From Haloarchaeobius salinus (GTDB lineage: Archaea; Halobacteriota; Halobacteria; Halobacteriales; Natrialbaceae): a stretch of DNA of 64,000 nt. Where the stretch lies: NCBI RefSeq assembly GCF_024464185.1, contig NZ_JANHAU010000002.1:496001-560000 (forward strand). Direction: 5' to 3'. The stretch's first letter is position 1. Each line of letters starts with the position of its first letter. Under the pieces are notes generated by a model. It did no database searches. It was not told the origin of the DNA and saw nothing but the letters and a program-made list of their open reading frames with translations. The position numbers and the translations under genes are program-made. Below are positions 1-64,000 of the stretch, piece after piece.

Positions 1-1161
1 TACGACGTTCTCGGTGTCGGCAGGGACGCGTCCGAGGACGAGATCAAGCAGGCCTACCGGAAGAAGGCCGCCGAGTACCACCCGGACGTGTCCGACGCGG
101 AGGACGCAGAGGAGAAGTTCAAGCAGGTGAAGAAGGCGAAGGAGGTCCTCACCGACGACCAGAAGCGCCAGGCGTACGACCGCCTCGGCCACGAGCGCTT
201 CGAGCAGGCCGAGAAGCGCGGCGGCTTCGACCAGGGTGCTGGCGGTGGCGCTGGCGGCTTCGGCGGCGGTCGCGGTGGGGACCCCTTCGGCGGCCAGGGC
301 GGCATGGGCGGCATCAACGACATCTTCGAGCAGTTCTTCGGCGGCGGCCAGGGCGGCCAGCGCGGACGCGACCGCGGTCCACAGCCCGGCCGCGACCTCC
401 GCACGCAGATCACCCTCGACCTCGAGGAGGTGTACGAGGGCGTCGAGAAGCAGGTGACCATCTCACGGCCCGCGCACTGCGACACGTGCGAGGGCGAGGG
501 CCACCCGCCGGACGCCGACGTCGAGACCTGCCCCGAGTGCAACGGCCAGGGCCGGGTCACCCGCGTCCAGCAGACGCCGCTCGGGCGCGTGCAGCAGACC
601 CAGACCTGCCACCGGTGCGAGGGCGAGGGAGAACTGTACGACGAGCAGTGCGCGGACTGCGGCGGCGACGGCGTCGTCGCCGAGGAGGCCTCCCTCTCAG
701 TCGAGATCCCCCCCGGCGTGCAGAACGGCCAGACCATCCGCATGGGTGGCGAGGGTGCGGTCGGGGACCCCGGCGCGCCGCGTGGCGACCTCATCATCGA
801 GGTCAGCGTCGCCGACCACGAGGACTTCGAGCGCGAGGGCGACGACCTCTACTACCGGCTGGCCATCTCCTTCCCGCAGGCCGTCTTCGGCGACACCGTC
901 GAGATCGAGACCCTCGGCGGCCGCGTCGAGCTCGACATCCCCGAGGGCACCCAGAGCGGCGAGACCTTCCGCCTGCGCGGCAAGGGCATGCCCCACCTGC
1001 GGCGGCGGGGCGAGGGCGACCTGTTCGTCCAGGCCCACGTGGTGACGCCCTCGGACCTGAACGAGGAGCAGCGCGAGGCGCTCGAGGCGTTCGCCGAGGC
1101 CGGCGGCGAGGATATCGAGGTCAAGAAGGGGTTCTTCGAGAAGATCGAGAGCTTCTTCTGA
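1..1161 (+). CDS. dnaJ: Chaperone protein DnaJ (5' end outside window)
   Basis: Hsp40 co-chaperone that stimulates DnaK ATPase and delivers unfolded clients in the cytoplasm. The reading frame is open from base 1, so only a few N-terminal residues are missing; an internal GTG at 88 is not the start because the J domain lies upstream of it. Visible domains in order: J domain with the HPD motif (about residues 27-29 of the visible part), a Gly/Phe-rich linker, the zinc domain with four CxxCxGxG-type repeats (CDTCEGEG, CPECNGQG, CHRCEGEG, CADCGGDG), then the C-terminal client-binding domains. About 386 residues are visible, normal for type I DnaJ. In haloarchaea grpE and dnaK usually lie upstream; they are outside this window. 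Confidence 0.97.
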   Translation, partial: YDVLGVGRDASEDEIKQAYRKKAAEYHPDVSDAEDAEEKFKQVKKAKEVLTDDQKRQAYDRLGHERFEQAEKRGGFDQGAGGGAGGFGGGRGGDPFGGQGGMGGINDIFEQFFGGGQGGQRGRDRGPQPGRDLRTQITLDLEEVYEGVEKQVTISRPAHCDTCEGEGHPPDADVETCPECNGQGRVTRVQQTPLGRVQQTQTCHRCEGEGELYDEQCADCGGDGVVAEEASLSVEIPPGVQNGQTIRMGGEGAVGDPGAPRGDLIIEVSVADHEDFEREGDDLYYRLAISFPQAVFGDTVEIETLGGRVELDIPEGTQSGETFRLRGKGMPHLRRRGEGDLFVQAHVVTPSDLNEEQREALEAFAEAGGEDIEVKKGFFEKIESFF

Positions 1162-1248
1162 AAGATTCGGGTTGATTTGTTTCGGCTGTTGATCGCGTTC
1201 CTGAGTGGTGAGTCTTGACTGGCGTGAGAACTGCTGGTGTCGATTACT

Positions 1249-1530
1249 GCCAGAAAGCCCCGAGGCGCTGGAGCGGGGGGACTCGCTGCGCTCCTCGTAC
1301 CTGCGGTGCCTGAGCGCTTCGCGCTCAGACTAACGAGAGCTTCGCTCTCGTGTCGCTTGCTTCGTCCGCCTTCCTCCAGCGCCTCGCCCCTTTCAGTCCC
1401 ACCAGACTGCACCTCACACCTCCCCAGCCTATTCGCTCGGTCGCAGGCTCCCTCGCTCATCCCTCGCGCGCGGAATGGCTCGCGGGCTTCGCCACGCGAG
1501 CCAGCGCGCGCCAGCCGGAAGGTTCCCGGG
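1249..1530. repeat. Composite hairpin-rich intergenic repeat, copy 1
   Basis: The 423-base gap between dnaJ and the next gene holds no credible gene. It contains modules found again elsewhere in the window: the core GCCAGAAAGCCCC (1249-1261), a CTGCGGTGCCTGAGCGC segment (about 1301), two hairpins with TTC loops (1311-1327 and 1334-1350, seven-base-pair stems), TTTCAGTCCCACC (about 1390), a CTCACACCTCCCCAGCCT segment (about 1413) and a GCGCGCCAGCCGG end module (about 1506). Module order matches the copies near 9.5 and 47 kb. No transposase or clear target duplication is seen. Confidence 0.75.
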
Positions 1531-1584
1531 CATCGCCACGTGGAACTCCACGCACTTTTCCCGACATGCACCTAACACTGAGCC

Positions 1585-2301
1585 ATGCAGACGCTCGCCG
1601 ACGTGCTGGCACGGGACCGCCGGAGCGACGCGCCCGCCCTGTTCGCCGAGGGGCCGACGACCCAGCGGTACGACTACCGGCGCTTCCTGACGACGGCGTG
1701 GAAGACGGGCAACCTCCTGCACAAGCTGGGCGTGCGGACGGGCGCTGAAGTCGCCATCGTGCCGTCGGCGCGCGCCCAGCCCGTGCTCACGTTTCTCGGG
1801 GCGTCGTTGCTGGGCGCGGTGACGACGTTCGACCCGTCCCGGGAGGTCGAAGCGCGGGCGTTCGTCGCGCCGACCGACCGGCTCGGAGAGTACGACATCG
1901 CGCCGGGGACGGCGACGATAGGCTACGGCGCGGACCCGGAGAACCCGGCACACGACTACTGGGAGGGCGGCGTCTGGAGCGAGAACCCGACGATGCCGCC
2001 CGAACCCGCGACGCCGTCGGACCCCATCCTCGACGACGGCGACCGGCGGTACACCCACGCGGACCTGCTCGCCGGGGCCGAGTGGGCCGTCGACGAGCTG
2101 GCGCTGACAGCCGAGGACACGGTGTCGGTCGGCGGACGGGTGGCCTCGCCGGCGGTGCTCGCGGCCGGCGTCATCGCGCCGCTGGTGGCGGGGGCGTCCA
2201 CCAGGCTCGACGGCGGCGACGGGGACACCGCGGGGGTCGTGGACGGGGCGAGCATCGACGTGTCGGACGGGTTCTTCGAGCGCGTCGAGGCGTCGCGGTA
2301 G
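1585..2301 (+). CDS. Truncated, P-loop-less AMP-binding (acyl-CoA synthetase-like) protein
   Basis: At 238 residues this is under half the length of an acyl-CoA synthetase. The N-terminal half (about 1-95) looks like the start of an AMP-binding domain: a YRRFLTTAWKTGNLL helix, then GAEVAIVPS and LGASLLGAVTTF. The C-terminal part (about 145-215) resembles the segment after the P-loop (YTHADLLAGAEWAVDEL, then PLVAGASTRL). The SSGTTGKPKG P-loop and the C-terminal catalytic lysine domain are absent, so adenylation activity is unlikely. I infer a pseudoenzyme or regulatory homologue, or a decayed gene that stayed open. A full acetyl-CoA synthetase lies 1.3 kb downstream on the other strand. Confidence 0.65.
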   Translation: MQTLADVLARDRRSDAPALFAEGPTTQRYDYRRFLTTAWKTGNLLHKLGVRTGAEVAIVPSARAQPVLTFLGASLLGAVTTFDPSREVEARAFVAPTDRLGEYDIAPGTATIGYGADPENPAHDYWEGGVWSENPTMPPEPATPSDPILDDGDRRYTHADLLAGAEWAVDELALTAEDTVSVGGRVASPAVLAAGVIAPLVAGASTRLDGGDGDTAGVVDGASIDVSDGFFERVEASR

Positions 2302-2365
2302 CGCGGGGACTGGTGGCCAACAGCTTGGACCGGGGCTTATCGGGGAGAACGCCGTCTGTACAGGT

Positions 2366-2800
2366 ATGAGCGAGCACTCCAGCGAGCACGAGGCATCGAC
2401 CGACGGGGGCGCGCCCCCCGAGACGTTGCGGTCGGCGGGCGGCATCATCACGGGGTTGCTGGACCGGGTGACCGAGTCCGCCGCGGTCGACGCGGTGTAC
2501 GGCGAGCCCGTCGAGGCGCAGGGCCGGACGGTGATCTCGGTCGCGAAGGTGGCCTACGGCTTCGGCGCGGGGAGTGGGACCGGGAGTTCCGGGGAAGCAG
2601 AGGGTGACGACGAGGACCCGGAAGCCAGCGAGAGCGGTGGCGGCGGTGGCGCGGCGGCCAGCCCCGTCGGCGTGGTCGAGGTGACGGAGGACGGCACGCG
2701 GTTCGTGCGGTTCGACGACCGCCGAAAGCTCGCGGTCGGTGCCGTCCTCGGACTCGCGCTGGGCTACCTGCTCGGGCGGCGACGGCGCGGCGGCGACTGA
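2366..2800 (+). CDS. GerW/YtfJ-family protein with C-terminal membrane anchor
   Basis: 144 residues. The segment RVTESAAVDAVYGEPVEAQG followed by VISVAKVAYGFGAGSG matches the GerW/YtfJ (sporulation-protein-like) family, which is also widespread in non-spore-forming archaea and whose function there is unknown. A low-complexity Gly/Ser/Glu stretch (about 72-98) is followed by SPVGVVEVTEDGTRFVRF, a feature of the family. A hydrophobic helix (about 123-138) ends in an Arg-rich tail, suggesting tail anchoring with the tail in the cytoplasm. It ends one base before a convergent CPBP protease gene. Confidence 0.75.
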   Translation: MSEHSSEHEASTDGGAPPETLRSAGGIITGLLDRVTESAAVDAVYGEPVEAQGRTVISVAKVAYGFGAGSGTGSSGEAEGDDEDPEASESGGGGGAAASPVGVVEVTEDGTRFVRFDDRRKLAVGAVLGLALGYLLGRRRRGGD

Positions 2801-2801
2801 G

Positions 2802-3521
2802 CTACGCGGCGGTGGCAGTCACGTAGGCCGTCCCGGCGAGGACGACGTTGTAGAGCGCGTGGGTGACGATGGGGACGGTGAGGTTGTCGGTCCACTCGTA
2901 CAGCGCGCCGAGGACGGCCCCGGTGCCGGCGATGAGCAGCGCGCCAGCGACGACCTGCTCGACGGAGCCGGTGTAGTTCGCGAGGTGGACCGAGCCGAAC
3001 AGCAGGCTGGACCCGACGACCGCGCCGACCGGGCCGAACGTCTCGCGGAGCCGGCCCTGGACGACACCACGGAACAGGTACTCCTCGGCGGGTGCGACGA
3101 TGAGGACCGACAGGACGGCGACGCCGAGGAAGAAGTTCGGGTCGATGGTCCCGCTCTCCTCGATGACCGAGCCCGGCACGAGGTCGAGGGCGGCGAGCAG
3201 CACCGAGAGCCCGGTCGCGAGTACGAGCGCGACGAGCGTGCCGCCCAGCGCGAGGCCCGCCTCGCGGGCGGTGGGCACGCGGACCGGAACCGGGAGACCA
3301 CGCTGCCGGGCGTACAGCACGGCGAAGGCGAGGAAGCCGATCTGCCCCGCGGCCGTCAGCAGGAGCAGTCCGAGCGTCGTCTCCACGTCGAGGCCGAGTG
3401 CGAGCGACGGGACGAGGAAGACGACGCCGACGAGCGTCGAGACGACGATGGCGAGCACCGTCAGCCCCGTCGCCGCGAGGACGGTGCGTACCGGGCCGGT
3501 TGCGGGAGGTGTTTCTGTCAC
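2802..3521 (-). CDS. CPBP-family intramembrane metalloprotease
   Basis: 239-residue integral membrane protein of the CPBP (CAAX protease and bacteriocin-processing, Abi) family. Several hydrophobic helices are present. The family signature is complete: EEYLFRG (about residues 145-151) supplies the glutamates, a His follows in GSVHLANY, and a third motif THALYN lies near the C terminus. These residues line the intramembrane active site in characterised members. Substrate unknown; archaeal members are generally assigned to prenyl-protein or membrane-peptide processing by homology only. Convergent with the GerW-like gene with one base between stop codons. Confidence 0.88.
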   Translation of the reverse strand: MTETPPATGPVRTVLAATGLTVLAIVVSTLVGVVFLVPSLALGLDVETTLGLLLLTAAGQIGFLAFAVLYARQRGLPVPVRVPTAREAGLALGGTLVALVLATGLSVLLAALDLVPGSVIEESGTIDPNFFLGVAVLSVLIVAPAEEYLFRGVVQGRLRETFGPVGAVVGSSLLFGSVHLANYTGSVEQVVAGALLIAGTGAVLGALYEWTDNLTVPIVTHALYNVVLAGTAYVTATAA

Positions 3522-3587
3522 GGGTCACAGTACGTCGTCACCCGACAAAAACGGACGTGGCGCACCGCCAGGACGTCTCCGCGCCGG

Positions 3588-5591
3588 TTACCGCGCGTCC
3601 TCGAGTCGCTCCAGCGCCGCCGGGTTCTCGATGCTGCTCATGTCGCCGAGGTCCTCGCCCTGGTACGTCGCCTCGATGGCCCGGCGGATGATCTTCCCGG
3701 ACTGGGTCTTCGGGAACTCGTCGACGAACAGCACCTCGCGCGGGCGGAACGGCTTGCCGAGCTCCTCGCCGACCTGCGCGCGGAGTTCGTCGCGGAGCTC
3801 GTCGGTCTCCTCGTAGCCGTCCTCGAGGATGACGTAGGTGACGACGGCCGTGCCGGTGGTGTCGTCGGGAGCACCGACGGCGGCGGCCTGGTTCACCGCG
3901 TCGTGGTCCATCAGCGCGCCCTCGACCTCGGCGGGGCCGACCTTCCGGCCCGCCACGTTGAGCGCGTCGTCGGCGCGGCCGTGGAGGAACCAGAAGCCGT
4001 CCTCGTCCTTCTGCGCCCAGTCGCCGTGGTCCCAGAGGTCCTCCCACGAGGACCAGTACTCCTCGAGGTAGCGTTCGTCGCCCGACCAGAGGCTCTTCGT
4101 CATGCTGGGACAGGAGTCGCGCGCGACGAGGAAGCCGCGTTCGTGGGTGTCTCTGATGGACTCACCCGACGAGTCCACGATGTCGATGTCCATGCCCAGG
4201 CCCGGCCCGCCGAGCGTGCAGGGCTTGAGGTCGTTGATGGGCATCGGCATGAGGAAGCAGCCACAGATCTCGGTGCCGCCGGAGATGTTGATGATGGGTG
4301 CCTCACCGCCGCCGACCGTCTCGAGGAACCACTGCCAGGACTCGGGGTCCCACGGCTCGCCGGTGGAGCCGAGGATGCGCAGGCTGGAGAGGTCGTGCTT
4401 CTCCACCCACTCGTCGCCGTGCTTGCGCAGGGCGCGGATGGCCGTCGGCGAGATGCCGAACTGGGTGAGTCCGTGGCGGTCTATCATCTCCCAGAAGCGG
4501 TCGGGCTCGGGGTGGTCCGGCGCGCCCTCGTACATGAAGACCGTGTTGCCGAACGTGTGGTTGCCGATGAGCGTCCACGGCCCCATCATCCAACCGATGT
4601 CGCTCACCCAGAAGAAGCGGTCGCTGGGTTTGAGGTCGAAGCCGAAGTACAGCTCCTTGGCACACTGCAGCTGGACGCCCGCGTGGGTGTGGACGATGCC
4701 CTTCGGCTTGCCCGTCGTCCCCGAGGAGTACAGCAGCATCGACTCCTGGCTCGAATCGAGCGACTTCGAGTCGTACTCGTCGGACTGGCCCTCGATGGCC
4801 TCCGCCCAGGTGTCGTCCCGGCGCTTCCACTCGATGGACTCCTCCTCGCTGCTGACGAGGCCGAGACGCTCGTAGACGACCGTGTGCTCGACGTGGCCCG
4901 CCTCCTCGATGGCGTCGTCGGCCGCACCCTTCAGCCGGACCTCGCCGCCGCGGCGGTAGAAGCCGTCGCCCGTGAAGAGCACCGAGCACTCCGAGTCCGA
5001 GATGCGCGTCGCCGTCGCGTCCACGCCGAAGCCCGAGAAGATGGGCACCGCGATTGCGCCCACCTTGAAACAGCCGTAGAGGATGGAGACGACCTCCGGC
5101 ACCATCGGCATGTACAGCCCGACCGTGTCGCCAGTCCCCACGCCGACCGACTCCAGGTAGTTCGCCACCTGGTTGGACTGCCGGGCCAGCTCGTGGTACG
5201 TGACCTCGCGCACCTCGCCGTCCTCGCCCTCCCAGATGGTCGCGACCTTGTTTCGCGTCTCGTTGTCGGCGGCCGCGTGTCGGTCCACGACGTTGTGCGC
5301 GATGTTTATCTCGCCACCGGGGTACCAGTCCGTGAACTGCGGCCCCTCGCTGTCGTCCCGGATCGTGTCGTACTCCTCGTAGAACTCGATTCCGAGGTAG
5401 TCGACGAGCTCGTCCCAGAACCAGTCGACGCCGGACTGGTCGAAGCCGTCGGCCTCCGACGTCGTCCGCTCGACGAGTTCGTCGTAGTCCGCGATGTCGT
5501 ACTCCTGCATGAACTGCCAGACGTTCGTCGACTCGACGAACTCCTGTGACGGTTCGAACGCCACCTCGGATACGTCTTCCAGGGATTCCAT
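3588..5591 (-). CDS. acs: Acetyl-CoA synthetase / acetate-CoA ligase (AMP-forming)
   Basis: 667-residue cytoplasmic enzyme converting acetate (or a short acyl acid), ATP and CoA to acyl-CoA, AMP and PPi. It has the long N-terminal acetyl-CoA-synthetase extension, the phosphate-binding loop YSSGTTGKPKG, the later motifs STGEPWDPESW and GGTEICG, the hinge segment GRADDALNVAGRKVGPAEVE, and the catalytic C-terminal lysine in TQSGKIIRR. Start ATG at 5591. A weak TATA-like TTTCTATGA lies about 35 bases upstream. Haloarchaea have several paralogues, so the acyl substrate (acetate versus propionate) cannot be fixed from sequence. Single gene, divergent from the glycosyltransferase. Confidence 0.9.
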   Translation of the reverse strand: MESLEDVSEVAFEPSQEFVESTNVWQFMQEYDIADYDELVERTTSEADGFDQSGVDWFWDELVDYLGIEFYEEYDTIRDDSEGPQFTDWYPGGEINIAHNVVDRHAAADNETRNKVATIWEGEDGEVREVTYHELARQSNQVANYLESVGVGTGDTVGLYMPMVPEVVSILYGCFKVGAIAVPIFSGFGVDATATRISDSECSVLFTGDGFYRRGGEVRLKGAADDAIEEAGHVEHTVVYERLGLVSSEEESIEWKRRDDTWAEAIEGQSDEYDSKSLDSSQESMLLYSSGTTGKPKGIVHTHAGVQLQCAKELYFGFDLKPSDRFFWVSDIGWMMGPWTLIGNHTFGNTVFMYEGAPDHPEPDRFWEMIDRHGLTQFGISPTAIRALRKHGDEWVEKHDLSSLRILGSTGEPWDPESWQWFLETVGGGEAPIINISGGTEICGCFLMPMPINDLKPCTLGGPGLGMDIDIVDSSGESIRDTHERGFLVARDSCPSMTKSLWSGDERYLEEYWSSWEDLWDHGDWAQKDEDGFWFLHGRADDALNVAGRKVGPAEVEGALMDHDAVNQAAAVGAPDDTTGTAVVTYVILEDGYEETDELRDELRAQVGEELGKPFRPREVLFVDEFPKTQSGKIIRRAIEATYQGEDLGDMSSIENPAALERLEDAR

Positions 5592-5840
5592 GTCGTCCTA
5601 CGTGTTTCCGTGGGTGGGTCATAGAAATTGCCCTCAACGTTCGTGCGGTTCCTGTGTCCGCGTGCGTCCGGTGTCCGTCCCGGATTCGGGTTTGGGGGCT
5701 CGTCCGTCGTGGGACGCTCTGGAACCGCGAACGGCCAAAGAGCCCCGCGGTTCTCGGCCCCTTCTGCCTGGTATCGACTCAACGCTCCTGGTCACAGAAT
5801 CCACATACCAGACACACTCACCCATCGTACGAGAGCCGGG

Positions 5841-5850
5841 GTCTTTATTA
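5841..5850 (+). promoter_or_regulatory. TATA-like element of the glycosyltransferase gene
   Basis: GTCTTTATTA lies 30-39 bases before the ATG at 5880, consistent with a haloarchaeal promoter and a very short leader. The 288-base divergent region 5592-5879 holds no gene; it also contains an eight-base-pair inverted repeat GAACCGCG/CGCGGTTC (5722-5729 with 5746-5753). Confidence 0.45.
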
Positions 5851-5879
5851 CCGAACCGGGAGCCTACTTGGCATAGACG

Positions 5880-6950
5880 ATGCGTGTCGCGTTCGTCGCG
5901 CTGGAGACGGCACTCCACGTCGACAGCGAGGCGAACCGACGATTGAAGGGGATCGCGGAGGACCTCGCGAACCGGGGCCACGACGTCTGCGTGTTCTGTG
6001 CGAAGTGGTGGACCGGTGAGAAGGGCGAGTGGGAGCACGAGGACGTCGTCTACCGCGGGGTGGTCGACGAGGTCGATTCGGAGCGGAAGTTCCGGTACGC
6101 GCTCCCGATGGCGGTGCGGAAGTTCGGGGCGGAGGTCGTCCACGCCGCGGGGCGTCCGCCGAAGCAGGTGTCCGCGGCGAAGAAGGCGGCGCGGGTGGCT
6201 CGGGCCCCGCTCGTCACGGACTGGTACGGCGACGTCGCGGAGTACGGCCGGGCGCACCGGAAGGCGCTGAAGAAGTCCGACCGGGTCATCACGCCCTCGG
6301 AGATGGTGCAGACGCACGCATGGGAGCACGGCGCGAGCGAGGACTCGGTCGACGTGATCCCGAACGGCATCGACTTCGACCTGCTGCAGTCGGTCGAACC
6401 CCGCGAGGTGGCCGACGTGGTGTACGCCCGGCGGCTGGACGAGGGCGCGAACCTCGAATCGCTGCTGCTGGCGCTCGCCGAGCTCCGGCAGGTGGACTGG
6501 TCGGCGGTGGTCATCGGCGACGGGCCGGAGCGCGAGGCGTACGAGCGACAGGCACGCGACCTGCGGATCGACGACCGCATCACGTGGCTGGGCGAGTGCG
6601 ACCGCGAGCAGCGGGTCGCCGTCTACCGGGGCGCGCACGTGTTCGCCCAGACGGCCAAGGAGTGCCTGTTCGCGACGGAGCTGCTCTGGGCGCTGGCGTG
6701 TGGCTGCATCGGCATCGTGGAGTACCACGCCGACTCGTCGGCCCACGAGCTGCTCGTGCGGCGGGACGCCGACTTCGACCGGGGGTTCCGAACCACGAGC
6801 GAGCAGGAGCTCGCAGCCGCGATCAGCGAGGCCGCGGGGATGGAGCGCCTGACCGTCGACGACCGGTTCGCGGAGTTCGACAGGCGGGAGATCCTCGAAC
6901 GCTATCTGCAGTGCTACCGCGAGGAGATGGAGTCGGTGGGGCTGTTCTGA
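5880..6950 (+). CDS. Family 4-type glycosyltransferase
   Basis: 356 residues, GT-B fold. The N-terminal half has the usual start MRVAFVALET plus RLKGIAEDLANRGHDVCVFC; the central part contains SDRVITPSEM and DVIPNGIDFDLL, the family 4 acceptor/linker signature; the C-terminal half has VVIGDGPEREAYE and WLGECDREQR. The usual donor-binding ExxxxxxxE motif is only partly kept (ECLFATELLWALACGC). Such enzymes act in haloarchaeal S-layer glycosylation or glycolipid synthesis; the sugar is unknown. It stands alone, not in an agl-type cluster. Confidence 0.85.
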   Translation: MRVAFVALETALHVDSEANRRLKGIAEDLANRGHDVCVFCAKWWTGEKGEWEHEDVVYRGVVDEVDSERKFRYALPMAVRKFGAEVVHAAGRPPKQVSAAKKAARVARAPLVTDWYGDVAEYGRAHRKALKKSDRVITPSEMVQTHAWEHGASEDSVDVIPNGIDFDLLQSVEPREVADVVYARRLDEGANLESLLLALAELRQVDWSAVVIGDGPEREAYERQARDLRIDDRITWLGECDREQRVAVYRGAHVFAQTAKECLFATELLWALACGCIGIVEYHADSSAHELLVRRDADFDRGFRTTSEQELAAAISEAAGMERLTVDDRFAEFDRREILERYLQCYREEMESVGLF

Positions 6951-6953
6951 CGG

Positions 6954-9428
6954 TCAGTCGTCGAGCGTCTCCGGGTCGCGCGCACCGTCTGCGACACGGA
7001 CGGCGTCGACGTTCTCGCGCACGTCGTGGACGCGGATCACGTCCGCGCCGCGGTCCGCCGCGATGGCCGTCCCGGCGACCGTCGCCGGGAGCCGCTCGCC
7101 GTCCGCGCGCCCGATGGCCCCGAACATCGACTTGTGGGAGTGCCCGACGAGCACGGGACAGCCCAGCGACGCGAACTCGTCGACCCGGTCGAGTAGCTCG
7201 AACGACTCGGCAGCGGTCTTCCCGAAGCCGAGGCCGGGGTCGACGACGATCTGCTCGCGGTCGAGCCCGGCCTTCTCCGCCAGCAGGACGCGCTCGCGGA
7301 GCTGGTCGAGCACGTCCGCCACCACGTCGTCGTAGGCGATGTCGGTCTCGGGGTCGACCGGCGTGTCGATGCTGTGCATCACGACCAGCGGCGCGTCGTG
7401 CTCGGCGGCGACGAAGCGCATCTCTGGGTCGCCCAGCCCGGAGACGTCGTTGCAGATGTCCGCTCCGGCGTCGAGCGCGGCCCGGGCGACGTCGGCCCGG
7501 CGCGTGTCCACCGAGATGGGGACGTCGATGCCGGCGTCGCGGATGGCCTCGACGACGGGGACGACGCGGTCGCGCTCCTGTGCGGCCGATACGGGTGCCG
7601 CACCCGGCCGGGTCGACTCGCCGCCGATGTCGACGATGTCGACGCCCGCGTCGACCATCTTCCGGACCCGTTCGAGCGCGTCGTCCACGGCGTCGTACTC
7701 GCCGCCGTCGTGGAACGAGTCCGGCGTGACGTTCAGGATGCCCATGACGGCGGTGCCGTCGGTCCAGGGGTAGTCGGGGGCGGCCCCGTCGTCGGTATCG
7801 AGCTCCAGCGTCGCCCGGAGCTCCCGGGCGAACTGCGCGAGCCCGTGGGGCCCGTCGGCGATGTCGTCCGCGAGCGCCGCGAACTCGGCGAGGGTACCCA
7901 TGAGCACCACGTCGAGGTGCTCGCCTTCGGTCTCCAGTCCGGAGACGGCGCACTCCCCGCCGTGGGTCAGCAGCGAGTCGCGGATCTTCGTCGCCTGCCG
8001 GCCCTGCAGCCGGGTGCGGAGCACGCGGTGGACGCCGTCGTCGCGCAGCTCCGTGATCTCGTCGTCGGTGACCGCCGCGTCGGCCAGCACCTCGGTCGCG
8101 TCGTCGACGCTCCGGACCCGCGTGGGTACCTGCACCCGGGTCCAGCGCGTGCGGGCCTCCGCGACGGTGAACAGCGAGCCCGTCACGAGCACGCAGTCCT
8201 CTGGACCGGCGGCGTCGAGCGCCCGGTCGAGTGCGGAGTCCACCGCGCCGCAGGGCTGCGGGTCGGCGACACCCGCATCCTCGAACACCCGCACGAGCAC
8301 CGCATCGTCCTCTGCGCGCTGGAGGTCCGGCTCACAGGTGTAGACGGCGTCTGCTGCGGGGAGGCCGGCCGCCATCTCGCGGTGGGGCTTGTCGTGCATC
8401 GCGCCGAAGACCACGTGTAGCTCGTCGTAGTCGAACTCCGCCAGCGTCTCCCCGGCGCGCTCGCAGGCGGCCGGGTTGTGCGCCCCGTCGAGTATCGTCA
8501 GGGGTGCGTCGGCGAGCACCTCGAACCGCCCCGGCCAGTGGGCGTTCCGGAGCCCGCGGGCGAGCGTCTCCTCGCTCACGGCCGCGCCCAGCGCCTCGCC
8601 CGCCTGCCGGGCCAGCGCGCAGGCGATGCCCGCGTTCGTCGCCTGGTGCGCGCCCAGCGTCGGAACCCGGGTGTCGACCCGCCACTCCGTCCCGTCCGCG
8701 TCCGCGCCCACGACCGACACCGCCGCCTCCACGTGGTTCTCCCGGCCGCCGTAGCTCGTCGTCACGTCCGCGTCGTCGTCGCCCACCGTGAGCACGTCAC
8801 CTGCCTGCTCCCGCACTGCGGCCAGCGCGTCGCCCGTCGTGCCCGTGACGAGGGGGCGCTCCGACGGCGCGACGTGGGCCTTGTCCGTGGCGATCTCCGC
8901 GACCGTGTCGCCGAGCAGTTTCGTGTGCTCCAGCGAGACGTTCGTCACCGCGCTCGCCACCGGGTCCACGACGCTCGTCGCGTCCAGCTTCCCGCCGATG
9001 CCGACCTCGAGCACCGCCACGTCCACGTCCTCGCGGTCGAACTGCCACAGCGCCAGCGCCGTCATCGCCTCGAAGAACGTCGGCGACTCACCGTCGGCGG
9101 CCCGGTCCACCACGTGCGGCTGGATGGTCTCCACGAACTCGCACATCGCCGAGCGGGGCACCTTCCGGCCGTCCACCCGGATCCGCTCCCGGACGTCCTC
9201 GAAGTGCGGCGACGTGTACAGCCCCACCGTCAGCCCGGCGTCGCGGAGCACCGACTCCACCATCCGGCTGGTGCTGCCCTTGCCGTTCGACCCCGCGACC
9301 TGCACGCACGCCAGCCCCACGTGGGGGTCGCCGACGGTCGCGAGCAGGTCCGCCGTCGACTCCGTGCCCGGCCTCGCACCGTAGCGTCGGAGGTCGAACA
9401 GCAGGCTCGCGGCCTCGTGATACTGCAT
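6954..9428 (-). CDS. folCP: Bifunctional folylpolyglutamate synthase / dihydropteroate synthase
   Basis: 824-residue haloarchaeal fusion. The N-terminal part (about 1-420) is FolC: ATP loop GSNGKGS (46-52), then VLEVGIGGKLDATSVVDP and LDGAHNPAACE, the Mur-ligase-like motifs. The C-terminal part (about 545-824) is FolP: MGILNVTPDSFHDGG, IGGESTRPGA, ICNDVSG, DPGLGFGKT and GHSHKS, all TIM-barrel active-site segments. FolP joins the pterin pyrophosphate to p-aminobenzoate; FolC adds glutamate. A region of about 110 residues between them is unassigned. The fusion is known in haloarchaea such as Haloferax volcanii. An AbgA-like hydrolase acting on p-aminobenzoyl-glutamate lies 20 kb away. Confidence 0.95.
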   Translation of the reverse strand: MQYHEAASLLFDLRRYGARPGTESTADLLATVGDPHVGLACVQVAGSNGKGSTSRMVESVLRDAGLTVGLYTSPHFEDVRERIRVDGRKVPRSAMCEFVETIQPHVVDRAADGESPTFFEAMTALALWQFDREDVDVAVLEVGIGGKLDATSVVDPVASAVTNVSLEHTKLLGDTVAEIATDKAHVAPSERPLVTGTTGDALAAVREQAGDVLTVGDDDADVTTSYGGRENHVEAAVSVVGADADGTEWRVDTRVPTLGAHQATNAGIACALARQAGEALGAAVSEETLARGLRNAHWPGRFEVLADAPLTILDGAHNPAACERAGETLAEFDYDELHVVFGAMHDKPHREMAAGLPAADAVYTCEPDLQRAEDDAVLVRVFEDAGVADPQPCGAVDSALDRALDAAGPEDCVLVTGSLFTVAEARTRWTRVQVPTRVRSVDDATEVLADAAVTDDEITELRDDGVHRVLRTRLQGRQATKIRDSLLTHGGECAVSGLETEGEHLDVVLMGTLAEFAALADDIADGPHGLAQFARELRATLELDTDDGAAPDYPWTDGTAVMGILNVTPDSFHDGGEYDAVDDALERVRKMVDAGVDIVDIGGESTRPGAAPVSAAQERDRVVPVVEAIRDAGIDVPISVDTRRADVARAALDAGADICNDVSGLGDPEMRFVAAEHDAPLVVMHSIDTPVDPETDIAYDDVVADVLDQLRERVLLAEKAGLDREQIVVDPGLGFGKTAAESFELLDRVDEFASLGCPVLVGHSHKSMFGAIGRADGERLPATVAGTAIAADRGADVIRVHDVRENVDAVRVADGARDPETLDD

Positions 9429-9512
9429 ACGCGAGCATTTCTCGGCGGGCGCTTTAGCGTGTCGGAGTCTGAATGTCGTCTCGCTTGGGGGAGGGTATCG
9501 CGGTGGTTCGTA

Positions 9513-9845
9513 CAGCCAGAAAGCCCCGTCAGTCGTGGGAACAGTCTCCTTCCCGAACCGCCAGAAAGCCCCACCCCGCCCCGAAACAGCCCGCGAACCT
9601 CCCCAGCCTCCTGCGATGCTCAGTCGCTAGCGTCCCCGGAAATCGGAGATTTCCGGTGGGCCCACGAGACGCGAGCGTCTCGTGACCGCTCCCTGCGCGT
9701 CTCGTCCCTCGCGCGGAATGGCTCGCGGCCTTGCGAGACTCCTTCGTCGTCTCGCCGCCCTCCACTCACTGCGTTCGCGGAGACCTCACTTCGTTCGGCA
9801 GGCTCGCCAGTCGCGCGCCATCCGGCTGGTCGGTCGTCGAAGTGT
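9513..9845. repeat. Composite hairpin-rich intergenic repeat, copy 2
   Basis: Fills most of the 452-base gap 9429-9880, where no gene is supported. It has two copies of the GCCAGAAAGCCCC core (9515-9527 and 9560-9572), the ACCTCCCCAGCCTCCTGC module (about 9598), two perfect hairpins (9636-9656 and 9663-9684), a GCGCGGAATGGCTCGCGG module also seen in copy 1, and the end module CGCGCGCCATCCGGCTGG followed by TCGGTCGTCGAA. The copy near 47 kb has the same order and ends in the same way. Confidence 0.8.
9636..9684. repeat. Paired perfect hairpins inside composite repeat copy 2
   Basis: First hairpin: arms CCGGAAATC and GATTTCCGG with loop GGA (9636-9656). Second: arms CACGAGACGC and GCGTCTCGTG with loop GA (9663-9684). 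The same two hairpins occur in the same order at 47024-47072, where the second stem has a G-C pair replaced by A-T on both arms. Confidence 0.85.
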
Positions 9846-9880
9846 TTGGGAGATTTACAACAACTGGAAACGACCGGTGG

Positions 9881-10747
9881 TCAGGACAGCCAGCCCTGCA
9901 GCCAGAACACGCCCTCGACGTCGTCGCCGGCTTCGGGCACGTAGCCGTCGCAGACGTGGTCGGCGGCGTAGAGCGAGATCTCGTAGTCGGTGCCGTGGGC
10001 GTCGCGGAACAGGGGCGCGCGACAGCGGTAAAGCGTCGTGTCGCCGAACTCGCACTCGCGGACCGACTCGATGCGGGTCTGGAACACGTAGTCGTCGACG
10101 TCGCCGCCGTCGAACGGGACGAAGCCGGCCATCCCGGCGGTGGAGAACTCGTGGCCCTCGTCGACGGTGAGGGTCTCGTCGTCGGCCGGGTTGAGGTCGT
10201 AGCAGAGCGCGGCGAGTTCGACCTGTCGGGTGCCCTCGATGGGCCCGTCGATGGTGACGTAGTTCGTGGCGAACAGCGAGACGGTGGCGTCGCCGAGCGT
10301 GCCGGCCAGCTGGGCCTCCGCGCCGTTCGCCCAGGGGACGACCTGCTCGACGGTGAGCTCGTGCGTGACGCCCTCGGCGACGGGGTACGCTGTCCACAGC
10401 TCGCCGTCGGGGCCGGTGACGACGAGCGTCGAGACGGGGCCGGCACCGGCGCGGTAGCCGACGACCGTCTCGCCGTCGTCCGCGGTCCACTCGGTCGGCA
10501 TCCCGGACTCGACCGCGCCGCGGATGGTGCTGATGACGCCCATCTGGTCGGTCGTCACGGTGTCCCAGTGGCTGCCGTGGCTGCCGCTCTTCTCGCCCGC
10601 GGCAGCCTCGTTGACGCCGCCGCGGCCGCGACCCTCGGGGTCGGCCGTCGGCTCCGGTGCGGCCGGGGCGTCGTCGTGTCCGGTCGCCGGCTGTGGCTCG
10701 GGCTCGTCGTCGCCGAAGATGCCACGGACGCGGTCGAACAGTCCCAT
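9881..10747 (-). CDS. Conserved haloarchaeal protein of unknown function
   Basis: 288 residues, not recognised as a named enzyme. The start MGLFDRVRGIFGDDEPEPQ is a short amphipathic segment typical of many haloarchaeal cytoplasmic proteins. It is followed by a disordered Pro/Gly/Glu-rich stretch to about residue 60. The rest is a globular region rich in beta-type patterns with paired repeats such as LAALCYDLNPADDETL and DYVFQTRIESVRECEF, with motifs GFVPFDGGDVDDYVFQ and GYVPEAGDDVEGVFWLQGWL near the end. No signal peptide or membrane helix. Start ATG at 10747. Single gene next to repeat copy 2. Confidence 0.75.
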   Translation of the reverse strand: MGLFDRVRGIFGDDEPEPQPATGHDDAPAAPEPTADPEGRGRGGVNEAAAGEKSGSHGSHWDTVTTDQMGVISTIRGAVESGMPTEWTADDGETVVGYRAGAGPVSTLVVTGPDGELWTAYPVAEGVTHELTVEQVVPWANGAEAQLAGTLGDATVSLFATNYVTIDGPIEGTRQVELAALCYDLNPADDETLTVDEGHEFSTAGMAGFVPFDGGDVDDYVFQTRIESVRECEFGDTTLYRCRAPLFRDAHGTDYEISLYAADHVCDGYVPEAGDDVEGVFWLQGWLS

Positions 10748-10873
10748 GGCTTCGACTCCGTGGCGGTGCCTGAAGGTTTTTCCGTCGTGGGGGCGGGTGA
10801 CGTCAGCGGGGGTGGATGGCGTCAGCGGGGGTGGGGGCAGGCGGTGGTGACAGAGGGGGGCAGACTGCTGGTG

Positions 10874-11305
10874 TCAGACCGCGTTCGACACGTCGGCCCG
10901 CAGTTCGTCCAGAATCGTGGTGGAGAGCCCGGCGACGATGCCGCCGAGGACCGCGAACCCGACGAACGTCCCGGCGACGAGGGTGGCGATGGCGACCTCC
11001 TGCCAGAACGTGAGGAGTTCCGGTGCGGCGGTGTTGATGCCGACGTGGACGCCGTTCTCGTGGTAGCCGACTGGCGCGAACGCGCCGGCGCTGGCGAGGT
11101 AGACCAGGGTGGCCCACGGGAGCGCCCCGAGGAGACCGGCGATCCCGCCGGCGACCGCACCGCGCAGGGGGTCGGTCGTTCCGCGGCCGGCGAGCCAGCC
11201 GCCGAGGGCGGGGCCGACGCCAGTGGGCGCGGTCAGCAGCACGGCGAGGCTGCCGAGCAGTACTCGTGCGATTCGCGTCGTGAGGGACCGCTTCGGGCTC
11301 GTCAT
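10874..11305 (-). CDS. DUF5518-type membrane protein
   Basis: 143 residues with about four hydrophobic segments rich in Gly and Ala (ARVLLGSLAVLLTAPTGVG, GGIAGLLGALPW, VAIATLVAGTFVGFAVLG), resembling the haloarchaeal DUF5518 family of small membrane proteins with no known function. The ATG at 11305 (MTSPKRSLTT) is preferred: it gives a basic N terminus right before helix 1, while the longer open frame upstream is compositionally unlike a protein. It diverges from the broken regulator gene. Confidence 0.65.
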   Translation of the reverse strand: MTSPKRSLTTRIARVLLGSLAVLLTAPTGVGPALGGWLAGRGTTDPLRGAVAGGIAGLLGALPWATLVYLASAGAFAPVGYHENGVHVGINTAAPELLTFWQEVAIATLVAGTFVGFAVLGGIVAGLSTTILDELRADVSNAV

Positions 11306-11392
11306 CTGTGTCCGGATAGATGCGGGGGACGTACATCGTCTCGGCCGGCTGGCTTCAGCCGCTGAAGCCAGCCGAAACGTGGAGGATGGCCG

Positions 11393-11404
11393 AACAGTTA
11401 TTGT
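11393..11404 (+). promoter_or_regulatory. TATA-like element before the broken regulator
   Basis: The AT-rich AACAGTTATTGT stretch sits about 26-37 bases before the GTG at 11430, the distance expected for a leaderless haloarchaeal transcript. It supports that GTG as the original start of the regulator reading frame. Confidence 0.45.
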
Positions 11405-11429
11405 GTGCTGTGGAGATGTCAGATTTGCC

Positions 11430-11737
11430 GTGTCGGACTCGCCAGACGTCGCCGCCCTCACGGACCTGCTCGCCGACGATTGTGCCCGACAGATACTCGT
11501 CGAGACGAAGGACCAGGCGTGCTCGGCGGCCGTGCTCAGCGAGCGGATCGGGGTGTCCGAGCGGTCGACCTCGTGATCGAGGAGGTGCAGGTGGTCACCG
11601 ATGGGAAGAACTTCAGCGTCTACCGTGCACAGCTCGACGGCGTCGAGTTCGACCTCACCGAGGACGGGTTCGAGGTCAGCGTCTCGCGCCGCGAACGGAT
11701 GTCCGACCGGTTCACGCAGCTCGTAGAGGATATGTGA
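11430..11737 (+). pseudogene. Winged-helix transcriptional regulator broken by a deletion and frameshift
   Basis: From the GTG at 11430 the frame encodes a typical haloarchaeal winged-helix start (LTDLLADDCARQILVET, then SAAVLSERIGVSE) but stops at 11576 just after GVSE. A second frame resumes at once with VDLVIEEVQVVTDG and ends SRRERMSDRFTQLVEDM, the usual C terminus of the same family, stopping at 11735-11737. Intact members carry about a dozen residues (typically PTxYRRLxxLxxx) between these parts, which form the DNA-recognition helix. A deletion of 3n+1 bases at about 11561 explains both the missing residues and the frame change. GAGCGG occurs at 11541 and 11559 on either side. The downstream partner gene remains intact. 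Confidence 0.75.
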
Positions 11738-12057
11738 TGATGCTCGAACTCCCACTCCAGTCGTTCGACCTGGAAACGCTCAGTCTCGCCCGCCAGCTCA
11801 GCGAAGTAGTCACCATCGTGCTCGGACTGGCGATCAGCTACATCGCCTACCGCGGCTATCGGCGGAACCAGAGCCGTGCGATGCTGTTCGTCGCGGCGGG
11901 GTTCGTCCTCATCATCGGCATCCCCGCGGTCCTGACGGTACTCCTCTACTTCCTGCTGGACGTCCCCATCGAGATCGTCAACAGCGTCGGTCAGGCGAGC
12001 GAGCTCGTGGGGATGACGGCCATCCTCTACGGGCTGTGGACCCCTCGCGGCGGCTGA
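11737..12057 (+). CDS. DUF7521-type small membrane protein
   Basis: 106 residues, three hydrophobic helices (VVTIVLGLAISYIAYRGY, MLFVAAGFVLIIGIPAVLTVLLYFLL, and a C-terminal LVGMTAILYGLW). The GYRRNQSRAMLFVAAGF segment between helices 1 and 2 matches the DUF7521 pattern of small haloarchaeal proteins encoded directly after ArsR-like regulators. The ATG at 11737 overlaps the stop codon of the broken regulator frame, so translation was probably coupled to it. Function unknown; the pairing suggests a membrane sensor or co-regulator, which is inference. Confidence 0.7.
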   Translation: MMLELPLQSFDLETLSLARQLSEVVTIVLGLAISYIAYRGYRRNQSRAMLFVAAGFVLIIGIPAVLTVLLYFLLDVPIEIVNSVGQASELVGMTAILYGLWTPRGG

Positions 12058-12133
12058 ACCGGACGACCCGACGAGACGACCGACAGACGGGATTGGGACA
12101 ACTCATATTGTGTTCGGCCTGCTAGGAGGTATC

Positions 12134-12751
12134 ATGTACGTCCGGGACGCGAAAAACAGGGAGGAAGTGTGGTTGCTCGACCACATCGAGGCCATGGGAC
12201 TGGACGACACGGCGTTCCGGTCGCGCGATTACGTCGTGGCCATCGACGAGGAGGCGGGCGCGAAGGCGGGCTTCGGGCGCATCCGTGTCCACATCGCGGG
12301 CGACGGCGAGCGCACGAAGAGCGGGCGGCGCGACCCCGACGAGGACGACATCTGTGAGCTGACGAGCATCGGCGTGCTCGAGGGGTGGCGCGACCAGGGC
12401 GTCGGCGCTCACATCATCGAGCGGCTGGTCGAGTACGCGGGCGACGCGGGCTTCGAGACGGTGTACGCGCTCACCGACGCGGGCGGCTACCTCGCGCAGT
12501 TCGGCTTCGAGGCCATGGAGGTCGACGACCTACCGCCGGTGCTGCAGGAGCGGCTGTCGGAGAAGCGCGAGTCGACGACGCCCGACGCGCGCCCGATGCG
12601 GCTCCGCGTCACCGACTTCTCCATGCCGGGCCGGTTCCGCGAACGGTTCAAGGAGGCCGGCGAGGAGGAGAGCCCGGAGCCCGAGGAGACCCCGGAGGAC
12701 TTCGGTATCGACCCGGAGAAGGCGACCTACAAGTACGACACGGGGCGCTGA
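12134..12751 (+). CDS. GNAT-family N-acetyltransferase
   Basis: 205 residues. The acetyl-CoA-binding core is visible as CELTSIGVLEGWRDQGVGAH, where DQGVGAH is the R/Q-x-x-G-x-G/A loop, followed by IIERLVEYAGDAGFETVYALTD and YLAQFGFEAM. A charged C-terminal extension of about 60 residues follows the domain and is common in haloarchaeal members. The ATG at 12134 is preferred to the GTG at 12110 because GGAGG lies immediately before it. Substrate unknown. Confidence 0.85.
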   Translation: MYVRDAKNREEVWLLDHIEAMGLDDTAFRSRDYVVAIDEEAGAKAGFGRIRVHIAGDGERTKSGRRDPDEDDICELTSIGVLEGWRDQGVGAHIIERLVEYAGDAGFETVYALTDAGGYLAQFGFEAMEVDDLPPVLQERLSEKRESTTPDARPMRLRVTDFSMPGRFRERFKEAGEEESPEPEETPEDFGIDPEKATYKYDTGR

Positions 12752-12760
12752 ACCGACGCC

Positions 12761-13048
12761 TCACTCCGCGCCGTGGACCTCTTCGTCGGTACGGTCGCCG
12801 ACGAAGCCGTACTTGAACGCGATCCAGCCGAGGAAGCTGATGAAGAGGATCGGCGGGAGGATCATGAACCCCCAGAGGGGGTCGAGCCCCCAGCCGAGCA
12901 GCAGCACCACGTCGGCGAGCCCGAGCGCGAGGAACGGCGAGATGAACAGTGCAGCCTGCTTGCGCGACACCTCGGTGTCGTCGTCGGGGATGGGTGCGCC
13001 GTCGCGGACGGGTGTCCCGTCCGCCGTGGTGTCGTCGGTACTGTCCAT
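12761..13048 (-). CDS. Small two-helix membrane protein, conserved haloarchaeal
   Basis: 95 residues. An acidic, Thr-rich N terminus (about 1-27) precedes two hydrophobic helices (AALFISPFLALGLADVVLLLGW and MILPPILFISFLGWIAFKYGF), and the protein ends in a short charged tail. No catalytic motif. Start chosen at the ATG of MDSTDDTTADG. Convergent with the GNAT gene and divergent from the next small gene. Function unknown. Confidence 0.65.
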   Translation of the reverse strand: MDSTDDTTADGTPVRDGAPIPDDDTEVSRKQAALFISPFLALGLADVVLLLGWGLDPLWGFMILPPILFISFLGWIAFKYGFVGDRTDEEVHGAE

Positions 13049-13134
13049 GCTCCGAACTCGGTTGTGGACGACGAAAAGTGACGCGGTCGACGGCGCGGCG
13101 GTAGTTTCTCGGCGGGCCGAGCCGTAGCCCTCGT

Positions 13135-13443
13135 ATGGAGTCCGACGCAGATTCGAGCGCCGGTGACGAGGCCGAGACACGGCGGGTGTGGCTCGTCGAG
13201 CGCACGTACTCCGACGACGAGCTGAACATCGTCATCCTCACGTACGCGACGCCGGACGGTCAGTTCTACCACCGGCGAGAGCGCGCGTTGACGAGCTTCA
13301 CGGGCGACCAGCGGGAGACGCTGGCGGCGCTCGACGTGCCGGTCTCGAACCTGGGGCGGGTCGAGGACGACGACGAGCGCGAGTGGTTCCGGACGGAGGC
13401 CTCGCGGATGCAGGCCGAGCACGACCCGGACGACGCGGTGTGA
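13135..13443 (+). CDS. Small conserved haloarchaeal protein, unknown function
   Basis: 102 residues, soluble, strongly acidic. The middle reads [20 protein letters not shown] followed by [15 protein letters not shown] and an acidic C-terminal helix with [10 protein letters not shown]. It looks like a compact alpha/beta fold with no cysteine cluster and no recognisable active site. It precedes the methylmalonyl-CoA mutase gene by 67 bases on the same strand, but that gene has its own AT-rich promoter-like element, so co-transcription is uncertain. Confidence 0.7.
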
Positions 13444-13510
13444 GGAACGCGGCGCACCACCACTGACGGTTCGTCAAAGGTTAATGCGGAGGCCGTCGTG
13501 GCTTCGAGTA

Positions 13511-15193
13511 ATGTTCGACGAAGACGACCTCGACGCAATCCGCTCCGCGAAAGAGGAGTGGGAGGCGGACGAGGTCGAGCCGGTCGTCGACCGGTTCGGC
13601 GAACGCAAGGAGACGTTCACGACCGACACGGGTGGCCACGAGGTCGACCGGCTGTACACGCCGGACGACGTGGCGGACCTCGACTACGAGGACGACCTCG
13701 GCTACCCCGGGCAGGAGCCGTACACCCGCGGGGTCTACTCCACGGGCTATCGGGGCCGGCTGTGGACGATGCGCCAGTACGCCGGGATGGGCACGCCCGA
13801 GGAGACGAACGAGCGGTTCAACTACCTGCTCGACCAGGGCCAGACCGGGCTCTCGATGGCGTTCGACCTGCCCACGCAGATGGGCTACGCCTCCGACGCC
13901 GCGATGGCCGCCGGCGAGGTCGGGAAGTCGGGCGTCGCCATCGACACGCTCGCCGACATGGAGACGGTGTTCGACGGCATCCCGCTCGACGAGGTGTCCA
14001 CGTCGATGACCATCAACGCGCCCGCGTCGGTCCTGCTCGCGATGTACATCGCCGTCGGTGACCGGCAGGGCGTCGACCGCGAGGAGCTCCGGGGCACCAT
14101 CCAGAACGACGTGCTGAAGGAGTACATCGCCCGGAACACGTACATCTACCCGCCGGAGCCGTCGATGCGCATCATCACGGACATCTTCGAGTTCTGCGCC
14201 GACGAGACGCCGAAGTTCAACACCATCTCCATCTCGGGCTACCACATCCGCGAGGCCGGCTCGACGGCGGCCCAGGAGATAGCCTTCACCCTCGCGGACG
14301 GCATCGAGTACGTGGAGACCGCGCTCGAGGCCGGGCTGGACGTCGACGAGTTCGCCCCCCAGCTGTCGTTCTTCTTCGCCTCGTACAACAACATCCTGGA
14401 GGAGGTCGCGAAGTTCCGCGCGGCCCGCCGGCTCTGGGCGAAGCTGATGGAGGAACGCTTCGACCCGGAGGACCCGAAGTCCAAACAGCTGAAGTTCCAC
14501 ACCCAGACCGCCGGCTCCACCCTCACGGCCCAGCAGATCGAGAACAACATCGTCCGGGTCGCGTACCAGGCACTCGCGGCCGTCCTCGGTGGCACGCAGA
14601 GCCTGCACACCAACGGGAAGGACGAGGCGCTCGCGCTGCCGACCGAGGAGTCCGTGCGGACCGCGCTGCGCACCCAGCAGATACTCGCCCACGAGTCGGG
14701 CGCGGCCGACACCGTCGACCCGCTCGCCGGCAGCTACTACGTCGAGAACCTGACCGACGAACTGGAGGCCGAGGCCCGCGAGCTCATCGGCCGTATCGAC
14801 GAGAAGGGCGGGATGCTCGAAGCCGTCGAGAGCCAGTGGGTCCAGCGACAGATCCAGGACACCGCGTTCGACCGGCAGGAGGAGATCGAGGACGGCGAGC
14901 GCGTCATCGTCGGCGTCAACGAGTACCAGGTCGACGAGGAGCCCGAGATGGACCTCGAGGAGGTCACCGAGGAGGACGAGCGCCGACAGAAGGAGAGCCT
15001 CGCCGCGGTGAAAGCTGACCGCGACGACGAGGACGTCGAGGCGACGCTCGAGGCGCTGCGGGCCGCAGCACGGAGCGACGACAACCTCATGCCGTACATC
15101 GTCGACTGCGTGAAGGCGTACGCGACGGTCGGCGAGATCTGTGACGTGCTGCGCGACGAGTTCGGGGAGTACCACCCCGGCAGCGCGCTCTGA
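13511..15193 (+). CDS. mcmA1: Methylmalonyl-CoA mutase, large (catalytic) subunit
   Basis: 560 residues, the length of archaeal catalytic subunits lacking the cobalamin-binding domain, so a separate B12 subunit must be encoded elsewhere. It interconverts succinyl-CoA and methylmalonyl-CoA. Diagnostic TIM-barrel segments are visible: [53 protein letters not shown] and a C-terminal [15 protein letters not shown] segment. The ATG at 13511 fits the family; an AT-rich GGTTAATG stretch lies about 27 bases upstream. The matching epimerase is 3.6 kb downstream. Haloarchaea use the pair in propionate/odd-chain metabolism and, in some species, the methylaspartate cycle. Confidence 0.95.
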
Positions 15194-15202
15194 CGGCGGG
15201 GA

Positions 15203-16120
15203 CTACTCCTCGCCGCCCAGGTCGACGTCGGCGTTCCAGGTCGCACGGGCGACCTCGGTGTCGCCGTCGGCCTCGCGGTGGACGACGGCGAACTGTCCGG
15301 GGAAGCTGTACTCGAAGCCCGCCGTCAGTTCGTAGTCGACCGCTCCGACGCAGTCCGCACACGGCCCGTCGTCCTCGGTGGCGTGAAGGACGACCCGGAA
15401 CAGGTCCTCGTCGCGACTGTAGCCGGACTGGACCACCTCGACCGAGTGGCACGGGTCGGGTGTGAAGAACCTGCCGTCGACGGTCACGTCGGTCTCGCCG
15501 TACTCGATGCGCGCCCGGTGGGTGGAGCTCTCGGCGCAGTCACCCTCGCTCCGGTCGACCGCGACATCGCCGACCGTGACCCCGGGACAGCCAGCCAGTG
15601 TGCTACCCTGAGTCATGTCGACGGACCAGTCGTCGTGGACTCGTATCACCCGGCCCTTCGCGTTGCAGTCGAACTCCTGGTGGTCGAGGCGGTACTCGTA
15701 GAGCCGCCGTCCGTCACCGCCGACCGTCAACGTGTACTCCATCGGGGCCAGGAACCGGAGCCGCACGTACTCCCATGGCTCGAACGAGTGGCCGCCGAGG
15801 TCGCGCTCGTCCCACTCGGTCGTGACGCGGATTCGGACGTCGCGTGCGACCTCGGCGTGGTTCCAGACGACGCAGTCGACGGGGACGTCCTGGTCGATGT
15901 CCTGCTGCGGGAACGCGTCGTCGTCGACGTGTCCGACCTCGTACTGGCCGATGGCGTCGTACCGGTCGCGGCCGAACCGGGGGTCTTCGTGGGTTCGGCG
16001 CGGGTCGCGGGTACGGGTGGATTCGGTACCGATGCTGCCGACACCGGTTCCTTCGAGACAGCCCGCGAGGGACCCGACGCTGAGGCTGCCGACCGTGTAC
16101 AGGAGGGCTCGCCGCTGCAT
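15203..16120 (-). CDS. Cysteine-rich Tat lipoprotein, paralogue A
   Basis: 305 residues. The N terminus MQRRALLYTVGS has adjacent arginines and a lipobox (SLAGC, Cys about 21), so it is predicted to be exported by Tat and lipid-anchored outside the membrane. The body has beta-rich patterns (DVRIRVTTEW, YTLTVGGDGRRLYEYRLDHQ) and conserved cysteines in contexts such as FDCNAKG, LAGCPG, GDCAES, DPCHS and PCADC. It ends EVARATWNADVDLGGEE. The neighbouring gene 16201-17166 has the same architecture, cysteine contexts and ending, so the two are tandem paralogues. Ligand unknown. Confidence 0.8.
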   Translation of the reverse strand: MQRRALLYTVGSLSVGSLAGCLEGTGVGSIGTESTRTRDPRRTHEDPRFGRDRYDAIGQYEVGHVDDDAFPQQDIDQDVPVDCVVWNHAEVARDVRIRVTTEWDERDLGGHSFEPWEYVRLRFLAPMEYTLTVGGDGRRLYEYRLDHQEFDCNAKGRVIRVHDDWSVDMTQGSTLAGCPGVTVGDVAVDRSEGDCAESSTHRARIEYGETDVTVDGRFFTPDPCHSVEVVQSGYSRDEDLFRVVLHATEDDGPCADCVGAVDYELTAGFEYSFPGQFAVVHREADGDTEVARATWNADVDLGGEE

Positions 16121-16200
16121 ACCCGTCCGTCGTCCGGAGAGAACCTAAAACCAGGTAATGTTTCACTCGGCTTTGCCGACGGACGGCGGGGGCGGCTGTC

Positions 16201-17166
16201 CTACAGGAACGTGCCGACCTCGTCGCCGTCGCCGAGGTTCACGTCCGCGTTCCAGGTCGCACGGGCGACCTCCGTCTCCTCGCCGTCGCGCCGGTGGACG
16301 AGCACGACGTGACCGGGGAGGTCGTTCGCGAAGCCGAAGTCGAGGGTGTAGTCGACCTGCCCGAGGCACTCCTGGCAGGCCTCGTCCGTGCCGGTCGCGT
16401 CGGTGGCCTCGACGACGGCGCGGAACGTGTCGGTCTCCTCGTCGTACGACGTGTCGGCGAGGTCGAGCTCGTAGCACGGGTTCGGCGTCACGAAGACGCC
16501 CTCGGCACCGACGCTGTCGTCGTAGTAGTCGACGGTCGCCTCGCTCGCGTCGCGGTCCGTACACTCGCCCTCGCTGACGCCTATCCCGCCGGAGCGGTTC
16601 TCGGGGCCGGAACAGGCGATCATCGTGCTGATACCGCCGGTGTCGACCGACCAGTCCTCGTGGACGGAGACGGAGTGGAAGCCGCTGTTGCAGTCGAAGT
16701 CGGTGTGGTCGAGCGCGTGCTCGTGGAGGGTTCGGCCGTCGCCCGTGACGGTCAGCGTGTACTCGGCGGGCACGTTGAACAGCACGGTGACGTAGGCGTC
16801 ACCGGCGACGGCGACCGTGCCGAGGTCGCGCCCCCGCGCGCCCGTCGAGGCGGTCAGTCCGAACTCGCGCTCGCTCTCCGCGTCGTTCCAGACGTGGACG
16901 GGCACCGGGTTGTTGTTGTCCGGGAAGGCGACTGCCTCGCGGTCGCCGATCGCGAACCGCTCGACCTCCTCGCGCTCGTCCGGGCCGAACTCGGTGTCGT
17001 CGTCGCCGTCGTCGGTGTCGGTCCCGTCGTCGGTTCCCTCACCGGGCGTCGTCGTCGGGTCGTCGGTGGCCGGATCGCCGTTGCCGGGGCCGGCGTCGTC
17101 GATACAGCCCGCGACGGAGAGTGCGCCGATGCTCGCGACCGAACTCAGGAGGGTGCGTCGTCTCAT
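16201..17166 (-). CDS. Cysteine-rich Tat lipoprotein, paralogue B
   Basis: 321 residues. The ATG at 17166 gives MRRRTLLSSVASIGALSVAG followed by the lipobox Cys; upstream in-frame sequence lacks coding character. A Thr/Asp/Gly-rich linker (about 25-60) leads to the same globular module as paralogue A: PVPVHVWNDAE, EYTLTVTGDGRTLHEHALDH, FDCNSG, IACSG, GECTD, NPCYE, ACQEC, and the ending EVARATWNADVNLGDGD. An 80-base gap separates it from paralogue A downstream, so they may be co-transcribed. Likely an extracellular surface protein; function unknown. Confidence 0.8.
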   Translation of the reverse strand: MRRRTLLSSVASIGALSVAGCIDDAGPGNGDPATDDPTTTPGEGTDDGTDTDDGDDDTEFGPDEREEVERFAIGDREAVAFPDNNNPVPVHVWNDAESEREFGLTASTGARGRDLGTVAVAGDAYVTVLFNVPAEYTLTVTGDGRTLHEHALDHTDFDCNSGFHSVSVHEDWSVDTGGISTMIACSGPENRSGGIGVSEGECTDRDASEATVDYYDDSVGAEGVFVTPNPCYELDLADTSYDEETDTFRAVVEATDATGTDEACQECLGQVDYTLDFGFANDLPGHVVLVHRRDGEETEVARATWNADVNLGDGDEVGTFL

Positions 17167-17255
17167 GTGCGACCGTTGTCTCCCCGATAAGTAAACCGCT
17201 GTCCAAGCTGAAAACAGCGTTTCACCACGCCCCCGACCCGGCTCAAATCGACCGT

Positions 17256-18368
17256 TCACCCATCGAGGGCGTCGAGGAGGGCGTCCACGTCGTCCGCGGT
17301 GTTGAACACGTGGAGCGAGGCGCGGACGACGCCGGTCGTCGGGATGGAGCGAACTTTGATGCCCCGTTCGGCCACCCGTTCGACCGTCGCCTCGGGGTCG
17401 TCGTCGGCGAACGAGACCAGCCCGGTGTGGTACTCGCGGGGCGAGACGAGGCGGTCATCGCCGAGGCCGTCCTTCAGCCGGTCCGTCAGGCGCTCGACGC
17501 GGGACTGGACGGTGTCGAGGCCGATCTCCTCGATGGTCTCGATGGCTGTCCGGAGCCCGGCGTAGGGTGCGGGCGCGACGGTGCCGAACTCGAAGCGGCG
17601 CGCACCCTCGGCGTACTCGTAGGGGTCGGCGTACGGGTCGACGGTGTTCCGGTAGCCCAGCTGTGCCGGCGCGAGCGTCTCGGCGAACTTGGGGTCGACG
17701 TAGAGGAAGCCCGCGCCCCAGGGACCGAGCAGCCACTTGTGACCCGAGGCGGCGACCGCGTCGGCACCCCACTCCGCGACATCGACGGGGTGCTGGCCGG
17801 GCGACTGGACGGCGTCGACGACCACGCGGGCACCGGCGTCGTGTGCCCGCTCGGTGAGTTCGCGGACCGGGGCGCGCACCCCGGAGGTCCAGCAGACGGA
17901 GCTGAACGTCGCGAGCGTCGCACCCTGCACCGCGTCCTCCCAGTCGTCGGGGTCGATCCAGCCCTGGTCGGTCTCGACGACGCGCACCTCGACGCCGTAC
18001 TCGTCGCGGAGGCGTCGCCAGGGGAGGATGCCGGCGGCGTGCTCGACGTCCGTCCGGACGACCACGTCGTCGGCATCCCAGTCCATCGCGAGCGGGAGGC
18101 GGCTGATACCGTCGGTCGTACTCGCCGTGAGCGCGACGTTGTTGGGTTCGGTGCCGATGTGCGAGGCCACCGTCGCGCGGGCGTCGTCGAACAGCTCGAA
18201 CGCCGGCTCGTACATCCCCGGGCCCGCACCGGACTCGAACTCGTGGAACTCGTACCACGACTCGGTGGCGTCGACGACGTGGCGGGGACTGGGGCCACTC
18301 GCGCCGGTGTTCAGGTAGATGGTCTCGTCGAGGACTGGCATGTCGTCACGAAGCTGGGATGGGTTCAT
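17256..18368 (-). CDS. Class V aminotransferase-fold PLP enzyme (cysteine desulfurase-like)
   Basis: 370 residues. The PLP-binding lysine is Lys211 in SGHKWLLGPWG; the cofactor aspartate is Asp185 in VVVDAVQS. The start YLNTGASGPSPRHVVDA and the NNVALTASTTDGIS segment are typical of the isopenicillin-epimerase/SufS-like branch. The catalytic cysteine loop of true SufS enzymes is not evident, so cysteine desulfurase activity is doubtful; an aminotransferase, epimerase or kynureninase-like role is equally possible. No linked Fe-S assembly genes. Confidence 0.85.
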   Translation of the reverse strand: MNPSQLRDDMPVLDETIYLNTGASGPSPRHVVDATESWYEFHEFESGAGPGMYEPAFELFDDARATVASHIGTEPNNVALTASTTDGISRLPLAMDWDADDVVVRTDVEHAAGILPWRRLRDEYGVEVRVVETDQGWIDPDDWEDAVQGATLATFSSVCWTSGVRAPVRELTERAHDAGARVVVDAVQSPGQHPVDVAEWGADAVAASGHKWLLGPWGAGFLYVDPKFAETLAPAQLGYRNTVDPYADPYEYAEGARRFEFGTVAPAPYAGLRTAIETIEEIGLDTVQSRVERLTDRLKDGLGDDRLVSPREYHTGLVSFADDDPEATVERVAERGIKVRSIPTTGVVRASLHVFNTADDVDALLDALDG

Positions 18369-18440
18369 GGTCGGTGGTGTGTGTCGAGGCTACGAGTCGG
18401 TTTCTGTGCCGGAGGCAAAACTGGTGCGATGGCCGCGGGG

Positions 18441-18680
18441 TCAGTTCCCGCGGCGCAGGGTGCGGACGCCGAGCAGGCTGTACGCGGGGCAGGTCCGCGT
18501 GTACCCGGTGACGAGCAGGACGAGCCCGACGATTGCGAGTACGAGCGGCGCGCCGACGGTGGCGACGGTGCCGTTGCCGACGCTCACGACGCCCGAACCG
18601 ACGACGATGGCGACGACGAGCAGCACCGAGCCGAGGCCGAGGCGGACGAGGCGGTCCGTGGAGCCGACGTTGAGTTCCAT
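18441..18680 (-). CDS. DUF2892 (YgaP-type) membrane protein
   Basis: 79 residues. The start MELNVGSTDRLVRLGLGSVL is characteristic of DUF2892, followed by two hydrophobic helices (VLLVVAIVVGSGVV and APLVLAIVGLVLLVTG) and the conserved end TRTCPAYSLLG with a single Cys. In bacteria this domain is often fused to rhodanese (YgaP); here it is stand-alone. Function unknown, possibly sulfur or thiol related by association with that fusion. Divergent from the epimerase gene. Confidence 0.85.
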   Translation of the reverse strand: MELNVGSTDRLVRLGLGSVLLVVAIVVGSGVVSVGNGTVATVGAPLVLAIVGLVLLVTGYTRTCPAYSLLGVRTLRRGN

Positions 18681-18797
18681 ACGTTCAGTATTGTGTTGTA
18701 TGCCCATAAATGTACAACCTCGCTCCCGATCCGTGGGAGTCCCGCCCGGTGCGGTGGAGTCTGTACCTTCATGTCGGTGCGCCGTGTCGGGCGGAGT

Positions 18798-19184
18798 ATG
18801 CAGTTCGATCACGCTGGCGTCGCGACCGACGACGCGATGGGGATGGCAGAGCTGTACGGGGACCTCTTCGGCCTCGACGTCGCCCACGAGGAGGAGTTCG
18901 ACGGGATGCACGTCGTCTTCCTCGACGTGGGCGACGGCTACTTCGAACTCCTCGAACCCATCGAGGAGGGGGGCGCTATCGCTCGCTTCCTCGCGAACCG
19001 GGGGCCGGGAATCCACCACGTCGGGCTCGCGACGGAGGACATCGACGCTGCCCTCGACAGGGTCCGGGAGTACGACGTCCGCCTCGTCGACGAGGAGCCC
19101 CGGCCGGGCGCGTGGGGACACGAGGTGGCGTTCCTCCACCCGAAGGACACCGGCGGCGTGCTCGTCGAGTTCGTCCAGCACTGA
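18798..19184 (+). CDS. mce: Methylmalonyl-CoA epimerase
   Basis: 128-residue vicinal oxygen chelate protein converting (S)- to (R)-methylmalonyl-CoA. Metal-ligand contexts are present: FDHAGVATDD (first His), GIHHVGLATEDIDAA (second His region) and VLVEFVQH with the C-terminal Glu. The ATG at 18798 starts the conserved MQFDHAGVATDD; an upstream in-frame ATG at 18771 would add nine non-conserved residues. It serves the mutase subunit at 13511-15193; they are separated by lipoprotein and PLP-enzyme genes rather than forming an operon. Confidence 0.93.
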   Translation: MQFDHAGVATDDAMGMAELYGDLFGLDVAHEEEFDGMHVVFLDVGDGYFELLEPIEEGGAIARFLANRGPGIHHVGLATEDIDAALDRVREYDVRLVDEEPRPGAWGHEVAFLHPKDTGGVLVEFVQH

Positions 19185-19209
19185 GCGCGGGTGCGGGCAC
19201 CAACGCCGG

Positions 19210-19794
19210 TCACGGCCAGTCGTGCGCCCGGTCCTCGATGGCAGGGTGGAGGTCCTCGGGCAGGTCGCGGAACCAGCACGCGCCGTTGAGCTCGCCCGGC
19301 TGGATGGCCACCGTGCCACCGAGGTAGTCCGCCTCGAAGAAGGTGTAGCACAGGTGGACCTCGCTGCCGGTCTCCTCGTGGGTCCCGACGACGCGCTCGG
19401 CGAACAGGGCGTCGGTCACCTCGCAGTCGAGGGCGACCTCCTCGCGGACCTCGCGTTCGGCGGCCGCCTCGGCCGTCTCGCCGTCCTCGATGCCGCCACC
19501 GGGGACGCCCCAGTGGCTCACACCCCGCCCCATGATGAGCAGGACGCGCTCGCCGTCGTCGGCCGCGTCCTCGGGCATCGACTCGGACAGTTCGGCGGCT
19601 TCGGCCGGGCTGCGGCGGATCCAGCAGTACGCCCCGCCGACGTAGTCGTACTCGTCGGTGTCTGTGGTCCACTCTTCGAACTCCTCCCCAGTGAGCTCCC
19701 GGCGGTCGACTTCGACGGGGAACTCGCCGTATCGCTCGCGGAGGCGTTCGAGCCGGCGGTCGACCGCCGCCTCGTTGATGTACTCGGGCGGCAT
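19210..19794 (-). CDS. NUDIX hydrolase
   Basis: 194 residues. A complete NUDIX box lies at about 99-121 (GGGIEDGETAEAAAEREV, then REEV), the Mg-binding element that hydrolyses nucleoside-diphosphate-linked substrates. A helical N-terminal extension of about 45 residues (YINEAAVDRRLERLRERYGE) precedes the domain and is common in haloarchaeal members. Substrate unknown. Start MPPEYINEAA at 19794. Confidence 0.9.
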   Translation of the reverse strand: MPPEYINEAAVDRRLERLRERYGEFPVEVDRRELTGEEFEEWTTDTDEYDYVGGAYCWIRRSPAEAAELSESMPEDAADDGERVLLIMGRGVSHWGVPGGGIEDGETAEAAAEREVREEVALDCEVTDALFAERVVGTHEETGSEVHLCYTFFEADYLGGTVAIQPGELNGACWFRDLPEDLHPAIEDRAHDWP

Positions 19795-19885
19795 GGACTG
19801 GGTACGAAAACGGACTACGGAGTAATAGGCTTCGAAATCCCGTCGTCGCCGCGGCGACGGGAGGGTGCCGCGACGGCGCGGCGGA

Positions 19886-20524
19886 TCAGCCGAAGCTCTC
19901 GACGTGCGCCTCGTCCGAATCGAGGCCGGCGTCGTCGAGCGCGTCGGTCGCGAGCTCGCAGAAGTCGGCGAAGCCGAACACGTACACCGTGCCGTCGTCG
20001 CCGTACTCGCCGATTGCGTCGCCGAGCGCGTCGTCCGCGTCGTCGCCGAAGACGTCGACCGCCGCGCCCGCGGTCTCGAGGGCGTCGAGGCGGTCCGTGT
20101 GGGCCGGACCGTCGTCCTGGTACAGCACGACGGCGTCGTGGCCGCCCTCGACGGCGCGCTCGGCGATGGCCACCGCGGGGCCGATGCCCGGACCGCCCGC
20201 GACGACGACCACGTCGCCCTCGTCGTCGTACTTGACGTTCCCGAACGGCCCCTCGATGGTGAGCTCGTCGCCGGCGTCGAGGTCGGCCAGCCACGGGGAG
20301 ATGTCGCCGTCGGGGTCCACGCCGACGGTCAGCTCGAACGTCCCGTCCACGTCGGGGGAGGAGAGCGTGTAGTACCGCGACAGCTCCTCGCCATCCACGG
20401 TGGCACGCACGAGCACGAACTGGCCCGGGAGCGCCTCGAACCCGTCCGGTGTCTCTACGTCTATCGCGACGGTGTCGGGTCCGACCGTCTCGACCGCTGC
20501 GACCGTAAGGACCTGCTCGTCCAT
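19886..20524 (-). CDS. Ferredoxin reductase-like FAD/NAD(P)-binding protein
   Basis: 212 residues. FAD domain with the RYYTLSSPD motif (the RxYS/T flavin-binding signature) and GQFVLVRATVDG; NAD(P) domain begins VVVVAGGPGIGPAVAIAERA and ends with HVESFG, close to the HxExF terminus of this family. It probably moves electrons between NAD(P)H and a ferredoxin or other acceptor. It diverges from the korAB operon with 124 bases between starts, which suggests but does not prove a link to reduced ferredoxin. Start ATG at 20524 (MDEQVLTVAAVE). Confidence 0.85.
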   Translation of the reverse strand: MDEQVLTVAAVETVGPDTVAIDVETPDGFEALPGQFVLVRATVDGEELSRYYTLSSPDVDGTFELTVGVDPDGDISPWLADLDAGDELTIEGPFGNVKYDDEGDVVVVAGGPGIGPAVAIAERAVEGGHDAVVLYQDDGPAHTDRLDALETAGAAVDVFGDDADDALGDAIGEYGDDGTVYVFGFADFCELATDALDDAGLDSDEAHVESFG

Positions 20525-20648
20525 GGTCGGCGGTACCCGTGGCACCCGTAAAGGCGTTCCTCTCCCCACTCGCGGCAAAAGCGCCCTCGGCCCGTCGTCG
20601 GGTGTTTCAGAAGCCTTTTGCTCCCACGCTCGGTAGCCACATCACAAC

Positions 20649-22403
20649 ATGGCCGAGGACTTGAACTGGGCTATCGGTGGCGAGGCCGGAGACGGTATCG
20701 ACTCCACCGGTAAGATATTCGCCCAGGCCCTCTCACGGGCCGGACGGCACGTATTCACCTCGAAGGACTTCGCGTCGCGCATCCGCGGCGGTTACACCGC
20801 CTACAAGATCCGCACGTCGACCGAACAGGTCCAGAGCGTCGTCGACAGACTGGACATCCTGGTCGCACTGACCCAGCGGACCATCGACGAGAACCTCGAC
20901 GAACTCCACGACCAGTCCGCCGTCATCTACGACGGCGAGCGCTCCTGGGAGGCGGAGTACCCCGACCACATCACCGGTGTCGATGTGCCCCTCAAATCGC
21001 TCGCCGAGGAGGCCGGCGGCGCGATCATGCGCAACATCGTCGCGCTCGGGGCCGCCTGCGAGATCACGAACTTCTCCATCGAGAACCTCGACGAGGCCCT
21101 CGAGAAGCGCTTCGGCTCGAAGGGCGAGAAGATCGTCGAGAACAACAAGAAGGCCGCCCGGCTCGGGCAGGAGTACGTCGCCGAGAACTACGACCTCGAC
21201 GTCGACTACGACCTCGACGAGACGGACAACGACTACGTCCTGCTCAACGGCGACGAGGCCATCGGCATGGGCGCAATCGCCGCCGGCTGTCGCTTCTACG
21301 CCGGCTACCCCATCACACCCGCGACGGACGTGATGGAGTACCTCACCGGTCGCATCGACGAGTTCGGCGGGCACGTCGTGCAGGCCGAGGACGAGCTCTC
21401 CGCCATCAACATGGCGCTCGGCGCGGCCCGCGCCGGGGCACGCTCGATGACCGCGACCTCCGGGCCGGGCATCGACCTGATGACGGAGACGTTCGGCCTC
21501 GTCGCGACCAGCGAGACGCCGCTGGTCATCGTCGACGTGATGCGCTCCGGTCCCTCGACCGGGATGCCGACGAAGCAGGAGCAGGGCGACCTCAACATGA
21601 CGCTGTACGGCGGCCACGGCGAGATTCCGCGCTTCGTCGTCGCCCCGACGAGCATCGACGAGTGCTTCTGGAAGACCGTCGAGGCGTTCAACTACGCCGA
21701 GAAGTACCAGACGCCGGTCTACCTCGTCGCCGACCTCGCACTCGCCGTCACCGAGCAGACGTTCCCGCCGGAGACGTTCGACATGGACGAGGTCGAGGTC
21801 GACCGCGGCAAGGTCGTCGACGACGACACCGTCGGCGAGTGGCTCGACGAGGAGGGTCGCTTCCGGGCCCACGCCAACACCGAGGACGGCGTCTCGCCGC
21901 GCGCGTTCCCCGGCACCATCGACGGCGCGCACATGTCCACCGGCCTCGAGCACGACGAGCTCGGCCGCCGGACCGAGGACACGAACGTCCGCATCGAGCA
22001 GGTCGACAAGCGCAACCGCAAGGTCGAGACGGCCCGCGAGCAGGAGGACTGGGACTACCGCGAGTTCGGCGACCCCGACGCGGACAGCCTCGTCATCTCC
22101 TGGGGTTCGAACGAGGGCGCGATGCGCGAAGCCATCGACCTCCTCGAGGAGCGCGGCGTCGACGTGCGGTTCCTCTCGGTGCCCTACATCTTCCCGCGCC
22201 CCGACCTGACCGACGACATCGAGGCCGCCGAGGACGTCATCGTCGTCGAGTGCAACGCGACGGGACAGTTCGCGGACCTCATCGAGCACGACGTGCTCCA
22301 GCGGGTACAGCGCATCAACAAGTACGACGGCGTCCGCTTCAAGGCGGACGAGCTGGCCGACGACATCGAGGCGACCCTCGCAACGGAGGCGAACGCACAA
22401 TGA
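20649..22403 (+). CDS. korA: 2-oxoacid:ferredoxin oxidoreductase, alpha (gamma-alpha fused) subunit
   Basis: 584 residues. The N-terminal gamma domain starts with WAIGGEAGDGIDSTGKIFAQ and continues FASRIRGGYTAYKIR; the alpha domain starts at about residue 195 with NGDEAIGMGAIAAGCRFYAG and YPITPATD, then EDELSAINMALGAARAGARS and TSGPGIDLM. It oxidatively decarboxylates a 2-oxoacid with CoA, reducing ferredoxin. I favour the 2-oxoglutarate enzyme because this start resembles haloarchaeal KorA; the pyruvate enzyme is the alternative. Its stop overlaps the korB start by four bases (ATGA). Confidence 0.85.
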   Translation: MAEDLNWAIGGEAGDGIDSTGKIFAQALSRAGRHVFTSKDFASRIRGGYTAYKIRTSTEQVQSVVDRLDILVALTQRTIDENLDELHDQSAVIYDGERSWEAEYPDHITGVDVPLKSLAEEAGGAIMRNIVALGAACEITNFSIENLDEALEKRFGSKGEKIVENNKKAARLGQEYVAENYDLDVDYDLDETDNDYVLLNGDEAIGMGAIAAGCRFYAGYPITPATDVMEYLTGRIDEFGGHVVQAEDELSAINMALGAARAGARSMTATSGPGIDLMTETFGLVATSETPLVIVDVMRSGPSTGMPTKQEQGDLNMTLYGGHGEIPRFVVAPTSIDECFWKTVEAFNYAEKYQTPVYLVADLALAVTEQTFPPETFDMDEVEVDRGKVVDDDTVGEWLDEEGRFRAHANTEDGVSPRAFPGTIDGAHMSTGLEHDELGRRTEDTNVRIEQVDKRNRKVETAREQEDWDYREFGDPDADSLVISWGSNEGAMREAIDLLEERGVDVRFLSVPYIFPRPDLTDDIEAAEDVIVVECNATGQFADLIEHDVLQRVQRINKYDGVRFKADELADDIEATLATEANAQ

Positions 22404-23263
22404 GCTCAGACGTCAAATTCACCGACTTCAAGTCCGACAAGCAGCCGACCTGGTGTCCGGGATGCGGTGACTTCGGCACCATGAACGGCATGATGAAGGC
22501 GCTGGCGAACACGGGCAACGACCCCGACAACACGTTCGTCGTCGCCGGCATCGGCTGTTCCGGCAAGATCGGCACCTACATGCACAGCTACGCGCTCCAC
22601 GGCGTCCACGGGCGCGCACTCCCCGTCGGCACCGGCGTCAAGTTCGCCAACCCCGACCTCGAAGTGATGGTCGCGGGTGGCGACGGCGACGGCTACTCCA
22701 TCGGCGCGGGCCACTTCGTCCACGCCGTCCGCCGGAACCCCGACATCACCTACGTCGTCATGGACAACCGTATCTACGGGCTGACGAAGGGGCAGGCCTC
22801 GCCGACGAGCCGCCAGGACTTCGAGACGAGCACCACGCCCGAGGGCCCCAAACAGCCCCCGGTCAACCCGCTCGCGCTCGCGCTCGCCTCCGGCGCGACG
22901 TTCATCGCGCAGTCGTTCTCCAGCGACGCGCTCCGTCACGCCGAGATCATCGAGCAGGCCATCGAGCACGACGGCTTCGGCTTCGTCAACGTGTTCTCGC
23001 CCTGCGTGACGTTCAACGACGTCGACACCTACGACTACTTCCGCGACTCGCTGGTCGACCTCCAGGAGGAGGACCACGACCCGACCGACTACCAGTCCGC
23101 GAAGGAGAAGATCCTCGAGGGCGACAAGGAGTACATGGGCGTCATCTGGCAGGACGAGGAGAGCGTCCCGTACCACGAGACCCACGGCGTCACCGAGAAC
23201 ATGGCCGACATCCCCGACGGCGCCGCCGACGGGACGATGGACCTGGTCCGGGAGTTCTACTAA
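22400..23263 (+). CDS. korB: 2-oxoacid:ferredoxin oxidoreductase, beta subunit
   Basis: 287 residues; the thiamine-diphosphate subunit. CPGCGDFG near residue 19 gives the first cysteines of the cluster/TPP region; VAGGDGDGYSIGAGHF through MDNRIYGLTKGQ is the GDG...N Mg-TPP motif. A further Cys is in FSPCVTFND. Start ATG 22400 lies inside the korA stop (ATGA), indicating translational coupling. The trailing T-rich CCGTTTTCTTCG at about 23267-23278 could act as a terminator. Works with korA in the oxidative TCA cycle if the substrate is 2-oxoglutarate. Confidence 0.9.
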   Translation: MSSDVKFTDFKSDKQPTWCPGCGDFGTMNGMMKALANTGNDPDNTFVVAGIGCSGKIGTYMHSYALHGVHGRALPVGTGVKFANPDLEVMVAGGDGDGYSIGAGHFVHAVRRNPDITYVVMDNRIYGLTKGQASPTSRQDFETSTTPEGPKQPPVNPLALALASGATFIAQSFSSDALRHAEIIEQAIEHDGFGFVNVFSPCVTFNDVDTYDYFRDSLVDLQEEDHDPTDYQSAKEKILEGDKEYMGVIWQDEESVPYHETHGVTENMADIPDGAADGTMDLVREFY

Positions 23264-23280
23264 CGACCGTTTTCTTCGTT

Positions 23281-23450
23281 GGGTCGCTCGCTGCGCTCGC
23301 GACCACGCCTCGAAAAAGCTCGGCCAAAAAGGCCGGCGACTCGCTCCGCTCGTCGCCGGTGAACCGTACTCGCTGCGCTCGCGCGGACGGTCTCGATTAC
23401 TCCTGTCCGGCTAGCGTCGCTCCCGGTCGGATGCCTATCGTCCTGCTTCG
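23281..23450. repeat. Hairpin-rich intergenic sequence after korB
   Basis: Between the convergent korB and lipoprotein genes. It holds a GGTCGC/GCGACC inverted repeat around GCTCGCTGCGCTC, a GGCC-AAAAA-GGCC hairpin, and a CCGGCGAC/GTCGCCGG stem enclosing TCGCTCCGCTC. These resemble the short SSR-like palindromes of the composite repeat family but lack its GCCAGAAAGCCCC core. They may act as a two-way terminator region. Confidence 0.55.
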
Positions 23451-23481
23451 AAAACTCTCGAATCGAACCGGTGCAACGCCG

Positions 23482-24138
23482 TCACTCCTCGTCTTCGTGC
23501 TGGATGTTCTCGATGAGTTCGAGGATGTCGTCGCGCTCGTCGGGCAGCTGGGTCGGGTGGCCGCCGATGGCCACGACGTAGTCGTCGCCGTGTTTGACCA
23601 CGGAGACGTAGACGTTCACCTCGACCTCGCGGCCGGCGAAGTTCGTCGTCGTCGTGAACACGGCGACGTCGGTCTGCTCGCCGAGCATCGTGGCCTGCAG
23701 GGTGTCGGTGCGCTCGGCACCCGAGAGGTCGCCGTAGGCCGTCTCGTACTGGCCGACGAGTTCGGTGAGCACTTCGCCCTCGCTCATGTTGGCGATGGGG
23801 TTCTGCGGTTCGCCCACCACGTCGACCTCGTGGGTCGAGACGACCGCGAACACGCCGACGGTCTCGCCGATGAACTCGTCGTCCTTCTCGTACTGTGCGA
23901 CCCAGTTCTCGATGACGACGGTCCGATTGCCCAGGTCCTCGCTCGACTGTTCGATGACCTCCTGCTCGACGGAGCGCTCCGTGTAGCCCGTCCCGCCGTC
24001 GCCGAGCGCGCTGTCGGCGACCGTCGCCCGTTCGGCGCTGTAGGTCAGCGCCTCTTCGCCGGAGATGAACCCGATGCAGCCCGCACCGGTCAGCAGGAGA
24101 GCCACCGCGAGAACCATAGCGAGACGTCTCGAAGTCAT
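23482..24138 (-). CDS. DUF6517-type haloarchaeal lipoprotein
   Basis: 218 residues. Start MTSRRLAMVLAVALLLTGAG followed by Cys: a signal peptide with a lipobox. The mature start GFISGEEALTYSAERATVAD, then ERSVEQEVIEQSSEDLGNRT, agrees with the DUF6517 family of haloarchaeal lipoproteins of unknown function. The body is beta-rich (AVFTTTTNFAGREVEVNVYV) and ends ELIENIQHEDEE. The ATG at 24138 is chosen over an in-frame ATG 30 bases upstream because it opens a normal signal peptide. Confidence 0.78.
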   Translation of the reverse strand: MTSRRLAMVLAVALLLTGAGCIGFISGEEALTYSAERATVADSALGDGGTGYTERSVEQEVIEQSSEDLGNRTVVIENWVAQYEKDDEFIGETVGVFAVVSTHEVDVVGEPQNPIANMSEGEVLTELVGQYETAYGDLSGAERTDTLQATMLGEQTDVAVFTTTTNFAGREVEVNVYVSVVKHGDDYVVAIGGHPTQLPDERDDILELIENIQHEDEE

Positions 24139-24187
24139 GGTTCGTCCCTCGCCACCTCCGGCAATCAAGGTTCCGGCCTTCCCCGGC

Positions 24188-24820
24188 TCAGCAGACGGGT
24201 TTCGGGTCCACGCCGAGCTCGGTCAGGGAGTCCGCGTAGTCGTCGTAGGCGAGCTGGACGACGTACTCGGCGACGGCCTGGGCGCGCTCCCAGTCCGCGT
24301 CGTCCTCGCAGGTCGCGTCGAGGAGGTCGAGCCCGGCGGACAGGGACGCCTCCGTCTCGCTCCGGAGGTCGCGGAACAGGTCGGCCTTCGCCGCGTCGGC
24401 CTCGTTGACGAAGAAGCTGACAATCTGGAGGTGGGTGCGGAGGCTGACGAGCCCCCGGCCGACGAGCCCCGCGGCGGCGCGTTCGACGGTGTCGTCGCGG
24501 TCGCGCAGGTAGGCGTGCATCGGGCCGACGCCGTCGGGTTCGACGGGTTCGCCGAGAGCACCGACGACGCGTTCGTAGTGGTCGGCCTCCTGTGCGGCCA
24601 CGTCGGCGAACACCTCGCTGGCGGCGGGGTTGGCCTCGTCGGCCGCCCACGACTCGAACGTCCCGTGGGCGAGGTACTCGCTGAACGCGGCGGCCCGGAG
24701 GATGGCCGTCTCGGAGAGGTCCGCATCGGTCAGCGCGACGAGCAGCTTCGAGGAGCCGAGTCGGTCGAGCTCTGTGGCCGTTGCCGACTCGACCGACTCG
24801 CGGAAGGCGGTCGCGTCCAT
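24188..24820 (-). CDS. Ferritin/rubrerythrin-like helical protein
   Basis: 210 residues, almost entirely helical. Paired Glu/His contexts expected of a ferritin-like diiron bundle can be seen: RAAAFSEYLAHGTFESWAAD (ExxxH) and DVAAQEADHYERVVGAL (ExxH). The C-terminal helices include LFRDLRSETEASLSAGLDL. Haloarchaeal homologues are often annotated only as rubrerythrin family or even as transcription antitermination protein; the latter is not supported by anything seen here. No rubredoxin-like CxxC tail. Start at MDATAFRESV; the longer frame adds unlikely sequence overlapping the divergent promoter. Confidence 0.6.
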   Translation of the reverse strand: MDATAFRESVESATATELDRLGSSKLLVALTDADLSETAILRAAAFSEYLAHGTFESWAADEANPAASEVFADVAAQEADHYERVVGALGEPVEPDGVGPMHAYLRDRDDTVERAAAGLVGRGLVSLRTHLQIVSFFVNEADAAKADLFRDLRSETEASLSAGLDLLDATCEDDADWERAQAVAEYVVQLAYDDYADSLTELGVDPKPVC

Positions 24821-24930
24821 GCCGGAGGTGTCGGCCGGCGGCGGCTTCAACGTTGTCCCACACGCGTCGTTTCTGTGGTCCGAGGTGTCCACGCACGGTT
24901 TTTATCCTCCCGCCGGGCGTACTGCAGGGT

Positions 24931-26091
24931 ATGAGTGTCCCATCCGAGGCCGACGGCGAGCCCCCGTCGGTCGACGCCCGCGAGCTCGACGAGCTGGTCC
25001 GCTCCGGCGAGCCGTTCACCCTGCTCGACGTCCGCGACCGCGACGAGTTCGAGGCGTGGCACGTCGACGGTCCCGGCGTCAGCGCGAGCCAGGTGCCCCA
25101 CGTGAAGTTCGTACAGGCGCAGGTCACCGGCGACGTGGACTCCCTCGTCGGCGACGACCCGGTCGAGCCCATCGTCGCGGTCTGTGGCCACGGCGAGGCG
25201 AGCGCGCACGCCGCCGAAATTCTCGTGGACGCGGGCTACGACGCCCGGAACCTGGCGGGTGGGATGGACGCCTGGGCCCGCCTGCTCGTCGCCCGCGAGG
25301 TCGAGGGGGCGTCGGGCACCGTCGTCCAGTACGACCGGCCGTCGAGCGGCTGTCTCTCCTACATGATCGTCGACGGCAACGAGGCGGCGGTCGTCGACCC
25401 GCTCCGGGCCTTTGCCGAACGGTACGTCGCCGACGCCAGCGAGCGCGGCGTGGACCTCCGCTACGCCATCGACACGCACGTCCACGCCGACCACGTCTCC
25501 GGCGTGCGGGCCGTCGCGGCCGCGAGCGACGCCGAGCCCGTCCTCCCCGAACGGGCGAGAGAGCGCGGCCTCGCGTACGACGCGCGCCCGCTGGCCGACG
25601 GTGAGTCCCTCGAACTCGGCGACACGACCATCGAGGCCGTCGCGACGCCCGGGCACACCACCGAGATGACGACGCTCGTCGCCGCCGACACCCTGTTCAC
25701 CGGCGACGGGCTGTTCGTCGACGGGGTCGCTCGGCCCGACCTCGAGGAGGGCGACGAGGGCGCGGCCGAGCTGGCGGGCGAGCTGTACGACACCATCCAG
25801 AAACGACTGCTCACCTACCCGGACGGGATGGTCGTCGCGCCGGGTCACCGCGACGACGAGACGCCGCGAGCCGACGACGGCACCGTCACCGCGACGCTCG
25901 GGACGGTGCGCGAGCGGGTCGACGCGCTCTCGCTCACCCGCGACGAGTTCGTGGATTCCGTGCTCGCCGACCTTCCCCCGCAGCCCAACGAGTACGAGCG
26001 CATCATCGAGACGAACCTCGGCCGCGAGACGCTGGACGACGACACGGCGTTCGAGGTCGAACTCGGGCCGAACAACTGCGCGGCGCGGTAG
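24931..26091 (+). CDS. Rhodanese-metallo-beta-lactamase fusion (persulfide dioxygenase-like)
   Basis: 386 residues. N-terminal rhodanese domain (about 10-125): LLDVRDRDEFEAWHVDGPG and the active-site Cys85 in VAVCGHGEAS. C-terminal metallo-beta-lactamase domain: HVHADH (183-188), TPGHTTE (His242), TGDGLF (Asp259) and APGHRDD (His306), a mononuclear-iron pattern as in ETHE1-type persulfide dioxygenases. It probably oxidises glutathione-like or low-molecular-weight persulfides to sulfite while the rhodanese handles sulfane sulfur. The rhodanese is N-terminal here, the reverse of the common PDO-rhodanese fusion. A TATA-like TTTTTATCC lies about 30 bases upstream. Confidence 0.85.
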   Translation: MSVPSEADGEPPSVDARELDELVRSGEPFTLLDVRDRDEFEAWHVDGPGVSASQVPHVKFVQAQVTGDVDSLVGDDPVEPIVAVCGHGEASAHAAEILVDAGYDARNLAGGMDAWARLLVAREVEGASGTVVQYDRPSSGCLSYMIVDGNEAAVVDPLRAFAERYVADASERGVDLRYAIDTHVHADHVSGVRAVAAASDAEPVLPERARERGLAYDARPLADGESLELGDTTIEAVATPGHTTEMTTLVAADTLFTGDGLFVDGVARPDLEEGDEGAAELAGELYDTIQKRLLTYPDGMVVAPGHRDDETPRADDGTVTATLGTVRERVDALSLTRDEFVDSVLADLPPQPNEYERIIETNLGRETLDDDTAFEVELGPNNCAAR

Positions 26092-26157
26092 CCTGTGAAC
26101 AGTTCCCATGGGGGCTGAAGACTTTTACCCGACGCCCGGCGACTCAACGCCACTCAG

Positions 26158-27012
26158 ATGAGCGACGTGCTGCCGGAAGCGATGAGCGAGGAACCGATCA
26201 CCGTCGAGCGACTCGTCACGGACCTGCGCGAGCTCGGCCTGTCGGCGGGCGACACCGTCTTCGTGCACAGTTCGCTGTCGGCGCTGGGCTGGGTCTGTGG
26301 CGGCCCGGCCGCCGTCGTCGACGCGTTGCAGGAGGTCGTCACCGCGGACGGGACGCTGGTGCTGCCGACGTTCACGGGCGACTACTCGGACCCGGGTGGC
26401 TGGCAGAACCCGCCGGTACCCGACGACTGGGAGCCGACGATACGCGAGACGATGCCGGCGTTCCGGCCCGAGTCGACGCCCTGTCCCCGGATCGGGGCCA
26501 TCCCGAACACGTTCCGGGCGTACCCCGGCGTCGTCCGGAGCGACCACCCCGTCGTCTCCTTCGCCGCGTGGGGTGCCGACGCCGAGGACATCGTGGTCCC
26601 GCATCCCGACGACGAACCGCTCGGCGAGGGGTCGCCGCTGGCGCGCCTGTACGAGCAGGACGCGACGGTGCTGATGCTCGGCACCGACTACGAGACGGCC
26701 ACCTCCTGCCATCTCGCGGAGTACCGCGGCGCGTTCCCGAAGGAGCGCGAGACGGGTGGCGGCCCGGCCATCCGCGACGGCGAGCGTATCTGGCTCGAGT
26801 TCGACGACGTTGCGCTCGACACCGCCGACTTCCCGATGGTCGGCGAGGCCTTCGAGCACGAGTGCCCGGAGGCCGTGACCGTCGGACGGGTCGGCGAGGC
26901 CGAGTCGCGGCTCGTCGACCAGCGGGCGCTCGTGGACTTCGCGACGGTCTGGTTCGGGGAGAACAGGCCGGAATCGCTCGAACGGGCGCGCGAGGACGAC
27001 GGCGGGGAGTGA
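26158..27012 (+). CDS. AAC(3)-family N-acetyltransferase
   Basis: 284 residues, family of aminoglycoside 3-N-acetyltransferases and YokD. Characteristic segments: GDTVFVHSSLSALGWVCGGP (acetyl-CoA pocket), DGTLVLPTFTGDYSDP, CPRIGAIPNTFRAYPGVVRS, HPVVSFAAWG, and LGEGSPLARLYEQDATVLML. The family contains antibiotic-modifying enzymes, but archaeal members have no known antibiotic substrate and no resistance genes lie nearby, so the natural amine acceptor is unknown. An ACTTTTACC element lies about 30 bases before the ATG. It abuts the convergent ferredoxin gene with no bases between stops. Confidence 0.87.
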   Translation: MSDVLPEAMSEEPITVERLVTDLRELGLSAGDTVFVHSSLSALGWVCGGPAAVVDALQEVVTADGTLVLPTFTGDYSDPGGWQNPPVPDDWEPTIRETMPAFRPESTPCPRIGAIPNTFRAYPGVVRSDHPVVSFAAWGADAEDIVVPHPDDEPLGEGSPLARLYEQDATVLMLGTDYETATSCHLAEYRGAFPKERETGGGPAIRDGERIWLEFDDVALDTADFPMVGEAFEHECPEAVTVGRVGEAESRLVDQRALVDFATVWFGENRPESLERAREDDGGE

Positions 27013-27348
27013 CTAGTCGTCGCCCGCGGCCGCGCCGGGCTCTGCGCTCACCGCGGCGTCGTCCTCGATGCTCGGCGGGTACTTCCCGCGGTCGAGCTTC
27101 AGGTCCGAGGCGGGCCGTGCCATGCAGGTCAGCGCGAACCCCTCGCGCTCCTCCTCGGTGAGCCCGCGCGCGGCGGGCTGGACCACGTCGCCCTCGACGA
27201 TCTCGGCGGAGCACGCGAGACACATCCCGACCCGGCAGGAGTACTCCTGGGCGATGCCCTCCTCGATGCATCGCTTCAGGATGGTCTGCTTGTCGGAGAC
27301 GGTGATGGACTCACCGGTCCCCACGAACTCGACGGTGTAGTCGGTCAT
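27013..27348 (-). CDS. 2Fe-2S ferredoxin
   Basis: 111 residues, plant-type [2Fe-2S] fold. Cluster cysteines Cys38, Cys43, Cys46 (SCRVGMCLACSAEI) and Cys75 (ALTCMARP) have the canonical Cx4CxxC...C spacing. The N-terminal beta-strand segment DYTVEFVGTGESITV is typical. Unlike the large haloarchaeal Fdx1, it lacks the roughly 30-residue acidic N-terminal insertion and instead carries a short acidic C-terminal tail. Partner unknown; the divergent geranylgeranyl reductase needs reduced ferredoxin in some archaea, so that enzyme is a candidate. Confidence 0.92.
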   Translation of the reverse strand: MTDYTVEFVGTGESITVSDKQTILKRCIEEGIAQEYSCRVGMCLACSAEIVEGDVVQPAARGLTEEEREGFALTCMARPASDLKLDRGKYPPSIEDDAAVSAEPGAAAGDD

Positions 27349-27458
27349 GGCTTCGGCTACAGCGGTTCCGGACTAAACTCTTTATCCCTTTTCTGGGTTC
27401 GCCCGGACGACAGAAACGGGAGTAAAACGTTTTTTCCCTGCGGCCTCGACGGGTGAGC

Positions 27459-28829
27459 ATGACCAGCCACGAGTTCGACGTCGTCGTCGCCGGCGCGGGG
27501 ACGTCGGGGTGCTACGCGGCGGCGACCATCGCCCGCGAGGGCTACGACGTCGTCGTCGTCGAGCGCAAGGACGCAGAGGAGGCCGGACACATCGCCTGCG
27601 GGGACGCACTCAAGGGCGCGGACGCGTTCCCCGAGGCCATCCCGAAGGAGCAGCTCGAACCGGCGTTCACGAACACCGGCGTGGACCACGGGCGCTTCGA
27701 GATCCCCCAGGAGGACACGGTGCTCGAGATCCCGGTCCCCGGCGAGCTGGCGGTGATCGACCGCTGGGAGTACGGCCGCTGCATCATCCAGGGCGCGAAG
27801 GATGCCGGCGCGACGTTCCACTACGACACCGTCATCCAGGAGGTGACACAGGACGACGACGGCGTCGTCACCGGACTCCAGGCCAAGAAGAAGGGTGACC
27901 CAGTCGAGTACGACGCGGACATCGTCATCGACGGCGCGGGCTCGCTCTCGCTGCTGCAGGACACGGTCGACTTCTCCGACGCGACGTTCGACACCAACGT
28001 CAACTACTCGCAGTTCTGCTCGGCCTACCGCGAGATCGTCCACGTCGAGGAGCCCGTCGAGTGGGACGACGCGCTCGTGTTCAAGCCGACCGAGCGCGCC
28101 GCGGGCTACCTCTGGTACTTCCCGCGCACCGAGACGGAGATCAACGCCGGTCTCGGCTTCCAGATGACCGAGGAGCCGATGGAGCTCGTCGACGACCTCA
28201 AGCGGGACCTCCGCAACCGCGAGGAGTTCGCGGGCGCGGAGGTCGAGGACAAGCTCGGTGCCGCGCTCCCGACGCGACGACCCTACGACTCCGCCGTCGC
28301 GCCGGGCTACATGGCCGTCGGCGACGCCGCGGGGCACGTCAACCCGACCACCGGCGGCGGCATCGCCGGGGCGGCCTACGCGGGCAAGTACGCCGGCGAG
28401 CAGGCCATCGAGGCCATCGAGCAGGGCGACGTGAGCGAGGAGACGCTCTGGGAGTACAACGAGCGCGTCATGGACCACTTCGGCGCGCGCTACGCCGCGC
28501 TCGACGTGTACAACATCCTCTCGACGGCGGTCGACGTCGACGACCTGATGGGCCTGCTCGCGTCGCTGCCGGGCGAGAAGCTCGCCGAGGCGCTGTACGA
28601 GGGCAGCACCGAGATGAGCACGCTGTTCAAGGCCAAGCTCGCGGTCAAGAGCTTCGGCTACTGGCGGAACATCCTCCAGTTCTACCGCACGAAGCAGTGC
28701 GCCGACGACCTGATGGACCACTACGAGCACTACCCCAGCAGCCCCGACGAGTTCGAGATGTGGCAGTCGAAGCGCGACACGCTGATGGAGGCGGTGTACG
28801 AGACGACCGGCGCGGAGCCGAAGTACTGA
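27459..28829 (+). CDS. Geranylgeranyl reductase family protein
   Basis: 456-residue flavoprotein. N-terminal FAD fold VVAGAGTSGCYAAATIAREG; second flavin motif MAVGDAAGHVNPTTGGGIAG at about residue 285; CGDALKG and YLWYFPRTETEINAGLGFQM are family landmarks of archaeal GGR. These enzymes saturate the prenyl chains of ether lipids or of quinones. Haloarchaea have several paralogues, so the exact substrate is open. The ATG at 27459 is preferred over GTG 27453 two codons upstream. An AGTAAAACGTTTTTT element lies about 25-38 bases upstream. egsA, the other lipid gene here, is 32 kb away. Confidence 0.88.
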   Translation: MTSHEFDVVVAGAGTSGCYAAATIAREGYDVVVVERKDAEEAGHIACGDALKGADAFPEAIPKEQLEPAFTNTGVDHGRFEIPQEDTVLEIPVPGELAVIDRWEYGRCIIQGAKDAGATFHYDTVIQEVTQDDDGVVTGLQAKKKGDPVEYDADIVIDGAGSLSLLQDTVDFSDATFDTNVNYSQFCSAYREIVHVEEPVEWDDALVFKPTERAAGYLWYFPRTETEINAGLGFQMTEEPMELVDDLKRDLRNREEFAGAEVEDKLGAALPTRRPYDSAVAPGYMAVGDAAGHVNPTTGGGIAGAAYAGKYAGEQAIEAIEQGDVSEETLWEYNERVMDHFGARYAALDVYNILSTAVDVDDLMGLLASLPGEKLAEALYEGSTEMSTLFKAKLAVKSFGYWRNILQFYRTKQCADDLMDHYEHYPSSPDEFEMWQSKRDTLMEAVYETTGAEPKY

Positions 28830-29258
28830 TTATCGCGACCCGGTCCCGATCTTCGTCGCCGGCTTGTCGCTGATGTCGGCGCTCTCGACGTCCGGCCTGA
28901 ACGCGTCACCGCTCATCGCCAGCGCGACGAGCGCACCGCCGTTGGCGACGAACGCGACGATGTTCCCGCCGCCACCGGCGGTGACGATGGCCCAGGCGTT
29001 CAGCGTGGCCGCGAGCGCGAACAGCAGCATTCCGACCGGGCGGGACCACGTCCGCATCTGGAACAGCGCGCCCGCGACGAGCATCCGGAGCAGTCCGAAG
29101 ACGATCATCGTCCCGCCGAACGCGACGACGAGTGGCGAGTCGAGCGATGCGCCGAGGACGAACAGCAGACCGCTGTCGATGAGCGTCCAGAATCCCCCGA
29201 TGGCCGCGACGAACGCCGCGAACGTGACCGTCGTCGGCCGGTACGTCGGTCTCCCCAT
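28830..29258 (-). CDS. Four-helix membrane protein, tandem paralogue 1
   Basis: 142 residues with about four hydrophobic segments (FAAFVAAIGGFWTLIDSG, VVAFGGTMIVFGLLRMLVAGAL, VGMLLFALAATLNAWAIVT, IVAFVANGGALVALAM). The C terminus DISDKPATKIGTGSR closely resembles the end of the neighbouring gene (MHATDIGTGYR), and the segment before it (GDAFRPD versus GEAFDTG) also matches. The two genes therefore look like a tandem duplication. Function unknown. It ends directly against the geranylgeranyl reductase stop codon. Confidence 0.7.
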   Translation of the reverse strand: MGRPTYRPTTVTFAAFVAAIGGFWTLIDSGLLFVLGASLDSPLVVAFGGTMIVFGLLRMLVAGALFQMRTWSRPVGMLLFALAATLNAWAIVTAGGGGNIVAFVANGGALVALAMSGDAFRPDVESADISDKPATKIGTGSR

Positions 29259-29332
29259 ACGAACCAGTTGGACGGATGAAACAAAAAGGTCGGGCCTAAA
29301 ATTATCGGTCTCGGCCGCGACAGGATGCCGGT

Positions 29333-29773
29333 TCAGCGGTAGCCCGTGCCGATGTCGGTGGCGTGCATCTCGGAGGTGTCGGTTCTGCCGGTGTCGAACG
29401 CCTCGCCGGCGGTGAGCAGGCCGACGGTGGCGAAGGCGTTGGCGAGACAGAGCACCAGCGGGACGATGCGCACGCCGACCGTGACGAGCGCGTAGCCGAA
29501 GGCGAGCGTCCATGCGAGGTGGAGCAGGACACCCGGTGTGCGCGCCCAGCCGTAGTGCTGGTGGACGGCGGTCGTGACGAACGTCTGCACGAACCCGGCG
29601 GCCAGCACCCCGAGGGCGACCGTCCACGACCCGTACTCGGCGACGACATCCAGTCCGGGGTCCACCGCGAACGGGCCGAGTGCGAGCCCCACGACCACCA
29701 GGACCGAGGCCGTGAGCCCGCCGACGAGGACGGCCGTGGAGAGACCGATGGTTCGAACAGCTTCTTCTGGCAT
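29333..29773 (-). CDS. Four-helix membrane protein, tandem paralogue 2
   Basis: 146 residues, about four hydrophobic segments, ending SEMHATDIGTGYR like its neighbour downstream. Start ATG 29773 (MPEEAVRTIG) is preferred to the in-frame ATG at 29800 because a TATTATTTG element lies about 30 bases before it, fitting a leaderless start. A 74-base gap to paralogue 1 contains AAAATTATCGG, so paralogue 1 may have its own promoter. Function unknown. Confidence 0.7.
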   Translation of the reverse strand: MPEEAVRTIGLSTAVLVGGLTASVLVVVGLALGPFAVDPGLDVVAEYGSWTVALGVLAAGFVQTFVTTAVHQHYGWARTPGVLLHLAWTLAFGYALVTVGVRIVPLVLCLANAFATVGLLTAGEAFDTGRTDTSEMHATDIGTGYR

Positions 29774-29845
29774 TAATTTTGTACAGCGAGCTACAATCAA
29801 ATAATACTTTCGAACCGCTCCCCGTGAAAGAATCGCTGCGCGCGG

Positions 29846-31117
29846 TCAGGGACGCTCTTCGGCGACCGTCTGGATGGCCCCTGCGAGCACGTCGACGCCG
29901 ATGGGCAGGCTGTCCTCGTCCACGTCGAACGTCGCGGTGTGGTGGCCGCCGGGGTGGTCCGTGCCGACGCAGACGTACGCCGCGAGGCCGCCACGTTTCT
30001 GTACTGCCTGCATGAGGAACGTCGCGTCCTCGCTCCCCCCGAGGGCGTCGCGGTCGACCACGCGCTCCACGTCGGCGTTGCCGCCCGCGAGGCGGCCCAC
30101 GATGTCCACGAGCTCCTCGTCGCTCCGCGCGGAGGGTGCCTCGCCGCCGACGCTGGTCTCGGACTCGCAGCCGTGCATCGCCGCCGCGTTCTCGATGACG
30201 CGATGAGCACGCTCGTCCATGTAGTCCTTCAGCTTCGTCGTCACGCCGCGGACCTCGCACTCCATGGTGGCCTCCTCGGCGACGATGTTCGTCGCGTTCG
30301 CGGCCTCGAGGTGGCCGACGTTCACCCGCGTCGCGCCGTCGGAGTGCCGCGGGATGGCGTAGAGGTTCTGGACGGCAGCCGCCGCGGCCTGCACCGCGTT
30401 CTCGCCCTCCTCGGGCTTCGCGCCGGCGTGGGCGGGCTCGCCGGTGAACCGCACGTCGATGTGTTTCACCGCGAGGAACTCGTCGATGCCGCAGACGACC
30501 TCGCCGGTCGGGTGGTCGAGCCCGAGGTGCAGCGCGAAGAGGTAGTCCACGTCGTCGAGGTGGCCCGACTTCGCCATCGCCTTCCCGCCGCCGACGAGCT
30601 CCTCGGCCGGCTGGAAGAACACCTTCAGCGTGCCGGAGAAGTCGCTCCCCTTCACGGCCTCCAGCACCCCCAGCCCGATGGTCGCGTGGCCGTCGTGCCC
30701 GCAGGCGTGCATCGCGCCCGTCTCCGAGCGGAAGCCCTCCGCCGCCGGGACGTGGTCCTCGTCGGTCGACTCCTCGCGGGGCAGGCCGTCGATGTCCACG
30801 CGCAGGCCGACCGTCGGACCCGCGCCCTGTTCGACGACCGCGACCACGCCCGTGTGGCCGCCCCGGAGCTGCTCGAGGACGCCCTCGTCAGCGCCCGCCT
30901 CGACGGCCCGGTCGTACCACGATTCGAGCTCCTCCTCCGGCGGCACGGCCATCCGTTCGTCGCTGTTCAGCGCCTCCGGACCGACGTACAGCTCGTCGAC
31001 GCCGATGCGTTCCAGCTCCGTGACGATGCGCGCCGTCGTCCAGTACTCGCGCCAGGCCGGCTCCGGCTGGCGGTGGAACTCCCGCCGCAAGGCGACGAGC
31101 CTGTCTCTGTCTGCCAT
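29846..31117 (-). CDS. M20D amidohydrolase, AbgA-like (p-aminobenzoyl-glutamate hydrolase)
   Basis: 423 residues, M20 metallopeptidase family. Metal and catalytic contexts: MHACGHDGH (Cys139, His141), FFQPAEE (Glu172-173), VDIDGLPREES, and GTDHPGGHH near the end. It has the insertion seen in bacterial AbgA rather than in the shorter auxin-amide-hydrolase type: EALNSDERMAVPPEEELESW plus LRGGHTGVVA, and it shares the downstream segments HFTG/RFTGEPAHAGAKPEEGEN and GGSEDATFLMQ. AbgA-AbgB cleaves p-aminobenzoyl-glutamate, a folate breakdown product. No AbgB partner is adjacent, so a homomeric enzyme or another N-acyl amino acid substrate is possible. Confidence 0.75.
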   Translation of the reverse strand: MADRDRLVALRREFHRQPEPAWREYWTTARIVTELERIGVDELYVGPEALNSDERMAVPPEEELESWYDRAVEAGADEGVLEQLRGGHTGVVAVVEQGAGPTVGLRVDIDGLPREESTDEDHVPAAEGFRSETGAMHACGHDGHATIGLGVLEAVKGSDFSGTLKVFFQPAEELVGGGKAMAKSGHLDDVDYLFALHLGLDHPTGEVVCGIDEFLAVKHIDVRFTGEPAHAGAKPEEGENAVQAAAAAVQNLYAIPRHSDGATRVNVGHLEAANATNIVAEEATMECEVRGVTTKLKDYMDERAHRVIENAAAMHGCESETSVGGEAPSARSDEELVDIVGRLAGGNADVERVVDRDALGGSEDATFLMQAVQKRGGLAAYVCVGTDHPGGHHTATFDVDEDSLPIGVDVLAGAIQTVAEERP

Positions 31118-31249
31118 GTCCGGGCCGACGCGCCCGAGGCACTTAACCGCGGAGTTGCCGCCGCGTGTTTCCGGGTGTGGTGTCGCGTGTGGCGGCCCTG
31201 GAGTTTACAATGTTTGTGAACCTCGATGGGCGATAGCGCCGGATCGGCC

Positions 31250-31312
31250 AAGTGGCGCGTGACGGGCTCCTGCGAGCCGAGCGGGAGGGAGCTTTCTGGC
31301 TGTCCGAGGTGC
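31250..31312 (-). repeat. Composite intergenic repeat, short minus-strand copy
   Basis: Read on the minus strand, the gap between the amidohydrolase and the uS10-like gene carries GGACAGCCAGAAAGCTCCC (the core module with one change), followed by CCGCTCGGCTCGCAGGAGCCC. Upstream of it is a TCCAGTTGTAAACA stretch that is also echoed near 9852. Only the first part of the composite element is present. Confidence 0.6.
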
Positions 31313-31376
31313 CACTGTTTACAACTGGAGACGTCAGCAGAGAACGACCGGGAGAAAACCGGGCAGAGAAGACCGA

Positions 31377-31709
31377 TTACGAGCCCTGCGACCGGACCTG
31401 CTCGACCTCGGCGGCGACGTGGACGGAGTCGGGGAACGCCGAACCGGCGGCGATGGTGTGGGCGAGCTCGTCGTGGCCGACGATCTCTATCTCGCGCTTG
31501 TAGACGGTGTAGTCCCAGGCGTCGAACTGGGACCCGTCGTCGCTGGTGGGGCGTTTGTACGTCGGGACACGGAGTCGTTCGGGTGGGGCGGAGTGCGGGC
31601 CCTTCATCTCCGCACCCTTGCGGGAGACGCGCTCGCGGATGTCCTCGACGACGCTGTCGAGGGCGGCACGGTCCCCGCTCTGGAGTGTGAGGCGTGTGAC
31701 GAAGCTCAT
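31377..31709 (-). CDS. uS10/mL48-family ribosomal protein-like paralogue
   Basis: 110 residues. The segment FVTRLTLQSGDRAALDSVVE with IRERVSRKGAEMKGPHSAPP and RLRVPTYKRP follows the ribosomal protein S10 fold: paired strands, a helix and the extended loop. The C-terminal extension is acidic. Haloarchaea encode the true S10 next to elongation factor 1A and also this shorter divergent paralogue, whose role (ribosome-associated or not) is not established. Divergent from the NUDIX gene across 102 bases. Confidence 0.82.
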   Translation of the reverse strand: MSFVTRLTLQSGDRAALDSVVEDIRERVSRKGAEMKGPHSAPPERLRVPTYKRPTSDDGSQFDAWDYTVYKREIEIVGHDELAHTIAAGSAFPDSVHVAAEVEQVRSQGS

Positions 31710-31794
31710 GGTCGTATTGGTACTGGTCGCGGCTGAAGGTCAAAAACCCATTGAGACGCGTCGGCAACCGGTCCGATATTCTCTTAACTGGTGA

Positions 31795-31808
31795 CCCTTT
31801 ACAAAGGG
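31795..31808. promoter_or_regulatory. Palindrome CCCTTT-AC-AAAGGG at the NUDIX gene start
   Basis: A perfect six-base-pair inverted repeat with a two-base centre ends three bases before the ATG at 31812. A TATA-like TCTTAAC lies at about 31781, 25-30 bases before the start, so transcription would begin inside or just after the palindrome. That position suits an operator; a hairpin hiding the start is the alternative. Confidence 0.45.
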
Positions 31809-31811
31809 GTA

Positions 31812-32255
31812 ATGGCAGTCGAAGCTACGAGCGCAGGTGCCATCCTCTTTCGCGACACGCGGGGCCGGCGCGAGTACCTACTGCTAAAGAGCCGCCCTGG
31901 TGACTGGGAGTTCCCGAAGGGCGGTGTCGAGGGAGACGAAGAACTCCAGCAGACGGCTATTCGAGAAGTGAAAGAGGAAGCAGGCATCCACGACTTCCGT
32001 CTCATCGACGGATTCAGAGAAGAGTACGACTACGTCTTCGAGGCGGGTGGGGACACCATCCACAAGACGGTCCACCTGTTCATCGCCCGGTCGTTCGAGG
32101 CCAGTGCGGAGCTCTCGACGGAGCACCGCGACCTCCAGTGGCGGGACTACGAACAGGCGGTCAACACCGTCACGCAGGACGGCCCACGCGACATCCTCGA
32201 GGACGCACACGAGTTCCTGAACGAACTCGAAACGACGAGCGAAGGCGACGACTAG
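31812..32255 (+). CDS. NUDIX hydrolase, Ap4A hydrolase-like
   Basis: 147 residues. NUDIX box at 37-59: GGVEGDEELQQTAIREVK followed by EEAGI. The segment AGAILFRDTRGRREYLLLKS, then DWEFPKGG, is the pattern of small diadenosine-polyphosphate or RNA 5'-pyrophosphate hydrolases (bis(5'-nucleosyl)-tetraphosphatase type). After the box come FREEYDYVF and KTVHLFIARSF, typical of that subgroup. The ATG at 31812 places MAVEATSAGAI at the N terminus; the longer frame would run through the promoter. Confidence 0.88.
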   Translation: MAVEATSAGAILFRDTRGRREYLLLKSRPGDWEFPKGGVEGDEELQQTAIREVKEEAGIHDFRLIDGFREEYDYVFEAGGDTIHKTVHLFIARSFEASAELSTEHRDLQWRDYEQAVNTVTQDGPRDILEDAHEFLNELETTSEGDD

Positions 32256-32341
32256 TCGCCACCGGCTCCGCGAGCCGTCTCGCAATCGTCTCTCCCATTC
32301 TACCCCTCCAGCGACGGCCCAGCCCCCGGCTCGGCCCGTTC

Positions 32342-33247
32342 TCACTCGATGCAGGCATCGAGCACCGCCTCGCGGTGCTCCACAAGGGCGGTGGCGTGGT
32401 CGGCGTCGACGACGGTCAGCTCGGCGCGGGCGGCGTCGGCGACCCGCCGGGCGTCGGCGACGGGGACGTTCGCGTCGCGCTCGCCGTGCCAGCAGTGGAC
32501 CGGGACGTCGACGACCGACGGCTCGACGGGCCACGGCTCACCGAGCAGCCGCGTCTCGCGGACGAAGCCGGCCCGCTGCGGACCTACGCCCGCGACGAAG
32601 TCACGCCGGAACGTCTCGGCCTGCGGCTCCGACAGCGCGGCCGCACCCTCGCTGTCGGTGTACTGCGAGACGACGGCCGACGGGGAGCCGCGGTCGGCGA
32701 TCCACGCCTGTGCGCGGACGAGCCCCGAGAGCAGCCGCGGGGCCCGCCCCGCCAGCGTCCCGAGGAGCCGCTGGACGGCCGGCTGGTCGCTCCGGAGCGA
32801 CGGCGGGGCGACCCCGGAGACGCTGTGGACGGCGTCGACGCGGTCGGGGTGGCGGCCGGCCAGCGCGACCGCGACGGCTGCACCGCCGGAGAAACCGACG
32901 ACGGGAGCACTCTCGACGTCGGCGTGGTCGAGGACCGCGACGAGACCGTCCGCGATGTCGGCGAGTCCGGCGTCGGGTGCGGGGTCGGACCGGCCGTAGC
33001 CGGGGCGGTCCGGCGCGAGGACACGCAGATCGCGCCCGCGTGCCGCCTCGTCGAGCAGCCGTCCCAGCACGCGTGAGCCGGGCGTGCCGTGGAGGAACAG
33101 CACGGGTGCACCGTCGGCGGCTCCGTACTCGGCGTAGGCGACTCTGCGGTCGTCCGCGATGGTGGCCACGGCGGGGCCGTCCGGTCGCGCGGCTGTGCTC
33201 CCGACATCGTCGGGTGGCGCGTCCTGCAGGTCGGGCGACGGGCGCAT
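32342..33247 (-). CDS. Alpha/beta hydrolase
   Basis: 301 residues. Oxyanion segment VLFLHGTPGSRVLGR, DRPGYGRSDPAPD, nucleophile elbow VGFSGGAAVAVALAG (Ser in GFSGG), acid in HGERDANVPV, and terminal His in DADHATALVEH. Together these give a complete Ser-Asp-His triad. Substrate unknown; the closest general type is the fold of haloperoxidase/epoxide hydrolase-like esterases. Start at ATG 33247 (MRPSPDLQDAPPDD). Confidence 0.88.
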   Translation of the reverse strand: MRPSPDLQDAPPDDVGSTAARPDGPAVATIADDRRVAYAEYGAADGAPVLFLHGTPGSRVLGRLLDEAARGRDLRVLAPDRPGYGRSDPAPDAGLADIADGLVAVLDHADVESAPVVGFSGGAAVAVALAGRHPDRVDAVHSVSGVAPPSLRSDQPAVQRLLGTLAGRAPRLLSGLVRAQAWIADRGSPSAVVSQYTDSEGAAALSEPQAETFRRDFVAGVGPQRAGFVRETRLLGEPWPVEPSVVDVPVHCWHGERDANVPVADARRVADAARAELTVVDADHATALVEHREAVLDACIE

Positions 33248-33301
33248 ACGAACACGTTCCCACCGAACCGGAGAGGAGCTTGGGCCGTATTGATGCGGCG
33301 T

Positions 33302-33309
33302 TTTAAATA
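33302..33309 (+). promoter_or_regulatory. TATA box of the Bat-type regulator gene
   Basis: TTTAAATA, a near-ideal archaeal TATA element, lies 24-31 bases before the GTG at 33333. This spacing predicts a leaderless transcript and supports the GTG as the start. Confidence 0.6.
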
Positions 33310-33332
33310 CCGTCGTCACGCAGCCTCGGTCA

Positions 33333-33989
33333 GTGCGACGCGTCACCTTCGCCGTCGACTACCCGCCGTCGCTGGCGCATCCGATGCACCGGCGGCTCGA
33401 CGACAGCAACGTCTCCCGCGCCGAGTTGCTGATGTGGGGCCCGATGGACACCGTGACGACGCTCGCGTGGTACGACGGCGCGCCGGACGCGGTCCGGTCA
33501 CTGCTCGACGCGGTCGAGAGCAGCACCGCCGTGGACCTCGTGGCGGGCGACGGCGGCACCTACGCGTTCGTCCACCAGACCGGGTACGAACTCGGCGCGC
33601 CGGTGCTCGACCTCGTCGCCGACTCGGGCGTCGTCTTCCTCCCGCCGGTCACCTTCGAGCAGGGGTGCCGGGCTCGCGTCGACGCCGTCGGGGAGCCCGA
33701 GCTCCTCGCCGCGTTCCACGCCGACCTGCGCGAGCACGTCGACGCCACCGTCGAGCGCGTCGCCGACTTCCGGCGCTGGTCCACGCCCGCGGTCGACGTG
33801 ACAACCCGGCAGCACGAGGCGCTCGCGGCCGCCGTCGCGGTCGGCTACTACGACGTGCCGAGAACGGGGAGCGTCGCCGACGTGGCGGCCGAACTCGACT
33901 GCGCGGCGAGCACCGCGGGCGAACTGCTCAGGAGGGGGGAGGCCGCGCTTGTCCGGGGGTTCGTCGGGAGTGACGGCGGGAGCGGGTAG
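33333..33989 (+). CDS. Bacterio-opsin activator (Bat)-type HTH regulator
   Basis: 218 residues with a GTG start placed by the TATA box at 33302. The C-terminal part (about 155-212) is the HTH_10-type helix-turn-helix typical of Bat-family proteins: TTRQHEALAAAVAVGYYDVP followed by GSVADVAAELDCAASTAGEL. The N-terminal region (DYPPSLAHPMHRRLDDSN, DTVTTLAWYDGAPDAVRSLL) is the usual small ligand-binding/GAF-like companion. The DNA target and signal are unknown. It diverges from the alpha/beta hydrolase, a possible target. Confidence 0.85.
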   Translation: MRRVTFAVDYPPSLAHPMHRRLDDSNVSRAELLMWGPMDTVTTLAWYDGAPDAVRSLLDAVESSTAVDLVAGDGGTYAFVHQTGYELGAPVLDLVADSGVVFLPPVTFEQGCRARVDAVGEPELLAAFHADLREHVDATVERVADFRRWSTPAVDVTTRQHEALAAAVAVGYYDVPRTGSVADVAAELDCAASTAGELLRRGEAALVRGFVGSDGGSG

Positions 33990-33998
33990 GCCGCCGGG

Positions 33999-34634
33999 TC
34001 ACCGTCCGAGCGTCCCGTCGTCCGAAGCGAGAACCTCCGGCAGGTCGGCGAGCGACGAGATCCGGACGTCGGGCTCCCGGTACGGCGTCTCGTCGTCTTC
34101 GTTCTCGACCCACACCGACGTCATCCCGAGACACTCGCCCATCATGAGGTCCTCGTTGTACTCGTCGCTCACGAAGGCGACCGGTTCGTCGCCCTCGGGG
34201 AGGCACTCAAAGTAGCCCCTCGGATGGGGCTTCGGACGCTGGATGTCGGAGGAGACGACGAGGTCGTCGAAGCAGTCGAGGACGCCGTGTTCGGAGAGCA
34301 CCGTCTCGATCCACGGGCGCGCCATGTTGCCGAAGAGGACGAGCGTGTGCTCGGCCGCGAGGTCCCGGAGGACGTCTCCGTGCTCCGCGGGGAACTCGGG
34401 GTCGAGCCACGTCCGGTCGAGGTACTCACGACACGCGTCCTCGGACGCGCCCGTGAGCGTCGCGAGGAGGTCGACGTACCCGTCCGTGGTCTGGACGAAG
34501 CCGTCGCGGAACGCGAAGTAGGCGAGCCAGCCGGGGTAGGGGTCGGCTTCGGGGTCGGCACCCAGCAGGTGCGCGTGCTCGCGCTCGTCGCCGTGCTGGA
34601 CGATGACGCCGCCGTAGTCGAGGACGAGATGCAT
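33999..34634 (-). CDS. HAD-superfamily hydrolase
   Basis: 211 residues. Motif I is LVLDYGGVIV; the second aspartate normally expected (DxD) is Gly here, as in some HAD members of the haloacid dehalogenase/epoxide-hydrolase-N branch. Motif II is VLFGNMARPW, motif III the Lys in RPKPHPRGYFE, motif IV VAFVSDEYNEDLMMG. A helical cap domain lies between motifs I and II. Substrate unknown. Start at MHLVLDYGG, 34634. Confidence 0.87.
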   Translation of the reverse strand: MHLVLDYGGVIVQHGDEREHAHLLGADPEADPYPGWLAYFAFRDGFVQTTDGYVDLLATLTGASEDACREYLDRTWLDPEFPAEHGDVLRDLAAEHTLVLFGNMARPWIETVLSEHGVLDCFDDLVVSSDIQRPKPHPRGYFECLPEGDEPVAFVSDEYNEDLMMGECLGMTSVWVENEDDETPYREPDVRISSLADLPEVLASDDGTLGR

Positions 34635-34735
34635 GGAGTTCGTCGGACTTGCCGGGCGGTGTTCAATCTGTCGAACCGCCGTCCATTCGCGGTCGACCCG
34701 TAACGGCTTCGGCGCTCGAACGCACAGGGGTGAGC

Positions 34736-35800
34736 ATGCTCCCCGGCGAGGACACCGAGTTCGCGTTCGAGCTCCGGGTCTGTCGCTGGGCCGAGCGCGC
34801 GTGGGAGCCCGCACGCGAGGACTCCGTCGTGCTCGTCGCGCGTCAACTGGGAACCCGTGACCGACGCTGGGACACCCTGGTTCTGGAGTGCGACCCCGAC
34901 GGCCTGCGCCAGCGGGCGAACTTCGGGCTGGACGCGCTCGATTCCGACCTCCTGCACGTCGTCCGCCACGCGCCCGCGGAGTGGACGTACTACCGCGATG
35001 CGCTCCCCTACCCGGGCTACCCGTGGCGGTACGTCCGCGAGGCCGTACACAACGCCGCCGACCGGGGTATCGTCGAGACCAGAAAGTCGGGTGGCCGAAT
35101 CGAGTGCCGCCGGAAGTGGGAATACCCCGACTGGTGCCGGCGAATCGTCGCCGTCGAGAACAAGCCGGACCTCGACGCCAGCGCCGCCGACGCGCTCGTC
35201 TCGCAACTCGAATACGACGTGGCGCTCTCGCTCGCCGACGAGGCATGGGTGGCGACGCGCGCGACCGGCGGTGCCGTCGAACCCGTACTGCTCGAGAGCC
35301 TGCCCGTGCAGGCCGGCATCCTCACCGTCGACGTGGGCGACGGCGATGGAACCCCGGCGTCCGAGGCCAGCGTCGCCTGGCACGCGCGTTCGCTCGCCGT
35401 CGACGACCCCGGAACCCGGATTCTGGAGCGGCCCGACGGGAGCGAGTTCGACGCCTCCGCCGCCCGGTTCGAGTACGCCGACCCCGAGTGGAAGGCCGAC
35501 AAGCGCCGCGAGATCGCCGAACGGGCCTACGCCCGCGGCTGGCGCTCCTACGTCGACACGATGCGGCCCGACTGCCGCCACTTCCAGGCCCGGGAAGACG
35601 GCACGCTGCTGCCTTGGTGCGACGCGAAGGGGCGCTGTCAGACCGCCGGCGAGTGCGCCGGTCGCTGCGCCGAGTTCGAGCCCGAACCGCCCGCCTGGCG
35701 GACGAGGGGCTGGCCCATCGAGGGTGGGCCGGGCGCGGCGACGAAGCGACTGCTGTCGCGTCGGCGGCGGGGACGGCGGCCCGGGCTGGCGGAGGAGTAG
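34736..35800 (+). CDS. DUF5787 protein, predicted PD-(D/E)xK nuclease with cysteine cluster
   Basis: 354 residues of the haloarchaeal DUF5787 family, officially of unknown function. Two things stand out. First, YPDW at 130-133 and AVENKPDL at 139-146 give the PD...ExK arrangement (Asp132, Glu141, Lys143) followed by QLEYDVALSLADEAWVATRA, the helix-strand pattern of restriction-endonuclease-like folds. Second, cysteines at 280, 295, 301, 307 and 311 form a C-terminal cluster (WCDAKGRCQTAGECAGRC), as in nucleases that bind Fe-S or zinc. Nuclease activity is my inference. The ATG at 34736 is used; a GTG two codons earlier is possible. Convergent with the Nmad3-like gene, one base apart. Confidence 0.75.
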   Translation: MLPGEDTEFAFELRVCRWAERAWEPAREDSVVLVARQLGTRDRRWDTLVLECDPDGLRQRANFGLDALDSDLLHVVRHAPAEWTYYRDALPYPGYPWRYVREAVHNAADRGIVETRKSGGRIECRRKWEYPDWCRRIVAVENKPDLDASAADALVSQLEYDVALSLADEAWVATRATGGAVEPVLLESLPVQAGILTVDVGDGDGTPASEASVAWHARSLAVDDPGTRILERPDGSEFDASAARFEYADPEWKADKRREIAERAYARGWRSYVDTMRPDCRHFQAREDGTLLPWCDAKGRCQTAGECAGRCAEFEPEPPAWRTRGWPIEGGPGAATKRLLSRRRRGRRPGLAEE

Positions 35801-35801
35801 G

Positions 35802-36620
35802 TCACCAGTCCATCGCCCGCTCGCGGAACGTCTCGGCGTCCAGGTCGCAGACGATGGCCGGCTTCCGAATCACGCCGGCTTTCTCCGCCCGTTTCGCAGA
35901 ATCGGGATCGTGCGCGGGCTTCGTCACCGCGAACTCTCCGGCGAACTCGTCGTCGAGGAAGTAGCCCCGCCGCTCGCCGTCGAACGCCGAGAACGTGCTC
36001 ATGGACCTCCCGACGCGCTCGAACAGCCCGCCCTCGTCGCCGTCGAGGAGGACGACCCGGCGGTCGTCGCGGTACGGTCGCCCGTCGACGGCGCGCTTCG
36101 TGTGGGCGTTCTCGGGATGTCGAGCCAGCTTCTCGCGCTTCGTTGCCCGAGAATCGTCGGCCTCGACGACGGTCACCCGGGAGACGCGGAACCAGCCGAC
36201 GAGGTAGCGGTGCAGCCGCCCGTCCGCGTCCTCCAGTCCGGCGTAGAAGCCGACCGCATCGTCCCCGTCCGACTCCAGCGCGGCGAGGCGGTTCACGTAG
36301 CCGGGGCGGTGCTCGCCGTAGGTCAGCGCGTCGAGGTTCGGGTCGTCGTGGGGCGGGTAGTTGGCGATGGCGTCGGCTTCGGTCACCGGTTCGCCGTCGC
36401 TGCCGGGGTCGGGCACCAGTCTGGCGAGCAGGTCGGCCATGGTGCCGTCGCCGTGGCGGAGCGGGCGGTCGCCGTAGGGCCGACCTTCGCTCGTCTCGCG
36501 GGTCTTCTCCGGGATGGGGACGTACTCGAACTCTCCATTCGAACCGACCGTCGGGACGCGGGAGTCCCGCAGCTCGACGTTGGTCGTGTCGGCACCGATG
36601 CCACAGCAGACGACGGTCAT
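35802..36620 (-). CDS. Nmad3-like putative nucleotide-modification-associated protein
   Basis: 272 residues. The start TVVCCGIGADTTNVELRDSR with GEFEYVPIPEKTRET resembles the Nmad3 (nucleotide modification associated domain 3) proteins annotated in haloarchaea; later landmarks are LTYGEHRPGYVNRLAALE, AVGFYAGLED and RHPENAHTKRA. Named from comparative genomics with DNA-modification clusters; no biochemical function is established. It follows the DUF5797 gene by 13 bases on the same strand and is probably its operon partner. Confidence 0.6.
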   Translation of the reverse strand: MTVVCCGIGADTTNVELRDSRVPTVGSNGEFEYVPIPEKTRETSEGRPYGDRPLRHGDGTMADLLARLVPDPGSDGEPVTEADAIANYPPHDDPNLDALTYGEHRPGYVNRLAALESDGDDAVGFYAGLEDADGRLHRYLVGWFRVSRVTVVEADDSRATKREKLARHPENAHTKRAVDGRPYRDDRRVVLLDGDEGGLFERVGRSMSTFSAFDGERRGYFLDDEFAGEFAVTKPAHDPDSAKRAEKAGVIRKPAIVCDLDAETFRERAMDW

Positions 36621-36633
36621 CGCGGGCGCTGGG

Positions 36634-37140
36634 TCACGAGTCGTTCACCGTGACCTCGAACTCGTCGCGCGCGACGGCGAGGCGGAACGTCGGGACCGTC
36701 GTGTAGACGACCTCGACGACGTCCTTGCGGCGGAGCGACTGGAGCGCGTCGCGCACCTCGTCCACGTCGGGGTCGAGGTCGGCGTGCTCGCGCAGGGTCC
36801 GGAGGACGCTGACGACGCTCTGGCCGTCCTCGTCCGGACCGGCGAGGTTGTCGAGGATGGCGGCCTGGAGCGCCGGCACGCGGACGGCACTCGGCGTGCC
36901 GCCGGGCTCGTCGCCCGCGGTGACGCCGGGCTCCACGTCGACGAGCTCGGCGGCCTCCTCGGTCGCGCGGATGAGACTGTTGTCGTCCCGGAAGTAGTAC
37001 TCCTTCAGCTCGCGTTCGAGGAAGCCGTGGACCTCGCTCCCGCTCTCCATCGCCCACCGCTCCTGCAGCTCGGCGTTCTTCGTCGGCTGGAGCTCGACGA
37101 TGTCGGCCAGACGCTCGCGCGCCTCCTCCGAGAGGGTCAT
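36634..37140 (-). CDS. DUF5797-type winged-helix-like protein
   Basis: 168 residues. The start MTLSEEARERLADIVELQPT, then KNAELQERWAMESGSEVHGF, agrees with haloarchaeal DUF5797. Helix-rich N-terminal part with EYYFRDDNSLIRATEEA, and a C-terminal part SLRRKDVVEVVYTTVPTFRL that reads like a winged-helix wing. No cysteine motifs or membrane segments. First gene of a two-gene unit with the Nmad3-like gene (13-base gap). Function unknown; DNA binding is plausible but only inferred from the fold-like pattern. Confidence 0.7.
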   Translation of the reverse strand: MTLSEEARERLADIVELQPTKNAELQERWAMESGSEVHGFLERELKEYYFRDDNSLIRATEEAAELVDVEPGVTAGDEPGGTPSAVRVPALQAAILDNLAGPDEDGQSVVSVLRTLREHADLDPDVDEVRDALQSLRRKDVVEVVYTTVPTFRLAVARDEFEVTVNDS

Positions 37141-37231
37141 TGCGCGTCGCTACGGTCAGCCGGTATTTGGGCGTTCTGTCTCCAGACGGTTCGACACCAC
37201 GCTCAAGGGGACGCGAGTCAAACGGGCACAC

Positions 37232-37501
37232 ATGACACGGCGTGTGGAGTACGCACACATCGAGTCCGCGCTCGACGACCTCACCTACCCGGTGCTCCGG
37301 GACGACGCCGCGGCGGACCTCGAGAACGTGACGCTCGTGGTCGCCGAGGACGAGGCCAACCTCGGGGTGCTCGTCTCGGAGACGGACAGCGACGCGTTCC
37401 GGACCCCACAGGACCTGCTGTTCGAACTGGAGGACGCGGTCGGCGTGGCGCTCGAGGATGCCCGCGCCCCCGCCGCCGACACCGACGGCGACGGGGAGTG
37501 A
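37232..37501 (+). CDS. DUF5789-type small haloarchaeal protein
   Basis: 89 residues, soluble and acidic. The pattern VEYAHIESALDDLTYPVLRD followed by DAAADLENVTLVVAEDEANL and FRTPQDLLFELEDAVG matches the DUF2795/DUF5789 group of small haloarchaeal proteins, all uncharacterised. Start at the ATG 37232; a longer open frame upstream overlaps the divergent promoter of the DUF5797 gene and looks non-coding. Confidence 0.7.
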   Translation: MTRRVEYAHIESALDDLTYPVLRDDAAADLENVTLVVAEDEANLGVLVSETDSDAFRTPQDLLFELEDAVGVALEDARAPAADTDGDGE

Positions 37502-37611
37502 GTTCGGCAACGCCCCCGGACGAACGACCGAATCGGGTGCCGGGATGCGGTCGTCCGCAAGCCACGCACGGTTGGCTCTCGTTTTTCACTGTCGGGCCCG
37601 TAGCCGGGTCC

Positions 37612-38244
37612 ATGACACGCGAGCACGTCGATTCCGTGACGGTCTACGCCGACTACGTCTGTCCGTTCTGCTACCTCGGGCGTCACGCGCTGTCGCTCTA
37701 CCAGGACACCCGCGAGGAGCCGCTGCGGATCGAGTGGCACCCGTTCGACCTCCGGGCCGCACAGCGCGGCCCCGACGGCGAACTCGACCTGAGCGTCGAC
37801 GACGGGAAGGACGAGGCGTACTACGAGCGGGCCAGACAGGGCGTCGAGCGCCTCCGCGAGAAGTACGGCGTCGAGATGACCGTCGACGTCTCCCGCGACG
37901 TGGACTCGCTGCAGGCTCAGCTGCTCTCGCGGTACGTCCAGGAGCGCGAGCCCTACGACACCTGGCGCGCGCTCGACGAGGCACTGCTGGCGGCGCTCTG
38001 GCGCGACGGCCGCGACATCGGCGACGCCGACGTGCTCGTCGACGTCGCACGCGCGGTCGGCATCGACGAGCAGATGGTCGAGACGGCGCTCTCGGACGAC
38101 GCGAACCGCGACGCGCTCGCCGAGGACTTCGCCGCCGCGAAGGCCGCCGGCGTCACCGGCGTCCCGACGTTCGTCCACGACGGCCACCAGGCCCGTGGCG
38201 CGGTCCCGCCCGAGCAGCTCGAGCGACTCGTCGAGGGCGTCTGA
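37612..38244 (+). CDS. DsbA-family (FrnE-like) thiol oxidoreductase
   Basis: 210 residues, thioredoxin fold with inserted helical domain. Active-site pair Cys17 and Cys20 in YVCPFCYLGRHAL; the cis-Pro loop is GVTGVPTFVHDG near residue 190. It lacks a signal peptide, so it is cytoplasmic, as FrnE-type proteins are. The family acts as thiol-disulfide oxidoreductase or as 2-hydroxychromene-2-carboxylate isomerase; the CPFC pair favours the former. Confidence 0.9.
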   Translation: MTREHVDSVTVYADYVCPFCYLGRHALSLYQDTREEPLRIEWHPFDLRAAQRGPDGELDLSVDDGKDEAYYERARQGVERLREKYGVEMTVDVSRDVDSLQAQLLSRYVQEREPYDTWRALDEALLAALWRDGRDIGDADVLVDVARAVGIDEQMVETALSDDANRDALAEDFAAAKAAGVTGVPTFVHDGHQARGAVPPEQLERLVEGV

Positions 38245-38314
38245 GCCGGCGACTGGACAGCCGGCCGGACAAGCGGGTCGCTTAAGTCCGTTCGACGGCG
38301 AACGAAGGGGTACG

Positions 38315-38641
38315 ATGGAGTTCTGTGACGAATGCGGTTCAATGATGAAGACGGAGGGCGACGAGTGGGTCTGCGGGAACGAGGAGTGTGGCTTCTCGAA
38401 GCCCCGCGACGCCCAGTCGGAACAGGCGATGGTCACCACACAGGGCCAGGAGGAGTCCGAGGTCGTCGACGTCTCCGACGCCGAGAACAAGGGCCTGCCG
38501 ACGACGGAATCCCACTGCCCGAAGTGTGACAACGACGAGGCCTACTGGTACATGCAGCAGATCCGCTCGGCCGACGAGTCCGAGACCCGCTTTTTCATCT
38601 GCACCGAGTGCGAGCACAAGTGGCGCGAGGACGACCACTAA
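38315..38641 (+). CDS. tfs: Transcription factor S (TFS, TFIIS-like)
   Basis: 108 residues. N-terminal zinc ribbon with Cys4, Cys7, Cys20 and Cys25; C-terminal ribbon with Cys68, Cys71, Cys96 and Cys99. The acidic pair Asp87-Glu88 in RSADESETRFF sits at the tip that enters the RNA polymerase active centre and triggers cleavage of backtracked RNA. Length and both ribbons are complete, so this is a functional TFS rather than an inhibitory TFS variant lacking the acidic pair. The TAA stop overlaps the stop of the convergent membrane-protein gene. Confidence 0.94.
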   Translation: MEFCDECGSMMKTEGDEWVCGNEECGFSKPRDAQSEQAMVTTQGQEESEVVDVSDAENKGLPTTESHCPKCDNDEAYWYMQQIRSADESETRFFICTECEHKWREDDH

Positions 38642-39027
38642 CCGTACACGAGCGTCCACAGCGACCCGAGGCCGCCGAACACCACCGACGCGAGCACCAG
38701 CCCCGCCCAGTTGAACGCGCTCAACGGGTAGTCGAGCCCCGGACCGAGGACGAGGAGCGCAACCGCCAGCAGCGCCGGCGCGACGGTCGCCAGCGGTCGC
38801 CGCCCGTCACGCCCCAGCCAGCCGACGGCGACGAGGCACAGCCCGAAGGCGACCACCAGCCCGTACACCACCGGGACGACCCCCGCGGGGTCCAGCTGCG
38901 ACCCGAGGTCCGACGTGACCGGCAGCCCGAGGAAGACCAGTCCGAGCAGTCCCGACAGGGCCGCGAACGCTCGCCCGACGAGTTCGGGATCGACGGGGAG
39001 TCCCGTGGCTTCGGTGGCGTCGCTCAT
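38638..39027 (-). CDS. Four-helix membrane protein, unknown function
   Basis: 129 residues with hydrophobic segments AFAALSGLLGLVFLGLP, VVPVVYGLVVAFGLCLVAVG, LATVAPALLAVALLVLG and WAGLVLASVVFGGLGSLWTL. No charged or catalytic residues stand out within the helices. Start at MSDATEATGLPVD. Convergent with tfs, the stop codons overlapping by three bases. Not recognised. Confidence 0.7.
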   Translation of the reverse strand: MSDATEATGLPVDPELVGRAFAALSGLLGLVFLGLPVTSDLGSQLDPAGVVPVVYGLVVAFGLCLVAVGWLGRDGRRPLATVAPALLAVALLVLGPGLDYPLSAFNWAGLVLASVVFGGLGSLWTLVYG

Positions 39028-39097
39028 GGCTGGAGTGTCGGCCGGGTGCGAGGAATGCGTTTCGTTACGCGTGCCGGTTCGACTGACGTGTTACGGC

Positions 39098-39289
39098 TCA
39101 GTGCGTCGCCCGGTACTGTCCGTGGGCCACACCGATGGCCAGGCAGACGAGCCCGAAGACGACCATCGACGGGGTGACCATCATCAGGACCGTCTCCGTC
39201 GTCATCATCGGTGCGACCACGAGCGCGAGCGTGCCGACTGCGACGAGCGCGATGAAGACCGCGGCGGTCTTCGTCTGGTCGAGTTCCAT
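39098..39289 (-). CDS. Small two-helix membrane protein
   Basis: 63 residues. MELDQTKTAAVFIALVAVGT leads into helix 1; VAPMMTTETVLMMVTPSMVV and FGLVCLAIGVAHGQYRATH form the loop, second helix and basic tail. The Met-rich APMMTTETVLMM motif recurs, to my recollection, in a family of small haloarchaeal membrane proteins (DUF7333-like); I cannot verify that here. Function unknown. Confidence 0.65.
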   Translation of the reverse strand: MELDQTKTAAVFIALVAVGTLALVVAPMMTTETVLMMVTPSMVVFGLVCLAIGVAHGQYRATH

Positions 39290-39339
39290 ACCCGGGTCTG
39301 AGGGCTGGAGGTAGATAATCGGTGCGGAGCGAGTGGTGT

Positions 39340-39510
39340 TTGCTGTGAGTGCTGCGCCCTCATGAGCCCCGCTGGGCTCGTCGTGCCTGCGGTGTCTGAG
39401 CGCGAGGCGCTGGGACCGTTCCGACGCGCCTCCTCGTGGTCGCGCAGTCTCGCCGGTCCCACTCCGGTCCGGGGAGTTCACACCGGAGACACCCGGACCG
39501 GTCCGACGAG
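39340..39510. repeat. Composite intergenic repeat, partial copy
   Basis: The 227-base gap between two membrane-protein genes contains CTCGTCGTGCCTGCGGTG followed by TCTGAGCGCGAGGCGCT, the same module as at about 1295, 42440 and 46855, then GGTCCCACTCCGG and a GTCCGGGG/CCCGGACC inverted repeat. The GCCAGAAAGCCCC core is absent. Confidence 0.55.
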
Positions 39511-39516
39511 TCCCTC

Positions 39517-40239
39517 CTAATCGGTCGGCCGAACCAGGTTCGCGAGCGTCACGAGCACGCCGAGTGCCCAGCCGACCGGCACGGAGACGCCGAGCCAGAG
39601 CAGCACGTAGGCGACGCCGGTGAGGTCGTACTCGGTGCGGAGGTACTCGTTGATGCCGCCGACGGCGAAGACGTTGTCGAGGAACCAGATGGCGAGCGAC
39701 TCGCTCTCGGTGAACACGAGCTCGCCGAGTGCGGGCGAGTAGAACGCCGCGACGACCGGCGGGAGGAACACGGCGGTCGTCGCGAACGGGTAGGCGAGGA
39801 CGACCGTCGTCACACGCCCGCCGACGCGTGAGAAGCCGAGCGCGAGTCCCGCGGAGAGGGTCGCGACGCTGGCGGCGGCGACGACGGCGAGGAAGCCCGT
39901 GAAGGTGAACCGGACCCAGGCCGCGGCCGACAGCGCGCCCCAGAGCAGCGCGACGAGGAGCACGGTGCCGACGAGCCCGAGTGCCGAGGTGAGGTCGTCC
40001 AGCCGGTAGGCGTTGTACCGGGCGACGACGCCGGCGAGCGCGAACGGGTAGACGAGTGCGACGGCGACCGCGCCGACGGCCGCCCAGCCGTTGTACGCGA
40101 GCTTGCCGCTCGTCGTCTCGGGTTTCCACTTGCCGAGGACGGACTCGTCGGCACCGCGCTGTCGCGGGAAGAACAGCTCCATCCAGGTCTCGTGCAGTCG
40201 CTTCAGGTCGACGCCCACTGCTCCGACGAACCCGGCCAT
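39517..40239 (-). CDS. Polytopic membrane protein, unknown haloarchaeal family
   Basis: 240 residues. A cytoplasmic-looking N terminus (VDLKRLHETWMELFFPRQRG, GKWKPETTSGKLAYNGW) is followed by about five hydrophobic helices (AAVGAVAVALVYPFALAGVV, ALGLVGTVLLVALLWGALSA, FLAVVAAASVATLSAGLALG, VVLAYPFATTAVFLPPVVAA, YVLLWLGVSVPVGWALGVLV). The overall plan is like YIP1-type proteins, but I do not recognise a diagnostic motif. Start at MAGFVGAVGV, 40239. Confidence 0.72.
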   Translation of the reverse strand: MAGFVGAVGVDLKRLHETWMELFFPRQRGADESVLGKWKPETTSGKLAYNGWAAVGAVAVALVYPFALAGVVARYNAYRLDDLTSALGLVGTVLLVALLWGALSAAAWVRFTFTGFLAVVAAASVATLSAGLALGFSRVGGRVTTVVLAYPFATTAVFLPPVVAAFYSPALGELVFTESESLAIWFLDNVFAVGGINEYLRTEYDLTGVAYVLLWLGVSVPVGWALGVLVTLANLVRPTD

Positions 40240-40302
40240 ATCAGTTCGGTTCGCCCCCGTGGCGTTTTACTTTTCGGCTGGTACCGGCAGGGTAGTCCGC
40301 TC

Positions 40303-41133
40303 CTACCAGGGCGCGAAGTCGGGGTCGACCGCCCGCTCGCGCTCGTCGATGGCGTCGATGGCCGCCACGTCGTCCGCGTCGAGGTCGACCGACAGCGACG
40401 TCCAGTTGTCGCGGATGTGGTCCTCGCTCGTCGCCTTCGGGATGACGGTGACGCCCTTCTCGCGGAGCCACGCGAGGCTGACCGCGGCCGCACTGGCGTC
40501 GTGCTTCTCGGCGACGCGCTGTACCTCGGGCACGTCGAACACCCTCCCGCGGGCCAGCGGCGAGTACGCGACCACGTTCACGCCGGCGTCGTCGCAGTGC
40601 GCGCGCAGCTCCTCCTGCGGGAGCAGCGGGTGGCACTCGAACTGGTTCGCGAACACGTCCGCGTCCAGCGTCTCGATGGCCTCGTCGACGTGCTCGGGCT
40701 CGAAGTTCGAGACGCCGACGTTCTTCACCTTGCCCCCGTCGACGAGCTGGTCGAGCGCCGACAGCGTGCCCTCCGGGTCGTACTCGCCCGACGGCCAGTG
40801 GACGTACAGCAGGTCCACGTAGTCGACGCCGAGCTTCTCCAGGCTCGCCTCGGTGCTCGAGAGCACGTCGTCGTGTGCGAGGTTGCTGATCCACACCTTC
40901 GTCGCCAGGAACACGTCCTCGCGGTCGACGTCGGCCTGCGCGATGCCGTCGCCGACGGCGGCCTCGTTGCCGTATGCCTGTGCGGTGTCGATGTGGCGGT
41001 AGCCCATCTCCAGTGCGGTCGCGACGCTGTCGGCGCACTGGTCGTGGTCCTCGTTCTGCCAGGTGCCGAGGCCGAGCACCGGCATCCCGTCGGCGGTTGG
41101 GACGCTATCCGGGGTGAGTGTATCCTGAGACAT
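40303..41133 (-). CDS. Aldo/keto reductase
   Basis: 276 residues, NADPH-dependent TIM-barrel oxidoreductase. The catalytic tetrad is complete: Asp49 and Tyr54 (HIDTAQAYGNE), Lys79 (LATKVW) and His112 (LLYVHWPSG). Cofactor-binding segments GVSNFEPEH, YSPLARGRV and VTVIPKATSEDHIRDN are present. Resembles the 2,5-diketo-D-gluconate reductase/prostaglandin-synthase branch. Substrate unknown, likely small aldehydes. Confidence 0.92.
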   Translation of the reverse strand: MSQDTLTPDSVPTADGMPVLGLGTWQNEDHDQCADSVATALEMGYRHIDTAQAYGNEAAVGDGIAQADVDREDVFLATKVWISNLAHDDVLSSTEASLEKLGVDYVDLLYVHWPSGEYDPEGTLSALDQLVDGGKVKNVGVSNFEPEHVDEAIETLDADVFANQFECHPLLPQEELRAHCDDAGVNVVAYSPLARGRVFDVPEVQRVAEKHDASAAAVSLAWLREKGVTVIPKATSEDHIRDNWTSLSVDLDADDVAAIDAIDERERAVDPDFAPW

Positions 41134-41276
41134 CGTACCCGAAACCAGGCGTCTGACGTGGAAAGGGGTTGTGGATTCGGCGAGGGTGTCGCGGCGGTCG
41201 CCAGCCCACCAACGTGGCGCGCGTCACAGGGCTGCCGCTGTCCGGTGGATACCGACGGATCAGAAGAACACGAGCC

Positions 41277-41864
41277 TCAGTCGCTGATGAACTTGTTGTC
41301 CCGCCAGTTCACGCCGCTGTTGGCGGCCTGGCCCTCGGAGCGACCCTCGACGACCTCGATGGAGGCCGGGCGGTCCTCGCCGTCGACGATGCGGGTCGCG
41401 TCGAGGTCGCCGTCGTGGGCCGTGATGGCGGTCAGCGTGCCCTTCTCGGCCTCGCGGGCGATGGCACACAGCACGAGGAACATCTCGTACTGGAGCAGCG
41501 AGTTCTGGAGCACCGTCTCGCGGTCGCCCTTGAACGCCGCGAACTCGACGAGTTCGGAGGGGATTTCCTCCTCCTCTTCCTCGTCGCCCCAGCGCGGACC
41601 GCGATGCTGGTCCTCGGGTTCCTCCTCGTACACCCGGTTCTCGACGACACTGGCCTTCAGCTGCGCGGTGGGCGTGTACTTGCTCACCGACTTGTCCGCC
41701 GAGATCGCCTTGAGAATGAGGGTGTTGTTGCGTCGTGTGATGTCTACCGATTCGATGCCGTCTGGAAGCTCCGGGTCGTCCGAGAGGAACTCTCGAACGT
41801 CTTCGAGGGGAAGTTCCAGTGTCGAATGGAGCCTGAATACCTGACCGGAGTTTTCTGCTGACAT
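41277..41864 (-). CDS. Conserved haloarchaeal protein, DUF7110-like
   Basis: 195 residues, soluble and very acidic. Segments FRLHSTLELPLEDVREFLSD, VDITRRNNTLILKAISADKS, KYTPTAQLKASVVENRVYEE, an uninterrupted Glu run (EEEEEEIPSELVEFAAFKGD), LQYEMFLVLCAIAREAEKGT and the end VNWRDNKFISD are highly distinctive and, to my recollection, strongly conserved across haloarchaea. No known catalytic motif. Conservation of unusual surface segments suggests a core cellular role, which is inference. Confidence 0.75.
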   Translation of the reverse strand: MSAENSGQVFRLHSTLELPLEDVREFLSDDPELPDGIESVDITRRNNTLILKAISADKSVSKYTPTAQLKASVVENRVYEEEPEDQHRGPRWGDEEEEEEIPSELVEFAAFKGDRETVLQNSLLQYEMFLVLCAIAREAEKGTLTAITAHDGDLDATRIVDGEDRPASIEVVEGRSEGQAANSGVNWRDNKFISD

Positions 41865-41982
41865 GGTAAATGGGGGGGTGTGACGACGTGTCCGCTGGCC
41901 GTTCGTTCGGTCTCTACTAGGGGCGTTGCGCTTAAATGACCTGCTGTTTATTTCCGACCATTTCTCGGTAAAACCCCGCCGT

Positions 41983-42324
41983 TCAGGCGTCGAGGGTCGA
42001 CCGGAGTTCGCCGCGTTCGTCCAGTTCCGCCAGCACGTCGCTGCCGCCGACGAACTCACCGTCGACGAACGTCTGCGGGATGGTCTCCCAGCCGGAGTGC
42101 TCCGAGAGCGCGGCCCGGAACTCCTCGAGGGACTCCAGGGTGTCGACGGTCTCGAACTCCTCGCGGTACTGGCCGATGAGCCCGAGCGCCCGGTCCGAGT
42201 AGCCGCACTGGGGCATCATCTCGGTGCCCTTCATGAACAGGACGACCTCGTTCTCCTCGATGGCCGTCCGCACGCGCTCGTCGACCTCCTCCTGCGGGAG
42301 GCTCTGGTTCGGGTCGAAGGTCAT
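41983..42324 (-). CDS. Monothiol glutaredoxin (Grx4-like)
   Basis: 113 residues. VVLFMKGTEMMPQCGYSDRA contains the CGYS variant of the CGFS active site (Cys40), the family that carries [2Fe-2S] clusters with a thiol cofactor; the cis-Pro segment is ETIPQTFVDGEFVGGSDVLA. In other organisms these proteins deliver Fe-S clusters. Haloarchaea use gamma-glutamylcysteine rather than glutathione, so cluster ligation would involve that thiol. Start MTFDPNQSLPQEE. Confidence 0.92.
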   Translation of the reverse strand: MTFDPNQSLPQEEVDERVRTAIEENEVVLFMKGTEMMPQCGYSDRALGLIGQYREEFETVDTLESLEEFRAALSEHSGWETIPQTFVDGEFVGGSDVLAELDERGELRSTLDA

Positions 42325-42429
42325 GACTGCTCGTAGGGGTGGCGCGCGGAAAGAAGTTACGTCAGTCGGTGAGAGGTGGATTGCGGGTCGTGTCGTTCAC
42401 TGGCGGTGGACATCCGGTCGGTCGGCTGG

Positions 42430-42530
42430 TCGACAGAGACCACGGTGCCCGAGCGCGACGCGCTCAGACTCGCGGGAGTTTCGCTCTCGCGTCGCTCGTC
42501 CGTCGCGCGGAACGGTCGCGCCCGACGGCC
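42430..42530. repeat. Composite intergenic repeat, partial copy before the Get3-like gene
   Basis: In the gap 42325-42576, GAGCGCGACGCGCTCAGACT is followed by a GGAG/CTCTC hairpin with a TTTCG loop and then CGTCGCTCG. The order and spacing match the paired hairpins at 1311-1350, allowing for substitutions. A CATCCGGTCGGTCGGCTGG segment at about 42411 echoes the end module of the other copies. Confidence 0.55.
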
Positions 42531-42576
42531 GGTCGCGAATCCAGCCTACTTGTAGCTGAGTGCCGTACGTGTGCCC

Positions 42577-43509
42577 ATGCCGAAGTTCGTGCTGTACGGT
42601 GGGAAGGGCGGCGTCGGGAAGACATCCTGTGCGGCCGCGACGGGCCTCGCCCTCGCCCGGGCGGGCGAGCGCACGCTGGTGGTCTCGACGGACCCGGCGC
42701 ACTCACTGGGAGACGCGCTCGGTGTCGAACTCGGCGGCGAGCCGACCGAGGTCACGGAGAACCTCTGGGCCGTCGAGGCCGACCCGGAGGCGGGACAGGC
42801 GCAGTACGAGCGGGTCGTCCGCGCGCTGGCCGCCGAGTTCAGACGGGCGGGGCTCGACCTCTCGGAGGCCGACGTGGACCGGCTGTTCGAGGCGGGGTTC
42901 GTCCCGGGGAGCGACGAGGTGGCGTCGCTCTCGTTCTTCCTCGACTACGACGCGGACCGGTGGGACCGGGTGGTGTTCGACACGGCCCCGACCGGACACA
43001 CCCTGCGGCTGCTGACGCTCCCGGACGTGCTCGGCGAAGGGCTCTCGACGGCGATGCAGATCCGCGGGGAGGTGCGCCAGCTGGTCGACCGTGCGCGCAG
43101 CGTCGTCTTCGGCCCGGCGGCGTTCTGGGGGAGCGACGACGACGCCGAGGACATCGAGTCGTTCCGTGCGGACCTGCAGGCGGTCTCGGAGCTCCTGCGT
43201 GACCCGGCACGCACCGAGTTCAGGGTGGTGCTGCTGCCCGAGACGCTGGCAATCGAGGAGAGCGACCGGCTGGTCGAGCGCCTGCACCGGTTCGAGGTGC
43301 CCGTGGAGACGCTGGTCGTGAACCGGGTGCTCGAGTCGGCCGACGAGGACTGCGAGCGCTGTCGGGCGCGTGCGGAGAGCCACGAGCGGCACCTCGACGA
43401 GATACGCGATCGGTTCGACGGGATGGAGATTCAGGTACTGCCCGACCTGGGTCCAGAAGCGTACGGAGCGGACGCGCTCGACCGGCTGGCCGAGCGGATC
43501 GATATCTGA
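42577..43509 (+). CDS. Get3/ArsA-type ATPase
   Basis: 310 residues. Deviant Walker A GGKGGVGKTS (8-17), switch segment STDPAHSLGD (37-46), and DTAPTGHTLRLL as switch II. Cys259 and Cys262 (CERC) match the zinc-binding CxxC of Get3, which targets tail-anchored proteins to membranes; a hydrophobic-groove region lies about 150-200. ArsA arsenite-pump ATPases share the fold, but this is a single-domain protein without linked ars genes. The ATG at 42577 is used rather than the GTG two codons upstream. Confidence 0.88.
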   Translation: MPKFVLYGGKGGVGKTSCAAATGLALARAGERTLVVSTDPAHSLGDALGVELGGEPTEVTENLWAVEADPEAGQAQYERVVRALAAEFRRAGLDLSEADVDRLFEAGFVPGSDEVASLSFFLDYDADRWDRVVFDTAPTGHTLRLLTLPDVLGEGLSTAMQIRGEVRQLVDRARSVVFGPAAFWGSDDDAEDIESFRADLQAVSELLRDPARTEFRVVLLPETLAIEESDRLVERLHRFEVPVETLVVNRVLESADEDCERCRARAESHERHLDEIRDRFDGMEIQVLPDLGPEAYGADALDRLAERIDI

Positions 43510-43510
43510 G

Positions 43511-44158
43511 CTACTCCTCGCTGCCGACGGAGATGACCTGGAACAGCGAGTAGACGGGTACGCCCTCGACCTCGTCGAGCCCCTGCTTGTCGACGAGGAC
43601 GCAGGCCGCGACGGGGTTGCCGCCCTCGTCCTGGATGGCTTCGATGGTCTCGGTCATCGTCGTCCCCGAGGTGATGGTGTCGTCGACGACGTAGCAGTCG
43701 CGGTCGCGGATCTGCGCGAAGTTGCGCGAGAAGGAGCCGCCGACGTCGGTGTCGAGCTCGCCCTCGTCCCACTGGTGCTTGCTGGGGGCGTAGCTCGAGA
43801 GGTCGGTGTCGAGCTCGCTGGCGATGTGCGTGGCGATGGGCGCGCCCGCCTTCTCGATGCCGACGGTGAGGTCGACGTCGTCTCCCTGTTTCGCGAGGAG
43901 GTCGGCCATCGCGCTCGTGACGGCTTCGAGCCGGTAGCTGTCGCGGCCGACGGCGGACCAGTCGACGTGGATGTCCTGCGGGCCACCGGTCGGGGCGGCG
44001 ATGTCGTTCGTGGCCGGGGTCGCGGAGCCGCCGGCGCGCTCGACCAGCCAGGAGGCGGTCTCGCGGGAGACGTTCAGCTCGTCCGCGATCTCGCCCTTGG
44101 AGTGGCCGTGCTCGGCCAGCTCCGCGGCGCTCTCGATGAGGTCGTCGACGTTCTTCAT
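43511..44158 (-). CDS. gfcR: GfcR, PRTase-like regulator of sugar catabolism
   Basis: 215 residues. An N-terminal helix-turn-helix (about 1-42; HSKGEIADELNVSRETASWL) precedes a phosphoribosyltransferase domain with an intact PRPP loop VVDDTITSGTT (157-167). It is often annotated as orotate phosphoribosyltransferase-like; the Haloferax volcanii counterpart is the activator of glucose catabolism named GfcR. Its location supports this: the ATG overlaps the gdh stop by four bases, so the regulator is translated from the gdh transcript. Expected targets are gdh, gnaD, kdgA and lower glycolytic genes. Confidence 0.9.
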   Translation of the reverse strand: MKNVDDLIESAAELAEHGHSKGEIADELNVSRETASWLVERAGGSATPATNDIAAPTGGPQDIHVDWSAVGRDSYRLEAVTSAMADLLAKQGDDVDLTVGIEKAGAPIATHIASELDTDLSSYAPSKHQWDEGELDTDVGGSFSRNFAQIRDRDCYVVDDTITSGTTMTETIEAIQDEGGNPVAACVLVDKQGLDEVEGVPVYSLFQVISVGSEE

Positions 44159-45225
44159 ATAGCACCGAGTTCGACCGCGGTTTTTATAGTGCTGTCGTCG
44201 GTCGCAAATGCGGCGTCGAGTTCGTCGAGACCGTAGACGCCGGTGACGAGGTCGTCGACGAACGACGCCGGGAACGAGTCGAGTCGGTCGATGGCCGCCC
44301 GGAAGTGGCCGACGTGGGAGTTGACGCTGCCGACGAGCGCCTTGTTGTGGAGCACGAACTCGCGGTGGAGCCGGCCGCCGTCGACCTCGAACGTCCAGTC
44401 GGTGGGGACACCCAGCAGCGCGCCGACGCCGTTGGGCGCGAGCGCGTCGATGGTGTCGAAGGCGTGCTTCGCGTAGCCGGTGGCCTCGTAGACGAAGTCG
44501 ACGGGCTCGTGGACCGACGCGAACTCGGAGACGGGCGTCTCCCGCGAGTCGACGTACGTCGCGCCGAGGTCCTCGATGATGTCGATGCTGGGGTCGGGGC
44601 GGTCGCGCCGGCCGAGACAGTAGAGCTGGTCGAACCCGTCGCTGCCGTCGAGCATCGCGAGCGTCAGCAGGCCGAGGCTGCCGTTGCCCAGCACGAGCGC
44701 GGAGTCGGGCTCCCAGTCGAAGGCGGAGCGGGCTGCGAAGGCGTGCTCGAACGCCTTCTCCGAGATGCTGATGGGTTCCGCCAGGAATCCGAGGTCGGCC
44801 AGCTCGCGGGGGAGCGAGACGAGACAGTCCGCGGGGCTGGTGAAGTACTCGCTCATGAAGCCGTGCGCGCCGACGATGCCGCGCTCGACGTACTCGCCGT
44901 CGGGTGCCATGTCGGGCTCGCCGCGCTCGAAGTACCCGTTCGTGCCGCTCGGTGGAGCTCGCCGGACCGTCGGGACCACCACGTCACCCGCCTCGAGTTC
45001 GGTTCCGTTCGGGTCGTCGACGACGCCCACCGCCTCGTGGCCCAGTACGAGGTGGTCCTCGCCGTCGGGGTAGCCGCCGTGGCTGCCCTCGATGACTTCG
45101 TGGTCGGTGCCGTCGATGCCGACCCGGAGCGTGCGGACGAGCGCCTCGCCCGGTCCCGGCTCCGGGCGTGGCTTCTCCACGACCTCGGGTTCCCTTCCGT
45201 CACGACGCACTGCGACTGCGTGCAT
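44155..45225 (-). CDS. gdh: Glucose 1-dehydrogenase
   Basis: 356-residue medium-chain zinc dehydrogenase that oxidises glucose to gluconolactone, first step of the semi-phosphorylative Entner-Doudoroff pathway. Asp38, His63, Glu64 and Glu150 fall exactly at the positions known for zinc/substrate ligation in the Haloferax mediterranei enzyme. The NAD(P) fold contains SALVLGNGSLGLLTLAML. Start ATG 45225 (MHAVAVRRDG). A TATA-like GAATAAATC about 30 bases upstream on the minus strand overlaps an inverted repeat. First gene of a two-gene operon with gfcR. Confidence 0.95.
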   Translation of the reverse strand: MHAVAVRRDGREPEVVEKPRPEPGPGEALVRTLRVGIDGTDHEVIEGSHGGYPDGEDHLVLGHEAVGVVDDPNGTELEAGDVVVPTVRRAPPSGTNGYFERGEPDMAPDGEYVERGIVGAHGFMSEYFTSPADCLVSLPRELADLGFLAEPISISEKAFEHAFAARSAFDWEPDSALVLGNGSLGLLTLAMLDGSDGFDQLYCLGRRDRPDPSIDIIEDLGATYVDSRETPVSEFASVHEPVDFVYEATGYAKHAFDTIDALAPNGVGALLGVPTDWTFEVDGGRLHREFVLHNKALVGSVNSHVGHFRAAIDRLDSFPASFVDDLVTGVYGLDELDAAFATDDSTIKTAVELGAI

Positions 45226-45256
45226 GTCAGCCCCAACGACCCCCCGAGACAAAAGA

Positions 45257-45276
45257 TTTATTCTGTCGCGAGTAAA
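45257..45276. promoter_or_regulatory. Candidate GfcR operator in the gdh promoter
   Basis: Inverted repeat TTTATT-N8-AGTAAA on the plus strand (TTTACT-N8-AATAAA in the gdh direction), 32-51 bases before the gdh ATG. Its downstream arm coincides with the likely TATA box. A closely similar repeat with the same eight-base spacer lies in the gnaD promoter at 47777-47796. Confidence 0.5.
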
Positions 45277-45432
45277 GTATTGGCCACGGTGGGCGGTCGC
45301 CACCTGTGACGCGAGGACGACACCGGCAGCACCCACAGTCACTCCAGTCACGGTCCGTGCCATCTCGACCGGCCACCGTTTTCCCCCTCTCCCCCACTCC
45401 CTTTCATACCGCTTCCACTCGATCACACTCCC

Positions 45433-46683
45433 ATGGAACGATACGACCTGCTGTACAGACTGTACGACGAGTTCGACACGGAGACGCTCCGGGAGTACCA
45501 GGAGTTCGTCGACCTCTTCCCGGCCGTCGACTCCCGCGTCGCCCTCGAGCACTGGCAGGACGCCAGCGAGGAACTCGACGCACGCAAGGGCGAGATCCGC
45601 GACGCGTTCGTCCCCGGCGAGACGTTCGCCGAGGTCGCCGCACACGCCACCCGCGACCAGGCGTTCACCGCGCTCGACCTCCTCTCCACCTACGACCGCG
45701 CCATCAACGTCCTCGTGCTCGACGTGGACGAGACGCTTCGCTCCGCCGGCAACACCGACAACGAGATACCCCGGGACACGCTCCACCGGCTCACCGAGTT
45801 CCACGAGAGCGGCGTCCCCATCGTCATCTGCACCGGCCAGACCCTGGAGAACGTCAAGGGGTTCATGATCCAGGGACTCGGAAGCGAGGTCGTCCACTCG
45901 GGCGACCTCAGCATCGTCTACGAGTCCGGCAACGGCGTCTTCACGCCCGGCCACGGTGCCGAGACCAAGCGCCTGCTGTACGAGGGCCTCGACGAGTTCG
46001 TCCGAGCAGTGTTCGACGACGTGCGAGCCCGCGCCCTGACCGAGGCCCCCGAGGACGTCCGCCATGGCTGTCACCTCCAGGGCAACGAGTTCAACGTCAC
46101 GCTCAAGCCCAACTACGAGACCGGCAGCGAGCGCGCCCGGGAGATCATCGACACCGCGCTCGGCTACCAGCTCCACCTGCTCGGCACCGCGGTCGCCCGC
46201 GCCGCCGACGCCGACCTCGACGAGGACGACGCCGTCGGCTGGGCGCGGACCTACTACGCCGACGCCGACCCCGAGATCCGCGGAGTGCTCGAACGCGAGG
46301 GCGAGTACGAGGCTCGCGACCTCGATTCGATCCCCGACGTGCTGGCCGACGCGTTCGACCGCGTCGACGTGGCCTACTACGAGGCCGACGCCGCCGAGAT
46401 ATCGAGTCTCGAACTCAACAAGGTCGCCGGCGTCGAGGCCGCCCTCTCGGTGCTCGGCGTCGACGACCCGTTCGCGCTCGTCATGGGCGACTCCAAGACC
46501 GACCTGCGCGTGATGCGCTGGGCCGAGGAGCACGATGCCGGCATCGCCGCTGCGCCCGACCACGCCTCCTCCGACGTGCTGGAGCACGTGCTCTCCACTG
46601 ACGAGCTGGTGTTCGACCGCGGCAAGTCGGCGGAGTTGCTGGGCACCGCGTACGCGATGAACTGTCTCGCGAGCCTGGACTGA
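45433..46683 (+). CDS. HAD-superfamily hydrolase with helical N-terminal domain
   Basis: 416 residues. A helical segment of about 90 residues (MERYDLLYRLYDEFDTETLR onward) precedes the HAD core: motif I VLVLDVDETLRS (Asp nucleophile and DxD), motif II PIVICTGQTLENV, motif III Lys in SSLELNKVAGVEAAL, motif IV ALVMGDSKTDLRVM. The large cap between motifs II and III and the late Lys-x-x-G-V segment are as in Cof-type sugar phosphatases/phosphomannomutases. Substrate unknown. A CTTTCATACC element lies about 28 bases upstream. Lies between gdh and gnaD, so a sugar phosphate is a reasonable guess. Confidence 0.82.
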   Translation: MERYDLLYRLYDEFDTETLREYQEFVDLFPAVDSRVALEHWQDASEELDARKGEIRDAFVPGETFAEVAAHATRDQAFTALDLLSTYDRAINVLVLDVDETLRSAGNTDNEIPRDTLHRLTEFHESGVPIVICTGQTLENVKGFMIQGLGSEVVHSGDLSIVYESGNGVFTPGHGAETKRLLYEGLDEFVRAVFDDVRARALTEAPEDVRHGCHLQGNEFNVTLKPNYETGSERAREIIDTALGYQLHLLGTAVARAADADLDEDDAVGWARTYYADADPEIRGVLEREGEYEARDLDSIPDVLADAFDRVDVAYYEADAAEISSLELNKVAGVEAALSVLGVDDPFALVMGDSKTDLRVMRWAEEHDAGIAAAPDHASSDVLEHVLSTDELVFDRGKSAELLGTAYAMNCLASLD

Positions 46684-46753
46684 GATTCATTTCTGTTTCT
46701 ACGTCTCGATCGTCGGGCCGTACCACCTGGTCTGGAGCTGCAGGTGATTCGAA

Positions 46754-47298
46754 CAGCCAGACAGCCCCCGACCGTTCGGCTCCCGGGAGCCGTGCGAGAC
46801 TCCTCCGTCGTCTCGCTGTCCTCCGTTCGCTGCGCTCACGGAGACCGCGCTGCGGTCCTCGTGCCTGCGGTCCTTGCGGGCTCCGGGTTCGCCGAGCGGT
46901 CGGCCCCATTCAGTCCCACCGTCGGAGCAAGCTCCGACGAGCCCCCGTTCGCTCGCAAGCTCGCTCACGGGGACACCCGACCGCACAGCACCGCACCTCA
47001 TACCTCCCCAGCCTCCTGCATCTCCGGAAATCAGAGATTTCCGGCGTGCTCACGAAACGCAAGCGTTTCGTGACCGATGCTCGCAAGCTGCGCTCCTCGT
47101 CCACTGCGAGAGCAAGCTCTCGCAAGCCTTCGGTCGCACGCTCCCGAAGACCTCGCGCGAGCGTCGGCGAGACACGCTCGCTGCGCTTACGGGTCGCAGG
47201 CTCCCCGTTCGCATCGCGGGTCTCGCTGGCGCTCGCCCCGCGCACCGCTCGCGGTCTCGCCAGACCGCGCGCCACCCGGTTGGTCGGTCGTCGAAACG
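46754..47298. repeat. Composite hairpin-rich intergenic repeat, longest copy
   Basis: Occupies most of the 674-base gap 46684-47357. In order: CAGCCAGACAGCCCCC (46754-46769, core module), a CTCGTGCCTGCGGTCC segment (about 46858), ATTCAGTCCCACC (about 46909), CCTCATACCTCCCCAGCC then TCCTGCA (about 46996), two perfect hairpins (47024-47044 and 47051-47072), a series of GAGCAAGCTC-type palindromes, and the end module GCGCGCCACCCGGTTGG followed by TCGGTCGTCGAA. The frames here have no coding character and no gene is called. Confidence 0.8.
47024..47072. repeat. Paired perfect hairpins inside the longest composite repeat
   Basis: First hairpin: arms CCGGAAATC and GATTTCCGG with loop AGA (47024-47044). 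Second: arms CACGAAACGC and GCGTTTCGTG with loop AA (47051-47072). Compared with 9636-9684 the first stem is identical with one loop change, and the second has A-T replacing G-C at one stem position on both arms. The sequence after both is GACCG. Confidence 0.85.
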
Positions 47299-47357
47299 AA
47301 CTGATGGCCAGTCCAGCACCCGAACAGTCAAAGCCGGCCCGGACGAAACAGCCGTCC

Positions 47358-47612
47358 ATGAGCGACCTCTTCGAGTACGTACTGGGGTTCAGGCGGCTGC
47401 TCGCGACCATCGCGGGGCTCGGGCTGCTCCTGCTGGCGCTGCTCGCACTGGTCGTCGAGGGGCGGACCGCGACGGTCGCCATCTACCTCGTCATCTCCGG
47501 CGTGCTGTTGCTGGCGGGCATCGCCGTCGTGTACCTCCGGGTGCTCTCGAAGGAGAGTTCGGAGATCCGGACGCCGCCGGAGGAGTGGGAGCGACGCGAG
47601 CCGAAGGAGTAG
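47358..47612 (+). CDS. Small two-helix membrane protein
   Basis: 84 residues. MSDLFEYVLGFRRLLATIAG leads into helix 1 (LGLLLLALLALVV); helix 2 is VAIYLVISGVLLLAGIAVVY, and the tail is charged (SSEIRTPPEEWERREPKE). No recognisable motif. ATG 47358 is chosen because upstream in-frame sequence belongs to the composite repeat. It sits between two repeat-bearing gaps, upstream of gnaD. Function unknown. Confidence 0.65.
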   Translation: MSDLFEYVLGFRRLLATIAGLGLLLLALLALVVEGRTATVAIYLVISGVLLLAGIAVVYLRVLSKESSEIRTPPEEWERREPKE

Positions 47613-47776
47613 AGCGGTTCCGAGCGCGAGTGAGGAACCGCTGGAGAGCGAGCGGGGAGGGACGACGCGCGAGCAGTAGAGCGGTTCTCGCCGTGCGCAC
47701 GGGCCACAGGCTCCCCCGTTCGCAATCGCGGTTCTCGCTCGCTAGCGCTCACTCCGAACCGCGCACGGAGCAAAGT
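47613..47776. repeat. Short duplicated segments between the small membrane gene and gnaD
   Basis: AGTAGAGCGGTTC occurs twice (47611-47623 and 47676-47688), each followed by inverted CGGTTC/GAACCG arms. The region is GC-rich and palindromic like the composite repeats but lacks their core module. It contains no gene. Confidence 0.5.
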
Positions 47777-47796
47777 TTTACTAAGCAGCGAGTAAA
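47777..47796. promoter_or_regulatory. Candidate GfcR operator in the gnaD promoter
   Basis: Perfect inverted repeat TTTACT-N8-AGTAAA, ending ten bases before the gnaD ATG at 47807. The left arm lies about 25-30 bases before the start and probably overlaps the TATA box (GTTTTACTAA). It matches the gdh promoter repeat in arm sequence and spacer length. Confidence 0.55.
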
Positions 47797-47806
47797 CACA
47801 TCTTCC

Positions 47807-49045
47807 ATGGGTATCGATTACACGCAGCTTCACGACCCGAACGCGGAGTACACGATGCGGGAGCTCTCCGCGGGGACGATGGGCGTGACACGCGAGCGCG
47901 GCGGCGACCGCGACGTCGAGATAACGGACGTACAGACGACGATGGTCGACGGGAACTTCCCGTGGACGCTCGTGCGAATCTACACCGACGCCGGCGTCGT
48001 CGGCACCGGCGAGGCGTACTGGGGTGCTGGCGTCCCCGAACTCATCGAGCGGATGAAGCCGTTCGTCGTCGGGGAGAACCCGCTGGACATCGACCGCCTC
48101 TACGAGCATCTCATCCAGAAGATGTCCGGCGAGGGGTCGGTCGAGGGCATCACCGTCACCGCCATCGCCGGCATCGAGGTCGCGCTGCACGACCTCGCCG
48201 GGAAGATACTCGAGGTGCCGGCGTACCAGCTCCTCGGCGGGAAGTACCGCGACGAGGTGCGCGTCTACTGCGACTGCCACACCGAGGAAGAGGCCGACCC
48301 GGAGGCCTGTGCCGACGAGGCAGAGCGCGTCGTCGAGGAGCTCGGCTACGACGCGCTGAAGTTCGACCTCGACGTGCCGTCGGGGCTGGAGAAGGACCGC
48401 GCGAACCGGCACCTCCGTCCCGGTGAGATCCGCCACAAGGCGGAGATCGTCGAGCAGGTCACCGAGCGCGTGAAGGACCGCGCCGACGTGGCGTTCGACT
48501 GCCACTGGACGTTCTCCGGTGGGTCGGCGAAGCGCCTCGCCAGCGCCATCGAGGAGTACGACGTCTGGTGGCTGGAGGACCCCGTGCCGCCGGAGAACCT
48601 CGGCGTACAGAAGGAGGTCACGGGGTCGACCATCACCCCCATCACGGTCGGGGAGAACCGGTACCGCGTGACCGAGGAACGCCGCCTCATCGAGGAGCAG
48701 GCCGTCGACATCGTCGCGCCCGACCTCCCGAAGGTCGGCGGGATGCGCGAGACCCGCAAGATCGCGGACGTGGCGAACCAGTACTACGTCCCCGTCGCGA
48801 TGCACAACGTCTCCTCGCCCGTGGCGACGATGGCCAGCGCACAGGTCGGCGCGGCCATCCCGAACGCGCTCGCCGTCGAGTACCACTCCTACGAGCTCGG
48901 CTGGTGGGAGGACCTGGTCGAGGAGGACGTCATCGAGGACGGCTACATCGAGATCCCCGAGGAGCCCGGCCTCGGTCTCACGCTCGACATGGACGCCGTC
49001 GCGGCGCACATGGTCGAGGGCGAGACGTTGTTCGACGTGGCGTAG
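47807..49045 (+). CDS. gnaD: D-gluconate dehydratase
   Basis: 412-residue enolase-superfamily enzyme that dehydrates gluconate to 2-keto-3-deoxygluconate, step two of the semi-phosphorylative Entner-Doudoroff pathway. Features: MKPFVVGENPLDIDRLYEHL capping region; ALKFDLDVP (KxD-type base motif); metal ligands in VAFDCHWTFSG, WWLEDPVPPEN and ITVGENRYRV; MHNVSSPVATM with the catalytic His. The order and the 412-residue length fit archaeal GnaD. ATG 47807 lies just after the inverted-repeat operator. Works with gdh upstream and kdgA at 61.2 kb. Confidence 0.93.
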   Translation: MGIDYTQLHDPNAEYTMRELSAGTMGVTRERGGDRDVEITDVQTTMVDGNFPWTLVRIYTDAGVVGTGEAYWGAGVPELIERMKPFVVGENPLDIDRLYEHLIQKMSGEGSVEGITVTAIAGIEVALHDLAGKILEVPAYQLLGGKYRDEVRVYCDCHTEEEADPEACADEAERVVEELGYDALKFDLDVPSGLEKDRANRHLRPGEIRHKAEIVEQVTERVKDRADVAFDCHWTFSGGSAKRLASAIEEYDVWWLEDPVPPENLGVQKEVTGSTITPITVGENRYRVTEERRLIEEQAVDIVAPDLPKVGGMRETRKIADVANQYYVPVAMHNVSSPVATMASAQVGAAIPNALAVEYHSYELGWWEDLVEEDVIEDGYIEIPEEPGLGLTLDMDAVAAHMVEGETLFDVA

Positions 49046-49078
49046 GAGAGCTACGTTTCGTCGGGCCTGCGACCCGCC

Positions 49079-49282
49079 TCACTCGTCGACGTCGGCGTAC
49101 TGTCGGACAAGGCCGCAGTTCGGGCACAAGAACGTCTCGACGGTCGTCTGTTCCTCGACGCCGATCTTCCCGAGCAAGCCCTCGCGTTTCTCGCCGGTAC
49201 GAACGTGCGGGTTCCATGCGTCATTCATGCCGAACTCCACCGGGTCCATCGAGATGTTGCAGTCCGGACAGCTTCGGTGCAT
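49079..49282 (-). CDS. Small zinc-ribbon protein
   Basis: 67 residues with two CPxC pairs, MHRSCPDCNISMDP at the start and ETFLCPNCGLVRQYADVDE at the end, enough for one zinc ribbon. Between them lies a basic Gly-rich segment VRTGEKREGLLGKIGVEEQ. Small zinc-finger proteins of this kind are common in haloarchaea; one from Haloferax has been linked to biofilm and swarming, but I cannot say this is its orthologue. Diverges from the thioesterase gene. Confidence 0.72.
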   Translation of the reverse strand: MHRSCPDCNISMDPVEFGMNDAWNPHVRTGEKREGLLGKIGVEEQTTVETFLCPNCGLVRQYADVDE

Positions 49283-49341
49283 GTGTGACCGTATCCACAG
49301 GCGACAGGTCAGTATTTCGGAACCTCCGTCGGCCCTCGTAA

Positions 49342-49366
49342 AACAAACTGGTTTTCGATAATTCAA
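49342..49366. repeat. Direct repeat, upstream copy (before the thioesterase gene)
   Basis: A 25-base AT-rich segment beginning AACAAACTGG and ending ATTCAA. It matches 49900-49924 at 22 of 25 positions, the three differences all being transitions. It sits in the divergent promoter region between the zinc-ribbon and thioesterase genes, 40 bases before the thioesterase ATG. Confidence 0.75.
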
Positions 49367-49406
49367 CTTAGTTAGCGTTTTGTACCGTTCACGCGGAGTC
49401 CCCTCT

Positions 49407-49919
49407 ATGCCACAGCAGCGCGGCCACGAGACGACGCTCCGGGAGTCGTTCACCGAGATGAGCGAGATTCTGATGCCGAACAGCACGAACAACCTCGGGC
49501 GCGCCCTCGGTGGGGCGGTCCTGCACTGGATGGACATCTGCGGGGCCATCGCCGCGCGGCGGTTCTCACGGCGACAAGTCGTCACGGCGTCGATGGACCA
49601 CGTCGACTTCATCGCACCCATCGAACTCGGCGACATCGTCACCGTCACGGCCTACGTCTTCGACACCGGTCGGACCAGCATGGACGTGAAGGTCGACGTG
49701 CTGGCCGAGCGCCCGAGCCAGGGCGAGCGGGCGGAGACCGCGAGTTCGTTCTTCAGCTTCGTCGCACTCGACGCCGGCGAACGGCCGACAGAGATCCCGG
49801 CGCTCAGGTGCCCCACGGACGAGCAGCGCGGACTCCGCGACGACGCGCTGGCGGCGCGGCGACAGCGGCGACGTGAACTCGCGGTGGAGGGGGCCGTAGA
49901 ACAAACTGGCTTTCAATAG
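49407..49919 (+). CDS. Hotdog-fold acyl-CoA thioesterase
   Basis: 170 residues. TLRESFTEMSEILMPNSTNN followed by LGRALGGAVLHWMDICGAIA is the hallmark of the BFIT/cytosolic acyl-CoA hydrolase subfamily (Asn and Asp active-site positions in LGGAVLHWMD); VVTASMDHVDFIAPIELGDI and FVALDAGERPTEIP complete the fold. It hydrolyses acyl-CoA to free acid and CoA; chain length unknown. ATG 49407. Near-identical 25-base repeats flank the gene; the downstream copy includes its last six codons. Confidence 0.88.
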   Translation: MPQQRGHETTLRESFTEMSEILMPNSTNNLGRALGGAVLHWMDICGAIAARRFSRRQVVTASMDHVDFIAPIELGDIVTVTAYVFDTGRTSMDVKVDVLAERPSQGERAETASSFFSFVALDAGERPTEIPALRCPTDEQRGLRDDALAARRQRRRELAVEGAVEQTGFQ

Positions 49920-49924
49920 TTCAA
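49900..49924. repeat. Direct repeat, downstream copy (before nrdR)
   Basis: Same 25-base segment as 49342-49366 with three transitions. It overlaps the thioesterase stop codon (49917-49919), so the last residues EQTGFQ are encoded by the repeat. It lies just upstream of the nrdR promoter region. Confidence 0.75.
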
Positions 49925-49938
49925 ATCTATTGGGGAAG

Positions 49939-50004
49939 GCTTATACCGGCCGCCCCTGACACCACATATTGCGACTGCCCCGCCCCGTCCCCCAGATGTG
50001 GGGG
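49939..50004 (+). promoter_or_regulatory. Putative nrdR-nrdA-nrdB promoter with possible NrdR boxes
   Basis: A TATA-like GCTTATACCG (49939-49948) precedes ACCACATATTGC (about 49964) and the palindrome CCCCCA-GATG-TGGGGG (49989-50004), whose complement also contains CCACATCT. Two CCACAT-containing elements about 30 bases apart resemble paired NrdR boxes in layout, though not in exact bacterial consensus. NrdR autoregulation of its operon is therefore plausible. Confidence 0.4.
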
Positions 50005-50029
50005 TTCGAAGCGACCCGTAGTGACAACC

Positions 50030-50545
50030 ATGGACTGCCCGAACTGCGACCACGACCCGACGAACGTCGTCGACACGGGCACGACCACCGATGGAACCGC
50101 CGTTCGGCGACGCCGCGAGTGTGCCGCCTGCTCGTTCCGGTTCACGACCTACGAGCGGACCGAGTGGGAATCGCTCCGCGTCGAGAAGCGCGACGGCAGC
50201 GTCGAGCCGTTCGACCGCGAGAAGCTCCGGACCGGTATCGAGCGCGCCGTCGAGAAGCGCCCGGTCGACGCCGGTGACGTTGCCACCCTCGTCGACGAGG
50301 TCGAGGCGGACCTGCTGGACGAGGACGGCCGCGTCGTCACGTCCGAACGGGTCGGCGCACTCGTCTCCGAGCGCCTGCGATCGGTCGACCAGGTTGCCTA
50401 CGTCCGTTTCGTCTCGGTCTACCGGGCGTTCTCGGACCCGGCGGCGTTCCGACGGGCACTCGACGCAGTGCTGGGCGACGACGCGGGCGACGTAGCGTAC
50501 GACGGGGGCGGGCAGTCACACGGACAGACCGATTTCGACACATGA
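50030..50545 (+). CDS. nrdR: Transcriptional repressor NrdR
   Basis: 171 residues. N-terminal zinc ribbon: Cys3, Cys6, Cys31, Cys34 (MDCPNCDHDP, RRECAACSFRF). An ATP-cone follows (VEKRDGSVEPFDREKLRTGI and beyond), which senses ATP/dATP and controls DNA binding. The C-terminal tail is acidic and unstructured. NrdR represses ribonucleotide reductase genes; here it is the first gene of the nrdA-nrdB operon and its stop overlaps the nrdA start (ATGA). ATG 50030 fits the conserved MxCP start; the GTG at 50021 would add three residues. Confidence 0.95.
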   Translation: MDCPNCDHDPTNVVDTGTTTDGTAVRRRRECAACSFRFTTYERTEWESLRVEKRDGSVEPFDREKLRTGIERAVEKRPVDAGDVATLVDEVEADLLDEDGRVVTSERVGALVSERLRSVDQVAYVRFVSVYRAFSDPAAFRRALDAVLGDDAGDVAYDGGGQSHGQTDFDT

Positions 50546-53010
50546 GTCAGCAACAGACACAGACGACGACGGTCCGGTCGATCCTCGACCGGGCGCGAGA
50601 CGACGACGCACAGCTACCGACCGACGAGACCGTCGAGACGCTCGTCGAGGAGATCGAACGGAACCTCTACGACGGGGCCGGGACCGACGAGGTGTACGAG
50701 GCGACCATCCAGTCGCTGACGGCGCGAATCGAGCGCGAACCGGGGTTCAAACGGGTCGCGGCCGACGTGTTCCGACAGCGGTACTACCGCGAGCTCGTCG
50801 GCACCGACGAGACGGGCTTCGAACTCGACCGGGCGTACCGGCGGACCTTCGTCGAGAACGTCGAGCGAGGGGTCGAACTGGATCTGCTCGACGAGCGACT
50901 CCTGGACCGGTTCGACCTCGACGCGCTGGCGGACGCGCTCGTCCTCGAACGCGACGAACGGTTCGAGTACATGGCGATGGACACGCTCGCCCAGCGCTAC
51001 TTCCTCAGGACGGAGGAGGGCGGTGAGCACCTCGAGCTCCCGCAGGCGTTCTGGATGCGCGTGGCGATGGGGCTGGCCGTCGAGGAGGACGATCCACAGG
51101 CCCGCGCGCTGGAGTTCTACGAGGTGCTCTCGAAACTGGAGTTCACGCCCTCCTCGCCGACGCTCTTTCACAGCGGGACGACCCACCCGCAACTCTCCTC
51201 GTGCTACCTGACGACGGTCGAGGACGACCTCGAACACATCTTCGACTCGTACAAGCACCACGCACAGCTCTCGAAGTGGAGCGGCGGCCTCGGCAACGAC
51301 TGGACGAACCTCCGTGCGGCCGGCGCGCTCATCGAGAGCACGGGCGTCGAGTCCACCGGCACCGTCCCGTTCCTCAAGATATCGAACGACGTGACCGCGG
51401 CCATCAACCGCTCGGGCAAGCGCCGCGGCGCGGCCTGTGCCTACCTGGAGTGCTGGCACCTCGACTTCCCTGCGTTCTGTGACCTCCGGCGGAACACGGG
51501 CGACGAACGCCGGCGCACCCACGACATGAACACCGCGGCGTGGATCCCCGACCTGTTCATGGAGCGCGTGGCGGCCGACGAGGAGTGGACGCTGTTCAGC
51601 CCAGACGAGGTGCCCGAACTCCACGGGCTATACGGCAACGAGTTCGCCGAGCGGTACCGCGAGTACGAGGCCGCCGCGGACGCCGGCGAGCTCCGGCAGT
51701 TCGAGCGCGTCGACGCCGCGGAGCTCTGGCGCACGATGCTCACCCGGCTGTTCGAGACGGGCCACCCGTGGCTGACGTTCAAGGACCCCTGCAACGTCCG
51801 GTCGCCGCAGGACCACGTCGGCACCGTCCACTCCTCGAACCTCTGCACCGAGATCACGCTGAACACGAGCGCCGACGAGCACGCCGTCTGCAACCTCGGT
51901 TCGGTGAACCTCGCGACGCACGTCGAGGACGGGGCGCTGGACCGCGACCGCCTCGCCGACACCGTCGAGACGGGGATGCGGATGCTCGACAACGTCGTCG
52001 ACCTCTGTTTCTACCCGACCGAACAGGCCGAGCACGCGAACATGCAACATCGACCGGTCGGGCTCGGCGTGATGGGCTTCCACGACGCGCTCATGCAACT
52101 GGAGGTTCCGATGGCAGGCGAGAAGGCGGTCGAGCTCGCGAACCGCTGGCAGGAGTTCGTCTCCTACCACACCATCCTCAACAGCTCCCGGCTGGCGAGA
52201 GAGCGCGGGCCGTACCCGAGCTACGAGGGGTCGAAGTGGGACCGCGGGCTGCTCCCACAGGACACCGTCGACCTGCTCGAGGCGGAGCGCGGCCGCGACA
52301 TCCCGACCGACCGCACGGAGACGCTGGACTGGTCGGTCGTCCGCGAGCACGTCGACACCCACGGGATGCGCAACTCGAACACGATGGCCATCGCGCCGAC
52401 TGCGACCATCTCGACCATCAACGGGACGACCCCGTCTATCGAGCCGATTTACTCCAACCTCTACGTGAAGTCCAACATGTCCGGCGACTTCACGGTCGTC
52501 AACGACCAGCTCGTCGCCGACCTGCAGGCGCAGGGGCTCTGGGACGACGAGCTGGTCGACCGAATCAAGTTCCACGACGGCTCCATCCAGGAGATTCCCG
52601 AGATACCGGCCGAGACCCGCGAACTGTACCGCGGCGCGTTCGAGATCGACCCCCGGCACCAGCTCCGGCTCACCGCCCACCGGGGGACGTGGATCGACCA
52701 GTCCGTCTCGCACAACGTCTTCTTCCCGTCGACCGACGGCTCGCTGCTCGGCGACGTCTACCGCACCGCGTGGGAGCTCGGCCTGAAGACGACGTACTAC
52801 CTCCGCACCCTCGGAGCCTCCCAGATAGAGAAGTCGACGCTCGACATGGGCGAGTACGGTCGCACGCAGTACCGCGATGACGGCCCGGGCGAGGCCGACC
52901 GCGACGGGCCCGCCGCCGACGGCGGCCGCGACGTGGCCGACGACGCCGGCAACGCAACCGACGACGAGCTCTGTCGCGTCGAGGACCCGACCTGCGACGC
53001 CTGCCAGTGA
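50542..53010 (+). CDS. nrdA: Ribonucleoside-diphosphate reductase, catalytic subunit
   Basis: 822 residues, class I. The active site is complete: Cys221 (QLSSCYL), Asn433, Cys435 and Glu437 (SSNLCTEITL), Cys450 (AVCNLGS), and the TTYYLRT tyrosine pair near the C terminus that relays the radical from NrdB. The tail ends VEDPTCDACQ with the redox-active cysteine pair. No ATP-cone is seen at the N terminus, so dATP inhibition at a classical activity site is unlikely in this subunit; the ATP-cone in this operon is in NrdR. Start overlaps nrdR; nrdB follows after 24 bases. Confidence 0.95.
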   Translation: MSQQQTQTTTVRSILDRARDDDAQLPTDETVETLVEEIERNLYDGAGTDEVYEATIQSLTARIEREPGFKRVAADVFRQRYYRELVGTDETGFELDRAYRRTFVENVERGVELDLLDERLLDRFDLDALADALVLERDERFEYMAMDTLAQRYFLRTEEGGEHLELPQAFWMRVAMGLAVEEDDPQARALEFYEVLSKLEFTPSSPTLFHSGTTHPQLSSCYLTTVEDDLEHIFDSYKHHAQLSKWSGGLGNDWTNLRAAGALIESTGVESTGTVPFLKISNDVTAAINRSGKRRGAACAYLECWHLDFPAFCDLRRNTGDERRRTHDMNTAAWIPDLFMERVAADEEWTLFSPDEVPELHGLYGNEFAERYREYEAAADAGELRQFERVDAAELWRTMLTRLFETGHPWLTFKDPCNVRSPQDHVGTVHSSNLCTEITLNTSADEHAVCNLGSVNLATHVEDGALDRDRLADTVETGMRMLDNVVDLCFYPTEQAEHANMQHRPVGLGVMGFHDALMQLEVPMAGEKAVELANRWQEFVSYHTILNSSRLARERGPYPSYEGSKWDRGLLPQDTVDLLEAERGRDIPTDRTETLDWSVVREHVDTHGMRNSNTMAIAPTATISTINGTTPSIEPIYSNLYVKSNMSGDFTVVNDQLVADLQAQGLWDDELVDRIKFHDGSIQEIPEIPAETRELYRGAFEIDPRHQLRLTAHRGTWIDQSVSHNVFFPSTDGSLLGDVYRTAWELGLKTTYYLRTLGASQIEKSTLDMGEYGRTQYRDDGPGEADRDGPAADGGRDVADDAGNATDDELCRVEDPTCDACQ

Positions 53011-53034
53011 TTTCGCACCCACCAACACCGACAA

Positions 53035-54027
53035 ATGCCACTCATCGACACCGACGCCGAACACGACCCGAACAAGATACTGCCCATCGACTACGACTGG
53101 GCCCGCGAGTACTACACCGCGGGCGTCGCCAACAACTGGGTGCCCGCCGAGATACCGATGCAGGACGACGTCTCCCAGTGGAACGGCGACGGGCTCACCG
53201 ACGCCGAGCGCCAGCTCGTCGAGTGGAACCTCGGCTTCTTCTCGACGGCGGAGTCGCTCACCGCGAACAACATCGTCCTCGCGCTGTACGAGTACGTCAC
53301 CGCGCCGGAGTGCCGCCAGTACCTGCTCCGGCAGGCCTACGAGGAGGCCATCCACACGGACACGTTCATCTACTGCTGTGACACGCTCGGCTTCGACCCC
53401 GACTACCTCTACGGGATGTACGACCGGGTGCCCGCCATCCGGGAGAAGGACGAGTTCGTCGTCGACCTCACGCAGGTGCTCGACGACCCCGGGTTCACCA
53501 TCGAGAGCGACGAGGACGTGCGCGCACTGCTGCGCGACCTCGTCGGCTTCTACGTCATCATGGAGGGCATCTTCTTCTACGCCGGCTTCGCGATGATGCT
53601 CGGGCTGAAGCGCCAGGGGAAGATGGTCGGCATCGGCCAGCAGTTCGAGTACATCATGCGCGACGAGTCGCTGCACGTCGGTTTCGGGGTGGACCTCGTC
53701 CAGCAGATCCGGACCGAACATCCGGACGTCTGGACCGACGCGTTCGGCGAGGAGGTCGTCGACCTCGTCACCCGGGCCGTCGAGCTGGAGCAGATATACG
53801 CCCGCGAGGCGTGCCCCGACGAGATACTCGGCATGGGCCCCGAACAGTTCGCCGAGTACGTCGAGCACGTCGCGGACCGGCGGCTCGGCCAGCTCGACCT
53901 GCCCGAGCAGTACGGCACCGACAACCCGTTCCCGTGGCTGTCCGAGCAGGTCGACCTCAACAGGGAGAAGAACTTCTTCGAGACGCAGGTGACGGAGTAC
54001 CAGAGCGGCGGCAACCTCGACTGGTAG
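53035..54027 (+). CDS. nrdB: Ribonucleotide reductase small subunit, class Ic (Mn/Fe) type
   Basis: 330 residues. Metal ligands align with Chlamydia trachomatis R2 at identical spacing: Glu73 (FFSTAESLT), Glu104 and His107 (EEAIHTDTF), Glu177 (IMEGIFF), Glu211 and His214 (RDESLHV). The residue four after His107, normally the radical tyrosine, is Phe111, and the first ligand is Glu rather than Asp. Both are class Ic markers, where a Mn(IV)/Fe(III) centre replaces the tyrosyl radical. The ends also match that branch (NFFETQVTEYQSGG). It generates the oxidant for NrdA. Confidence 0.95.
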   Translation: MPLIDTDAEHDPNKILPIDYDWAREYYTAGVANNWVPAEIPMQDDVSQWNGDGLTDAERQLVEWNLGFFSTAESLTANNIVLALYEYVTAPECRQYLLRQAYEEAIHTDTFIYCCDTLGFDPDYLYGMYDRVPAIREKDEFVVDLTQVLDDPGFTIESDEDVRALLRDLVGFYVIMEGIFFYAGFAMMLGLKRQGKMVGIGQQFEYIMRDESLHVGFGVDLVQQIRTEHPDVWTDAFGEEVVDLVTRAVELEQIYAREACPDEILGMGPEQFAEYVEHVADRRLGQLDLPEQYGTDNPFPWLSEQVDLNREKNFFETQVTEYQSGGNLDW

Positions 54028-54082
54028 GCCGTCACTCTACGGGGTGCGTATCGAACCGGGGACGCGTGTCATGCCGACGCTG

Positions 54083-55051
54083 TCACATGTAGCCGAGGTC
54101 GCGCAGGCGCTCCATCAGGTCCTCCTTGTCCTGGGCGCGACCGGCGCGCTCGGTCGTGTTCTCCAGGTCCTGCAGCCACGCGGGCTCCTGTTCCGCCTTC
54201 TCCGTGGAGACCTCGCTGCCGAGGCTGCGGAAGCCCTCGAAGTACTTCGGCGAGACGGGGATGTCCTCGTGGGTCAGCCCGTTCGGCAGGTCGTCGTAGT
54301 CCTGCGGGACGTAGCCCTCGTCGGGGTAGCCCTCGACCGTCTCCGGCACGACGAAGTGCCAGAAGGCGTCCCAGACGTCCGCCTCGGCGAACTGGAGGAT
54401 GGGCTGGATGCGGTCGTGCGGCGGGTAGATGTCGGGGTCGTGGCGCGGGCTGAAGAACGTCTCGTCCGCGCGGGCCTCCTGCTCGTCCCAGCGGATGCCC
54501 GAGATGATGCCGTCGATGTTCTCCGATTCGAGCGTGTCGTTCAGCGCCACCGTCTTCAGCAGGTGGTTGCCGACGTAGGTGTCGAGCAGGAACGGGAACG
54601 TGTCCTCCTCGTACTCCAGGATGTTCCGGATGTGGTGCTGGTTGTGCTCGCTGAGCGCGTCGACCGGGATGTCGTCGCCCGGGGTGAGGCCGTTCTCGTC
54701 GACGTAGTCGCCCACGTCGGTGTTGCGGGCGTACACCACTTCGAGGTCCCACTCGTCGGCCCACCGCTCGACGAACTGCATCAGCTCGTCGAAGTGCTGG
54801 AAGTGGTCGATGAAGACCGTCGTCGGCAGGTCGTAGCCGTGCTTCTCGGCGACCTCCTTGACGAAGTACAGCGTGAGCGTCGAGTCCTTCCCGCCCGTCC
54901 ACATCACGGCGGGGTTCTCGTACTGTTCGAGGCCCTTCTGGGTGACTTCGAGCGCCTTCTCGATCTTGTGCTCGATGGACGGGTAGGTCGCGGGTGTCTC
55001 ACCTTCGCCGTCCGTGTAGTCGACGTCGAGGTAGTCGGGGAACTCGCTCAT
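54083..55051 (-). CDS. PAPS reductase/PP-loop family protein
   Basis: 322 residues. PP-loop VMWTGGKDSTLTLYFVKEVA near residue 60, then TTVFIDHFQHFDELMQFVER, GIRWDEQEARADETFFSPRH and HDRIQPILQFAEADVWDAFW, the order seen in phosphoadenosine-phosphosulfate reductase and sulfate adenylyltransferase small-subunit-like proteins. The conserved catalytic cysteine of true PAPS reductases (ECGxH) is not seen, so reductase activity is doubtful; an adenylating or tRNA-thiolation-type role is possible. ATG 55051 lies directly next to a tandem TGTAATTA element. Single gene, leaving no sulfate-assimilation operon. Confidence 0.82.
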   Translation of the reverse strand: MSEFPDYLDVDYTDGEGETPATYPSIEHKIEKALEVTQKGLEQYENPAVMWTGGKDSTLTLYFVKEVAEKHGYDLPTTVFIDHFQHFDELMQFVERWADEWDLEVVYARNTDVGDYVDENGLTPGDDIPVDALSEHNQHHIRNILEYEEDTFPFLLDTYVGNHLLKTVALNDTLESENIDGIISGIRWDEQEARADETFFSPRHDPDIYPPHDRIQPILQFAEADVWDAFWHFVVPETVEGYPDEGYVPQDYDDLPNGLTHEDIPVSPKYFEGFRSLGSEVSTEKAEQEPAWLQDLENTTERAGRAQDKEDLMERLRDLGYM

Positions 55052-55070
55052 GTAATTAGATGTAATTACA
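55051..55070. promoter_or_regulatory. Tandem TGTAATTA element at the PAPS-reductase-like start
   Basis: Two directly repeated ten-base units, TGTAATTAGA and TGTAATTACA, begin at the last base of the start codon (minus strand). The second is a perfect palindrome. In a GC-rich genome this position and repetition suggest an operator or core promoter element covering the translation start. Confidence 0.5.
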
Positions 55071-55150
55071 GACTCGCAAAAGTGTCTTTTGGGTTCGAGT
55101 CGACAGTCGGTCGCGACAGTATCTAACAGCAAAACGAACGATCTCACACA

Positions 55151-55160
55151 AAGTATATGC
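55151..55160 (+). promoter_or_regulatory. TATA-like element before the lower-GC lipoprotein gene
   Basis: AAGTATATGC lies about 26 bases before an ATG at 55182 and 54 bases before the lipoprotein ATG at 55212. The first distance is that of a leaderless transcript. Confidence 0.45.
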
Positions 55161-55181
55161 TGACCACCAGTCGTGCGCTAG

Positions 55182-55208
55182 ATGAAAATCGAAGAGCGCG
55201 ACGGGTAA
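55182..55208 (+). other. Possible nine-codon upstream reading frame (MKIEERDG, stop)
   Basis: A short frame begins at the ATG expected for a leaderless transcript from the TATA-like element at 55151 and ends with TAA. It is in the same frame as the lipoprotein gene, whose ATG follows after one codon. It could be a leader peptide enabling re-initiation, or a nonsense mutation that separated the original N terminus. Confidence 0.3.
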
Positions 55209-55211
55209 CGC

Positions 55212-55685
55212 ATGAACAGGAGAACGGTGTTACGTCTGTCCTTGATCGGTCTTCCGACGATTTCCGGATGTACCGAAGCCGGTGATAGCCGGGGTACGAC
55301 TGGTATCGACACCAACACCTGTCGTGAACAGTACATCGTTCCAGACATCCAGATAGAGAACCAGACCAACACGGAGGAGACGGTACACGTCGAAATTCGT
55401 GGTGAATCGGAGGACGAGAGTGACGTACTGTTCTCGAACACGTATCAGGTACCGCCGGACACCGTTGCAGAGGAGTCGGGACGGATATTCAAAGAGAACG
55501 AGGGTCCGTTCGACACGTACCGGGCCGAAATCAGTTCGGGGGACGAGGCGCAGTCCATGGACGTACGCTCGGTCGCAGCGGAACCATCCCTGCACAGTGT
55601 ACGCGTCATCCTGAGCGATTCTGGAATGACCGTTCGGGACCATCACGCCGACCCAGGTGAGGACTACAATCCGAACTGCTACTGA
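55212..55685 (+). CDS. Lower-GC Tat lipoprotein, unknown function
   Basis: 157 residues. MNRRTVLRLSLIGLPTISGC has a twin-arginine signal and lipobox (Cys20). The mature part IVPDIQIENQTNTEETVHVE onward reads as a single beta-sandwich domain of the type common in haloarchaeal surface lipoproteins. Codon use is visibly less GC-biased than neighbours (many TGT, AAT, GAA and GTA codons), which suggests recent acquisition or relaxed selection. No relative is recognised. Confidence 0.75.
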   Translation: MNRRTVLRLSLIGLPTISGCTEAGDSRGTTGIDTNTCREQYIVPDIQIENQTNTEETVHVEIRGESEDESDVLFSNTYQVPPDTVAEESGRIFKENEGPFDTYRAEISSGDEAQSMDVRSVAAEPSLHSVRVILSDSGMTVRDHHADPGEDYNPNCY

Positions 55686-55880
55686 TTCTTGTTCAGCGAT
55701 TTCACCTCCCCCATAGCCAGTAACACCGCCTGAAACGTCCTCGTCTGAGAGATGGATCACGGTTCCCCCGGGTATCGGGCTGACCGAATCCACTCGGTTT
55801 GTCACTGGATCGGCAGGTCATCCATCGCCCGCAGTTCCGCCACCAGAACCCATTAGCCTCGTCGCCGCCACGTCCGTCGT

Positions 55881-57686
55881 ATGCCATACGACATCGAGCG
55901 CTATCTCAACGTCCGGAGCGCCTACGGGGCGTCGTTCGGGCCCGAAGGCGAGCGCGTCTCCTTCCTGATGGACACCACGGGCACGCCACAGGTCTGGTCG
56001 GTCGACGGCGCGGGTGAGTGGCCACACCAGCGCACGTTCGAGGACGAGCGCGTCGGCTTCGCGTCGTGGTCGCCGGAGCGCGACGAACTGGTCTACGGGA
56101 TGGACCAGGGCGGCAACGAACGGATGCAGTTCTTCCGGCTCTCGGGCGACGGTAGCGAGGAGGTCGCACTCACCGCACATCCGGACGCCAAGCACCGCTG
56201 GGGCGGCTGGAGCCACGACGGCGAACGGTTCGCGTTCGCGTCGAACCGTCGCGACGAGCGCGTCTTCGACATCTACGTGCAGGGCCGCGACGAGACGGGC
56301 AACGACGCGACGCTCGTCCACGAGGGCGACGGCTGGCTGAGCGTCGGCGGCTGGAGCCCGGACGACGACCGGCTCATCGTCTCGCAGGCGTACTCGAACT
56401 ACGACCAGGACCTGTACGTGCTCGACATCGAATCGGGCGAACTGGACCACCTGACTCCCCACGATGGCAACGTCCGCTACACCAGCGCGTCGTGGGGGCC
56501 CGACGGCGACGCGCTCTACTGCTGCACCGACGAGGACTCGGACACGCTGTCTCTCGCCCGGCTGGACCTCGACACCGGCGACCTCGAGACGGTCGTCGAC
56601 GGCGGCGACTGGAGCATCGACGGCGTCGCGCTCGACGACGAGACGGGTAGACTGGTCTACTCGCGCAACGTCGACGGCTACACCGAGCTGACGGTCGGCG
56701 AGCTCGCGGGCGAGACGGACATCGAGGAGCTCCCGTCGCCGGACCTCCCGGGAGGTGTCGCCGGCGGTGTCTCCTGGGGTCCCGACGCCGAGAAGTTCGC
56801 ACTCACCGCGACGGGCGCTGCGGTGAACACGAACGTCTACGTCGTCGAGACGGAGACGGGCGAGACCGAACGCTGGACCTACGCCGCGACGGCGGGCATC
56901 CCCGAGTCGTCGTTCCGCGAGCCCGAACTCGTCCACGTCGAGAGCTTCGACGGGCTCGACGTGCCGGGGTTCCTCACGCTCCCCGACGGCGCGTCCGCGG
57001 ACGACCCGGTCCCCGTCATCGTCTCTATCCACGGCGGCCCAGAGGCCCAGCGCCGCCCGTCGTTCAACCCCGTCAAGCAGTACTACCTGAACCGCGGCTA
57101 CGGCTACTTCGAGCCGAACGTGCGCGGCTCGGCCGGCTACGGGAAGGCGTACAGCCACCTCGACGACGTCCGCAACCGGATGGACTCCGTCGCGGACATC
57201 GACGCCTGCGTGGACTGGCTGGCGGCCCACGACGCCGTCGACGCGGACCGGCTCGTCGCCATGGGGGGCTCCTACGGCGGCTTCATGGTCCTCGCGAGTC
57301 TCGTCGAGTCGCCCGAGCGGTGGGCGGCCGGCGTCGACATCGTCGGCATCGCCAACTTCGTCACGTTCCTGGAGAACACCGGCGAGTGGCGGCGCGAGCT
57401 CCGCGAGGCCGAGTACGGCTCGCTCGAAGACGACCGCGAGTTCCTCCAGTCCATCTCGCCGACGGCGAACGTCGAGGCCATCCGGTCGCCCCTGTTCGTC
57501 ATCCACGGCGAGAACGACCCGCGCGTGCCCGTCGGCGAGGCCCACCAGATCGTCGAGGGCGCACGCGAGCAGGGCGTCACCGTCCGCGAGCTCGTCTTCG
57601 AGGACGAGGGCCACGGGCTGACGAAGCTGGAGAACAGGGTGGAAGCCCACACCGCGGTCGCGGAGTTCCTCGCCGAGCACGTCTGA
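55881..57686 (+). CDS. S9-family prolyl oligopeptidase-like peptidase
   Basis: 601 residues. An N-terminal beta-propeller of about 340 residues is made of repeats such as AHPDAKHRWGGWSHDGERFA and SVGGWSPDDDRLIV. The C-terminal alpha/beta hydrolase carries the catalytic serine in GGSYGGF (near residue 455), the acid in HGENDPRVPV and the His in DEGHGL. VIVSIHGGPEAQRRPSFNPV provides the oxyanion region. Such enzymes (acylaminoacyl peptidase/prolyl oligopeptidase type) trim short peptides in the cytoplasm. No signal peptide. The 195-base gap before it is AT-richer than average and has no gene. Confidence 0.92.
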   Translation: MPYDIERYLNVRSAYGASFGPEGERVSFLMDTTGTPQVWSVDGAGEWPHQRTFEDERVGFASWSPERDELVYGMDQGGNERMQFFRLSGDGSEEVALTAHPDAKHRWGGWSHDGERFAFASNRRDERVFDIYVQGRDETGNDATLVHEGDGWLSVGGWSPDDDRLIVSQAYSNYDQDLYVLDIESGELDHLTPHDGNVRYTSASWGPDGDALYCCTDEDSDTLSLARLDLDTGDLETVVDGGDWSIDGVALDDETGRLVYSRNVDGYTELTVGELAGETDIEELPSPDLPGGVAGGVSWGPDAEKFALTATGAAVNTNVYVVETETGETERWTYAATAGIPESSFREPELVHVESFDGLDVPGFLTLPDGASADDPVPVIVSIHGGPEAQRRPSFNPVKQYYLNRGYGYFEPNVRGSAGYGKAYSHLDDVRNRMDSVADIDACVDWLAAHDAVDADRLVAMGGSYGGFMVLASLVESPERWAAGVDIVGIANFVTFLENTGEWRRELREAEYGSLEDDREFLQSISPTANVEAIRSPLFVIHGENDPRVPVGEAHQIVEGAREQGVTVRELVFEDEGHGLTKLENRVEAHTAVAEFLAEHV

Positions 57687-57749
57687 GGCGGCGGTGCACT
57701 ACTGCAACGGACGGGTGATGTTTTCCGACCGGCCTCCGAAGAACTCGAC

Positions 57750-58340
57750 ATGGACCCGCCGGAGACGCTCTCCCGCCGCCGCCTGCTTGCCAGCACGTCG
57801 ACCGTCGGCGCACTGGCCGCCCTGGCCGGCTGCACGGAGGGCGAGGACGCCGGGCCGGAGACCCCGGACGTGGGGACGACGGCACCGGGTGGCGGGTCGG
57901 ACACGACCGCGAACGGCGACGTCGACGGGACGGCCGGCCCCGGGACGACCGACGGTTCCGGTACCGACGAACTCGACCTCCGCGAGGCGAACGTCGTCGG
58001 CGTCTCGTTCGAGGGCGGGGACGGGACGTACACCTTCGACGTGACGCTCCACCACGACGACGACGGCGAGGACGGCTACGCGAACTGGTGGCAGGTCGAG
58101 CGGCTGGACGGCACCCAGCTCGGCCGTCGCGAGCTGCTGCACGCACACTCCCAGCAGCCGTTCACCCGGTCCGATACCGTCGAGATTCCTGCCGACGTGA
58201 ACTGCGTCGTCGTCCGTGGTCACGACCAGACCCACGGCTACGGCGGCGTGGCGATGCTGGTGAGCCTCGAGTCGGGCGCGACTCGACAGGTCGACCAGAG
58301 TTCGGAGCCACGTTCGTTCGAGGCGGGCGACTGTCCCTGA
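57750..58340 (+). CDS. Tat lipoprotein, unknown function
   Basis: 196 residues. SRRRLLASTSTVGALAALAG followed by Cys is a twin-arginine lipoprotein signal. A Thr/Gly/Asp-rich linker (about 30-75) leads to one beta-rich domain: NVVGVSFEGGDGTYTFDVTL, GYANWWQVERLDGTQLGRRE, LLHAHSQQPFTRSDTVEIP and CVVVRGHDQTHGYGG. The His-rich HAHSQ and GHDQTHG segments are striking and could bind metal, which is speculation. Located after the S9 peptidase. Confidence 0.75.
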   Translation: MDPPETLSRRRLLASTSTVGALAALAGCTEGEDAGPETPDVGTTAPGGGSDTTANGDVDGTAGPGTTDGSGTDELDLREANVVGVSFEGGDGTYTFDVTLHHDDDGEDGYANWWQVERLDGTQLGRRELLHAHSQQPFTRSDTVEIPADVNCVVVRGHDQTHGYGGVAMLVSLESGATRQVDQSSEPRSFEAGDCP

Positions 58341-58409
58341 GTGTTCCAGCGGGGGTGTGCCGGACGGTCACCGATCCCGACTCGAACAACACCCGCGCCA
58401 GCCGGGCCA

Positions 58410-58634
58410 CTACTCCCCGAGATAGTACCGGTCGTAGAACAGCAACAGCCCGAGGAACGCGATGACGAACACGACGCCCGTGAGGATGGCCACCGGGATG
58501 CCTCGGCCGAGGCCAGTCCCGGACACCACCACCTCCGTGACTGCTGCGGCGACCAGTGCCGAGGCGAAGAAGCTCCCGACGAGGAACAGCAGATTCCCGA
58601 GATACGACGGTTCCCCGGTTGCATCGCTGGACAT
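58410..58634 (-). CDS. Small two-helix membrane protein
   Basis: 74 residues. MSSDATGEPSYLGNLLFLVG opens into helix 1 (FFASALVAAAVTEVVV); helix 2 is IPVAILTGVVFVIAFLGLLL, ending FYDRYYLGE. No functional motif. Start at 58634; a longer open frame upstream is not coding-like. Convergent with the preceding lipoprotein gene. Confidence 0.65.
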   Translation of the reverse strand: MSSDATGEPSYLGNLLFLVGSFFASALVAAAVTEVVVSGTGLGRGIPVAILTGVVFVIAFLGLLLFYDRYYLGE

Positions 58635-58797
58635 ATGCACCGGTAGCGAGCTGTAGGGACAAAACACCCCTTGCCCGTGGAGGATCGCGACGGGTCGATG
58701 CTGAAAAGCGGTTTCCGGTCGAGCCGTCCACCTCACCCAGCAGGCCACCCGTCGAACACCCGATGCGCTCTTGTGTGCCACGCTCGACTGGCCCGAT

Positions 58798-59883
58798 ATG
58801 GGATCGCGCGAGATCATCGCAGGTGTGGTGGCCGGGATCGTGGTCGTCGCCCTGCTGGCCGTCGGCGTCGGCTGGGAGCAGGTGCTCGACGGGGTGCTCG
58901 CCGCCGACAAGCCCCTGTTCGGGCTGGCACTGCTCGCCGGCTTCGGCTCCATCGTCGCCTGGGGGCTCTCCGTCTACGCGCTCGTGCGTCCGGTCCCGGA
59001 CGCGCCGGGGCTCCGGCGGTTCGGCCACCTCTACCTCGCAGCGGTCTTCGTCAAACAGGCGATTCCCTTCGGCGTCGCGGGCGGTGCGGCGGTCCTCGCG
59101 TACGTCATCTCCCGGTACTCCGACACCACCATCGAGCGGACGCTGCTCGCGACGACGGTCGCCGGCTTCCTCAGCACGGTCGCCTCGGCACTCGTCGCCG
59201 GACTCGGGTTGCTGTTCGTCCTGCTCACCCGTCCCATCCCGCAGTGGATACTCCAGCTGACCGTGGCGCTGGCGATCGGACTGCTGATGCTCATCGTCGT
59301 CGTGACGGCCTTCGCGATCTGGCCCGTCATCCTCCGGCGGTCGACGGTCCGGTTCGCGGGGACGATCCACCCGACGGTCTCGTGGCTGTCGGCGCGCGTC
59401 GGGAGGCTCATCGAGCCCACGCAGGTCCGCGCGCGGCTGGACCGGTTCATCGAAACTGGCGAGGTCATCGCACGGGACCCCCGGGCCGTCGTGGGGTCGT
59501 TCGCCGCGGCGGTGCTCGCGTGGGTGTTCACCGCGGCCGCATTGAGCTTCTCGCTGGCGGCGGTCGGCAGCCCGGGACCGCTGTCGGTCTCCGCGTTCGC
59601 GGTCACGGTCTCCGGGGTCGCGACGGCCGTCCCGCTCCCGGGTGGTCTCGGCGGCGTCGAGGCCACGCTGTCGGCGATCGTCACCGTGCTGACCGGTGAC
59701 CGGGTGGCCACGGTGAGCGCCGGAATCGTCGTCTTTCGGCTCGCGACGTTCTGGCTCCGCCTGGTCGTCGGCGGCCCCGCCGGGCTGACGGTGCTCGGGC
59801 GCTACGGCTCCGGCTCCCGGGCGCTTGACGAACTCGACGAGATAGAGGAGGGCGTCGGCGACGCGAGCCAGGCGAGCGAGTAG
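58798..59883 (+). CDS. Lysylphosphatidylglycerol synthase TM-domain (UPF0104) protein
   Basis: 361 residues with about eight to nine hydrophobic helices. FGLALLAGFGSIVAWGLSVY, FVKQAIPFGVAGGAAVLAYV and, near the end, VATAVPLPGGLGGVEATLSA are signatures of the LPG_synthase_TM/UPF0104 family, to which archaeal AglD and flippase-like proteins are distantly related. The PLPGGLGGVE segment is the most conserved element. No soluble catalytic domain is fused. Possible role in polar lipid or glycolipid handling; its gene ends one base before the end of egsA. Confidence 0.82.
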   Translation: MGSREIIAGVVAGIVVVALLAVGVGWEQVLDGVLAADKPLFGLALLAGFGSIVAWGLSVYALVRPVPDAPGLRRFGHLYLAAVFVKQAIPFGVAGGAAVLAYVISRYSDTTIERTLLATTVAGFLSTVASALVAGLGLLFVLLTRPIPQWILQLTVALAIGLLMLIVVVTAFAIWPVILRRSTVRFAGTIHPTVSWLSARVGRLIEPTQVRARLDRFIETGEVIARDPRAVVGSFAAAVLAWVFTAAALSFSLAAVGSPGPLSVSAFAVTVSGVATAVPLPGGLGGVEATLSAIVTVLTGDRVATVSAGIVVFRLATFWLRLVVGGPAGLTVLGRYGSGSRALDELDEIEEGVGDASQASE

Positions 59884-59884
59884 C

Positions 59885-60934
59885 CTACTCGATGACGCCG
59901 GTCTTCCGGGCGGTCTCCCACGCGGCCTCCTCGCTCATGCCGTCGCCGAGGATGGTGTATCGGTCGCGGATCTCGTGGCAGGTCGTCAGCGCCTCGACCA
60001 CCGTCTCCGGCGCGATGCCGAGTTCGTCGGCGGTCGTCGGTGCGTCGATGCTCCGGAGCGCGTCGCGGATGTCCGTCCAGAAGCCGCGGTCGCCGCCGTG
60101 GAGGTACGCCGTCAGGATGGAGCCGACGCCGACCTGGTGACCGTGCAGTGCGGGCTCCGGCGCGATGCGGTCGAGCTGGTGCGAGAACAGGTGTTCTGCA
60201 CCCGAGGCGGGCCGGGACGAGCCCGCGATGGACATCGCGACACCCGAGGAGACCAGCGCCTTCGTCACGACCCACGAGGACTCCTCCAGCCCCGGCCGCA
60301 CCGAGTCCGCGTTGTCGACGAGTATCTCGGCGGTCATCTCCGAGAGCGCCGCCGCGTACTCGGAGTACGGCACGTCCTTCAGCCGGTTCGCGAGCCGCCA
60401 GTCCATCACCGCGGTGTAGTTCGAGATGATGTCCGCACAGCCCGCGGTCGTCAGCTCCCAGGGGGCCTCCGCGAGCACCTCCGTGTCCGCGACGACGGCC
60501 AGCGGTGGGTCCGCCGCGACGCTGTGTCGGGTGTCGCCCTCCGGCACCGAGCCGCGGCCGGAGACGATGCCGTCGTGGCTCGCGGCCGTCGGGACCGACA
60601 CGAAGCCGAGTCCGACGTGGTCGGCGGCCATCTTCGCGATGTCGATGGCCTTCCCGCCGCCGACGCCGAGCAGGAACCCGGGCTCCGTCGCCTCCGCCCG
60701 TTCGATGACCCGCTCGACCGACTCGAACGTGGCCTCTTCGACCACGACGACCTCCGACCCCGCGAACTGTGCCTCGATGGCCTCGCCGACCAGCTTCCGG
60801 GGCGTCGGGCTCGTCACGACGAGCGGTCGCCCCTGCAGGTGCAGGTCCTCGACGACCTCCGCGGTGCGGTCGACGACGCCGTGGCCGACCACCACGTTCC
60901 GCGGCAGCCGGATCCACGTCGATTTGGTGAACAT
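59885..60934 (-). CDS. egsA: sn-Glycerol-1-phosphate dehydrogenase
   Basis: 349 residues, iron/zinc-type polyol dehydrogenase family. It reduces dihydroxyacetone phosphate to sn-glycerol-1-phosphate, the step that sets archaeal lipid stereochemistry. Features: GFLLGVGGGKAIDIAKMAAD (NAD(P) loop), FVSVPTAASHDGIVSGRGSV, AGCADIISNYTAVMDWRLAN, and metal-binding His residues in SGAEHLFSHQLD and LHGHQVGVG. Length and motif order fit EgsA/AraM. Minus-strand single gene, convergent with the membrane protein that ends at 59883. Confidence 0.95.
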   Translation of the reverse strand: MFTKSTWIRLPRNVVVGHGVVDRTAEVVEDLHLQGRPLVVTSPTPRKLVGEAIEAQFAGSEVVVVEEATFESVERVIERAEATEPGFLLGVGGGKAIDIAKMAADHVGLGFVSVPTAASHDGIVSGRGSVPEGDTRHSVAADPPLAVVADTEVLAEAPWELTTAGCADIISNYTAVMDWRLANRLKDVPYSEYAAALSEMTAEILVDNADSVRPGLEESSWVVTKALVSSGVAMSIAGSSRPASGAEHLFSHQLDRIAPEPALHGHQVGVGSILTAYLHGGDRGFWTDIRDALRSIDAPTTADELGIAPETVVEALTTCHEIRDRYTILGDGMSEEAAWETARKTGVIE

Positions 60935-61197
60935 ACCCCTACGGTCACCGGCCGGCGGGAAAGGAGTTACGCGACGTGTGTCGGTGGTGTAGAGCAGGGG
61001 GAGCGGCGCTCAGGTCGGCGAATCGGTCCCGAACCTGTCGCCTGGTGCTGTGGCGAGGGCCGGAACGACGTGAGGGCCGCAACGAGGTGGGGGGTCGAGC
61101 CGTCAGGGACGGTCTGGCTGGTGCCGTCGTCGGCGATCCCAACGACTGACACGAGGAACCCCGGTCTCGTGCTCCGACCCGAGACAGCAGCCCCGAC

Positions 61198-62118
61198 TCA
61201 GCCGTCCAGCAGCCCGAGCTCGCGAAGCTCCAGCTCCAACGCCGCTTCGTCGGCAGCGTCCATCCGTCGCAGCGGCGAGCGAAGTGGTCCGGCGTCGAAC
61301 CCCTGCAGCGAGAGCGCGGCCTTCACGCCGGCCATGTACGGCCCGCGCTTCAGCGCCGACCGCACGTCGTACACCTGGCTCTGCAGCTCCTGCGCCCGGT
61401 CCTCGTCGCCTGCGTCGTACGCCTCGAACAGGTCGACGACGAGCTCGGGGAAGGCGTTGGCGACGGCCGAGACCATGCCCGCACAGCCGACCTCGAGCCC
61501 GGGGAACAGCAGCGAGTCGGAGCCGGAGAGGAACGTCAGCGCGGGGTGGTCGTCGATGGCCTGGCCGAGCCACGGCACGTCCTTGCTGGAGTCCTTGACG
61601 CCGACGAGGCCGGGGATCTCGGCCAGCTCGGCCACGGTGTCGAGTGCGAGGGAGTTGCCGGTCTTCGAGGGGATGTGGTAGACGTAGGTCGGGAGGTCGA
61701 CGGCGTCGCAGACGCGGCGGTAGTGCTCGACGGCACCCGCCCCGTCGAGCGGGTAGTAGAACGGTGTCACGACGACGATGCCGTCCGCGCCGGCGTCGGC
61801 GGCGGCCTCGGCGCGGGCGACGGTCCGGCGGGTGCTGGGTGCGCCGACGCCCGCGATGACGGGCACGTCGTCGCCGACCTCCTCGACGACCGCACGGACG
61901 ACGCGGTCGCGTTCCTCGCCGGAGAGCAGCGCGAACTCGCCGTTGGTGCCGAGCGGGAAGACGCCGTGTGCGCCGCCCTCGACGACGAACCGGGCGTGGG
62001 CCGCCGTCGCCTCGTAGTCGACCGTCTCGTCGTCGTGGAACGCCGTCACCGTCGGCGGGACGACGCCGTGGATGCCGAGTGGGTCGTCGGTGCCGGGCGC
62101 GGGAGCGTTCGAAGCCAT
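61198..62118 (-). CDS. kdgA: 2-Keto-3-deoxy-(6-phospho)gluconate aldolase
   Basis: 306-residue DapA-family TIM barrel. The Schiff-base lysine is Lys175 (LVGVKDSSKD) and the catalytic tyrosine is Tyr147 (YVYHIPSKTG); FPLGTNGEFALLSGEERDRV is the conserved GTxGE motif. Closeness to gdh and gnaD and the haloarchaeal start GIHGVVPPTVTAFHDD favour KdgA, which cleaves 2-keto-3-deoxy-6-phosphogluconate to pyruvate and glyceraldehyde 3-phosphate. Dihydrodipicolinate synthase is the alternative, but HIPSKTG rather than the usual DapA NxPxRT pattern argues against it. The gap 60935-61197 behind it holds no gene. Confidence 0.82.
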   Translation of the reverse strand: MASNAPAPGTDDPLGIHGVVPPTVTAFHDDETVDYEATAAHARFVVEGGAHGVFPLGTNGEFALLSGEERDRVVRAVVEEVGDDVPVIAGVGAPSTRRTVARAEAAADAGADGIVVVTPFYYPLDGAGAVEHYRRVCDAVDLPTYVYHIPSKTGNSLALDTVAELAEIPGLVGVKDSSKDVPWLGQAIDDHPALTFLSGSDSLLFPGLEVGCAGMVSAVANAFPELVVDLFEAYDAGDEDRAQELQSQVYDVRSALKRGPYMAGVKAALSLQGFDAGPLRSPLRRMDAADEAALELELRELGLLDG

Positions 62119-62125
62119 GTTGACG

Positions 62126-62147
62126 TACTAACGCGGATTCGAGTTAA
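62126..62147. promoter_or_regulatory. Weak GfcR-like half-sites before kdgA
   Basis: TACTAA (62126-62131) and CGAGTTAA (62140-62147) lie 8-29 bases upstream of the kdgA ATG on the minus strand. CGAGTWAA is also the right arm in the gdh (CGAGTAAA, 45269-45276) and gnaD (CGAGTAAA, 47789-47796) elements, and TACTAA recurs in gnaD, but the spacing is four bases longer here. The minus-strand ACTATTAACT probably also serves as TATA box. Confidence 0.35.
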
Positions 62148-62153
62148 TAGTTC

Positions 62154-62792
62154 CTACGACGCGCGGCGCTCGACGAACCGTCGGTACAGCGGCCGGGCGA
62201 CCAGCGCGAGCGCGAGCACGCCGGCACCGACGAGCACGAGCGGGTTGACGGAGCTGCCGGTGGTGACGTTCCGCGCGGAGACACCGATGGCCATGATGGT
62301 GAGTATCCACGGGAGCTCGCCGATGAACGTCCCGAGGAGGAACGTTCCGAGGGGGACGTCCGCCAGCCCGGTGCCGTAGGCCACCGCGTCGGCGGGTGCG
62401 GGCGAGAGGCGGCCGGCGATGGTGCCCCGGAGGTCGCCCGTCGCGTCGAAGATCTCGTCGCCGGAGCGCCGCAGCCAGCCGAGGATGCCGTCGTCGCGCT
62501 TGTACCACCGGCCCGCGTAGTACGCCGGGAGCGCGGTGAGCACGCCGCCGGCCAGCGCGATGGGGAGCCCGGGCCAGCCGAACCGGTAGCCGACGACGAG
62601 GGTGAAGGCGGTCACCGGCACCGCGAGGAACGGGCGGACCAGGTAGCCAACCGCGAGGATTCCGACGAACAGCACGTCGTTCTCGACGGCCGCGAGGAGC
62701 CCCGGCACGTCGCCCCCGACGGTGAGGCGCGCGAGCACGAGGAGCGAGAGCGCCGCGAGCACGACCGCGACCTGCCGGTATCTTCGTCGCAC
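62154..62792 (-). CDS. TVP38/TMEM64-family membrane protein
   Basis: 212 residues with about five hydrophobic helices. The SNARE-associated/DedA-like core is visible as RPFLAVPVTAFTLVVGYRFG, then WPGLPIALAGGVLTALPAYY with the G-x(8-9)-G helix hairpin, and LADVPLGTFLLGTFIGELPW (F-x-x-G-x-x-x-G region). Such proteins are thought to be membrane transporters or lipid scramblases. Start at MRRRYRQVAVV; ends 35 bases upstream of the kdgA ATG on the same strand. Confidence 0.85.
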   Translation of the reverse strand: MRRRYRQVAVVLAALSLLVLARLTVGGDVPGLLAAVENDVLFVGILAVGYLVRPFLAVPVTAFTLVVGYRFGWPGLPIALAGGVLTALPAYYAGRWYKRDDGILGWLRRSGDEIFDATGDLRGTIAGRLSPAPADAVAYGTGLADVPLGTFLLGTFIGELPWILTIMAIGVSARNVTTGSSVNPLVLVGAGVLALALVARPLYRRFVERRAS

Positions 62793-62978
62793 TATCTGAG
62801 CGTGGTGGAGTCCGCACTTGTGGGTTTCGGGAGCAGGTCGGAACCGACGCCGTACTGACGAGTCCGTGCAGTGGGCTCAGTTCGCCAACACCGCGAAGAC
62901 GACGGGTGACAGACGCTCCGCGAGACGCTTCGTCGTCGAAAACGGTGCGAGATGGGGCGGCTACGTCGCTGTCCCGCC

Positions 62979-63872
62979 CTACTCGATGGAGAGCCGGACC
63001 GTCACGTTGTGGAGCAGGACCGCGTCCGTCTCACGGGCGAGGCGGACGAGCCCCTCCGACGGGCCCTCGACGAGTCGCGGCTCGCCCTCGTCGTCCTCCA
63101 CGACCCCGGCGACGGCATCTGCCATCCCCGGCTCGACTGGCGCACAGTCGAGCACCACCGGGTCGTCGGCGTCGGTCGGCTCCAGCGAGAGGACGTACCA
63201 GACCCGGCGCGAGAAGAACTCGGCGTCGGTCTGTTGCAGTTCGCGACCCTGGTACACCTCGCCGTCGAGGCGGACGTAGCCCTCCGCGAGGAGGGTCCGG
63301 GCCCACGTCCCGAGTTCGGTCTCGGGGTACACCTCGGCGGGGTCGCTCCCGGTCGCGTTGCGGACGAACTCGCGCTGTGCGCCCGTGAGGTCGCTCCCGT
63401 CGACGACCGTCGCGTCGTCGGGTACCGACTCCGCCGGGGCGGCCTCGAACTGCATCCGGTAGCGGCCGCCCGCCTGCACGTCGACCGAGTAGGTACCGTC
63501 GACGCCGTCGGTGCCGCGGAGTGCGACGGTTTCGAAGGCCGCGAGGTCGGGCGACGGCGGCTGGTTCACGAGCATCGGGTAGTGACCGCGGACCGCCTCG
63601 TCGTCACGCGCGGCGTCGACGAGCAGGCTCCGCAGTCCCTCGGGCAGGACCCGGATGGAGTCGTACGCGCCGAACTCGTCCACGATCGTCGCCCGGACGG
63701 CGGGGTCGTCGACGGTCGTCGGTCCCGTCGTCGGTGCCGCGCTCGTCGTGGGGTCCGTCGACGTCGAGCCGTCGACGGCCGGCTGGTCGTCGTCGTCGCC
63801 GATGCCCGCACACCCACCGAGGGCGGCCGACGCTGCGGCGACGCTCGCGACGAACGTGCGTCTGGAGGGCAT
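62979..63872 (-). CDS. Tat lipoprotein, unknown function
   Basis: 297 residues. MPSRRTFVASVAAASAALGG followed by Cys is a twin-arginine lipoprotein signal, then an acidic Thr/Ser/Pro linker (about 25-55). Globular part: RATIVDEFGAYDSIRVLPEG, YPMLVNQPPSPDLAAFETVA, TYSVDVQAGGRYRMQFEAAP, DLTGAQREFVRNATG and AEFFSRRVWYVLSLEPTDAD. It looks like two related alpha/beta halves, but I do not recognise the family. A gap of 186 bases separates it from the TVP38 gene, with no gene inside. Confidence 0.78.
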   Translation of the reverse strand: MPSRRTFVASVAAASAALGGCAGIGDDDDQPAVDGSTSTDPTTSAAPTTGPTTVDDPAVRATIVDEFGAYDSIRVLPEGLRSLLVDAARDDEAVRGHYPMLVNQPPSPDLAAFETVALRGTDGVDGTYSVDVQAGGRYRMQFEAAPAESVPDDATVVDGSDLTGAQREFVRNATGSDPAEVYPETELGTWARTLLAEGYVRLDGEVYQGRELQQTDAEFFSRRVWYVLSLEPTDADDPVVLDCAPVEPGMADAVAGVVEDDEGEPRLVEGPSEGLVRLARETDAVLLHNVTVRLSIE

Positions 63873-63938
63873 ACGTCGAAGGTCCGCGAGAACCGGTAAG
63901 TGTCTTCTGTCGCCAGCGACGGTCGGTGTGCGGTCGCG

Positions 63939-64000
63939 CTACTTGAACCGGAACGTCTCCAGGTTCTTCGGCGCGAACGTCCGCATGTTGAACTCGTGGT
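63939..64000 (-). CDS. C-terminal end of an unidentified protein (runs off the window)
   Basis: The minus strand is open from the window edge to a TAG at 63939-63941, encoding ...HEFNMRTFAPKNLETFRFK. Twenty residues are too few to name a family. Coding character is good, and the stop is 67 bases after the lipoprotein start region, suggesting this gene precedes the lipoprotein gene on the same strand. Confidence 0.45.
   Translation of the reverse strand, partial: HEFNMRTFAPKNLETFRFK

Follow-up and report, generated by a model that had tools for sequence, protein, structure and literature searches.

A mobile double-hairpin element of Halobacteria whose covarying stems probably reflect template switching

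Two adjacent hairpins that occur twice in the window, the 64,000-nucleotide stretch of Haloarchaeobius salinus DNA analysed here, are parts of one 54-bp non-coding mobile unit, which we termed the double-hairpin element (DHE). The DHE inserts precisely at CG, with a 2-bp duplication. Its stems covary throughout the family, and this covariation is probably best explained at the DNA level, by replication template switching that copies one arm onto the other. Compensatory changes usually count as the strongest sign of RNA function; in the DHE family, extreme as its covariation is, further features point to a replication mechanism instead. The DHE adds a widespread and apparently undescribed family to the known mobile hairpins.

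Structure, insertion and distribution of the element

Copy A occupies positions 9633-9686 of the forward strand (54 bp) and reads TCC-hairpin 1-TGGGCC-hairpin 2-AC. Its hairpin 1 is CCGGAAATC-GGA-GATTTCCGG (9636-9656, a 9-bp stem with the triloop GGA), and its hairpin 2 is CACGAGACGC-GA-GCGTCTCGTG (9663-9684, 10 bp). A preliminary description of this DNA had reported that the hairpin pair at 9636-9684 recurs, and the second pair does lie at 47024-47073, within copy B (47021-47074, forward strand, 54 bp, TCT-hairpin 1-CGTGC-hairpin 2-C). The hairpins of copy B are CCGGAAATC-AGA-GATTTCCGG at 47024-47044 and TCACGAAACGC-AA-GCGTTTCGTGA at 47050-47073. The compensated change described earlier, from G-C to A-T on both arms of hairpin 2, is present between 9663-9684 and 47051-47072 (CACGAAACGC-AA-GCGTTTCGTG), as is the accompanying loop change from GA to AA; in copy B an added T-A pair extends the stem to 11 bp (47050-47073). 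Both copies form much more stable folds than their dinucleotide-shuffled versions, with z from -3.8 to -6.8, whether folded as DNA or as RNA and for both strands. The further claim that the CCGGAAATC stem is unchanged and that its loop alone varies held for the two window copies only, as other copies in the same genome (G000) have hairpin 1 stems such as CCAGAAATC/GATTTCTGG (L014) and CCGGAGGTC/GATCTCCGG (L050). A perfect 14-bp hairpin at 11346-11374 (CGGCTGGCTTCAGC-C-GCTGAAGCCAGCCG) bears no relation to the DHE.

The covariance model R1 matched copy A at 9628-9695 and copy B at 47016-47083. The ends of copy A were set by comparison with an empty paralogous site (L042, GATGCTCAGTCGCTAG[CG]CTCCCT) and with an orthologous pair of an empty and an occupied site (L022/L278), and the insertion point of copy B is unoccupied in L021, L023 and L031. 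Flank comparison placed the duplicated target CG of copy A at 9631-9632 and 9687-9688. In copy B, the right CG lies at 47075-47076, and the left dinucleotide is CA (47019-47020), which was taken as a mutated CG, the right copy being CG. The two flanking dinucleotides were equal in 91/106 copies (CG/CG 87, CA/CA 3, TG/TG 1), whereas no other offset exceeded about 40 percent. This equality and the empty sites together define the precise element as 9633-9686 and 47021-47074. The extent given in the preliminary description thus covered the hairpins, but the real unit is larger, 54 bp plus the duplicated dinucleotide, and its nature as a discrete mobile element, the CG duplication and its nesting in a larger repeat had been missed. 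The flanks were CA/CG in 9/106 copies, nearly all from this lineage, which fits the decay of one CG.

Mobility was seen at orthologous loci. L022 in G000 and L278 in the congener G002 share 89 percent identity, with a clean 56-bp insertion as the difference between them (CTG[CG]GTCC vs CTG[CG]TCCCCAGAAATC...TCGTGAC[CG]GTCC); a similar empty/occupied difference separates L042 from L279. Each member of the orthologous pair L050/L285 carries a DHE, at different positions of the surrounding composite repeat, and no orthologous pair of DHEs was obtained. The frame common to the family is CG-TC(C/A)-hairpin 1-TGnGCn-hairpin 2-(A/C)A-CG, and the stem sequences differ widely from genome to genome. Among the copies of G000, the order of the hairpins is constant, the linker has 5-6 bases, and the stems of both hairpins vary yet remain paired. 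When a left hairpin had the flanking frame, an intact second hairpin followed it in 105/113 cases, the other 8 including copies whose second hairpin is mismatched or nested. About 300 loci yielded no half elements, which would betray a longer autonomous form, and no longer version with the hairpins apart.

A covariance model built from 12 copies detected DHEs in 48/61 Halobacteria genomes, in many families of the order. The genome of the window (3.85 Mb) has 13 copies. A pairing-blind pattern, limited to the inner stretch (the 3' arm of hairpin 1, the linker and the start of hairpin 2), recovered the identical 13 copies and two chance-level matches with three mismatches, and a bias of the pairing-based search was therefore rejected. 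A separate exact pattern, applied to named genomes, matched in Haloarchaeobius, Halonotius, Halorientalis, Haloferax mucosum and one further Halobacteriales archaeon. Copy number is very uneven within the genus: the covariance model gave 25 hits in G000, 33 in G002 and none in the congeners G001 and G003. A literature search for a haloarchaeal equivalent returned the Haloquadratum repeats alone. At L103, L236, L256 and L264, DHEs form small arrays, abutting on a shared CG or nested. The stems are unusually varied in two assemblies of 1.8-1.9 Mb (G046 with 28 copies and G054 with 19).

Host sequences of the element

Both window copies lie within a composite repeat. Composite A (9513-9834, forward strand, CAGCCAGAAAGCCCC to GCGCGCCATCCGGCTGGTCGG) contains copy A, and composite B (46754-47289, forward strand, CAGCCAGACAGCCCC to GCGCGCCACCCGGTTGGTCGG) contains copy B; the ends of both are approximate. 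In Haloarchaeobius, this repeat spans ~300-600 bp, runs CAGCCAGAAAGCCCC ... CCCCTTTCAGTCCC ... CCTCCCCAGCC ... GCGCGCCACCCGGCTGGTCGG, and has at least three DHE insertion points. The composite repeat is an insertion in its own right: composite B is missing as a whole from the orthologous gap of three congeners (G002, G004 and G005), and at site A (9.5-9.8 kb) the composite is present in G005, where it contains no DHE, and both are lacking in G004.

In other genera, roughly one in four sampled DHEs lies in a CCCCTTCCTC...GGGAGGGGATAC motif. As this motif lies directly upstream of tnpA (ISHsi2) or of DUF2080-tnpB in annotated plasmids, we read it as an IS200/IS605-type left end. Such an end motif adjoined 27/109 DHE copies, compared with 22/707 random windows, and the orientation of the DHE relative to it was mixed (15 same, 12 opposite). 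The TnpB omega-RNA was considered as the insertion host in these genera and rejected, since the motif is found at the left end, ahead of tnpA or tnpB and not downstream, and since most loci read have it away from tnpB.

The composite repeats have further palindromic features. The 5' part (46754-46910 in the window; L002, L018-L024, L030 and L035) is built as an extended stem, GAAAGCCCC-arm ... arm'-GCCCCTTTC; its two arms are wholly different between copies and still complementary, the same covariation puzzle on a larger scale. Downstream of the DHE, the composites L001, L006, L012 and L016 carry another inserted cassette, with as many as four hairpins (CCGAAAATC.., CCAGAAATC.., CCGGACGTAGTCCGG and CGAGAGAGCAAGCTCTCTCG), and its loops too occur as reverse complements (GCAAGC/GCTTGC). 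The palindrome GTTTACAAnnTTGTAAAC lies just past the 3' end of the composite in L001, L003, L007, L018, L033, L042 and L053; a similar one, GTTTACAAAAGTCGTAAAC, is present in G004 at site A, in the otherwise empty orthologous gap. The first motif of the composite, CAGCCAGAAAGCCCC, is often doubled, exactly 45 bases apart with GTCGTGGGAAC in between, as at 9513-9572 of the window and at C1:49347, C1:766514, C1:811792, C1:814787 and C2:171911 of G000. The orthologous composites L023/L275 and L059/L272 have common ends and differing internal segments, which suggests exchange between copies.

Covariation, loop inversion and their cause

The covariation noted between the two window copies is genuine and extends to the whole family. 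Among 102 distinct aligned copies, 19/20 pair positions covaried, and hairpin 1 covaried as well as hairpin 2. Double-changed cells numbered 233, compared with 48 +/- 5 in shuffles, and the covariation score was 0.367, compared with 0.03-0.09 in slid controls; as kinship of the copies inflates these counts and the model-fitted alignment leans toward structure, more weight goes to the slid controls and to the pairing-blind search than to the shuffle counts. The preliminary description had held that many copies with uncompensated stem changes would speak against it. We looked for them in 109 unique oriented copies, and 2,022/2,051 stem pairs (98.6 percent) were Watson-Crick. The remaining 29 comprised 12 G.T pairs on the module strand, 6 A.C and 11 others. 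G.U-type pairs thus amount to 0.6 percent of all stem pairs, and the strand bias (G.T 12 vs A.C 6) was not significant (p = 0.24).

The loops of hairpin 1 occur in both orientations. Four exact reverse-complement pairs (GAA 24/TTC 11, GGA 22/TCC 11, AGA 12/TCT 5, AAA 5/TTT 4) account for 94/109 loops, 31 of the 109 being the reverse complement of one of the four main loops. Of the forms that are only reversed or only complemented, AAG and CTT were seen once each and AGG and CCT never. Moreover, some copies differ by a loop inversion only: copy A is identical to L200 of G002 save for the hairpin 2 loop (GA/TC), and the same holds for the pairs L243/L252 (AGA/TCT) and L259/L261 (TTC/GAA). Many of the loops are GNA on one strand (GAA, GGA). 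GNA loops are known for very stable DNA mini-hairpins, e.g. d(GCGAAGC), and may offer a lead here.

The near absence of G.T intermediates with no significant strand bias, together with the exact loop inversion, favours a cause at the DNA level. Template switching is known to homogenise arms and to invert spacers, with arms over 9 bp and spacers of 2-5 bp (PMC8604942), and to yield multi-base compensatory changes (PMC8794818). The DHE family displays the same combination, with predominantly Watson-Crick stems and extensive double changes on the one hand, and inverted loops and inversion-only copy pairs on the other. Arm homogenisation combined with exact spacer inversion is the published hallmark of template switching. 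The process would explain in one step the change seen in the window. The likeness extends to the lack of wobble intermediates (PMC8604942, PMC8794818), even though the published cases concern individual loci, in yeast genes and in RNA genes, and the DHE is an archaeal mobile repeat family. We infer template switching from the comparison of copies across the family.

According to this proposal, each hairpin would evolve after insertion as a DNA palindrome. During replication, the polymerase would at times switch from one arm, or from one strand, to the other. A switch between arms would copy one arm from the other, so that a one-sided mutation would become a matched change on both arms, an apparent compensatory change; an intermolecular switch would invert the loop too. 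Hairpin formation may in addition aid the movement of the DHE, whose targets lie mostly within intergenic repeats rich in palindromes and within IS200/IS605-type ends. Several points weigh against template switching. The copies share descent, so that their counts do not equal independent events; DHEs spread by copying, and perfect stems may in part be young copies of perfect masters; and heavily decayed copies may evade all the searches used. Furthermore, if movement required a DNA hairpin or cruciform, selection would likewise keep stems Watson-Crick and could allow either loop orientation.

Such selection is the main rival to template switching and may act alongside it. It supposes that movement depends on recognition of the stems by a structure-specific enzyme (e.g. 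a resolvase or a single-strand transposase of the HUH/Y1 type), so that pairing-breaking mutations are lost and compensated ones spread. The presence of two hairpins as a rule, with the second mostly intact, is consistent with it, as are the conserved TC...TGnGC...AA frame, the mobility evident from presence and absence among congeners and from the CG duplication, and the location of DHEs in IS200/IS605-type ends. Alone, however, it leaves the exact loop inversions and the rarity of intermediates unexplained. The number of Y1 transposases correlated only weakly with that of DHEs (Spearman 0.22, p = 0.09), the genomes G040 (8 DHEs) and G054 (19 DHEs) had no Y1 hit, and IS605-type insertion proceeds without target duplication (PMC3119063), all of which makes this explanation of the covariation rather unlikely. 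As candidate mobilisers, Y1 transposases, although present, were set aside on account of the weak correlation, and IS110 with a bridge RNA was rejected because neither G000 nor G002, which have the most DHEs in this genus, has an IS110 transposase. A tentative extension of the template-switching proposal is an order-wide family of 54-bp DHEs in which arm-to-arm copying lets the stems diversify freely and a putative structure-recognising enzyme, reading shape and not sequence, moves the elements into CG.

The preliminary description had left the choice between selection on pairing, in an RNA hairpin or a DNA cruciform, and arm copying; arm copying fits best, and selection on RNA is unsupported. 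A double hairpin acting in a transcript, as a terminator, a stabiliser or a structured non-coding RNA, would account for the good RNA folding and for covariation that is very strong by the usual test. It would also predict common G.U pairs on one strand and a single loop orientation, neither of which was seen. In addition, the stem sequences diverge between genomes, an Rfam scan of the window gave no match, orientation relative to the IS200/IS605-type ends is mixed, and DHEs are missing at orthologous sites in congeners, so that an RNA function appears improbable. Gene conversion between dispersed copies, which would replace whole cassettes and change both arms at once, we consider very improbable. 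Haloarchaea are polyploid and recombine readily, and internal segments have clearly been exchanged in the orthologous composites described above; conversion, however, moves existing variants and creates neither new matched stems nor inverted loops, and copies identical but for a loop inversion would not be expected from it. As the DHE has almost no wobble intermediates and no significant strand bias, and its loops are exactly inverted, a positive covariation test alone, such as the R-scape run proposed in the preliminary description, would be misleading here as evidence of RNA function. This calls for caution in covariation-based RNA discovery in repeat-rich genomes, and the DHE family offers a natural data set for measuring archaeal template switching.

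Nearest known systems

The nearest relatives of the DHE are Haloquadratum SMR-A elements, PATEs, REPs and mitochondrial double-hairpin elements, and it fits the full definition of none of them. Like CGTC-tagged REPs, DHEs are intergenic palindromes that follow CGTC, and for REPs, too, a dedicated transposase is not known; REPs, however, are single palindromes of 20-40 bp (PMC3733652), whereas the DHE has two hairpins, and the CG of its 'CGTC' is target sequence, replaced by CA or TG in some copies. Mitochondrial double-hairpin and repetitive hairpin-forming elements (PMC2800124) likewise have two adjacent hairpins, are mobile between close relatives, and insert into other repeats and non-coding sequence. 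They belong to eukaryote organelles, and those of Allomyces have no flanking duplications, so that the likeness is one of form only.

PATEs, including terminal-only forms of 52 bp (PMC3119063), are short, palindromic, haloarchaeal, non-coding and linked to IS605-type elements, as is the DHE. In contrast to the DHE, which duplicates CG, they have no inverted terminal repeats and no target duplication, and their palindromes resemble IS605 ends; the DHE enters and interrupts such ends, in both orientations. SMR-A elements (HqIRS42/43/55, PMC3119063) are also haloarchaeal and non-coding with prominent inverted repeats, and their families are similar in form and not in sequence. Compared by description, they are about 110 bp long and lack a target duplication, unlike the 54-bp DHE with CG on both sides. 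SMR-A elements, for which no mobiliser is known, insert preferentially into palindromes close to the ends of PATEs and of IS605-type transposons (PMC3119063), and by analogy the enrichment of DHEs at IS200/IS605-type ends resembles this target preference.
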